From Actinomycetes bacterium (lineage in GTDB: Bacteria; Actinomycetota; Acidimicrobiia; Acidimicrobiales; Ilumatobacteraceae): a stretch of 33,225 nt of DNA. The notes under the pieces are model-generated. The model ran no database searches. It worked only from the letters and a program-made list of their open reading frames with translations, and was not told the origin of the DNA. A program made the position numbers and the translations under genes. Shown here piece after piece: positions 1-33,225 of this stretch. The first letter of the stretch is position 1, and every line of letters begins with the position of its first letter. The stretch is from contig JAIOPC010000006.1 in the NCBI GenBank assembly GCA_021414085.1, forward strand, positions 1 to 33,225. Reading direction: 5' to 3'.

Positions 1-141
1 CTACCCCTGTGCGTACGACACCACACCCTGGTACACCACGGCGGCTGGGAACTACACCTCGCCCCCAACCGCACACTCACCATCACCTACCCCGACCACA
101 CCATCACGACCACAGGCCCACCCAAACGGAGAGCGGCATGA
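1..141 (+). CDS. DUF222/HNH endonuclease family protein, C-terminal fragment
   Basis: Frame 1 is open from the window edge to a TGA at 139-141 and gives 46 residues. It reads LCVRHHTLVHHGGWEL and then a short tail ending PPKRRAA. The C-x2-HH-x3-HHGGW pattern is the end of the HNH module seen at the C-terminus of actinobacterial DUF222 proteins, where Cys and His residues hold a structural zinc and the nuclease fold. These proteins occur in many copies per genome and are often linked to mobile or repeated DNA; their biological role is unsettled. The codons are strongly C-ending, unlike the larB and larC genes that follow. The stop codon overlaps the most upstream larB start as ATGA. The N-terminal DUF222 part lies outside the window, so the family call rests on this tail only. 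Confidence 0.65.
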   Translation, partial: LPLCVRHHTLVHHGGWELHLAPNRTLTITYPDHTITTTGPPKRRAA

Positions 142-932
142 CGGCGAGAGGCGTGAACGGAAGCGCCATGCCAGGCGACACAATGGGGCGGGTGGACGAG
201 CGCGAACTGCAGCAGTTAATCGACGGCGTGCGCGCGGGCACCGTGGCGCCCGACGACGCGGTCGCCCGGTTGCGGCGGTTGCCCTTCGCCGAGGTGGGCG
301 ACACGTTGGTCGATCACCACCGCACTATTCGCCAGGGCATGCCTGAGGCCATCTACGGCGAGGGCAAGTCGGCCGAGCAATGCGTGGCGATCGTTGGCGA
401 GTTGCTGGCACATTCCTCCGGCCCGGTGTTGCTGACCCGGGCTGGCAACGACATCGAATTGGCGGTGCTTGCCCAGCATCCTGGTGGCGAGGTCAGCGCC
501 GGGTGTGTGTTGTGGCGCGCGCCGAGCGAGCCATATCGAACCGCCAATGTGTTGGTGGTCAGCGCCGGCACCAGCGATGTGCCGGTGGTCGACGAATGCC
601 TGCTGACGTTGCGTGCCTACGGGTTCGCAGCCAACCGGCTCACCGACGTTGGGGTCGCCGGGCTGCATCGATTGCTGGCCCACATCGATCGCATCACCGC
701 TGCCGACGCCGTTGTTGTGGTGGCAGGCATGGAGGGCGCATTGGCGAGCGTTGTCGCTGGCCTGACCGCTGCGCCGGTAGTAGCTGTTCCAACAAGCGTT
801 GGTCACGGTGCCGGATTGAACGGGATTACCGCCTTGCTAGCAATGCACGCTGCGTGCGCCAGTGGCGTGACTGTCGTCGGCATCGACAACGGTTTCGGCG
901 CCGCGTGCGCGGTTGCAAGGATGTTCCGATGA
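138..932 (+). CDS. larB: LarB, pyridinium-3,5-biscarboxylate mononucleotide synthase (nickel-pincer cofactor)
   Basis: LarB carboxylates nicotinic acid adenine dinucleotide and releases AMP, the first step in making the nickel-pincer nucleotide cofactor of lactate racemase and related enzymes. The protein has the expected short helical N-terminus (ELQQLIDGVRAG, then RLRRLPF), followed by a PurE-like domain from about residue 137. The diagnostic motifs are VSAGTSDVPVVDE at 141-153, then GMEGALASVV and VPTSVGHGAG. The start is uncertain. ATG 138 overlaps the HNH stop as ATGA and has a GGAG-type site 4 nt upstream, but ATG 168 and ATG 183 are in frame with SD-like sequence and would give a more typical N-terminus. 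The stop overlaps larC as ATGA, so larB and larC are translationally coupled. Confidence 0.92.
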   Translation: MTARGVNGSAMPGDTMGRVDERELQQLIDGVRAGTVAPDDAVARLRRLPFAEVGDTLVDHHRTIRQGMPEAIYGEGKSAEQCVAIVGELLAHSSGPVLLTRAGNDIELAVLAQHPGGEVSAGCVLWRAPSEPYRTANVLVVSAGTSDVPVVDECLLTLRAYGFAANRLTDVGVAGLHRLLAHIDRITAADAVVVVAGMEGALASVVAGLTAAPVVAVPTSVGHGAGLNGITALLAMHAACASGVTVVGIDNGFGAACAVARMFR

Positions 933-2173
933 CGCGCACCGCCTGGTTCCACTGCTTCGCGGGCACTGCTGGCGACATGACGTTGGCATCGCTTGTCCAC
1001 GCCGGTGCCGACCCAATGGCGATTGCCGAGATCGTGGCGCGGCTGCCGGTCGACAACTACGCGCTCAGCTTCGAGCCCACCATGCGCTGCGGCCTCGCGG
1101 CTACACGTGCAATCGTCGCTGTCGATCACCACGATCACGATCACGACCATCACGACCACGACCACGACCACGATCACGACCACGACCACGGCCATCACGA
1201 CGGGCACCGGGCGTATGCGGCGATTCGCGAGATGTTGGCAGCCGCCGATCTACCCGACCGCGTGCGCGATCGCGCACAGAAGACGTTTCAGGTGCTCGCC
1301 GAGGTGGAAGGCGCGATGCATGGGGTCGAGCCGGAGGTTGTCGAGTTCCACGAAGTCGGGTCGGTCGATGCAATTGTCGACATCGTCGGTACCTGCGCGG
1401 CGCTCGAAGTCCTAGGTGTCGACCGCATCGTGTGCAGCCCAATCACCGTCGGCCAAGGCACGGTTACAGCGGCTCACGGCCAGCTGCCCAATCCGGCACC
1501 CGCTGTGATGGCCTTGCTTGCGCTTCGGTCGGCGCCAAGTCGCGGTATCGCCGATGGTCGCGAACTTGCGACACCCACCGGCGTCGCGCTGATGGTTGCG
1601 TTGGCCGACGAGTTTGGTCCTATGCCAGCCATGACAATCAGCAGCGTTGGCTACGGAGCGGGCACCAGCGACATCGAAGGCCGACCGAACGTTGTGCAGG
1701 TCGTCGTCGGCGCACCGCTTGTCGGCTCGGCGCTCCCGGCACAGGGTCAGCCAGCGACAGTGCTGGAGGTAAACGTCGACGATGTCACGGGCGAGGTAAT
1801 CGCGCACACGATCGCGGCACTGCTCGCTGCCGGTGCATTCGACGCGTGGGCGACCCCGATCGTCATGAAGAAGGGCCGACCAGCACACACGGTGCATGCA
1901 CTCTGCGACCCAGCAGCGGCCAGTGCAATCGGAGAAGTGTTGTTGCGCGAGACCGGTTCGCTCGGGTTGCGTGGCAGCACGGTGATGCGTTGGCCACAAC
2001 GCCGCGAAGAAGCAACGGTGCAGCTACACGGCCATCCGATCAGGGTGAAGCTGTCGGCTGGGCGCGCCAAGGTCGAACACGACGACGCAGCAGTAGCCGC
2101 GGCTGCATTGGGTATGCCGCTGCGAGAAGTGATCGCGCAGGCCGAACGACTAGCCGTAAACGACCAGCCGTAA
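929..2173 (+). CDS. larC: LarC, nickel-pincer cofactor nickel insertase (cyclometallase)
   Basis: LarC inserts nickel into the bis-thiocarboxylate pincer ligand in a CTP-dependent reaction, the last step of the Lar pathway. The 414-residue protein starts MTRTAWFHCFAGTAGDM, a typical LarC opening (FDCFAGxSGDM in relatives), and continues with EFHEVGSVDAIVDI, SPITVGQGTV and ATPTGVAL motifs. The C-terminal part begins about residue 280 with EVNVDDVTGE and contains the MKKGRPAH motif. Residues 66-93 are almost purely His and Asp, a metal-storage stretch common in this family. It is one uninterrupted frame, unlike the frameshift-split larC1/larC2 of Lactiplantibacillus plantarum. The stop codon lies inside a short tandem repeat. 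Confidence 0.95.
   Translation: MTRTAWFHCFAGTAGDMTLASLVHAGADPMAIAEIVARLPVDNYALSFEPTMRCGLAATRAIVAVDHHDHDHDHHDHDHDHDHDHDHGHHDGHRAYAAIREMLAAADLPDRVRDRAQKTFQVLAEVEGAMHGVEPEVVEFHEVGSVDAIVDIVGTCAALEVLGVDRIVCSPITVGQGTVTAAHGQLPNPAPAVMALLALRSAPSRGIADGRELATPTGVALMVALADEFGPMPAMTISSVGYGAGTSDIEGRPNVVQVVVGAPLVGSALPAQGQPATVLEVNVDDVTGEVIAHTIAALLAAGAFDAWATPIVMKKGRPAHTVHALCDPAAASAIGEVLLRETGSLGLRGSTVMRWPQRREEATVQLHGHPIRVKLSAGRAKVEHDDAAVAAAALGMPLREVIAQAERLAVNDQP
1124..1207 (+). repeat. His/Asp-encoding low-complexity tract inside larC
   Basis: About 28 codons alternate GAC/GAT and CAC/CAT with a single GGC, encoding a DHDH-type run at LarC residues 66-93. The DNA is a degenerate hexanucleotide repeat and therefore prone to slippage in units of two codons. 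Such His-rich tracts in nickel-handling proteins bind metal; here this is inferred from composition only. Confidence 0.85.
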
Positions 2174-2194
2174 ACGACCAGCCCTGAACGACTA
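2141..2194 (+). repeat. Degenerate tandem repeat across the larC stop codon
   Basis: The 14-base unit GCCGTAAACGACCA occurs twice exactly (2153-2166 and 2167-2180). It is preceded by a 12-base variant (2141-2152) and followed by a diverged copy GCCCTGAACGACTA (2181-2194). The larC TAA at 2171-2173 lies in the second exact copy. The repeat occupies most of the gap to the convergent thioredoxin gene. No convincing terminator hairpin is visible here. Confidence 0.85.
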
Positions 2195-2201
2195 GTGCGC
2201 T

Positions 2202-2984
2202 TTAACCGGCGAGGGCGTCGTTGACGATGACCTGTAGGTCGGCGACGGCAACCTCACCCGACACGCGAGCCTTCACCAGACCATCGGCCCCGATGATGAC
2301 GAAGTAGGGCCAGCCGGACGAGCCGTAGGCCGACGCAGCTACACCGGCTTCGCCATCGCCCTGCGATTGGTCGACCATCACCGGCCAGCTCCAGCCCTTG
2401 TTCGAAAACCACTCGGCCGGCGGATAGTTCACCGACGACGACGAGACCGCAGTCGCGATACCTAACACGGTGAGTTCGCTGGGCACCGCGCCTTGGCCCT
2501 TCCAGTCCAGCAAGCGCGGAACTTCGGCGTTGCAGTGCGGGCACCAATGCGCAAGGAACACGAGCATGTACGGACCGTTGGCAGCGGGATCGACAGTGAT
2601 GGGGTCGCCTTGGAAGTCGAGGCCGCTCAGCAGCGGCGCCGGCAGACCCACACCAAGATCGGGAAGCTCGCCAACCGGAGCGATGTTGGACGTGCGGTCG
2701 GGGTCGAAGGTTGGTAGCGCATCACCGGTGACGGTGACTGGCTGGCTGTCGGGGAGGCCGACCAACTCCACGCCCGTGTCGTCGGAGCTGTCGGCTTTGT
2801 CGTCACCACTTGTGGCTGCCCAGATCACGCCACCAGTCACCAAAGCGAGCACCACCACGATGATCACCCAGATGTTGATCGTGATGCCGGCGCTGCCGCC
2901 TTCGCCGCCGTCAACGCTCTGGCCGCGGCGGGCCGCCTTTGCCTGTGCCTTGCGCCGAGCTTCAGCCCGCTGCCGGTTCGCCAT
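2202..2984 (-). CDS. Membrane-anchored thioredoxin-fold (TlpA-like) protein with DsbA-type CPHC site
   Basis: The 260-residue protein has a basic cytoplasmic N-terminus (MANRQRAEARRKAQ), one membrane span at about 35-58, an acidic linker, and an extracytoplasmic redoxin domain from about residue 110. The active site LAHWCPHCNAEVP puts the cysteines at 148 and 151. The cis-proline loop is GWPYFVII. The overall fold resembles TlpA/ResA, which are usually reductants with a CxxC such as CEPC, whereas CPHC is the dipeptide of the strong oxidant DsbA. The start chosen is ATG 2984, since the extra upstream residues would overlap dsbB further. It overlaps the dsbB end by 23 bp, so the two are co-expressed. 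It probably works as a thiol oxidase recharged by the neighbouring DsbB. Confidence 0.85.
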   Translation of the reverse strand: MANRQRAEARRKAQAKAARRGQSVDGGEGGSAGITINIWVIIVVVLALVTGGVIWAATSGDDKADSSDDTGVELVGLPDSQPVTVTGDALPTFDPDRTSNIAPVGELPDLGVGLPAPLLSGLDFQGDPITVDPAANGPYMLVFLAHWCPHCNAEVPRLLDWKGQGAVPSELTVLGIATAVSSSSVNYPPAEWFSNKGWSWPVMVDQSQGDGEAGVAASAYGSSGWPYFVIIGADGLVKARVSGEVAVADLQVIVNDALAG

Positions 2985-3621
2985 CTTCAATCTCCAAAGG
3001 TTCGGGTGTAAGTAGCAATGCAAGGATGGCAGCAAAACCGCACAAAGCCATCGCGGCCAGGGTCATTGGGAAGCCTTTTCTGATGATGCCGTCGGCGCCC
3101 AATTCCAGCGTTCCGAACGACACGTAATTCGGCGCTGCGCAACTGATCGCCGAGGCGCAAGCCTTCGATTCGGTGACGACGTAATGCTCGAGGATCACGT
3201 GATGCCAGATCGATACGGCCATCCCAATCGTGGCCAGCGGAACGACGTACCACTTGGCCTGCCGGTCGCGCCGGATAGCGGCGACGATCAAGATGATCGC
3301 CGAGCTGTACATGAAGATGCGTTGGAACCAACAGAACCGGCACGGTTGCCAGTGATTGCCCGATTCGCTGAACCACAAGCTGCCCGCCATCGCTGTTGTC
3401 GCCACGAGTGCGGCCAAGGGCAACTGCACTCGGTGAAGCGCAGCCAGAAAACGCACGCATGTCACCGACGGAATGATCCGCGCCGCCACCATCAGCACGG
3501 CGCCGCCAAGTGCGATGAAGGCGAGCACCGCCGCGACATCGTGCACCAAACGGACAGTGTCGACTGACATCCCTATTGCCATGGCCACAGTCTGGCCGAT
3601 GGACGCCGAGGCGGACAGCAT
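2962..3621 (-). CDS. dsbB: DsbB-family disulfide bond formation protein
   Basis: DsbB passes electrons from a periplasmic thiol oxidase to quinone, keeping the oxidase in its disulfide form. The 219-residue protein has about four to five membrane spans. The first catalytic pair is in QPCRFCWFQR (C94, C97), the family's most diagnostic motif, and the second pair is C155 and C161 in the loop KACASAISCAAP. Many Actinobacteria use VKOR for this job instead, so a DsbB is noteworthy. ATG 3621 gives the longest frame; ATG 3582 and ATG 3570 are possible and none has a clear SD. It lies upstream of, and overlaps, the CPHC thioredoxin gene, and diverges from the sulfurtransferase across 20 bp. Confidence 0.9.
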   Translation of the reverse strand: MLSASASIGQTVAMAIGMSVDTVRLVHDVAAVLAFIALGGAVLMVAARIIPSVTCVRFLAALHRVQLPLAALVATTAMAGSLWFSESGNHWQPCRFCWFQRIFMYSSAIILIVAAIRRDRQAKWYVVPLATIGMAVSIWHHVILEHYVVTESKACASAISCAAPNYVSFGTLELGADGIIRKGFPMTLAAMALCGFAAILALLLTPEPLEIEDGEPAAG

Positions 3622-3641
3622 GAACGACTTGCCTGGCTGCC

Positions 3642-4487
3642 ATGATGCTGGACGTGATTGCTCCGGTCGTTGCTGCGGATTCGCTTCCCGATAACGCCGT
3701 CTTCATCGACGTTCGTTGGTATCTCGACGGTCGCGATGGTCGTGCCGCGTACGAGGCCGGTCATTTGCCGGGCGCCGTTTGGATCGACCTTGAACGAGAT
3801 CTCAGCCGCCACGATCTTCCAGCCAGCGAGGGTCGTCATCCATTACCAACGCCAGCTGCTTTCGCAGCCGCTATGAGTGCGCTCGGCATCGGCGACGACA
3901 CCGTCGTGGTCGCGTACGACGACACGGGCGGCGTCACTGCCGGTCGCTTGGTCGTGATGCTGCGCATGCTCGGCCGTTCGGCGGCGCTGCTCGATGGCGG
4001 GCTGGGTGCATGGATCGCCGACGGACGGGCAACCGAAGTTGGTGCCGGGCCGGCGGCGATCGCGCCCGCGAAGTTCACGATCACGGAATGGCCGGCGCAG
4101 CGACTTGCTTCGGCCGACGAAGCAGCCGACTTCGCCAGTCGCGGTGGGGCAGTGCTCGACTCGCGCGCGCACGAACGATTCACCGGCGAGCAAGTGCTGA
4201 TCGATCCGCGTCCCGGCCACATGCCCGGTGCACGTAGTGCGCCATGGGCCGCGCTGCATCGCCCCGATGGCCGTCTGCTCGATCGCGCTGAGCTGCTGGC
4301 GCACTTTCATCACCTCGGCGCCGACACGGACGCAAACACGGTTGCGTACTGCGGTTCGGGTGTCAGCGCCTGCTTGAACGTGATCGCCATGGAACACGCC
4401 GGGCTATCGCCTGCTCGCCTCTACGTCGGTAGTTGGTCGGGGTGGGCCGCCGATCCGGAGCGCCCGGTAGAACTCGGTGACGTATGA
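3642..4487 (+). CDS. sseA: Thiosulfate / 3-mercaptopyruvate sulfurtransferase (tandem rhodanese)
   Basis: The 281-residue protein has two rhodanese domains, the length and layout of the SseA/rhodanese family. The N-terminal, inactive domain holds DVRWYLDGRDGRAAYEAGH. The C-terminal domain holds VLDSRAHERFTG and PGHMPGA, and the active-site loop is YCGSGVSA with catalytic C237. CGSGV is nearer to the CG(S/T)GVTA loop of mercaptopyruvate sulfurtransferases than to the CRxGx[RT] loop of thiosulfate sulfurtransferases. It transfers sulfane sulfur to thiol or cyanide acceptors in the cytoplasm. ATG 3642 is followed at once by a second ATG at 3645. The stop overlaps the ABC permease start as ATGA. 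Confidence 0.92.
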   Translation: MMLDVIAPVVAADSLPDNAVFIDVRWYLDGRDGRAAYEAGHLPGAVWIDLERDLSRHDLPASEGRHPLPTPAAFAAAMSALGIGDDTVVVAYDDTGGVTAGRLVVMLRMLGRSAALLDGGLGAWIADGRATEVGAGPAAIAPAKFTITEWPAQRLASADEAADFASRGGAVLDSRAHERFTGEQVLIDPRPGHMPGARSAPWAALHRPDGRLLDRAELLAHFHHLGADTDANTVAYCGSGVSACLNVIAMEHAGLSPARLYVGSWSGWAADPERPVELGDV

Positions 4488-6187
4488 GCACCGTGTCTCT
4501 TAACGCCGTGTCTCTTAACAGCAAGGCGCTGCGTGCGATGCGCCGCACTCGCCAACGGCATCGCCTCGGCAACATCGAGTGGTTCGACGCCGCGTATCGC
4601 GCGTATCTGGTTGGCATCTTCGGCGGCGGCAGTGTCCTCTGGATCAGCAGCTCGGTGCGCGACGCCACAGTCAGCGCGGCATCTGCCGCCGACTTTGCTG
4701 AGTTCGCACCACCGATTCTTGGCTTGCTTGCAGCGTTCGCATTGCTCGTGGGATTGCGCGGCGGGGCACAGGGAGGGCCGGTGGCGCTGGAGGCAGCCGA
4801 TGTGATGCACGTGATGCTCGCGCCGGTTGATCGTCGGCGGGCACTGCTGCGTCCGGCGCTGCAGCGAGTGCGTGGTGCGATCTTCACCGGTGCGATAGCT
4901 GGCGCGATCAGTGGCCAGCTTGCCGGTCGGAGACTTCCGGGTTCGTTGCTCGCGTGGGCGGGTGGTGGTGCGCTGTTTGGTGCCAGCGTCGCCATGTTGT
5001 GGGTCGGCAGCGCGCTGCTCGCGCACACCGTTCTCGCGCGCAGCTCTCGCGTGCCGCGGTGGTCAGCGACAGCGATCGGCTTGACGTTGGTCGCCTGGCA
5101 ATCGGTCGCCGTGTACTTCGCGATGGACAGCGGATCAACTAAAGTTGCCGGCCCGGCGGATGCCTTCGGCAGTTTGGCGTTGTGGGGTTGGCGGCAGCAC
5201 TCGACCGATCTGATTGCAACAGCGGTCGGCCTGCTGGCAGTGATCCTCGGGTTGTTGCTGCTCAGCCGTATCTCGCTGGAAGCACTCGCTCGTCGTAGCG
5301 CGCTCGTCGCGCAACTGCGGTTTGCGGTGACGATGCAAGATCTGCGCACGGTCATCTTGTTGCGGCGGCAACTCAATCAAGAGCGCACCCGCCGCACTCC
5401 GTGGCGCCGCCTGCAGCGCATCACCAACCAAAAGCCGCGGACTCGTACGCGCGCGCTGACGCGTTCGGTGTTTCGTCGCGGCTGGCACGGGCTGCTGCGC
5501 TTCCCGGCAACGCGGCTGGCGCGCATGGCGGCGCTCTCGGTCGCGTTTGGCGTGTTGCAGGCAACCGTCGTGCGTGGCACGACACCTGCAGTGCTGCTCA
5601 GCGCGCTGGTTGCCTTTGTGATCGGCCTCGAGGTGATGGAGCCGTTGTCGCAGGAGGTCGATCAGCCAGATCGCACCGACAGTTTCCCGGTCGACCGCGG
5701 CGAGCTCCTGGCTCGGCACCTACTCGCACCAACGATCGCCCTCTTGCCGTTTGCGATCATCGCCGGAGCGGCGGCGGTAATCACGCTGGGCAGCATCGAC
5801 GCAATCGCGCCAGCAGCGATCTTTGCCCTCCCCAACCTCATCGCTGGTGCCGCCGGCGGCGTCGTCAGCATTGTGCGCGACGCCCCCGATCCGTTCAGCG
5901 CCGACAAGCAGCAATCGTTCGTGCCGCCGGAGATGGCTGGCTTCGGTGCGACCATCCGATTGTTATGGCCGATCGTCGTGAGCGCCTTCGGATGCTCGAT
6001 GGTGTTCATTCTGCGAGTCGCCGTCGACAACGACGGGCCGCTCATCGGTGCGGCCATCCGCGGCGCTGTCGGCTCGCTGCTCTTGGCCGTCGTCGTCGGC
6101 TATTGGGTGAAGGTGCGCGATCGAATCCGCCGCAAGTTCAGGGCCTTCATGGCTGAAGGTCGCACACAAGCTCTAGGAGCCCGATGA
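4484..6187 (+). CDS. ABC transporter permease-type membrane protein (ABC-2-like, family uncertain)
   Basis: The 567-residue protein has about ten predicted membrane spans. They include roughly 37-57, 75-92, 132-150, 158-180, 195-213 and 243-263, then an Arg-rich cytoplasmic stretch around 290-330, then a second set. It has no recognisable substrate site. Its role as permease is inferred from its ATGA overlap with the ATPase gene downstream and from the lack of any binding protein, which points to an exporter. A 15-base tandem repeat after the start codon encodes VSLNA-VSLNS, and the true N-terminus could be a little further in. The substrate is unknown. The ATGA overlap with the sulfurtransferase upstream makes a three-gene coupled unit. 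Confidence 0.75.
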   Translation: MSTVSLNAVSLNSKALRAMRRTRQRHRLGNIEWFDAAYRAYLVGIFGGGSVLWISSSVRDATVSAASAADFAEFAPPILGLLAAFALLVGLRGGAQGGPVALEAADVMHVMLAPVDRRRALLRPALQRVRGAIFTGAIAGAISGQLAGRRLPGSLLAWAGGGALFGASVAMLWVGSALLAHTVLARSSRVPRWSATAIGLTLVAWQSVAVYFAMDSGSTKVAGPADAFGSLALWGWRQHSTDLIATAVGLLAVILGLLLLSRISLEALARRSALVAQLRFAVTMQDLRTVILLRRQLNQERTRRTPWRRLQRITNQKPRTRTRALTRSVFRRGWHGLLRFPATRLARMAALSVAFGVLQATVVRGTTPAVLLSALVAFVIGLEVMEPLSQEVDQPDRTDSFPVDRGELLARHLLAPTIALLPFAIIAGAAAVITLGSIDAIAPAAIFALPNLIAGAAGGVVSIVRDAPDPFSADKQQSFVPPEMAGFGATIRLLWPIVVSAFGCSMVFILRVAVDNDGPLIGAAIRGAVGSLLLAVVVGYWVKVRDRIRRKFRAFMAEGRTQALGAR

Positions 6188-6876
6188 CTTCCCTTCGCGA
6201 ATTGGCGCTGAGCACATTGCAGCTCAGCAAGGACTACGGCGATCGGCCGGCCGTGTTGCCGATTGACCTGCAGATCCCGTTTGGTCAGCACGTCGCACTC
6301 GTCGGGCACAACGGCAGCGGCAAGACGACGTTGCTGCGCATGGTCGCCGGTTTGCTCGACCCATCGGGCGGCAGCGCGCGCATCGGTGGTCACCTTTCGG
6401 GCAGCACTCCGGCGCGTGCAGCGCTCAGTTGGTTGTCCGACACTCCGACGTTCTACGACGATCTGTCCCTGCGCGAGCACCTCGAGTACGTGGCCCAACT
6501 GCACGGAGTGAGCGACAGTTCGGTCCGCGCCGAGGAACTCCTTTCCCGATTGCAGTTGGAGAATCGCGGCGACGACATCCCGACGACGTTCAGCCGTGGT
6601 CTGCGCCAGAAGGCCGCCATCGCGATAGCCCTCGTGCGACCGTTTCAGGTGCTGCTTGTCGACGAGCCGTTCGTGGGGCTCGACGAGGCCGGGAAGCAGT
6701 CGCTATTGGAGCTGCTTGATGAGGCCGCAGCCGATGGTCGCACGCTGATCGTTGCTACCCACGAGCTCACCTTCGTCGACCGCGTGCAGCGTCTTCTCGC
6801 GCTGCGCGACGGCGAATTGGTGTACGACGGATCGCCTGGCGACACCGACGTACATCAGCTGGTGCGCGCGGGCTGA
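6184..6876 (+). CDS. ABC transporter ATP-binding protein
   Basis: A 230-residue single nucleotide-binding domain. The Walker A motif is GHNGSGKT (41-48), the signature is a diverged FSRGLRQK (137-144) rather than LSGGQ, the Walker B motif is LLVDEP (158-163) with the following D-loop region GLDEAG, and the switch histidine is H194 in ATHEL. The region where the Q-loop should lie reads LSDTPTFYDDLS, which resembles the Q-less form of ABC-2 and haem- or drug-export ATPases. It powers the membrane protein encoded immediately upstream. It starts at ATG 6184, overlapping the permease stop as ATGA. Confidence 0.95.
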   Translation: MTSLRELALSTLQLSKDYGDRPAVLPIDLQIPFGQHVALVGHNGSGKTTLLRMVAGLLDPSGGSARIGGHLSGSTPARAALSWLSDTPTFYDDLSLREHLEYVAQLHGVSDSSVRAEELLSRLQLENRGDDIPTTFSRGLRQKAAIAIALVRPFQVLLVDEPFVGLDEAGKQSLLELLDEAAADGRTLIVATHELTFVDRVQRLLALRDGELVYDGSPGDTDVHQLVRAG

Positions 6877-6884
6877 GTCCGCGA

Positions 6885-6890
6885 TACTCT
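6885..6890 (+). promoter_or_regulatory. -10 box TACTCT of the DUF2510 gene
   Basis: TACTCT ends 7 nt before ATG 6898, in a 21-bp gap. No SD is present. Spacing fits transcription starting at or next to the A of the start codon, giving a leaderless mRNA. No clear -35 hexamer is seen. Confidence 0.6.
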
Positions 6891-6897
6891 GCGACAC

Positions 6898-7374
6898 ATG
6901 CAGGAATTCTCCACCGCCAGCGCATCCGCAAAAGACCCGGCCGCTCTTGCCGCCGCCCTCACCGAGAAGTCGGCGGATGGGTGGAGCGTCGTCAGCATTG
7001 TGACAACCACCAGCGAAGTCACCGCCTTTCTCAGCCGCGAGGCATCTTCGGCGCCAGCCGCGGCAACCCCCGCAGCGTCGTCGACGTCCACCTCTGGCTT
7101 CACGCCTTTGGCGGGCAGCGCTCCGGTGGCCGAGCCCGCTGGCTGGGCAATCGCCCCCGAGCCGGCACCGGCCGCCACCCCGACCACGACGATGGCACCG
7201 ATCTCAACACCGGCGTATCAGCCCGCCGCAGCGGCTGCGCCGACGCCGGCAGTTCCCGCCGGTTGGTACGCCGACCCGGCTGGTCGCTTCGACCTGCGCT
7301 ACTGGGATGGCAGTGCCTGGACCGAGCACGTCTCGCGCGCTGGCCAGCAGTACACCGATTCGCCGACCGCGTAG
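6898..7374 (+). CDS. DUF2510 domain protein with N-terminal DUF4177-like segment
   Basis: The 158-residue protein has three parts. Residues 1-48 contain LTEKSADGWSVVSIV, resembling the short DUF4177-type fold. Residues 50-118 are an Ala/Pro/Thr-rich linker. Residues 119-158 form a DUF2510 motif, PAGWYADPAGRFDLRYWDG and AWTEHV, a Trp-rich module widespread in Actinobacteria and of unknown function. There is no signal peptide or membrane span. It follows the ABC genes by 21 bp but has its own -10 box. A 16-base tandem repeat begins at its stop codon. Confidence 0.85.
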   Translation: MQEFSTASASAKDPAALAAALTEKSADGWSVVSIVTTTSEVTAFLSREASSAPAAATPAASSTSTSGFTPLAGSAPVAEPAGWAIAPEPAPAATPTTTMAPISTPAYQPAAAAAPTPAVPAGWYADPAGRFDLRYWDGSAWTEHVSRAGQQYTDSPTA

Positions 7375-7404
7375 TTCAACGTCAGCGCAGTTCAACGTCC
7401 GCGT
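7373..7404 (+). repeat. 16-base tandem repeat at the stop of the DUF2510 gene
   Basis: AGTTCAACGTCAGCGC (7373-7388) is followed at once by AGTTCAACGTCCGCGT (7389-7404), 14 of 16 bases identical. The TAG stop at 7372-7374 overlaps the first copy and TAG recurs just after the second. It occupies part of the 81-bp gap to the next gene. Confidence 0.8.
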
Positions 7405-7442
7405 AGGACTTTGGGCCCTTTCCGCTGTTGACCGCTGGTCGG

Positions 7443-7448
7443 TAGCCT
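7443..7448 (+). promoter_or_regulatory. -10 box TAGCCT of the MBL-Rieske gene
   Basis: TAGCCT ends 7 nt before ATG 7456 with no SD, which predicts a leaderless transcript. TTGACC at 7428-7433 is only 9 bp upstream and too close to be its -35. Confidence 0.6.
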
Positions 7449-7455
7449 GAAACCT

Positions 7456-9033
7456 ATGCGGGCCACTTCAATCGGTCACGCGGGCATTCTCGTCGACACG
7501 CTCGACGGCTCGGTCGCTTGCGACCCCTGGTTCCTTCCGCAGTTCTTCGGTTCTTGGTTTGTCTTTCCGCGCAACGATCAGTTGTCGGCCGAGCTGATGC
7601 AGCGCATCTGCAACCCGACATACCTGTACATCTCGCACATTCACGCCGATCACCTCGACGAAGAATGGCTTGTGGCCAACATGAACAAGGACACAACGGT
7701 CCTGATACCCGGCTACCCCACGCGCGAACTCGAGCGCATCATGGTGCGCCTTGGCTTTCACAACATCGTGCGCACGTTCGATCGCGAGGAAGTCAAGCTG
7801 GGGCCCAACCTCACGATCGCGATCCACTGCGAGACCAGCATGACCGACGGGCCTGGTGGAGACTCGGCCATCATGATCAGCGACGGCACCGGTCGGCTGG
7901 TCAACCAGAACGATTGTCGAACCAACGACCTCGATGCGTTGGGAGCGCACGGCCCGGTCGACTTGCACTGGCTGCAGTACAGCGGTGCCATCTGGTATCC
8001 GATGGTGTACGAGGAATCGCCAGAGCGAATGCGCACTCTTGTCGACGCGAAGGTGGCCAGCCAGTTTCAGCGAGCCATGCGCTACGTCGAAACGATTGGT
8101 GCTCGTGCCGTCGTGCCCAGCGCCGGTCCACCAGCGTTTCTCGATCCGGATCTGTTCCAGTTCAACGTCATCAATGGCGACGAGCTGAGCATCTTCCCTG
8201 ATCAACTCAGCTTCCTGTCGCGCCTGGAAGCGGCGGGCCACCAGGGCATTCTCGCGATCCCTGGCACCGAAATTGAGATTGCTGCCGACGGCCAACTGAA
8301 CGTCACGCATCCGAAGCCGCAAGCCGAGGTCGACGCGATCTTCGAGAACAAGGCGCAATACCTACGCGACTACCAAGCCGATTGGCTGCCCTGGTTGCAA
8401 CGAATGAAAGAGGGCTGGCACGCGCCGACCAGCGACCTGCTCGCGACGCTGAAGGCATGGTGGGAGCCGCTGATGGAGATGGCGCCCACCGTGTGCGATG
8501 CCGTCGGTGCCGTGTGCCTACTAAACACCGGCGACTCTGCAAGCAACGGCTTATCCATTGCGATCGACTTCCCGAAGCGCAAGGTGCGCGTGGCAACGCC
8601 GGGGGAGGCTCATTCGTTTCGTTTCACGATTCAACGCGAACTAGTCGAGACGGTCGCGGCGCAACGCGCGAACGATTGGAGCAACGCGCTCTTCCTGTCG
8701 TGTCGCTTTTCGGCGTGGCGCGATGGACCATTCAACGAATACCTCTACAACTTCTTCAAGTCGCTGTCCGTCGAGCGCATGCGCCGTGCCGAAGCGGAAG
8801 CGCTGCGCAAGCTCGATCCGGATCGCGGCGGGCTCGCCGATCAGGAATTCGAAGTCGACGGGTGGATCATCGAACGCACCTGCCCGCACCGGCAAGCCGA
8901 CCTCAAGGTGTTCGGCGAGATCGACGGCGACGAGTTTGTCTGCACGATGCATGGATGGCGTTTCGATCTCGCCACCGGTACCTGTCGTAACGCTGCCGAT
9001 CATCGGCTGCGGGTGCGTCGCGCCGACAGCTAG
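7456..9033 (+). CDS. Metallo-beta-lactamase-fold protein with C-terminal Rieske domain (CMP-sialate hydroxylase-like, domains in reverse order)
   Basis: The 525-residue protein opens with SIGHAGILVDTLDG and CDPWF, then the metal motif ISHIHADHLDEEW (H61, H63, D65, H66). Later segments resemble CMAH, the vertebrate CMP-Neu5Ac hydroxylase: a VNQNDCRTND strand, an AGPPAFLDPDLF strand, and a NALFLSCRFSAWRDG-NEYLYNFFKSL region close to CMAH's 'GFQTRL...WNHFQ'. The last 60 residues are a Rieske [2Fe-2S] site, CPH at 476-478 and CTMHGW at 496-501, giving the C-x-H and C-x2-H ligand pairs. In CMAH the Rieske domain is at the N-terminus, so the order here is reversed. No sialic-acid or electron-transfer genes lie nearby. 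An oxygenase-type reaction is inferred from the two metal sites. Transcription is probably leaderless. Confidence 0.85.
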   Translation: MRATSIGHAGILVDTLDGSVACDPWFLPQFFGSWFVFPRNDQLSAELMQRICNPTYLYISHIHADHLDEEWLVANMNKDTTVLIPGYPTRELERIMVRLGFHNIVRTFDREEVKLGPNLTIAIHCETSMTDGPGGDSAIMISDGTGRLVNQNDCRTNDLDALGAHGPVDLHWLQYSGAIWYPMVYEESPERMRTLVDAKVASQFQRAMRYVETIGARAVVPSAGPPAFLDPDLFQFNVINGDELSIFPDQLSFLSRLEAAGHQGILAIPGTEIEIAADGQLNVTHPKPQAEVDAIFENKAQYLRDYQADWLPWLQRMKEGWHAPTSDLLATLKAWWEPLMEMAPTVCDAVGAVCLLNTGDSASNGLSIAIDFPKRKVRVATPGEAHSFRFTIQRELVETVAAQRANDWSNALFLSCRFSAWRDGPFNEYLYNFFKSLSVERMRRAEAEALRKLDPDRGGLADQEFEVDGWIIERTCPHRQADLKVFGEIDGDEFVCTMHGWRFDLATGTCRNAADHRLRVRRADS

Positions 9034-9043
9034 GCCAGAACGC

Positions 9044-9955
9044 TTATTCGTGCACCCACACAGGGGTGCCCAGCGGCACGAGGTCGTTGTCCCAGAGGAA
9101 GTCCATCGCCATCGTGCTGAGGCGGACGCAGCCGTGCGAGACCGGTGTGTTGGGCACGCGGGTCATGCCATGAATCGCTACGCCACCACGGAAGTACTTC
9201 GGGCGATAGATGTCGCCGAGGTCGCCTGACCACCAGCCGTTGGGCCGTTCGCGGTTCGTCTTCCACAATCCGTTCGGCGTGACGGCGTCGCCGGTTTCGA
9301 TCTCGCCGGTGTTCTGGTTGTGCGCCGTGTACGCGATTCCGCTTCCGGTCGACGTATTGAACGCCCAGATCGTCTTACCGTCTTCGATGAGGAACAACAG
9401 CTGCTTGGTCTTGTCGACTTCCACCAGCGTGCCGTCGTCGGCCTGGCCGTGCGCCCGTTCGGGAAACACGGTGAGCCAGTTGGCGGTGTCTTGATCGATC
9501 TTGCCGCTTGGGTCGAGGCCCATGTACTTCTGGAAGGCCATCACGGCTTGCGTGGTGGCGAAGCCGTACTCGCCGTCGCCGTCGCCGGCCCAAAACCCAA
9601 GCTGGGTGAGCCGCAGCTGCGCCGCGGCGGTGTCGGGACCACTTTCCTTGCCGACTGCGACGATGGCCACGGGCCACGGGCCGACGAGTTCGACGTTGGA
9701 AACCACGGTGGTCGTGGGTGCCGGTTCGGTCGTCTCAGGAGCGGTGTCGGGAACAGTTTCAGCGACCGTCGTTACCGGCGCGGTCGTGTCGGGGGTGGCG
9801 GTGTCTGGCGCGGGCGTGGTGTCGGCTGGTTCGGTGACGGCTGGGCGCGTCGTGGAGTCGTTCGCCTGCGCCGATGTGGTGGTGGAACACGCGGAGTTGA
9901 CAGCGAGCGCGCCGGTGCAGCACAGCGCTACAACAAGCTTGTGAAGGTCGTTCAT
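9044..9955 (-). CDS. Secreted L,D-transpeptidase (YkuD) with peptidoglycan-binding domain
   Basis: The 303-residue protein begins with a signal sequence (MNDLHKLVVALCCTGALAVNSACS) whose Cys could be a lipobox, although the preceding residues fit poorly. A Thr/Pro-rich linker runs to about residue 90. A PG_binding_1 domain follows (AAAQLRLTQLGFWAGDGDGEYG, then AVMAFQKYMGLD). The YkuD catalytic domain ends with IHGMTRVPNTPVSHGCVRLS, with catalytic C276 in SHGCVRL. Such enzymes form 3-3 cross-links in peptidoglycan and are inhibited by carbapenems. ATG 9955 is preferred because it places the signal sequence at the very N-terminus; ATG 9997 would add 14 residues. It is downstream of gluQ on the same strand and converges with the MBL-Rieske gene. 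Confidence 0.92.
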   Translation of the reverse strand: MNDLHKLVVALCCTGALAVNSACSTTTSAQANDSTTRPAVTEPADTTPAPDTATPDTTAPVTTVAETVPDTAPETTEPAPTTTVVSNVELVGPWPVAIVAVGKESGPDTAAAQLRLTQLGFWAGDGDGEYGFATTQAVMAFQKYMGLDPSGKIDQDTANWLTVFPERAHGQADDGTLVEVDKTKQLLFLIEDGKTIWAFNTSTGSGIAYTAHNQNTGEIETGDAVTPNGLWKTNRERPNGWWSGDLGDIYRPKYFRGGVAIHGMTRVPNTPVSHGCVRLSTMAMDFLWDNDLVPLGTPVWVHE

Positions 9956-9999
9956 CGAAGAGTTCGTGCCTCTGGGATCGTCCGCTATTGGCTGCAAGG

Positions 10000-10911
10000 T
10001 TAGCCAAGATCTTGCAAATGTGGGGCGCAGGCCCAGCGCTCTCGCGGGACGTCTTCGATGCGAAATGCTGCGCCGCCAGCAACTCCCAGGCTCGCCATCA
10101 GCAGTTCCAAGACATTCGCGGCAGAAACGCCCTTGGCTGCGAGTTCGGCCAGTGTCACCGCGCCGTGCCGTTTCGCCAGCCTTGTTCCGTCGGCGCCCAC
10201 CACCAGCGGCACGTGGGCGTAGCGCGGTTGTGGAAGTCGCAGCAGTTGCTGCAGCAGTCGCTGGCGGGGCGTGCTGGACAGCAGGTCGCCGCCGCGAGTG
10301 ACGTGGGTGATCCCTTGCGCGGCATCGTCGACCACCACTGCCAGGTTGTAAGCCGGGATCCCGTCGTTGCGCCGGATAACCACGTCGTCGGCGGCGCCTT
10401 CGTAGCGTCCGGCGATCAGGTCGTCGATGTCGAATCGTTCGCCGTTGGCACGCAGGCGCAGCGCGGGTGGCCGACCAGCCGCCCGCAACTCGGCGAGGCG
10501 TTGCGCCGTCAGCTCACGACATGTCCCCGGATACGCATCGCTATCGGCCTCGTCGCCATGGGGCGCCTGGGCGGCTTCGCGGATTTCGCGGCGGCTGCAG
10601 TAGCACTCGTAGACCCGCCCCAGCCGCTGCAGGGTTGCGATCGCGTCGTTGTACAGCGCGAAACGTTCGGATTGGCGAACCACCGGCGCCTCGCTGTGCA
10701 TCCCGAGTGCGGCCAGGTCGGCCAACTGGCTGGCTTCGTGCTGCGGCGACGACGTGACTCGGTCGAGGTCCTCCATACGCACCAACCACTCGCCACCGTC
10801 GGTGCGCGTCTGCAGCCACGACACCAGGGCCGTGCGCAGGTTGCCGAGGTGCAGCGAACCCGTGGGCGAAGGGGCAAATCGACCACGCATCGCCCCATTA
10901 TTCCTGGTCAT
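10000..10911 (-). CDS. gluQ: Glutamyl-Q tRNA(Asp) synthetase
   Basis: GluQ-RS attaches glutamate to queuosine at position 34 of tRNA-Asp. The 303-residue length equals a GluRS catalytic core without the anticodon-binding domain. The class I signatures are RFAPSPTGSLHLGNLRTAL (HIGH-type motif HLGN) and LAKRHGA (KMSKS-type). Zinc-binding cysteines typical of GluQ-RS are present in CYCSRREI and in YPGTCR. The true start may be ATG 10890 (MRGRFAPSPTG), which matches the family N-terminus better than ATG 10911. It diverges from the GGDEF/EAL gene. Confidence 0.93.
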   Translation of the reverse strand: MTRNNGAMRGRFAPSPTGSLHLGNLRTALVSWLQTRTDGGEWLVRMEDLDRVTSSPQHEASQLADLAALGMHSEAPVVRQSERFALYNDAIATLQRLGRVYECYCSRREIREAAQAPHGDEADSDAYPGTCRELTAQRLAELRAAGRPPALRLRANGERFDIDDLIAGRYEGAADDVVIRRNDGIPAYNLAVVVDDAAQGITHVTRGGDLLSSTPRQRLLQQLLRLPQPRYAHVPLVVGADGTRLAKRHGAVTLAELAAKGVSAANVLELLMASLGVAGGAAFRIEDVPRERWACAPHLQDLG

Positions 10912-10994
10912 CTATCCCGGCCATCCCGTTATCCCTGATCAAGCGCCGCCCCCCACTTGCCGAAGAAAAGAGGCTGGCGCAGCGGGCGTCGGCG

Positions 10995-13043
10995 ATGCGA
11001 GGGGAAGCGGTGGCACCCGAAGAAACGATCGAGGCGGACGAGGCAACGGCCGCGTTCGTGCGCGACCGAGCTCTGGCATCCGTGGTCACGAACCTCGTCC
11101 CGACACCGTTCGTGATGTTGCCGTTTGTGTTGCTGATCGCGGCGTTGATGCGTGACGACTTGTCGACCTCGCGACTGAGTTGGTGGCTGCTGGTGGCGGT
11201 GGTCAGCACGGCTCTGATGTTTCTCGGGTTGTATCGCTACTACACGCGATCCGCGCCGTCGGCCGTGACACGGACGACCAAGTTGATCATCGCCGCCGGC
11301 TTGGTCAGCGGCGGGTCGATGTTCGGGATGTGCCCGTGGGTCGCCGCCCCCGGCGATGTCGAACTGGTGCTGACCTTCACGCTCTTCCCCAGCATCGCCG
11401 CGACGATGGGATGCATCGTGGCCGCAGGCAGGCGCGATTTGTACATCGCATTCTTGTTGCCGATGGCGGCCCTGTCCGCGGGAACGTTGCTGACCGAGGA
11501 CAACCACCTGTTGCGTGGGCTTGGCATCATCTCGCTGTTCTACGCCTTCACGATGCTGATGTTGCATCACGCCGTCAGTCGCAACGCGCTCGATGCCATC
11601 CGGCTGCAGTGGCGCAGTCAACGACTGTTGCGCGACCTCGCTCACGAACGAAGCGAGTTGACTGGCGTCAACGACCAGTTGGCTTCGATCAACAAGCGGC
11701 TCGCGCATCAGGCGACACACGATCCGCTGACCGGGCTCTACAACCGGCGCGGCACGTTAGAGGTGCTGGATCAGTTGCTCGCCGGTGCCGACGCAGCGCG
11801 CCCCGTTGGGCTGCTGTTCTGCGACCTCGATCGTTTCAAAGCGGTGAACGACGCGCTCGGGCACCGCGGTGGTGATCGTTTCATCAGCATCATCGCCGAT
11901 CGACTGCTGCGCAGTCTTGATGCCGGTTCGATCGCTGGTCGTATGGGCGGTGACGAGTTTGTGGTGGTCATGCCCGGTCACGATGTGGCTGGCGCGGCGG
12001 CAATCGCGCGTCGCCTTGTCGGCGTGTTGGCGCAGCCGGTGCATGCTGAGGGCCGCGACATGCCGTCGTCGGTGAGCATCGGCGTTGCCTGCGCGCCCGA
12101 ACACGGAACCGCTGCGAGCGAGTTGCTGCGTCATGCGAACGCCGCGCTCTATCGCGCGAAGTCGGGTGGACGTAACCGTGTGGAGTTGTTTGACGGGTCG
12201 ATGCAGAAAGCGCTAGTCGATCGGTTGGAGGGCGAACAGGCACTGCGGCGGGCCATCGACGACGACGAAATCATTGCCTTCTTCCAGCCCGAGATCGACG
12301 CCTCCACCGGCGATGTTGTCGGCGCCGAGTTGCTCGCCCGTTGGGTGCCGCGCGTCGGCCGCGTCGTTCCCGCGCACGAGTTCATGGCGGCTGCCACCTC
12401 GGCGGGGCTACTCAATCGCATCACCGAGAAGGTGATCGGCAGCGCCCGTCCGCATATCCGACGCCTGGCGATGCTGGGGCTGCCGCCCGGATTTCGTTTC
12501 CGAGTCAACGTCGCGCCGGAGGCAACCGAACGCACGTGGCGCGACGATCCGCTGCACGAGATTGTCAAGGGCATCGAGCCCTCGTTGATGACCGTTGACG
12601 TCAGCGAAACCGCGGTCGATGGCGACACCAGCAATGCTGCCGCGACGCTGGCTTCGTTCCGCGCAGGTGGCGGCCGCGTATGCCTTGATGACTTCGCCCG
12701 CGGAGTGTCTTCGCTCAGTTTGTTGCGTCGTCTTCCGCTCGACGAGGTGCGCATTGATCGGGTCTCGATCGACACGATTACGGCGCATCCTCACGACCGG
12801 GCGATCGTGCGCTCGATCATCGCCCTCGTGCGCGAGATCGGCCTGGCCGTAACGGCTGATGGAGTGGAGACTGGCGCGCAGGCCGACGCGCTGATCGCGC
12901 TTGGTTGCGTGCGTCACCAGGGTCACCTGTACTCGCATGCATTGCCCGCGGGTGAGTTCGAAGACTTCCTGCTTGCGCGACTGGCCGAGCGCTACGCCCT
13001 GGCCGATCAGCAACCCACGTGGGAGACCAACGACTTGACCTAG
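10995..13043 (+). CDS. Membrane GGDEF/EAL protein with degenerate EAL domain
   Basis: The 682-residue protein has an N-terminal sensor part of about six membrane spans (35-195), a GGDEF domain (about 236-400) and an EAL domain (about 415-665). The diguanylate cyclase motif GGDEF is intact at 318-322, with THDPLTGLYNRRG and DLDRFKAVNDALGH upstream. The EAL half keeps E445 (as ELL), N505, E538, D565-D566 and Q642. It has R586 where catalytic Lys is expected (VRIDR) and D622 where the base Glu is expected (TADGVE), so phosphodiesterase activity is doubtful. The probable role is cyclic-di-GMP synthesis with a c-di-GMP-binding or regulatory EAL. GTG 11010, with AGGGGA 4 nt upstream, is an alternative start better supported by SD. 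Confidence 0.9.
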   Translation: MRGEAVAPEETIEADEATAAFVRDRALASVVTNLVPTPFVMLPFVLLIAALMRDDLSTSRLSWWLLVAVVSTALMFLGLYRYYTRSAPSAVTRTTKLIIAAGLVSGGSMFGMCPWVAAPGDVELVLTFTLFPSIAATMGCIVAAGRRDLYIAFLLPMAALSAGTLLTEDNHLLRGLGIISLFYAFTMLMLHHAVSRNALDAIRLQWRSQRLLRDLAHERSELTGVNDQLASINKRLAHQATHDPLTGLYNRRGTLEVLDQLLAGADAARPVGLLFCDLDRFKAVNDALGHRGGDRFISIIADRLLRSLDAGSIAGRMGGDEFVVVMPGHDVAGAAAIARRLVGVLAQPVHAEGRDMPSSVSIGVACAPEHGTAASELLRHANAALYRAKSGGRNRVELFDGSMQKALVDRLEGEQALRRAIDDDEIIAFFQPEIDASTGDVVGAELLARWVPRVGRVVPAHEFMAAATSAGLLNRITEKVIGSARPHIRRLAMLGLPPGFRFRVNVAPEATERTWRDDPLHEIVKGIEPSLMTVDVSETAVDGDTSNAAATLASFRAGGGRVCLDDFARGVSSLSLLRRLPLDEVRIDRVSIDTITAHPHDRAIVRSIIALVREIGLAVTADGVETGAQADALIALGCVRHQGHLYSHALPAGEFEDFLLARLAERYALADQQPTWETNDLT

Positions 13044-13046
13044 TCT
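13041..13046 (+). promoter_or_regulatory. -10 box TAGTCT of the zinc-ribbon membrane gene
   Basis: TAGTCT ends 6 nt before ATG 13053 with no SD, so a leaderless transcript is likely. It overlaps the stop codon of the GGDEF/EAL gene (TAG 13041-13043), so the promoter sits in the end of that gene. Confidence 0.6.
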
Positions 13047-13052
13047 CAGGTC

Positions 13053-14276
13053 ATGTTTTGTCCTTCCTGTGGTGCGGCCGTTCAGTCGGGTCAAAAGTTT
13101 TGTACGTCGTGTGGGTCCGCCCTCGCCGGCGCCGCCACGCCCGCCCCTGCCAGCTCGCACGACGATGCCACGCCAACGCCTCCGCAGGGCCAACCGCTGC
13201 CGCCACCGCCTGCTACGTCGTCACCAGCAACGGCACCAGCAACCACTGTTCTTGCCGCGACGACTGGTGCCAGCCCGGCTGCTGCCGTCGTAACGGGGCA
13301 ATACCCGGCGGCGGGTTACGAAGGTCCTGCGTGGGATGCAGCCGGCGGCGACTGGGAACCAACCGGCATGGCACCCGTGGTCGGTGGGGTGCAACCGTTT
13401 CGCATCACACCGTTGGTGGCGACGGCATCGTTGGCCGCCGTGCTCGCCGTCGCCTCCGCGTTCGTTGACGTTGCTGGCATCGACGTGACCGACCAGTCGG
13501 GATTCGCCGCGACCAAGCAGGTCTTCAAGCTCAACGACTTCTCGTCGAACCTGACGGTCGGTGCGATCCTCGCCGCGTTGCTGCTGGTGATCGGTGCCTC
13601 GCTAGGCGCTACCGGTCGACGCGTTGGCACTGGTTTGGCTGGCGGTGCTGGGCTCGCGCTCGCAGGAATGATGGGCATGATGCTTGGTCAGGTCACGCAA
13701 CTCTTCGACAGCACCGAGTTCGGGCTGCTCGGCACCGGTACTTCTTTCACTCTGACGACGACGCGCGACATCGGCTTCTGGCTGGCGGTCGTATCGGCGT
13801 TGCTCGGTGGTGCCGCGTTCGTGCTGTCATTTGAAGGAGCCGGCCACGATGGGCATCCGCCGATTAGTCCCGCGATCGGCGCGCTCGGTTTGTTAGGCAC
13901 CGCGATGGCTGTCATCGGTCCGATGATTCCGATGAACGATGCGCCGTTCGGCGATCAGTTCAGCAACGACTTCACTCCGCCCGCGACGCTGCTGCTGCGT
14001 CAGTTGGTGCTGATCCTCATCGCGGTTGGTGGCGTGGTCGGCTTCACGCGCAATCGTCGCTGGGGTCTTGGTTTGGCGCTCGGGGCGATCAGCGTTGCAG
14101 CGTGGCAATTGATTACGGCTGCCACCGAGTCGGGCGACATTCCGCTGAGCTACGCGGGTGGCAACCCTGGTGCGCTCGACTTTGCGCCACACACGGTCAC
14201 CATCATCGGCGTGGTTGCGATGATCCTTGCCGGTGTCGCCGGACTGATTGTCGCCGCGCAACGCAACGCATCTTGA
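13053..14276 (+). CDS. Zinc-ribbon, multi-span membrane protein of unknown function
   Basis: The 407-residue protein begins with a zinc ribbon MFCPSCGAAVQSGQKFCTSCG, with two CxxC pairs. A Pro/Ala/Thr-rich linker of about 85 residues follows, then about eight membrane spans (from ITPLVATASLAAVLAVASAF at about 113 to near the C-terminus). This arrangement of a cytoplasmic zinc ribbon, a low-complexity linker and a membrane domain is common in Actinobacteria and has no assigned function. It overlaps the next small ORF as TTGA. A similar N-terminal ribbon occurs on the minus-strand protein at 16879-17706. Confidence 0.8.
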   Translation: MFCPSCGAAVQSGQKFCTSCGSALAGAATPAPASSHDDATPTPPQGQPLPPPPATSSPATAPATTVLAATTGASPAAAVVTGQYPAAGYEGPAWDAAGGDWEPTGMAPVVGGVQPFRITPLVATASLAAVLAVASAFVDVAGIDVTDQSGFAATKQVFKLNDFSSNLTVGAILAALLLVIGASLGATGRRVGTGLAGGAGLALAGMMGMMLGQVTQLFDSTEFGLLGTGTSFTLTTTRDIGFWLAVVSALLGGAAFVLSFEGAGHDGHPPISPAIGALGLLGTAMAVIGPMIPMNDAPFGDQFSNDFTPPATLLLRQLVLILIAVGGVVGFTRNRRWGLGLALGAISVAAWQLITAATESGDIPLSYAGGNPGALDFAPHTVTIIGVVAMILAGVAGLIVAAQRNAS

Positions 14277-14395
14277 GCCAGCAGCCACTCCCAGCACTGC
14301 GCCCGGCGAAGCGGATGCACACTGGCTCGTTGGTGTTCGCGTTTGTCGTGATCGCCGCGATCGCGGGTGTGACGACCTACGCGCTGGCGCGCTGA
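14273..14395 (+). CDS. Small single-span membrane protein
   Basis: A 40-residue frame begins at TTG 14273, which overlaps the stop of the zinc-ribbon gene as TTGA. It reads SQQPLPALRPAKRMHTG, then a hydrophobic segment LVFAFVVIAAIAGVTTYALAR that would span the membrane once, with the basic side inside. The basic segment before the span and the overlap support a real gene. ATG 14315 (26 residues) is an alternative. It runs 19 bp into the convergent PfkB gene. No family is recognised. Confidence 0.5.
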   Translation: MSQQPLPALRPAKRMHTGSLVFAFVVIAAIAGVTTYALAR

Positions 14396-15225
14396 ATCGC
14401 TGCTGCGGCGACTTGATGGCCGTGTTGCGCGGCCGCTATCGGATCGCCGTCGGTTGCATACGCCAGCAGAAAGCCGGCGGCAAACGCATCGCCCGCGCCG
14501 GTGGTGTCGGTGACTTTTCCAATCGCGTTGGCCGCGACCTCGCGAGTCGGCTGCCCTGACTGAACCACGAGTGCTGGTAACGCGCCCTGCTTAATCACCA
14601 ACAGGGCGCCATCGAGATTGTCGGGGTGGAGTGCGGCGCCCAGCGTCGCCGCTTCCAGCTCGTTGGCCAAGACGACCGTTGGTCGCAAGGCGCGAATGAT
14701 GTCGATCGCCGCTGTGGCGCCGAATTGCTCGAGCACCGCGGACGACGACGTGTCGATGCTGATCGCAATGTTTCGTTCGACCGCCCACCGAGCAAGCGTC
14801 GTTGCAGTTGTCGCCAACGGTTCGCCGACCAGCGAATAGAACGGGATGTGCAACGTGTGTAGCCCATCGAGCCATGCCGAGTCGGGGTCAGCGAGTTCGG
14901 TGCATGCACTCCGATCGCTCAGCATTGTCCGCTCGCCGGCGACGTCGAGCATGGCGATCACGGTGCCCGACCGGCCAGCACGCCGCACCATCACTTCCGC
15001 GCCGGTCGCTGCGAGCGCGTCGGTGAGACTGCGGCCGGTTGCATCGTCGCCCACCTGGCCGATGAAGCGTGCCGAGCCGCCAGCCAAACATGCAGCCGCA
15101 ATCACGTTGGCGGCGCTACCGCCACGGCGATGCACGATCAGCGCGGCGGTATCGCTGGCGACGTTTACCGACTCGTGCAGATGCACGACCACGTCTTCCA
15201 CCAGGTCACCGATCGCGCCCAACAT
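14377..15225 (-). CDS. PfkB-family carbohydrate/nucleoside kinase
   Basis: The 282-residue protein has both PfkB signatures. Near the N-terminus is RRGGSAANVIAAACLAGG, and near the C-terminus is VTDTTGAGDAFAAGF, which holds the catalytic Asp (GAGD) and the anion hole. A typical opening, MLGAIGDLVEDVVVHL, supports ATG 15225; longer frames run into the divergent gene. It phosphorylates a sugar or nucleoside with ATP. Ribokinase-, adenosine kinase- and fructokinase-like roles cannot be told apart from this sequence. It is convergent with the tiny membrane ORF and diverges from the YqeY gene across 18 bp. Confidence 0.9.
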   Translation of the reverse strand: MLGAIGDLVEDVVVHLHESVNVASDTAALIVHRRGGSAANVIAAACLAGGSARFIGQVGDDATGRSLTDALAATGAEVMVRRAGRSGTVIAMLDVAGERTMLSDRSACTELADPDSAWLDGLHTLHIPFYSLVGEPLATTATTLARWAVERNIAISIDTSSSAVLEQFGATAAIDIIRALRPTVVLANELEAATLGAALHPDNLDGALLVIKQGALPALVVQSGQPTREVAANAIGKVTDTTGAGDAFAAGFLLAYATDGDPIAAAQHGHQVAAAAIQRASA

Positions 15226-15230
15226 CGCCC

Positions 15231-15236
15231 TACTCT
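15231..15236 (+). promoter_or_regulatory. -10 box TACTCT of the YqeY gene
   Basis: TACTCT ends 7 nt before ATG 15244 with no SD. It lies in the 18-bp gap between divergent start codons, so the core promoter reaches back into the 5' end of the PfkB gene. Confidence 0.6.
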
Positions 15237-15243
15237 TGCACGC

Positions 15244-15714
15244 ATGGATGACAATTCTCTGAAGGGCCAACTGCAGGCTGCGTTGACCGCCGGAATGAAG
15301 GCGCGCGATGAGGTCGCTTTGTCGGCGCTGCGTCAGGCGTTGTCGGCGATAGCCGTTGCAGAGACGGCCGGCGATGAAGTGACGGTGTTGACCGACGACC
15401 AAGTCATTGCCGTGTTGGTCGTGGAGGTGCGCAAGCACCACGAGACAGCCGACGCGTTCGTCACTGCGGGCAGGGCCGACCGCGTGGAACGCGCCCGGGC
15501 CGAAGCCGCGGTGCTAGAGGCGTACCTGCCCGCCTCGCTGAGCGACGACGAGTTGGCTGCCATTGTCGACGCGGAGATTGCGACTGCCGCTGCCGCTGGC
15601 CTGGAAGGCATGAAAGCGATGGGCAAGGTGGTCGCTGCGGTACGTGCACAGGCAGGCGCCACCGCCGACGGCAGCAAGATCGCGGCGATGGTGAAGGCCG
15701 CGCTGGCCGGCTAG
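15244..15714 (+). CDS. GatB/YqeY domain protein
   Basis: The 156-residue protein matches the YqeY family over its whole length. It opens LKGQLQAALTAGMKARDEVALSALRQALSAI, has the ADAFVTAGRADRVERARAEAAVLEAYLP core, and ends with the helical GMKAMGKVVAAVRAQ region. The fold resembles the tRNA-binding tail domain of GatB amidotransferase, but free-standing YqeY proteins have no agreed function. It is monocistronic: a leaderless-type start upstream, and a convergent gene 10 bp after its stop. Confidence 0.93.
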   Translation: MDDNSLKGQLQAALTAGMKARDEVALSALRQALSAIAVAETAGDEVTVLTDDQVIAVLVVEVRKHHETADAFVTAGRADRVERARAEAAVLEAYLPASLSDDELAAIVDAEIATAAAAGLEGMKAMGKVVAAVRAQAGATADGSKIAAMVKAALAG

Positions 15715-15724
15715 CGCTCGCGCG

Positions 15725-16879
15725 TTAGACCGCGACACACGGTCGTTCGTCGGCTTCCAGCAAACGAGCAACGCGTAGCGCGGAGTCGTCGATCTCGGCC
15801 GTCGTCAACAGGCCGTCGTTCAGGGCCAACTCAATCGCGTCGATGACGGCCAGCGTGTCGCTGATGCCGGTGAAGATCACAACGTCGACTCCTGCTTGCA
15901 CCGAAAGTACTGCTGCGTCGGCGACCGGGATGCCGATTGCATCCATCCCGAGCGCATCGCTGACTACCAGCGCGTCGCCGTAACCCAATTCACGCAGGAG
16001 TGCGATTGCCGCGGCACTCATGCTGGCCGGCTGACCGTCGGTGAGGCCTGGGACGTTGAGATGGCCGACCATCACGGCCGCACCACTGGTGGCGAGCTGC
16101 GCAAAGGGCACCAGGTCGAAGCTGCGTATTGCATCGAGCGGCGGTGTCGTCGCGAGTTCGGCGTGCGTGTCGGCCGAAGCGCCACCGTGGCCCGGAAAGT
16201 GCTTCAGCACCGGCAGCATCCCGGCGCGCTGCCACTCGGCAACGTATTCAGCTCCGAGTGCGGCGACCTGTTGTGGGTCACCGATGAACAAACGGCCGGC
16301 GCCCAACGGGTCGTCGCCAACGACGGGGCGCACGTCGACAATCGGACCGAGCACGACGTCGATTCCGGCGGCTGCGATCACCTGCGCGTGGCGATCAAGG
16401 ATGGCGGCACGATCCTCCGCCGACTCTTGCGACATCTGCTCTTGCGACGGCATCGGATCGAGCGCACGTAGCCGTTGCACGTCGCCACCCTCTTCGTCGG
16501 TGGCGATCAGTAGGCCATGCGCGCTCAGTTCTTCGAGCGCCGCGAGATGGAGGCCGAGTTCGTCAACAAACGCGTCGCCCACCTTCATCAACAACACGCC
16601 GCCGACGTGAAGATCGCGCACAGTCGTGACAACCTCGTCCCAGTTGTCGGTGTACGCGCCGGGCCAGACGAGTAGCGCAATGCGATCGCGCAACGGCCAT
16701 GTCGCAAGGCAGGTGGCAAGCGGATCGGCGAAAGCCGCGGCTGTGCTCGGTGAGATGACGGTGCTGCCTGAACCCGACTGGCTGCTTGCCGGATTGCTAC
16801 TCGAACACGCAATGCCCACCAACGCCACGGCAGCAGCAACTGCTACTCCGCGCGCAGCGCGGCGATGCGTGCGCGGCAT
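15725..16879 (-). CDS. Secreted GH3 glycosidase, beta-N-acetylhexosaminidase (NagZ-like)
   Basis: The 384-residue protein starts with a Tat- or Sec-like signal (MPRTHRRAARGVAVAAAVALVGIACSS) ending in a Cys that may be lipidated. The GH3 N-terminal domain follows, with VGGVLLMKVGD, ATDEEGGDVQRL, LKHFPGHGGASADTHAEL and VVSDALGMDAI. The His/Asp pair in the SADTH loop is the usual general acid-base of NagZ, and Asp in SDALGM is the nucleophile. It would remove beta-GlcNAc from muropeptides outside the membrane, unlike cytoplasmic NagZ of enterobacteria. ATG 16879 overlaps the stop of the upstream zinc-ribbon gene as TGATG. Confidence 0.9.
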   Translation of the reverse strand: MPRTHRRAARGVAVAAAVALVGIACSSSNPASSQSGSGSTVISPSTAAAFADPLATCLATWPLRDRIALLVWPGAYTDNWDEVVTTVRDLHVGGVLLMKVGDAFVDELGLHLAALEELSAHGLLIATDEEGGDVQRLRALDPMPSQEQMSQESAEDRAAILDRHAQVIAAAGIDVVLGPIVDVRPVVGDDPLGAGRLFIGDPQQVAALGAEYVAEWQRAGMLPVLKHFPGHGGASADTHAELATTPPLDAIRSFDLVPFAQLATSGAAVMVGHLNVPGLTDGQPASMSAAAIALLRELGYGDALVVSDALGMDAIGIPVADAAVLSVQAGVDVVIFTGISDTLAVIDAIELALNDGLLTTAEIDDSALRVARLLEADERPCVAV

Positions 16880-17706
16880 CAGGGGTTCGGCGGCTTGAAC
16901 TCGCGGGCGAGGCACACATTCGAAGCCAGCCCACGATCCTTGCAAAATTGCAGCGCTTCATCTTTGGACGCGTAGATCTGCGGCACCATCGTGAGGAACC
17001 AACCCGTCATCGGATTGCCGCCCGACTGAAACTGAAATGCGCCACCGTCGACGAGGATCGCGCCGTAGGTGCTGCGCAACGGCTCGTGATTGGCGAGGAT
17101 CTCGACCGGGCCGTATTCGATGCCGTCTGCTTTCAACCCGACTCGCTTCGCGCTCAATTGCACGACCCAGCTTCCAACCAACGTGTCGGCGGTAGGCCGA
17201 TCCTGCGCGACGAGTGCGCTGAGTTGCTCGGTGGCGGCAGCAATCGGGTCGACCGGAATTGTGCTGGCCGCCGTCGTCGCGCTGGTCGAGTCGCCAACGA
17301 TCGTGGTTTGCCCAGCGATTGTGGACGACGCCCCAGCTGTTGAGGAGTCGTTCGACTTGGTGACGAGGTAGACGCCAAGGCCGACAGCGCAAATGCCCAG
17401 CAGCACGAGCGAGATCAGTAACCCGCCGCGCCCGGGCTGCGGGCCTTGCTGGCTGGGTGCGCTGACGTACGGCTGCGCTTCGTATTGCGTTTCGTATTGC
17501 GCGGCAGGCGGCGCGGTGTATTGCGCGGGTGGAGGAGTGGTGTATGGCGTCGCCGGCACGATCTTGGGCAGCACGGTCGTCGGCGCGTCGGGTGCGACGG
17601 CACGCGCGCTCGCGTTGGCGAACGGCTCGCCGGTGGCACGGCCGCATTCCGCGCAGAAGGCAGCGCCGGTTGGCAGTTTGCTGCCGCAGTTACCGCAGTA
17701 ATTCAT
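16879..17706 (-). CDS. Zinc-ribbon, single-span membrane protein of unknown function
   Basis: The 275-residue protein has an N-terminal zinc ribbon (YCGNCGSKLPTGAAFCAECG), a Pro/Tyr/Gln-rich linker, one membrane span at about 97-117 (LLISLVLLGICAVGLGVYLV), a Thr/Ser-rich outside linker, and an exported C-terminal domain of about 110 residues containing SWVVQLSAKRVGLKADG and two cysteines (FCKDRGLASNVC) that may pair. The C-terminal part is not a family I recognise, though a role in wall or ligand sensing would fit. AGGATGG lies upstream of ATG 17706. The stop overlaps the GH3 start as TGATG, so the two are probably co-translated. Confidence 0.8.
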   Translation of the reverse strand: MNYCGNCGSKLPTGAAFCAECGRATGEPFANASARAVAPDAPTTVLPKIVPATPYTTPPPAQYTAPPAAQYETQYEAQPYVSAPSQQGPQPGRGGLLISLVLLGICAVGLGVYLVTKSNDSSTAGASSTIAGQTTIVGDSTSATTAASTIPVDPIAAATEQLSALVAQDRPTADTLVGSWVVQLSAKRVGLKADGIEYGPVEILANHEPLRSTYGAILVDGGAFQFQSGGNPMTGWFLTMVPQIYASKDEALQFCKDRGLASNVCLAREFKPPNP

Positions 17707-17757
17707 CGATCCATCCTGCCACGCTCGTCGCGCGGGAATGGGCTACTCGCGAATGGA

Positions 17758-18222
17758 CTACTGGAACGTCAGCGCGAAGCGCACGGGCAACTTGTGCTTC
17801 CCGAAGAAGACCATGCCCAGGTACAACCCCGGCGCAATCTCGCGAATCTCGTCGCGGATTGGGCGAGCGACGAACGATGTTTGTGAATAGTCGAGCACGA
17901 CGCACGGGCGATCGTCGATGCGGCTCGGGCCGATGTAGACGGCGGCCTTGATCGCCTTGATGCCGAACGGTGAGATCAAGTTGCGCAGCGACGAGCCGTC
18001 ATCGGCGAACTGTTTGCCCTTCCAGGCGCCAAGCCGAGCCCAGCCGGCAAGGAAGCGGCTCATGAAGGTGTTGGTGAGAATCAGCGCGGTGCCGCGGCCG
18101 AGCCCAGTGGGCAGATCGCCAGCCGGAGCGCCGGCGAAGAGCGCATCGAGCTCCGTGCCGGTCTTGCCGTGCAAGTCCTTGACGCTGATGATCGTGGGTG
18201 TCGCCGGAGTCGCGGTGGTCAT
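17758..18222 (-). CDS. Conserved hypothetical protein
   Basis: A 154-residue soluble protein. It contains TELDALFAGAPAGDLPTGLGRGTALIL, then AWKGKQFADDGSSLRNLISPFGIKAIKAAVYIG, DDRPCVVLDYSQTSF and, at the end, LGMVFFGKHKLPVRFALTF. The WKGK-F and GMVFFGK segments suggest a beta-rich, lipocalin-like fold, but no family can be named with confidence. There is no signal peptide. ATG 18222 and ATG 18231 are both possible, and a TTG at 18243 is another. It lies 34 bp downstream of the small membrane gene on the same strand and probably shares its transcript. Confidence 0.75.
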   Translation of the reverse strand: MTTATPATPTIISVKDLHGKTGTELDALFAGAPAGDLPTGLGRGTALILTNTFMSRFLAGWARLGAWKGKQFADDGSSLRNLISPFGIKAIKAAVYIGPSRIDDRPCVVLDYSQTSFVARPIRDEIREIAPGLYLGMVFFGKHKLPVRFALTFQ

Positions 18223-18256
18223 AGCAATCATTCGTCGCCGCAACGACTCCGGATCA

Positions 18257-18592
18257 CTAGCCAGCGATGCCGATGGCGACGAGTGCGATGCCAACAACGA
18301 CGTGCAGCACATCGTCGGCGGGCTTCCACTTGAACTGCGCCTTCGGGAACCAGTTCAGCCGACTGGCTGCGAACTGATAGAGGTCGATCGCGCCGAAGCC
18401 GATCAGGAACGCACGCATCGAGGCATCGTTGCCCCACAGCGCGATCGCTCCGCCGAGCACGCCGAAGCAAATGTGGAAGATGTTGTACGGCGACGCGCCG
18501 CTCGTGAGCGCCTTCGCTGGGGGAACAACGAATCCAAGAATGCCGACGAGAACCAGCACGGCGGCAAAGATCGCGACAACTGTCTGCAGCAT
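18257..18592 (-). CDS. Small four-span membrane protein (DUF4383-like)
   Basis: The 111-residue protein has about four hydrophobic segments. Conserved-looking features are SPYNIFHICFGVLGGAIAL, FLIGFGAIDLYQFAAS and a C-terminal ADDVLHVVVGIALVAIG, a pattern like DUF4383 membrane proteins of Actinobacteria. Function unknown. GAGGA lies about 6 nt before ATG 18592, so this is an SD-led internal operon gene after the lipoprotein gene, 9 bp upstream. Confidence 0.8.
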   Translation of the reverse strand: MLQTVVAIFAAVLVLVGILGFVVPPAKALTSGASPYNIFHICFGVLGGAIALWGNDASMRAFLIGFGAIDLYQFAASRLNWFPKAQFKWKPADDVLHVVVGIALVAIGIAG

Positions 18593-18601
18593 GGCGAGTC
18601 C

Positions 18602-19219
18602 TCAGCTTCCAGAGACGTTTTCTGCCGCTGCCTTGGCGAACGCAGCGAGGTTGGCTACATCGATCTTGGCGGAGGTGGCGACCGTGAATACCTGGTTGTT
18701 GGCGAGCACGGCGATCTGGGTGAACGTCGGAGCGGCCGACACGGCTGCCTGATCGCCCAAGCCGGCGAGCGGCTCGTACTCGGTATCGAAGAGTACGAAC
18801 GAGGTGGTGTAGTCGAAACCGGCTTGCCCGGCGCGGCCGCCGAGGTCTTCGTTCGGGCGTTGCACAGCGAGGGTGAGGTTGCTGCTGACACCGTCGGCGG
18901 TGGTGAAGTCGTAGAAGCACTGCGGGGTCGACGCGTCGAACGGCGCAACGTCGGTGATCTCAACGCCGAGCGTCGTGGTTGCGATTTCCTGGGAGACAAG
19001 TGTGCAGACTTCGGCCGATGTGTACACCTTGACCGTTGCGGGGTCGATCACATCGCCTGGGTCCGGTGCGGTCGTGTCGCCGGTCGTATCGCCGGTCGTG
19101 TCACCCGGCGTCGAGTCCGCTACTTCGCCGGCAGTTACATCGTCGGTGGTCTTTGCATCGTCGCTGCACGCTGCGGTGAGAGCAGTCAACGTGAGAAGTG
19201 GGAGCAGAAGTTTCTTCAT
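18602..19219 (-). CDS. Secreted lipoprotein of unknown function
   Basis: The 205-residue protein begins MKKLLLPLLTLTALTAACSDD, a lipoprotein signal with Cys18. A linker with three TTGD-type repeats (a 12-base tandem repeat in the DNA) runs to about residue 60. The globular part contains three further cysteines or fewer and reads like the DUF3558 type of actinobacterial lipoprotein, with ICTLVS-like VCTLVSQEIA and QCFYDF segments. No enzymatic motif is seen. The -10 box TAGTTT lies 6 nt upstream of the ATG, so it heads the minus-strand unit running to 17758. Confidence 0.8.
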   Translation of the reverse strand: MKKLLLPLLTLTALTAACSDDAKTTDDVTAGEVADSTPGDTTGDTTGDTTAPDPGDVIDPATVKVYTSAEVCTLVSQEIATTTLGVEITDVAPFDASTPQCFYDFTTADGVSSNLTLAVQRPNEDLGGRAGQAGFDYTTSFVLFDTEYEPLAGLGDQAAVSAAPTFTQIAVLANNQVFTVATSAKIDVANLAAFAKAAAENVSGS

Positions 19220-19225
19220 GGATTG

Positions 19226-19231
19226 AAACTA
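19226..19231 (-). promoter_or_regulatory. -10 box TAGTTT of the lipoprotein gene
   Basis: On the minus strand TAGTTT ends 6 nt before ATG 19219 with no SD between, which predicts a leaderless transcript. Confidence 0.55.
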
Positions 19232-19271
19232 GCTGGCGTTGTCAGACGGCGATCGATCAAGCAGAATGGAC

Positions 19272-19370
19272 CAGTCGAAGGGGAGTAGCCCTACGGGATC
19301 GGTCGTCAGTACGGCAGCTTGCTGCCCGGCCCCCCGGCCGCCAATAAGGCGGTAGCGAGACTTTCGACTG
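19272..19370 (+). ncRNA. yybP-ykoY manganese riboswitch aptamer
   Basis: The leader of terC contains the hallmark GAAGGGGAGTAGCC at 19277-19290 and ends with AGCGAGACTTT at 19354-19364, both conserved in the yybP-ykoY family. The closing helix P1 is a 10-bp pairing of CAGTCGAAGG (19272-19281) with CTTTCGACTG (19361-19370), including one G-U. Internal hairpins include GGCAGC/GCTGCC (19313-19326). The family binds Mn2+ and often controls TerC and other Mn exporters, which fits the gene downstream. Confidence 0.88.
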
Positions 19371-19395
19371 TCCGTTTGTCCGAGACAGTCGAAGG
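19361..19395 (+). promoter_or_regulatory. Riboswitch expression platform: SD-sequestering hairpin
   Basis: CTTTCGACTGTC (19361-19372) can pair with GACAGTCGAAGG (19384-19395) over 12 bp including one G-U, with an 11-nt loop. The 5' arm is the 3' strand of aptamer helix P1, so the two helices exclude each other. The 3' arm covers most of the SD GAAGGG (19391-19396) of terC. Aptamer folding should therefore free the SD and switch translation on. Confidence 0.75.
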
Positions 19396-19408
19396 GAACC
19401 CTCTCTCC

Positions 19409-20398
19409 ATGTTTGCCGCTACCGATCGTTCGCAGTTCGTCGACCTTGATGTGCCCGTCTGGGCGTGGGGCGCGCTCATTGCCGTGATTTTCGCCATGTT
19501 GGCGGTCGACCTGTATCGGCATCGCGACGATCATGAGCCAACGCCGAAGGAAGCGCTGATCGAGTCGCTGGTGTGGGTCGCGTGCGGGCTTGCCTTCTCG
19601 GGTGCGATTGCGATCGGGTTCGGCAGCGGTGCGTTCGGCGAGTACATCAGCGGCTACCTGATCGAGAAGTCGCTCAGCATCGACAACGTGTTCGTCTGGT
19701 CGATGTTGTTCACAACGCTGGCCATACCGGTCAAGTATCAGCACCGTGTTCTGTTCTGGGGCATCTTCGGTGCGCTCGCATTGCGAGCAATCTTCATCGT
19801 TCTCGGTAGCGCGCTGATCAGTCGGTTCTGGTGGCTACTACTGGTGTTCGGTGTGTTCCTGATCTTCACCGGCGCCAAGATCATTCGTCACCGTGCCGAC
19901 GAAGGCAAAGAGGAAGCGACTCGTGGTCTGGGCTTGTTGCGCAAGTTCATTCCTGTCTCCGACGAGTTCGATGGGCACAAGTTCTTCACCCGCGTCAACG
20001 CCAAGCGCGCCGCCACGCCGCTTCTTGCGGCACTGGTCGTGATCGAGATCACCGACGTGATCTTCGCTGTCGACTCAGTGCCCGCGATCCTGGCGGTGTC
20101 CAACGAGTCGTACCTAGTGTTCGCGTCGAACGCGTTCGCCATCCTGGGCTTGCGGGCGATGTACTTCTTGCTCGCCAACGCGAAAGAGAAGTTCCATTAC
20201 CTCTCGCATGCGCTCGGCGGCATCCTGATCTTCGTCGGCATCAAGATGGCCATCTCGCACTGGTACCACATGAACACCTACGTCTCGCTGGCCATCATCG
20301 TGACGATGCTCGTGGCGGCAATCATCCTCAGCATGCGGCTATCGAAGCGTTTGGGAGTGCCAGTCGCTGAGGTGGCGCACGGAGATCACGCTCACTAG
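19409..20398 (+). CDS. terC: TerC-family membrane protein, probable manganese exporter
   Basis: The 329-residue protein has about eight to nine spans and the TerC hallmarks LIEKSLSIDNVFVW (about 89-102) and EITDVIFAVDSVPAILAV (about 214-231), whose acidic residues are thought to line the metal path. Family members such as Alx and MeeF/MeeY export Mn2+, protecting from excess or metallating exported enzymes. The manganese riboswitch directly upstream supports that role over the older tellurite-resistance label. ATG 19409 has GAAGGG 12 nt upstream. The tail ends in a short His-rich run (AHGDHAH). It is monocistronic, followed by a tRNA gene on the other strand. Confidence 0.93.
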   Translation: MFAATDRSQFVDLDVPVWAWGALIAVIFAMLAVDLYRHRDDHEPTPKEALIESLVWVACGLAFSGAIAIGFGSGAFGEYISGYLIEKSLSIDNVFVWSMLFTTLAIPVKYQHRVLFWGIFGALALRAIFIVLGSALISRFWWLLLVFGVFLIFTGAKIIRHRADEGKEEATRGLGLLRKFIPVSDEFDGHKFFTRVNAKRAATPLLAALVVIEITDVIFAVDSVPAILAVSNESYLVFASNAFAILGLRAMYFLLANAKEKFHYLSHALGGILIFVGIKMAISHWYHMNTYVSLAIIVTMLVAAIILSMRLSKRLGVPVAEVAHGDHAH

Positions 20399-20419
20399 CC
20401 GGAGACCACGTGGAATCAG

Positions 20420-20502
20420 TGGGCGAGGGGGGACTTGAACCCCCACACAGTTGCCTGTACTAGCACCTGAAGCTAGCGCGTCTGCCATTTCGCCACTCGC
20501 CC
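20420..20502 (-). tRNA. tRNA-Leu (anticodon CAG)
   Basis: An 83-nt cloverleaf on the minus strand. The acceptor GGGCGAG (from 20502) pairs with CTCGCCC and discriminator A lies at 20420. The anticodon stem is CTAGC/GCTAG around loop TTCAGGT, giving anticodon CAG. The T arm is GGGGGTTCAAGTCCCCC, and a long variable arm marks a class II (Leu) tRNA. The 3' CCA is not encoded. It decodes CUG, the favoured Leu codon here. Its place next to fhaA matches mycobacteria. Confidence 0.95.
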
Positions 20503-20565
20503 GAGTGGATTCACAACGCTAGCCCCCGGCGGCGGGGTGCCCAACCCTTGCGGCCATGTCGCCAC

Positions 20566-20571
20566 TATCCT
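20566..20571 (+). promoter_or_regulatory. -10 box TATCCT of the fhaA operon
   Basis: TATCCT ends 10 nt before ATG 20582. No SD is present. A leader of only a few bases is expected. It would drive the fhaA-fhaB-pstP-rodA-pbpA unit. Confidence 0.55.
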
Positions 20572-20581
20572 GCACTTTGAT

Positions 20582-21244
20582 ATGGGATTGCAGTCGTTTG
20601 AGCACGGTCTGGAGCGTATGGTCGAGGGCGTGTTTACCCGCGGATCACGTTCTTCTATTCGTCCGGTCGAGCTTGGGCGCCGTCTGTTGCGCGAAATGGA
20701 CGACCATCGCAGCGTCGACGTCAAGGGTCGCCGCATCGTGCCCAACCTGTTCTCGATCACCGTCAGCCCACGCGATCACGCCAGTTTCGCCGACATCGAC
20801 GAGGCGTTGATGCTGGAACTCAGCGAGACAGCCCGCGAGTATGCCCGTGCCGAGGGCTACAACTTCATGGGCGCAGTCACCGTCGAGATGGCGATCGATA
20901 ACGAACTCAAGCCCGGCCGCTTCGCCATCGCCAGCCGCATGCGCGAAACCGGTGGCGGCCTGGGTGCTGGCTCGCTGGTTCTCGCGAGCGGCGAGCGCAT
21001 CACGCTTGGCCAGTCCGTCATCACCATCGGCCGCCTGCCTGATCAGACCATTCCGGTGCCCGACGCCAACGTCAGCCGTCGCCACGCCGAGATCCGCCCC
21101 GCCGGTTCGTCGTACGTGCTGGTCGACTTAGGCAGCACCAACGGGTCGAAGGTGAACGGCGTGCGCATTCAGAACGAGCACGTACTCCGCGACGGCGACA
21201 TCGTGAGCGTAGGGATCACGCACCTGCGCTTCGAAGCCTCGTGA
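20582..21244 (+). CDS. fhaA: FhaA-type protein (DUF3662 + FHA domain), short form
   Basis: The 220-residue protein has an N-terminal DUF3662 domain (about 1-120, starting MGLQSFEHGLERMVEGVF) and a C-terminal FHA domain with GRLPDQTIPVPDANVSRRHAEI and LGSTNGSKVNG, the phosphothreonine-binding loops (R, S-RRH, TNG). In mycobacteria FhaA is over 500 residues with a long Pro/Gln linker and binds phosphorylated MviN to restrain lipid II export. Here the linker is almost absent. It is the first gene of the cell-growth operon, with fhaB 7 bp downstream. Confidence 0.93.
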   Translation: MGLQSFEHGLERMVEGVFTRGSRSSIRPVELGRRLLREMDDHRSVDVKGRRIVPNLFSITVSPRDHASFADIDEALMLELSETAREYARAEGYNFMGAVTVEMAIDNELKPGRFAIASRMRETGGGLGAGSLVLASGERITLGQSVITIGRLPDQTIPVPDANVSRRHAEIRPAGSSYVLVDLGSTNGSKVNGVRIQNEHVLRDGDIVSVGITHLRFEAS

Positions 21245-21251
21245 ACCGGTA

Positions 21252-21782
21252 ATGGCGAATCTCAGCGACGTCCAGCTGAACATTCTCAACTACGCGCTCC
21301 TCGCGCTGATCTACCTGTTCTTCGCGCGAGTCCTGTGGGCAGTGTGGAGCGAAGTGCGTGGGCCGCGCCCCGGCGTCAACAAACCGCAGACCGCGAACGC
21401 GCGTGGCGGTGCACCTGATGCCACAGCGCCGGCCTCGCGTCCTGGCGCACCGACACCCGCTGCGCACAATCCGGGTCGCGGTCGGCGTGGCACGCCATCG
21501 CGGCTGACGGTGCTCGAGCCGAAAGTGCGCAAGGGCTCGGCGTACCCGATCGGCAGCGAGATCACCGTCGGCCGTGGTGCGCAGTGCAACATCGGCGTTC
21601 CCGACGACACGTTCGCCTCGCAATTGCACGCTCGCGTGCAGCTGCGCAACGGCGAGATGTGGTTAGAGGACTTGGGTAGCACGAACGGCACGCACCTCAA
21701 TGGAGCGCGCCTCACGATGCCCGTACAACTCGCGGTCGGCGATCGCGTCCAAATCGGTAGCACCATTTTCGAGGCCCAATGA
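21252..21782 (+). CDS. fhaB: FhaB/FipA-type membrane FHA protein
   Basis: The 176-residue protein has one N-terminal membrane span (about 11-32, LNYALLALIYLFFARVLWAVW), a Pro/Ala-rich linker and a C-terminal FHA domain with TVGRGAQCNIGVPDDTFASQLHARV and LGSTNGTHLNG. In mycobacteria FhaB (FipA) recognises phosphothreonine made by PknA/PknB and links FtsZ with FtsQ at division. SD-like GAACCGGTA lies just before ATG 21252. Its stop lies in a 17-base imperfect duplication that also supplies the SD of pstP. Confidence 0.93.
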   Translation: MANLSDVQLNILNYALLALIYLFFARVLWAVWSEVRGPRPGVNKPQTANARGGAPDATAPASRPGAPTPAAHNPGRGRRGTPSRLTVLEPKVRKGSAYPIGSEITVGRGAQCNIGVPDDTFASQLHARVQLRNGEMWLEDLGSTNGTHLNGARLTMPVQLAVGDRVQIGSTIFEAQ

Positions 21783-21795
21783 CTCTCGAGGTCCA
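21769..21795 (+). repeat. Imperfect duplication at the fhaB/pstP junction
   Basis: TCGAGGCCCA (21769-21778) recurs as TCGAGGTCCA (21786-21795), offset 17 bases. The first copy runs into the fhaB stop (TGA 21780-21782). The second ends at GTG 21796 and holds the GAGG SD of pstP. Confidence 0.75.
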
Positions 21796-23037
21796 GTGAA
21801 GAAGCGATCAGCCGGTTCCGCACTGTCCATCGGTGCCGCCACACACGTCGGTCGCGTGCGCACCGGCAACGAAGACGCGTTCATCGCCGAACCGTTGGTA
21901 GTGGGTGTCGCCGATGGCATGGGCGGCCATCAGGCTGGCGAAGTGGCCAGCGCGATCGCCGTGCAGATGGTGCGCGATCGGCTTGGCCAGGGCGCGCCGA
22001 GTCTTGAAGCCGCCGAGGCGGCGGTGGTCGCCGCCAACAGCGCCATCTTCAAAGGTGCCCGCGACAACTCTGACCAGCGCGGCATGGGTACAACCCTGAC
22101 GGCGCTGATTGTGCTCGCCGCTGAGGAGGCGGCTGCCGATTCCGTTCGCCGCTTCGTGCTGTTGAACGTGGGCGACAGTCGCACCTACCTGCTGCGCGGT
22201 GGCCGTTTGCGACGCGTCACCGTCGATCACAGCTACGTGCAGGAACTGGTGTCAACCGGCCACATCACTGAGATCGAAGCCCGCACCCACCCGCGGCGCA
22301 ACATCGTGACTCGTGCGCTGGGTATCGAATCGACCGTGCGCGTGGACAGTTGGGTCATGCCCTTCGTGAAGGGCGACCGCTTTTTGTTGTGCAGCGACGG
22401 ACTCGTCGACGAGGTCGACGATCGCGAGATCGCCGAGGTCATGGCGGCCAACAGCGATGCCCAGCGCGCCGCTGATGCGTTGGTCGAAGCCGCGAATCAA
22501 CACGGCGGGCGCGACAACACAACGGTTGTTGTCGTCGACGTGCTCGAGGGCGACGTAACGGTCGACGACACTGCCGATCTTGATCTCGACTTGGTGTGGA
22601 TCGATCAACCGAAGACCGGCGAGATCGCTATCCAAACCGACGCCAATCCGCAGCCGGTGGAAGCACTGCCGTTGGAAGACGAGTTGCCGTTGGATCAACT
22701 CTCGTTGCAGTTTCAGCAGACGGCGCCAGCCGAGCCAGCAGCCAGCGGTCGGCAGATCACCGAAGAAATCCCGATCACGAAGTCGTTCGGGTCGGCGCCG
22801 CGCAAGCGTTTCGGGTTTGGCACGCTGTTGTTCTGGTTCGGAATCGCGGCGATCATCACCGGCGCCGTCACCCTTGTTCTCGCGGTGCGCCACAACGCGG
22901 GCGACGATCCGACTCCCGTGCCGACGACTCCGGCCACGACGGTCGTCGTAACCACAACGCGGGCGACCACGACGACAACGGCTGCGTCGACTACCACTTC
23001 GATCGCAGCAACGACCACGACTCTCGGCGGACCGTGA
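21796..23037 (+). CDS. pstP: PP2C-family Ser/Thr phosphatase PstP
   Basis: The 413-residue membrane phosphatase reverses PknB phosphorylation. The PP2C catalytic domain (about 10-250) has GRVRTGNEDAF, VADGMGGHQAGE (metal-binding D40), NVGDSRTYL, CSDGLVDEV and GGRDNTTVVVV. A juxtamembrane linker of about 85 residues follows, then a span at about 341-364 and an outside tail of about 48 residues that is mostly Thr. The start is GTG 21796, because GAGG is 4 nt upstream and the longer frame overlaps fhaB. Mycobacterial PstP has a larger folded outside domain, which is missing here. Confidence 0.94.
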   Translation: MKKRSAGSALSIGAATHVGRVRTGNEDAFIAEPLVVGVADGMGGHQAGEVASAIAVQMVRDRLGQGAPSLEAAEAAVVAANSAIFKGARDNSDQRGMGTTLTALIVLAAEEAAADSVRRFVLLNVGDSRTYLLRGGRLRRVTVDHSYVQELVSTGHITEIEARTHPRRNIVTRALGIESTVRVDSWVMPFVKGDRFLLCSDGLVDEVDDREIAEVMAANSDAQRAADALVEAANQHGGRDNTTVVVVDVLEGDVTVDDTADLDLDLVWIDQPKTGEIAIQTDANPQPVEALPLEDELPLDQLSLQFQQTAPAEPAASGRQITEEIPITKSFGSAPRKRFGFGTLLFWFGIAAIITGAVTLVLAVRHNAGDDPTPVPTTPATTVVVTTTRATTTTTAASTTTSIAATTTTLGGP

Positions 23038-23041
23038 CCCG

Positions 23042-24415
23042 ATGAGCAATTCGCCGCTCGCCGCCGCTCGCCGAAATGGCGAGCTGGGTCTGGTCGTCAT
23101 GGCCGCCTGCATCACCGGCGCGGCCTACGTGTTGGCGTCGCTGGGCAAAAACTCCGAGATGCCGGCAACGGTCGTGCCCTTCCTGCTCGCGCTACTGGGA
23201 ATGCTCGTGGCTGCTCACGTCGCTACCCGCTACTTCGCCCGTGGCGCCGACGGCACGCTGCTCCCTTTGGCGGCGCTGATGCATGGCATCGGTTACGTGA
23301 TGATCGCCCGGCTCAGCGATCGGCGCGCGGCCTTGCAAACCACTTGGTCGCTAATCGCGATCGTTGCCTTCGTGTTGGTGTTGATGTTGGTGCAACGCCC
23401 GCCCGACCTCGCTCGCTACAAATGGACCTTTCTGTTCGTGGGCGCCGGTTCGCTTGTGCTTCCGCTTGTCCCCGGCATTGGCACCAGCGTCGGCGGTGCG
23501 CGCATCTGGGTGAGAATCGGCCCAGTCAGCATCCAGCCAGGCGAGTTCGCCAAGATCGCACTCGCGTTGTTCTTTGCGGCCTACCTCGCTGACAACCGAG
23601 AGCTGATCGCGGCGGGCACGCGTCGCATCGGACCGATGCGCATTCCCGAGTTGCGTTACCTGTTGCCGATCACGCTCGCGTGGGGTTTCGCCGTGGTGGT
23701 CATGGTCGCGGAGAAGGATCTCGGTTCGGCGCTGCTGTTCTTCACGCTGTTCACCGTGATGATGTGGGTTGCCACCGAGCGGTCGATCTATCTGGTTGTG
23801 GGCTTCGTGCTCTTTGCCGCCGCGGCTTTCACGGCGTACAAGATGTTTGGCGTCGTGCAGACCCGCGTGCAGGTGTGGACCGACCCGTGGTCGCAGTACG
23901 AGGGCAAGGGTTATCAGTCGGCGCAGTCGATGTTCGCGTTCGCGAACGGCGGCACCGGTGGCACTGGGCTCGGCATGGGTAGCCCGAACAAGATTCCAGC
24001 GGCAAGCACCGACTACATCTACGCCGCGATCGGCGAAGAGATGGGTTTGGTCGGCGCCGCGGCGGTGCTGATCGCATTCGTGCTGATGATCGGCGCCGGG
24101 CTGCGCATTGCGATTCGCGCCGATCGGCCGTTCGAGAAACTGCTTGCCACCGGCCTCACCACCATCATCGGCATGCAAGCGTTCATCATCACCGCCGGTG
24201 TGTTGCGCGTGATTCCGCTCACCGGCATCACGCTGCCGTTCGTCAGCTACGGCGGCAGCAGCTTGCTCTCGAACTACATCCTGTTGGCCCTACTGATTCG
24301 CATCAGTGACTCCAGCGCGAAGCGACTGGGCGAAGTTCCCGACGAACTCTCACTCGGTGAACGATGGGAGACGTATCAGTTGCGTCGCGCCGCGAAGCGG
24401 ACAGCTCGCCCATGA
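23042..24415 (+). CDS. rodA: RodA/FtsW-type peptidoglycan glycosyltransferase
   Basis: The 457-residue SEDS protein has about ten spans and polymerises lipid II glycan chains with its partner class B PBP. Family features visible are GGARIWVRIGPVSIQPGEFAK, EKDLGSALLFF (catalytic-site Asp), a GGTGGTGLGMGSP-type loop, and a C-terminal GITLPFVSYGGSSLLSNYILL. Position between pstP and pbpA matches mycobacterial rodA (Rv0017c), which is why rodA is used rather than ftsW. ATG 23042 lies 4 bp after the pstP stop, and the stop overlaps pbpA as ATGA. Confidence 0.95.
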   Translation: MSNSPLAAARRNGELGLVVMAACITGAAYVLASLGKNSEMPATVVPFLLALLGMLVAAHVATRYFARGADGTLLPLAALMHGIGYVMIARLSDRRAALQTTWSLIAIVAFVLVLMLVQRPPDLARYKWTFLFVGAGSLVLPLVPGIGTSVGGARIWVRIGPVSIQPGEFAKIALALFFAAYLADNRELIAAGTRRIGPMRIPELRYLLPITLAWGFAVVVMVAEKDLGSALLFFTLFTVMMWVATERSIYLVVGFVLFAAAAFTAYKMFGVVQTRVQVWTDPWSQYEGKGYQSAQSMFAFANGGTGGTGLGMGSPNKIPAASTDYIYAAIGEEMGLVGAAAVLIAFVLMIGAGLRIAIRADRPFEKLLATGLTTIIGMQAFIITAGVLRVIPLTGITLPFVSYGGSSLLSNYILLALLIRISDSSAKRLGEVPDELSLGERWETYQLRRAAKRTARP

Positions 24416-25893
24416 ACGGCCAAATCCGCAAACTCGCTGCTGCGCTGCTCGTGTTGTACATGGTGGTGTTCGTCGCGCTGAACACCATTCAGGTCGCGCG
24501 CAAGGAAGCGCTCGACGAGAACCCGAACAACAACCGCCAAACGATCCGCGACTTCAACCGCCCGCGCGGCCCGATCGTCACCGCTGATGGTGTCGTGATC
24601 GCGCAGAGTGTGCCCACGCTGGAGGGCGACGAGTTCGACTACCAGCGCGAGTATCCGCAGGCCGACATCTTCAGCAACATCACCGGCTACTACACGTACG
24701 GCTTTGGTAGCACGCAGCTCGAACGGCGCCAGAGCGACGTGCTGATGGGTGATACCGCGGCGCAGAAGGTGGCCAGCGTGTTCGGCAGTGGCGACAGCAC
24801 CGGCAGCGTCGTGTTGACGATGCGCGCCGATCTGCAGCGCGTGGCGGCCGATGCACTGGGCGAGCGTGAGGGCTCGGCGGTGGTGATGGATCCCACCACC
24901 GGCGCAATTCTCGCGATGGTGAGCTTCCCGCGTATTGACTCCAACTTGATCTCGACGCACAACACCAAAGAAGCCGAGGACGTGCTCGCGTTCTACAACT
25001 CGCTCGACAGCAAACCGCTGCTCGCGAACGCGTATCAAGAGCGCTACATGCCGGGGTCGAGCTTCAAGATCATCACCACCGGAATCGCTTTGGAGGCTGG
25101 CGTCACCGACCTCGAGCGCAGCTGGCCAGACGAGAAGGAATGGCTGCCGCCGCAGACCGACGACCCGATCCAGAACTACGGCGGCAAAGAGTGCGGCGGA
25201 TCGATGGCCGAGATCTTCTATCGCAGCTGCAACATCCCGTTCGCGCAGATGGCAGTGGAACTCGGCCCGGAAAGAATGGTTGCCGGTGTGCGCGCATGGG
25301 GTGTCGGCGAGCAGATCCCGATCGATCTTCCGGCGGCGGCGGCCAGCAACTTCGAAAACGCTGGCAGCGACCCCATCGACTTCTCACAGAACCTGCCGTT
25401 GCTCGCGATCGGCGGTTTTGGCCAGGCCAACGACACGATGGTGCCGCTACACATGTGCATGGTGGCCGCGACGGTCGCCAATGGCGGCCGCATGATGGCG
25501 CCCTATGTCGTCGATCGGACGCTGGATCACGACGGCCGCGTGCTCGATCACACCGAGCCATACGCGTGGAAGACACCAATTTCGGCGGCGACTGCTGCGA
25601 CGATGACCGACCTGATGGTGGGCGTCGTCAACCAGGGAACCGGCAAGCCGATGCAACTCGCCAACGGCATCCAGGCGGCGGCGAAGACTGGTACGGCGCA
25701 GCTGAACAGCGCTGGCGAGCCGCAGCGTTCGCACGCATGGATTGTTGGGTTCGCACCCGCCGAAGCACCTCGCTATGTCGTAGCGGTGATGTTGAAGGGC
25801 ACCAACGACGAGATCAGCGCCAGCACCGGCGGTCGCCTGGCTGGCCCGATCGCCAAGACCATTTTCGATTACCTCTTCAGCCACGAGCCGTGA
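24412..25893 (+). CDS. pbpA: Class B penicillin-binding protein PbpA (transpeptidase)
   Basis: The 493-residue protein has an N-terminal anchor (about 7-28), a short dimerisation region (RDFNRPRGPIVTADG) and a transpeptidase domain. The catalytic motifs are SSFK at 216-219, SCN at 272-274 and KTG at 425-427. It cross-links new peptidoglycan made by the adjacent RodA and in mycobacteria is a PknB substrate. ATG 24412 is chosen because it overlaps the rodA stop as ATGA and removes 16 non-family residues. Its stop is flanked by a short GAGCCG direct repeat. Confidence 0.95.
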   Translation: MNGQIRKLAAALLVLYMVVFVALNTIQVARKEALDENPNNNRQTIRDFNRPRGPIVTADGVVIAQSVPTLEGDEFDYQREYPQADIFSNITGYYTYGFGSTQLERRQSDVLMGDTAAQKVASVFGSGDSTGSVVLTMRADLQRVAADALGEREGSAVVMDPTTGAILAMVSFPRIDSNLISTHNTKEAEDVLAFYNSLDSKPLLANAYQERYMPGSSFKIITTGIALEAGVTDLERSWPDEKEWLPPQTDDPIQNYGGKECGGSMAEIFYRSCNIPFAQMAVELGPERMVAGVRAWGVGEQIPIDLPAAAASNFENAGSDPIDFSQNLPLLAIGGFGQANDTMVPLHMCMVAATVANGGRMMAPYVVDRTLDHDGRVLDHTEPYAWKTPISAATAATMTDLMVGVVNQGTGKPMQLANGIQAAAKTGTAQLNSAGEPQRSHAWIVGFAPAEAPRYVVAVMLKGTNDEISASTGGRLAGPIAKTIFDYLFSHEP

Positions 25894-25901
25894 GCCGAAG
25901 T

Positions 25902-26045
25902 ATGAACTACCGAATAGTGATCGCAAAACTGCAAGCTTCCTGGCCGAACCGGCTCACGTACGGTGTGAATGAACTTGGATCGCATAGGTCGGTACGCTCA
26001 GGCAGCGATTTCCAGCAGGAACTCGTCCAGAAGAGAGCGCAGTGA
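25902..26045 (+). CDS. Possible leader ORF overlapping the pknB start
   Basis: ATG 25902 opens a 47-codon frame ending at TGA 26043-26045, which overlaps the pknB start as GTGA. It fills the whole 148-bp gap between pbpA and pknB. The peptide starts MNYRIVIAKLQASWPNRL and has no recognised family. GC is lower than in flanking genes. It may be a leader peptide that couples translation into pknB, or only a chance frame; the GTGA overlap is the main argument for it. Confidence 0.25.
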   Translation: MNYRIVIAKLQASWPNRLTYGVNELGSHRSVRSGSDFQQELVQKRAQ

Positions 26046-28051
26046 GCGACCACCCCGAGCCGACCGTTCTCAACGATCGCTACCAACTTGAACAGCGCAT
26101 TGGGCGCGGCGGCATGGCCGACGTGTTCCTCGCGCGCGACCTGCTGCTGGATCGCCCCGTCGCGATCAAGGTGCTGTTCCCGGAGTTTGCTGTCGACCCC
26201 AACTTCGTCGAGCGCTTTCGGCGCGAAGCACAAAGCGCCGCTGGCCTCAACCATCCCAACATCGTCAGCGTCTACGACTGGGGCCAATACAGCAACACGT
26301 ATTTCATGGCGATGGAGTACGTGCAGGGCCGCACGCTCGCCGACATTCTGCGTGCCAACGGCAGCATCAACAGCCAGCAGGCAGCAGAAATTGCCGGCGA
26401 GGTCGCGGCTGCAATTGGCTTCGCGCACCGCAACGGCGTCGTGCACCGCGACATCAAACCCGCCAACATCTTGGTCGGCTCGAACGGGCAGGTGAAGGTC
26501 GCCGACTTCGGTATCGCGCGTGCGATGAACGCGGGCACGGAGAGCAACCTCACGCAGGCGGGTTCGGTGATGGGTACCGCCACCTACTTCTCGCCCGAGC
26601 AAGCGCAAGGCGCGCAGCCCGACCCGCGCAGTGATCTGTACTCGCTGGGCATCGTGCTCTACGAGATGGTTGCTGGTGTACCGCCGTTCAGTGGCGAGAA
26701 CCCCGTGGCCATTGCGTACAAGCAGGTCCACGAATTGCCGCGCCCGCTGAATCAGTGGGTCGTCGACGTACCAAAACCGTTCGAGGCGATCGTCGCCAAG
26801 TTGCTCGCCAAGCGACCCGAGATTCGCTATCCCAACGCCGAAGCGCTTCGCGACGATCTGCGCCGCTTCCGCAATGGCGAACCCGTGCAAGCGTTGGCGG
26901 CCGTGATGGGCGCTGCGCCGCCGACCTCTGGTGCGCCGCGCTTGCCAGCTACCGGCAGCACCACGGCGATGCCGCGCACGACAACCGTCGGCCAGGTGGG
27001 GCACACCGGTTCGGTGCGGCAAGTGCCGATGGGCCAAATCCCCACGCGCGGCGGAACCAACGGCGGGCTCTACGCGATTGTCGCCTTCATGGCGCTGGTG
27101 GCGTTGGTCGTCGGCGCCATCGTGTTGTTCAACGCGATCTCCAAGGACGACAAGCCGAGCTCGTTCGCCATGCCGGAAGTGACGTTGCTGCAGCTCGACG
27201 AGGGCGCGAAAGAGTTGACAGATGCTGGGCTGGAACTGAACCCGCCGATCATCGAAGAGAACCCCGATTTCGAAGAAGGTGCCATCGTCCGCACCGATCC
27301 GGTTGCTGGTGTCATCGTGCAGCGTGGCCAACTGGTGACCATCTACTACAACCCGCTGAAGACTCCGTTCGTGCTCGAGCAGATGGCTGGCAAACTGCAA
27401 GCCGAGGCGCAAACCTTGCTGACGAGTGCCGGCCTGGTGCTCGGCGACACGATCTCCGAGGAAAACTCCAACGTCGAGGTCGGCAGGGTGATTCGCACGG
27501 AACCCCCCGGCGGCAGCGAAGTCAAACAAGGCGACACTGTCCGGCTGGTGGTTTCCTCCGCTCCCGGCGAGGAAGCCATACCGGTGGTGGAGGGCCTGTC
27601 GCAAGCCAACGCGCTCTCCGAACTTCAAGGCGCGCCTTACAACTTTGTGGTCACGGTGACGCCTGAAGCCAGCGACACGATTCCTGCTGGTCGCGCCACG
27701 CGCTCCGATCCCGCGGCAGGTGAGCCGTTGGCGGTCGGTGGCTCACTGACGCTCTACGTCTCGACTGGCCCGGCACTGGTGAAGGTGCCGACGCTGACTG
27801 GACTGACCGAGGCGCAGGCGCGCGCCAAGCTGATTCAGCTGAAGCTCGGCGTCGAGGTGACCACCGCCGATGTGCCGTTCGGCGATCCCAGCGACGGCAA
27901 GGTGACGACACAGAACATCTCTAGCGGCACCGACGTCGCACCCAACACGGTGATCAAGTTGACCGTCGGCAAGGCGTTGCCAGCACCGACGACAACTTCC
28001 AGCACGAGCACAACAACGACGTCGACGACGACAACAACAACCGCCCCTTAG
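26042..28051 (+). CDS. pknB: PASTA-domain Ser/Thr protein kinase PknB
   Basis: The 669-residue receptor kinase has a Hanks-type catalytic domain at about 14-275 with GRGGMADV (21-28), Lys43, HRDIKPAN (135-142), DFG (155-157) and an activation loop with Thr at 166 and 171. One span lies at about 342-365. Outside are four PASTA repeats from about 376 that bind muropeptides or lipid II, then a tail of about 20 residues that is nearly all Thr/Ser. It phosphorylates wall-synthesis and division proteins. The start is GTG 26042 with an AGAGAG-type SD. It is separated from pbpA by 148 bp, and pknA, which precedes it in mycobacteria, is absent. Confidence 0.96.
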
Positions 28052-28635
28052 ACGCTGTTGAGGAAGTTGCGCAGTAGGTCGTGTCCCGACTCGGACAGAA
28101 TGCTCTCTGGGTGAAACTGAACGCCCTCGATCGGTAACTCGCGGTGGCGGATCCCCATGATCACCAAGCCATCCGCTTCATCGCCGGTCCGAGCAGTGAC
28201 TTGCAAACAGTCGGGCACCGTTGCCGGGTCGATCACCAGGCTGTGGTAGCGAGTCGCCCTCAGCGGCGACGGCAACCCGGCGAAGACGCCTTCCCCCTCG
28301 TGCTCGATCGCGGACGTCTTGCCGTGCATCAACCGCGGTGCGCGCACCACCGTTGCGCCGAACACATGCCCGATCGCTTGATGGCCGAGACACACTCCCA
28401 GCACCGGCACGCCCGCCTCGCCGAAGGCCGTGATGGACGCGCACAAAATGCCCGCGTCCTCCGGTCGGCCGGGGCCAGGCGACAACACCACCGCGTCCGG
28501 TTTGGTGGCCAGTGCCTCGGGCACGGTGACCTGATCGTTGCGCACGACCTGCGGCTCGGCTCCAAGTTCGCCCAGGTATTGCACGAGGTTGTAGACGAAG
28601 CTGTCGTAGCTATCGATCACCAATACGCGCAACAT
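28048..28635 (-). CDS. trpG: Glutamine amidotransferase, anthranilate/aminodeoxychorismate synthase component II
   Basis: The 195-residue class I amidotransferase supplies ammonia for anthranilate (TrpE) or aminodeoxychorismate (PabB) synthesis. The protein opens [22 protein letters not shown] and has the oxyanion motif [11 protein letters not shown], nucleophile Cys in [10 protein letters not shown], and the His/Glu of the triad in VQFHPES. TrpG and PabA cannot be told apart by sequence. The position between pknB and crgA matches Rv0013 of M. tuberculosis. It converges with pknB with a 4-bp overlap. Confidence 0.95.
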
Positions 28636-28644
28636 TGAAGTGCG

Positions 28645-28650
28645 ACCCTA
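28645..28650 (-). promoter_or_regulatory. -10 box TAGGGT of trpG
   Basis: Minus-strand TAGGGT ends 9 nt before ATG 28635, with no SD. It shares two bases with the opposing crgA -10 box. Confidence 0.5.
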
Positions 28651-28654
28651 GACT
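28649..28654 (+). promoter_or_regulatory. -10 box TAGACT of crgA
   Basis: TAGACT ends 8 nt before GTG 28663 with no SD, predicting a leaderless GTG-start transcript. It overlaps the trpG -10 box on the other strand by two bases. Confidence 0.6.
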
Positions 28655-28662
28655 CTGCGCCC

Positions 28663-28983
28663 GTGGCACCTCCGAAACGTAAGACGACAGGCCGCGTGAC
28701 GGCAAAGGGTACGAAGCCTGGGCACGCAGGGGCGATGGCCCGCGAGGCCGCTCACCATGAGAGCTCCGTTGGCCAGTCGTCGCGCTACACACCGCCGACA
28801 CCGAAAGAGTTCTACGAGAGCCCGAAGTGGATTCCGATCCTCATGTTCACGTTCATCGGGCTGGGCGTGATCTCGATCATCACGCGCTACGTGGTGCCGT
28901 CGTTCGAGAACACCAACACGCCGGTGTTGGTTGGCCTCGTGCTGATGATGGCTGGGTTGTTCACTGCCACCAAGTGGCGCTAG
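28663..28983 (+). CDS. crgA: Cell division protein CrgA
   Basis: The 106-residue protein has a basic, disordered N-terminus (MAPPKRKTTGRVTAKG), the conserved YTPPTPKEFYESPKWIPILMF segment that leads into the first span (about 57-76), and a second span (about 84-103) ending TATKWR. CrgA is an actinobacterial divisome protein that in mycobacteria binds FtsZ, FtsQ, FtsI and CwsA and helps recruit PBPs to the septum. The start is GTG 28663. A 9-base direct repeat, TGGCGCTAG, offset by 14 bases, brackets the stop codon. Confidence 0.95.
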   Translation: MAPPKRKTTGRVTAKGTKPGHAGAMAREAAHHESSVGQSSRYTPPTPKEFYESPKWIPILMFTFIGLGVISIITRYVVPSFENTNTPVLVGLVLMMAGLFTATKWR

Positions 28984-28997
28984 CCGCCTGGCGCTAG

Positions 28998-29033
28998 CTG
29001 TCATCAGCCCGTAATGACAGTCTTGTAATTACA
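28998..29033 (+). promoter_or_regulatory. Inverted repeat and palindrome after crgA
   Basis: CTGTCAT (28998-29004) and ATGACAG (29014-29020) form a 7-bp stem with a 9-nt loop. The 10-base palindrome TGTAATTACA follows at 29024-29033. They could be a weak terminator for crgA, a factor-binding site, or both. There is no long T-run. Confidence 0.45.
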
Positions 29034-29040
29034 CCCAGGT

Positions 29041-29049
29041 TTGTCCACA
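29041..29049 (+). promoter_or_regulatory. DnaA-box-like TTGTCCACA
   Basis: TTGTCCACA is the consensus DnaA box of high-GC Actinobacteria. It lies between crgA and a minus-strand gene, followed by an inverted TGTGG (29053-29057). A single box is not an origin, although this cluster is origin-proximal in mycobacteria. Confidence 0.4.
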
Positions 29050-29065
29050 GCCTGTGGGGATCGGG

Positions 29066-29329
29066 CTACTCAATTGGCGCAATCAGTGTCATTTCTTCCA
29101 GGCAGTGCTTGGGCGGTGGCGGGTCCTCGTCGGGGGCAAGGGTCAGCCTGATCTCCAACCCGCACACCGTGCAGCGGTACTTCACGTTGATCTTGCGCAT
29201 TTCGCCGGCCGGTGGCGGCTCCGGCATGGGCGTTGTCATGCTGCGCAGCATGCCAATGCCACTTTTCCACAGGACATAGCCAACGAGCAGTCCAATCGCG
29301 ACCCAAATGATGGTACTGAGGGCTGGCAT
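29066..29329 (-). CDS. Small membrane protein with C-terminal CxxC zinc-ribbon-like domain
   Basis: An 87-residue protein with an N-terminal span (about 3-20, ALSTIIWVAIGLLVGYVLW), a short linker and a C-terminal segment with KYRCTVCGLEIRL and KHCLEEM. The CxxC plus later Cys resembles a small zinc ribbon or metal site, although a fourth ligand is not obvious. ATG 29329 is preferred because longer frames run into the lipoprotein gene upstream. It is the last gene of the minus-strand unit that begins at 32950. No family is recognised. Confidence 0.7.
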   Translation of the reverse strand: MPALSTIIWVAIGLLVGYVLWKSGIGMLRSMTTPMPEPPPAGEMRKINVKYRCTVCGLEIRLTLAPDEDPPPPKHCLEEMTLIAPIE

Positions 29330-29342
29330 TCGGTCCGTCGCC

Positions 29343-30047
29343 TTAACCCAACGGCAATGTGCGCTCGGCGAGTGGTGCTGTGAAGATGCCCTGAATGGTG
29401 AGGGTGCCAGTCGCATCGCTGCTGAAGTCGCTGACTTCCCAGCTCAGGTCGACATCGAGGCAGATGGCTTGGTCGTTGAGTCCCAAGATCGTGACGCTGC
29501 CCGTGATGCTGTTGAGGTAGGCCGAGAACTCGTCTGGCGCGGCCTTGAAATCCATGCCCAGGCTGCTGAGCGTGGTGAACATGCCAAGGCCATCCATCGA
29601 CTGTGAGGTCACGACATCGCCGACTGCCAAGGGCGTCGGTGTGCTCGGGTAGATGCTGACCACGCCGCGACTCTTGCCCTGCGCCTCGGGCGCGTAGCCG
29701 CCGAACAGCGAAACATCGTTCACGCCGAACGCCTCGTCGCCGAACAGCAGTCCGTAGCCGATCAGGTCGGTGGTCTGCCCCAATTCGGTCGACTGCTCGG
29801 GGGTCAGCGTCTGCGCCTTGTCGGGAACGAGGGGAATCTGCACCGCCGCGGCGCCGACCACCTCAAACGTGGCTGACCCGGCTGGCTCGACGCCGTCGCG
29901 CACGGCGACCACGGTGTATGGGGGAGGGGTGCACTCGGCAGGCAACGGCGTGCTTTTGGTGCCACCGTTGCTCGACTTGTCCGAGTCGCCGCACGCGGCA
30001 AGCGTCACGAGCACGGCGACCGCCAGAACTCGCGAGCTCCGACGCAA
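29343..30047 (-). CDS. Lipoprotein of unknown function
   Basis: The 234-residue protein has a lipoprotein signal with a good lipobox (VLVTLAACGDSD, Cys19). The mature part is acidic and beta-rich with SIYPSTPTPLAVGDVVTS and AICLDVDLSWEVSDF, and a likely disulfide partner for the single late Cys is at about residue 39. The start codon is TTG 30047, 4 bp after the thiolase stop; no better ATG or GTG is in reach of the signal peptide. Function is unknown; its place with thiolase and aminotransferase genes may be incidental. Confidence 0.75.
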   Translation of the reverse strand: MRRSSRVLAVAVLVTLAACGDSDKSSNGGTKSTPLPAECTPPPYTVVAVRDGVEPAGSATFEVVGAAAVQIPLVPDKAQTLTPEQSTELGQTTDLIGYGLLFGDEAFGVNDVSLFGGYAPEAQGKSRGVVSIYPSTPTPLAVGDVVTSQSMDGLGMFTTLSSLGMDFKAAPDEFSAYLNSITGSVTILGLNDQAICLDVDLSWEVSDFSSDATGTLTIQGIFTAPLAERTLPLG

Positions 30048-30051
30048 GAGT

Positions 30052-31221
30052 TCAGCCCAACCGTTCGATGATCATCGCGTTTGCCATGCCGCCACCCTCG
30101 CACATCACCTGCAGGCCATAGCGGCCACCGGTGCGCTCGAGCTCGTTCAGCAGGGTCGCCGTCAGGCGGGCGCCGGAAGCACCCAGCGGGTGGCCCAGCG
30201 CAATGGCACCGCCATTGACGTTGACCTTCTCCATGTCGGGGTGGAATTCCTTCTCCCATGCCAACACGACGGAGGCGAACGCCTCGTTGATCTCGGTGAG
30301 GTCGATGTCGTCGATCGACAGGCCGGCGCGCTCGAGGACCTTGTGCGTCGCCGGAATCGGTGCGGTCAGCATCATGCGCGGGTTGTCGCCGGCGAGCGAG
30401 AAGTTCACGAAGCGGGCACGCGGCGTCAGCTTCAACTGGCGAGCCTTCTCCTCGCTCATGATCAGCATCGCGGCGGCACCGTCGGTGATCTGCGACGAGT
30501 TACCGGCGGTGACGCGGCCACCGTCTTCCTCGGTGCGGAACGCCGGCTTCAACTTGCCCAGCGACTCGATCGTCGTGTCGCGTAAGCCTTCGTCCTGCGT
30601 GACCATTACCCCGTCGGTGCCGAGCAGCGGAATCATTTCGTTCTGGAAGCGACCCTCGTCGGTTGCGCGTCGTGCGTACTGCTGCGAGCGGGCGCCAAAC
30701 GCATCGAGGTCGTCGCGGCTGAGCCCCCACTTGTCGGCGATCAGCTCGGCCGAGATGCCTTGCGGAACGAGGCCGCCCTCGGGTGCATAGCGAGCACTCA
30801 CGGCGGGACCGAACGGGAACCCGAACTTGCCGTCGGCCATTGAGGCACCCATCGGCACGCGGGTCATCACTTCCACGCCAGCGGCGACGACGATGTCGTA
30901 CGCCCCAGCCATCACGCCTTGCGCCGCGAAGTGCGCGGCCTGCTGGCTGCTGCCGCACTGGCGGTCGATCGTGGTGCCGGGCACATGCTCCGGCCAACCG
31001 GCGGCAAGCACCGCGTTACGACCGACGTTGACCGCCTGCTCGCCGACCTGCATCACGCAGCCCATCACCACGTCGTCGACCAAACCGGGGTCGACACCGG
31101 TGCGCTGCTGCAGCGCCTTCAGGGTTTCGGCGGAGAGATCGACTGGGTGCCAATCCTTCAATTTGCCGTTACGGCGACCGAGTGGAGTGCGAACGATGTC
31201 GACAATGACTGCTGAGTTCAT
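30052..31221 (-). CDS. Acetyl-CoA C-acetyltransferase family thiolase
   Basis: The 389-residue protein has the thiolase signatures. The acyl-accepting Cys is C89 in IDRQCGSSQQA. Also present are NVNGGAIALGHPLGASGAR, with the catalytic His, and a C-terminal CEGGGMANA in place of the usual CxGxGxG. It cleaves or forms 3-ketoacyl-CoA in fatty acid or sterol side-chain metabolism. The family opening MNSAVIVDIVRTPLGRRNG supports ATG 31221. It lies downstream of a MarR regulator that may control it, with a 46-bp gap. Confidence 0.94.
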   Translation of the reverse strand: MNSAVIVDIVRTPLGRRNGKLKDWHPVDLSAETLKALQQRTGVDPGLVDDVVMGCVMQVGEQAVNVGRNAVLAAGWPEHVPGTTIDRQCGSSQQAAHFAAQGVMAGAYDIVVAAGVEVMTRVPMGASMADGKFGFPFGPAVSARYAPEGGLVPQGISAELIADKWGLSRDDLDAFGARSQQYARRATDEGRFQNEMIPLLGTDGVMVTQDEGLRDTTIESLGKLKPAFRTEEDGGRVTAGNSSQITDGAAAMLIMSEEKARQLKLTPRARFVNFSLAGDNPRMMLTAPIPATHKVLERAGLSIDDIDLTEINEAFASVVLAWEKEFHPDMEKVNVNGGAIALGHPLGASGARLTATLLNELERTGGRYGLQVMCEGGGMANAMIIERLG

Positions 31222-31267
31222 GCGTGCAGTCTGCCCGTAGCCAGTCCGCCAACCCAAGTTGTGCTCG

Positions 31268-31705
31268 CTACTCGCCCAACTTTGCCCACACCCGTTGCAG
31301 AGCGGCGATGTCGGATTCGGTGAGGTGGCGGGCAAAGTGCGTTTGCACCACGCTGCGGTAGGTCGTGGTCGCATCACGCCACGCATTGCGGCCCTCGCGG
31401 GTCAGCGAGACGGTGACCGCCCGCCGGTCATCTGGCATCGGTGTCGACTTGCGCCACACGAAGCCTTCCTCTTCCAAACGGTCGAGTCGACGCGAGAGGC
31501 TGCTCGGTACTTCGGACAAGGCAGCGCACAACTCGTGAACGCGCATGCTGCCACCGGCGTGACGTATTGCGGTGAGCGCGTCGTACCACGCGAGCGTGAG
31601 GTCGTGTTCGTCGTGCAGGGACTGCTCGATGCGCCGTTGCAGCACTGTCGATGTCGTGCACAGTTGGCGCCAGAGCTCGATGCGCTCGGCGTCGAGACGG
31701 GGCAC
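31268..31705 (-). CDS. MarR-family transcriptional regulator
   Basis: A 145-residue winged-helix regulator. The recognition region is VHELCAALSEVPSSLSRRLDRLEEEGFVWR, and the wing carries the family motif DDRRAVTVSLTREG. Such proteins dimerise and respond to small ligands, often aromatic acids or acyl-CoA esters. The start is GTG 31705, 3 bp after the aminotransferase stop, so it is in the same operon. It probably regulates this operon, since it sits between the two enzymes. No palindromic operator is obvious upstream of the aminotransferase. Confidence 0.93.
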   Translation of the reverse strand: MPRLDAERIELWRQLCTTSTVLQRRIEQSLHDEHDLTLAWYDALTAIRHAGGSMRVHELCAALSEVPSSLSRRLDRLEEEGFVWRKSTPMPDDRRAVTVSLTREGRNAWRDATTTYRSVVQTHFARHLTESDIAALQRVWAKLGE

Positions 31706-31708
31706 GGC

Positions 31709-32950
31709 TCAGGCGGTGGCTTTGAGTGCGGCGCCGAATGCCGCCAACGCCAAGTCGATTTCGCGCTCGCTGACGACCAGCGGTGGCATCCAGCGAATGC
31801 AACGGCCGTAGGTGCCGGCGTTCATCAGGATCAGGTGCCCTTCCTCGAGGCAGTGCTTGGCAACGGCCGCGACCCGCGCCGGATCGTCGAACTCGGTGCC
31901 GACCATCAGGCCTGGCCCGCGGACCTGCGTCATCGTTGAGTGTTCCTTCTGCAACTCACGCAGTCCCTTACGCAACTGCTCGCCGCGCGCGTTCACGTTC
32001 TCCATGAAGCCGTTGGCGGTGAGGATGTCGATGGTGGCGAGCGCAGCCGCGCAACCCATCGCGTTGCCGCCATAGGTTCCGCCGTGCGCACCTTTGGGCC
32101 ACTTGTCGTCGAGCTCGCGGCGGGTGCCCAGCGCCGAGAAGGGGAAGCCGCTGGCGATGCCCTTGGCCATGCAGATGATGTCGGGCTGGAAACCTGGGTA
32201 GTGATCGACCGCGAACATTTTGCCGGTGCGACCCATGCCACTTTGCACTTCGTCGGCGATGAACAGAATGCCGTGTTGCTTGCAACGCTGTGCGAGCCCC
32301 TCAATGAACGCGGCTGGCGCTTGCATGTAACCACCCTCGCCGAGCACCGGCTCCAGAATCATGGCGGCGGTTTCTTCCGGTGCGGTCAGCGCCTTCAGCA
32401 TGTGGTCGAGGCCCTGCAGTGCCTTGGCTACCTCGGCGTCTTGATCGGGGGCGAGCGGATCGGGGAATGGCGCCACAAACACGCCCGAAGGCAGCGGTGC
32501 ATAGCCAGCCCGGTAACCAGTCTTGCTGGTGGTCATCGCCATCGTCATCGCGGTGCGACCGTGGAAGCTGCCGCTGAACACGATGATGTGCGGACGCTTG
32601 GTGGCTTGCTTCGCCAGCTTGACGGCAGCCTCGGTGATCTCGGCGCCAGAGTTGGCAAAGAAGAAGGTGTCGATCGTGCTCGGCGTGATGTCGTTCAACT
32701 TGCTGGCCAGTGGTTCCAGCAGGTCGTGATTGAACACGTTGACCTGGGCATGGATGAAGCGCTGCGCCTGATCGGCGATTGCCTTTGCGACCGCGGGGTG
32801 TGCGTGACCGGTGGAGTTGACAGCGATGCCGGCGGCGAAATCGAGGTACTCCTCGCCGCTGGTTGTGGTGACCCAGCAACCCTGGCCGTGCGTGACTTCC
32901 AGCGGGGTGACTTTGAACCACACATTGGAGAGATGCGAGGTGGCAGGCAT
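31709..32950 (-). CDS. Class III pyridoxal-phosphate aminotransferase (4-aminobutyrate/acetylornithine type)
   Basis: The 413-residue protein has the class III fold. It opens with a dimer-forming N-terminus, then FANSGAEITEAAVKLAK for the phosphate, SFHGRTAMTMAMT, the cofactor-binding FIADEVQSGMGRTG (Asp contacting the pyridine N) and the Schiff-base Lys in ICMAKGIASGFP. It moves an amino group from an omega-amino acid (4-aminobutyrate, ornithine or similar) to 2-oxoglutarate; the substrate cannot be fixed from sequence. It heads the minus-strand operon and has a leaderless-type -10 box, TAAGCT, 7 nt upstream. Confidence 0.94.
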   Translation of the reverse strand: MPATSHLSNVWFKVTPLEVTHGQGCWVTTTSGEEYLDFAAGIAVNSTGHAHPAVAKAIADQAQRFIHAQVNVFNHDLLEPLASKLNDITPSTIDTFFFANSGAEITEAAVKLAKQATKRPHIIVFSGSFHGRTAMTMAMTTSKTGYRAGYAPLPSGVFVAPFPDPLAPDQDAEVAKALQGLDHMLKALTAPEETAAMILEPVLGEGGYMQAPAAFIEGLAQRCKQHGILFIADEVQSGMGRTGKMFAVDHYPGFQPDIICMAKGIASGFPFSALGTRRELDDKWPKGAHGGTYGGNAMGCAAALATIDILTANGFMENVNARGEQLRKGLRELQKEHSTMTQVRGPGLMVGTEFDDPARVAAVAKHCLEEGHLILMNAGTYGRCIRWMPPLVVSEREIDLALAAFGAALKATA

Positions 32951-32957
32951 GAAAACC

Positions 32958-32963
32958 AGCTTA
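32958..32963 (-). promoter_or_regulatory. -10 box TAAGCT of the aminotransferase operon
   Basis: Minus-strand TAAGCT ends 7 nt before ATG 32950; no SD. The opposing -10 box of the surface-protein gene lies 10 bp away, so the promoters overlap back to back. Confidence 0.6.
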
Positions 32964-32973
32964 GGTCACGCAC

Positions 32974-32979
32974 TAAGGT
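32974..32979 (+). promoter_or_regulatory. -10 box TAAGGT of the secreted protein gene
   Basis: TAAGGT ends 8 nt before ATG 32988; no SD. This predicts a leaderless or nearly leaderless mRNA in a 37-bp divergent gap. Confidence 0.55.
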
Positions 32980-32987
32980 CTCTCGCC

Positions 32988-33225
32988 ATGTCTCGTTTCC
33001 GCGCGCTCGCTGTTGGTTTGTTCGTTCTTGTAGTTGTGGTTCCGGTGGGTGGTGGGGTTTCGGCGTCGCCGCCTCCGGGGGACTCGTTTCATGGTTTGGT
33101 GCCGGCGCGGTTGATGGATACGCGTGTTGGTGGGTCGACGGTTGATGATTTGTTTGAGGGTGCTGGTGCGGTGGGTGCTAACTCGGTGACGAATGTGACG
33201 GTGTTGGGTCGTGGTGGTGTGCCGG
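32988..33225 (+). CDS. Secreted surface protein, N-terminal fragment ('PARLMDTR' type)
   Basis: The frame is open to the window edge. It starts with a Sec signal (MSRFRALAVGLFVLVVVVPVGGGVSA) and continues GDSFHGLVPARLMDTRVGG, then ANSVTNVTVLGRGGVP. The 'PxRLLDTR' opening followed by an NVT strand is a module seen repeatedly in large secreted proteins of Actinobacteria, especially Acidimicrobiia; function unknown, probably cell surface. Codon use differs sharply from the rest of the window: many GGT, GTT, TTG and GCG codons and a strong G/T bias on the coding strand. The protein continues beyond 33225. Confidence 0.8.
   Translation, partial: MSRFRALAVGLFVLVVVVPVGGGVSASPPPGDSFHGLVPARLMDTRVGGSTVDDLFEGAGAVGANSVTNVTVLGRGGVP

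Follow-up and report, generated by a model that had tools for sequence, protein, structure and literature searches.

Why does the leader of a terC gene carry the same 11 nucleotides twice, once in the strand that opens a predicted aptamer and once over the gene's Shine-Dalgarno sequence (SD)? We addressed this question for a locus in the window, by which we mean the whole 33,225-nucleotide stretch of DNA that was analyzed. The original prediction held that the leader is a manganese riboswitch in which the two copies compete for a single partner strand, the SD being hidden in one state and free in the other.

The duplication proved exact in every coordinate checked. CAGTCGAAGGG is present at 19272-19282 and again at 19386-19396 over the terC SD (copies 100% identical, spacing 114), and CTTTCGACTG at 19361-19370 is a pairing partner available to either copy, just as had been proposed. 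With the first copy, it forms helix P1 (10 bp, 19272-19281 with 19370-19361, one G-U). With the second, it forms the competing OFF helix, the 12-bp SD-hiding hairpin already foreseen (19361-19372 with 19395-19384, one U-G), which buries the AAGG of the SD. Both the exclusivity of the two helices and the hiding of the SD in the OFF helix were computed for the terC leader. For the hairpin at 19359-19398, the predicted folding energy is -20.9 kcal/mol (z -4.0, matched by 1 of 200 shuffles), and an exact direct repeat of at least 11 nt arose in 40 of 20,000 (0.2%) dinucleotide-preserving shuffles of 19265-19412. By nearest-neighbour energies, which do not include tertiary contacts, the OFF fold reaches -61.2 kcal/mol against -52.7 kcal/mol for the best P1 fold. 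When the P1 fold is forced, the SD still pairs weakly in a local hairpin, with unpaired probabilities of 0.01-0.70, and, from reading the sequence, the AAGG stands 13 nt from the ATG, a long SD-ATG gap. The parts of the leader and its surroundings are collected in Table 1.

Table 1 Features of the terC leader and adjoining sequence in the window, with the basis of each assignment
Feature	Position	Strand	Basis
Promoter-like site TTGTCA-17-CAGAAT	19239-19267	+	9/12 matches; mean 0.0 in 50 shuffles
P1 5' strand, first repeat copy (repeat runs to 19282)	19272-19281	+	repeat match; P1 covaries in A2
GGGGAGUA: end of the P1 5' strand (two bases) plus loop L1, 5' side	19280-19287	+	invariant in A1; GGGAGUA in 103/105 pooled relatives
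Helix P3 with loop L3; CGUCAGUACG (19304-19313) opposite CCGG (19326-19329)	19294-19336	+	folding, covariation
Helix P4, CCGCC with GGCGG	19338-19352	+	folding, covariation
GCGAGAC: P1.2 partner (GC) and 3' side of loop L1	19355-19361	+	P1.2 covariation in A2
Strand common to both helices: 3' side of P1 (19361-19370), anti-SD (19361-19372)	19361-19372	+	folding, swap tests
Copy carrying the SD GAAGGG (19391-19396); OFF hairpin formed by 19384-19395 with 19372-19361	19384-19396	+	folding, repeat, relatives
terC, TerC-family membrane protein, 329 aa	19409-20398	+	PF03741; ATG at 19409

The original prediction also called for a hit with the covariance model RF00080, and here it was not borne out: the model returned no match on the window, either at its gathering cut-off (45 bits) or at E <= 10, and none over the source genome. 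This outcome is non-diagnostic. With RF00080 (Rfam 15), E. coli mntP reaches 41.6 bits, short of the same cut-off, and nothing is listed at E. coli alx at E <= 1 (alx/mntP control loci L281:3462-3558 and L282:3368-3509), yet both are named Mn-sensing riboswitches (PMC9603457). Because RF00080 also misses these reported members, its negative result tells more about the model than about the RNA. As a route to relatives, similarity of the leader DNA was too shallow (7 of 298 genomes of the order, its own included), and leaders were therefore gathered through TerC. TerC matches were found in 98 of 298 genomes of the order, and a leader pattern of GGGGAGUA, CGUCA loop, CCGG, GAGACC and a closing P1 strand was present at 23 of the 98 TerC loci, some of them duplicates. 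Eighteen of these patterned leaders make up alignment A1, from which we built covariance model R1.

At E <= 0.001, R1 matches 81 of 345 Acidimicrobiia genomes, as against 1 of 296 for RF00080 (below its cut-off); the two class-wide searches are different draws, made with strict filters and with the first few candidates per genome scored. At the same threshold, R1 has matches in 100 of 396 genomes of the phylum (15 of these 100 belong to Acidimicrobiia), and at E <= 0.01 it finds 18 of 80 named TerC loci, Herpetosiphon giganteus among them. Some of its weakest matches (L191, L192) look like chance. To avoid circularity, a second model, R2, was made from 16 leaders with the window and its nearest leader excluded. 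The sole R2 match in the 33 kb of the window at E <= 1 is the terC leader, with 67.6 bits (E 1e-14), and the relatives' models likewise match the E. coli alx leader (40.4 bits with R1, 38.4 bits with R2); R1 does not report mntP at E <= 1. RF00080 itself matched one of 12 relatives (L040, 26.8 bits) and, in another set of 16 loci, three (L246, 33.8 bits; L273, 24.7 bits; L264, 24.4 bits), all below the cut-off; it matched none of the 7 phylum loci on which it was run (L274-L280). The four sub-cut-off matches, out of 28 loci, coincide with R1 matches. The window is in this way connected to recognised yybP-ykoY members through intermediate sequences, R2 reaching both the window and alx, and RF00080 reaching the relatives.

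The aptamer carries the marks of a conserved structure. RNAalifold on A1 (aligned with MAFFT) found P1, P1.2, P3 and P4; of their 23 pairs, 14 show compensation. In the larger alignment A2 (95 rows, 92 distinct), which was fitted to the model and hence leans towards it, 92.5% of cells pair compared to 73.7% in shuffles, with 0 of 500 shuffles reaching 92.5%. Both-sided changes occur at 22 of 25 pairs, slid controls drop to 35-56%, and the P1.2 column pair 24-205 is UA in 50 rows, GC in 24 and CG in 12. All four helices thus have covariation support. For counts across relatives, the 109 pooled loci were reduced to 105: two (L191 and L192) lack the core motif and were regarded as chance matches, and two others (L190 and L150) lie at contig ends. 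A further locus, L193, was not recovered at E <= 0.001, and all such counts include related, non-independent sequences. Within P1, pairs 1-7 from the loop are kept in 103, 102, 100, 97, 83, 65 and 58 of the 105 relatives, the inner five being firm and the outer ones loose.

Both loops of the class core are likewise present, namely L1, which we take to be the junction of the GGGGAGUA and GAGAC strands, and L3 with its predicted sensing adenosine. A CGUCA or CGACA loop occurs in 102 of the 105 pooled relatives. The Mn-sensing adenosine of the class lies within UCA in L. lactis and within ACA in X. oryzae (PMC6754395); judged by its sequence context, A19308 matches as the likely counterpart, and CGUCA/CGACA would be its equivalent in relatives. 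The P2 hairpin and the four-way junction, by contrast with these shared parts, are absent from the terC leader. The AGUA-to-CGUCA spacing is 16 nt here, 15-19 nt in 97 of 102 relatives and 18 nt in E. coli alx, too short for P2. Since the alx spacing is also short, the class appears to tolerate the absence of P2.

Among the closest known systems, the alx leader is matched by R1 and R2, and its gene product is a TerC-family protein like that of the window (44% identical over 305 aligned positions). The two differ in output: from reading the alx sequence, the partner of its P1 3' strand belongs to a small hairpin ending ~65 nt ahead of the start codon, and a stretch rich in U lies farther downstream, whereas in the terC leader the SD itself is the partner. 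E. coli mntP offers a translational ON switch, with a ribosome-binding site (RBS) that is inaccessible without Mn and freed with it, but belongs to another gene family and has a 229-nt leader (PMC11647493) that R1 leaves unreported. In the yybP-ykoY riboswitches of L. lactis and X. oryzae, the 3' strand of P1.1, the helix stabilised by Mn2+ (PMC6754395), joins a competing hairpin without Mn2+ (PMC6754395, PMC11087558), a likeness to the strand exchange proposed here; these riboswitches have a four-way junction and a terminator as output, while the terC leader has no room for P2 and would act through the SD. An actinobacterial terC under an RF00080 leader is reported from Corynebacterium glutamicum (cg2157), with a 5' UTR seen by RNA-seq; unlike the window leader, it does match RF00080, at 49 bits (PMC3890552).

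If the second helix is functional, we would expect relatives to keep it, as the original prediction also anticipated. Free-register counting, a weak test, gave a modest excess (347 of 507 kept pairs compared to a mean of 300 and a maximum of 325 in 60 swaps), and we used two other tests instead. The energy-swap test sets each P1 3' strand against its own next 85 nt and those of 103 others (104 of the 105 loci, L149 left out). In 33 of 104 loci, 5% or fewer of the swapped regions equal the own region, and in 89 of 104, 50% or fewer do. For the terC leader of the window, the value is -20.0 kcal/mol, where swaps average -9.8 kcal/mol, and one other region equals it. In the fixed-register test, the register is set by the five SD-proximal bases alone and the next five are scored (92 loci with an ORF start within 95 nt). 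The mean is 2.89 pairs, whereas 500 swaps average 2.25 and never exceed 2.53; 34 of the 92 relatives, counted over all gene types, reach 4-5 of 5 extra pairs, and 58 do not. When each of 37 leaders linked to terC is scored in its best register, 21 have 10 or more of 12 ungapped pairs, and the window has all 12. This fraction of 0.57 exceeds the swap mean of 0.27 and maximum of 0.42 (300 swaps), although for a few of the 21 (L151, L157, L186) the best register lies away from the SD. ORF starts set by rule are wrong in some loci (e.g. L127, L126, L100), which affects both the fixed-register and the best-register tests. The second pairing is therefore kept above chance and is frequent near terC, and this part of the expectation held; it is not universal, and many relatives lack it beside the SD. 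The exact 11-nt duplication is an extreme case, own to this leader.

The gene behind the leader is a clear member of its family (PF03741: E 3.9e-51, 173.8 bits against a curated cut-off of 27.8), and a search of solved structures with TerC gave no match. A longer mechanical ORF, from a TTG at 19319, starts within the aptamer. Upstream, 189 bases separate the terC ATG from a divergent ORF (18602-19219, minus strand) with no Pfam match, and these bases hold a single promoter-like site (Table 1), from which a transcript would be expected to start near 19274, at the P1 5' strand. In 90 of 101 relatives, a -10-like YANNNT starts 17-27 nt ahead of GGGAGUA (shuffled mean 22.8, maximum 35), and because of this placement the mRNA probably begins at P1. 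As to the history of the gene, the TerC of the window is 74-80% identical to the riboswitch-linked TerC of L109, L182, L170, L144 and L002, five genomes from other families of the class or order, 79% identical to that of L127 from its own family, and 55% identical to the best TerC of one same-genus genome searched. The terC gene and its leader may travel together, or the TerC copies may be paralogues.

We further looked at which genes follow the related leaders. A Pfam scan covered 90 of 107 downstream ORFs (out were L191 and L192, the doubtful frames L103, L118, L121, L147 and L171, and ten incomplete ORFs) and assigned TerC to 29, Cation_ATPase_N to 26, GDT1 to 11, cation efflux to 3 and Na/Ca exchanger to 2, so that up to 71 of the 90 proteins belong to metal-transporter families. 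Mn efflux systems are described as including CDF, UPF0016 (GDT1) and P-type ATPases, and TerC proteins, though disputed, as mostly Mn exporters in recent work (PMC13274385); a role of TerC proteins in the metalation of exported enzymes is also described (PMC10550928). Not every terC has such a leader: 62 of 80 named TerC loci are without one, as is the second TerC of the source genome (G000:C16). Less expected families among the 90 proteins are Usp (5), zinc-ribbon TFIIB (4), the DksA/TraR zinc finger (4) and M48 (2). From reading the translations, Peptidase_M48 falls to L115 and L165, the zinc-ribbon TFIIB-like proteins to L112, L139, L169 and L184, and DksA/TraR and Usp to L135 and others. 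One genome (G515) has five R1 matches: L135, L183 and L177 (G515:C157), and L161 and L189. Three of the five share a single contig, within a span of 3.5 kb.

On this evidence, we consider it very likely that the terC leader is a yybP-ykoY-class Mn2+ riboswitch, alx-like and P2-less, that controls terC translation. The predicted riboswitch with strand exchange is supported, at the level of sequence, by the relatives' covariance models that match both the window and alx and by a pairing kept above chance. From the same material, we infer Mn2+ as the ligand, the ON direction, control at translation, and a TerC that exports Mn2+ or metalates secreted proteins. Without Mn2+, 19361-19372 would pair with the second copy at 19384-19395 and hide the SD. 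With Mn2+ bound between L1 and L3, P1 (19272-19281 with 19361-19370) would be held and the copy released, which would free the SD and allow ribosomes to start on terC. The ON direction is suggested by the geometry of the exclusive helices together with class precedent (P1.1 stabilised by Mn2+; mntP RBS freed by Mn). P1 may be able to form before the second copy is transcribed. Thermodynamic folding alone was ruled out as proof of switching, as the OFF state wins by 8.5 kcal/mol; given this preference, and an SD that is weakly paired in the P1 fold, the ligand together with docking, or co-transcriptional folding, must set the state.

No intrinsic terminator-like site was found in 19180-19480, which leaves control at translation, with Rho as a possible addition. 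The same Mn2+ aptamer might instead work through transcription, with Rho or an unseen terminator stopping the transcript while the SD is hidden and the leader untranslated. Precedents exist: in L. lactis and X. oryzae, yybP switches governed by P1.1 work through terminators (PMC6754395, PMC11087558), and E. coli mntP joins a translational riboswitch with Rho (PMC11647493). We nevertheless regard it as unlikely here, where, besides the missing terminator, no U-run follows the OFF hairpin and the SD lies within the OFF helix, both in the terC leader and in many relatives. Less probable still is that the fold is kept but responds mainly to a different signal, for example alkaline pH or a divalent metal other than Mn2+: the mntP riboswitch is tied to pH as well as to Mn (PMC9603457), but the terC leader retains the predicted Mn-sensing adenosine and loops L1 and L3, and the adjoining genes are largely of families with Mn efflux members. 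That the leader is a plain SD-hiding hairpin with a chance repeat and no ligand-sensing RNA, as the silence of RF00080 might suggest, is very improbable in view of the 67.6 bits to a model built without the window, the covariation of the aptamer and the rarity of such a repeat in shuffles (0.2%).

Among the relatives, GDT1- and CDF-linked ones and some others carry the P1 copy well upstream of the start. Such leaders could work as a relay: in the OFF state, the P1 3' strand would pair with the copy and a second anti-SD strand with the SD, and in the ON state, P1 would form and the copy would pair with the anti-SD strand. Once freed by Mn2+, the decoy copy would thus take the second anti-SD strand and leave the true SD free. 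Relay candidates downstream of the aptamer were noted at L143, L158, L145, L168, L131, L142, L154, L146, L149, L159, L181 and L186. Across 18 hand-picked loci, the own duplex of copy and downstream strand averages -16.4 kcal/mol compared to a swap mean of -13.2 kcal/mol (reached in 0 of 2000 swaps); a z at or below -2.0 was obtained for the second hairpin at only 3 of these loci. We tentatively propose, while holding it doubtful as a whole, that Acidimicrobiia and other Actinomycetota contain a large set of P2-less Mn riboswitches, mostly invisible to RF00080 and placed at the 5' end of the mRNA, in which exchange of a P1 strand with an SD-like copy is common and a relay operates in the GDT1- and cation-efflux-linked members. 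Our estimate for this extended reading, already low, was taken down slightly because folding supports the second hairpin weakly.

Much of this framework is already known: the riboswitch class, P1 as the switch helix, translational control and an actinobacterial terC as target (C. glutamicum, PMC3890552). As far as the literature searched goes, in which few subscription papers were covered, the new elements are this member, the breadth in Acidimicrobiia of a set of alx-like leaders without P2 that escape RF00080, and the frequency with which an SD copy serves as the platform; the same search found no literature joining a manganese riboswitch with an anti-Shine-Dalgarno strand. For annotation, reliance on the RF00080 gathering score misses reported members (mntP, alx), and an empty RF00080 result says little in Acidimicrobiia, where R1 and RF00080 differ so widely (81 of 345 and 1 of 296 genomes, in different draws). 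The terC locus itself is a compact predicted translational Mn switch whose logic is open to compensatory mutation, and it provides a model by which Mn-efflux genes of uncultured groups could be annotated.
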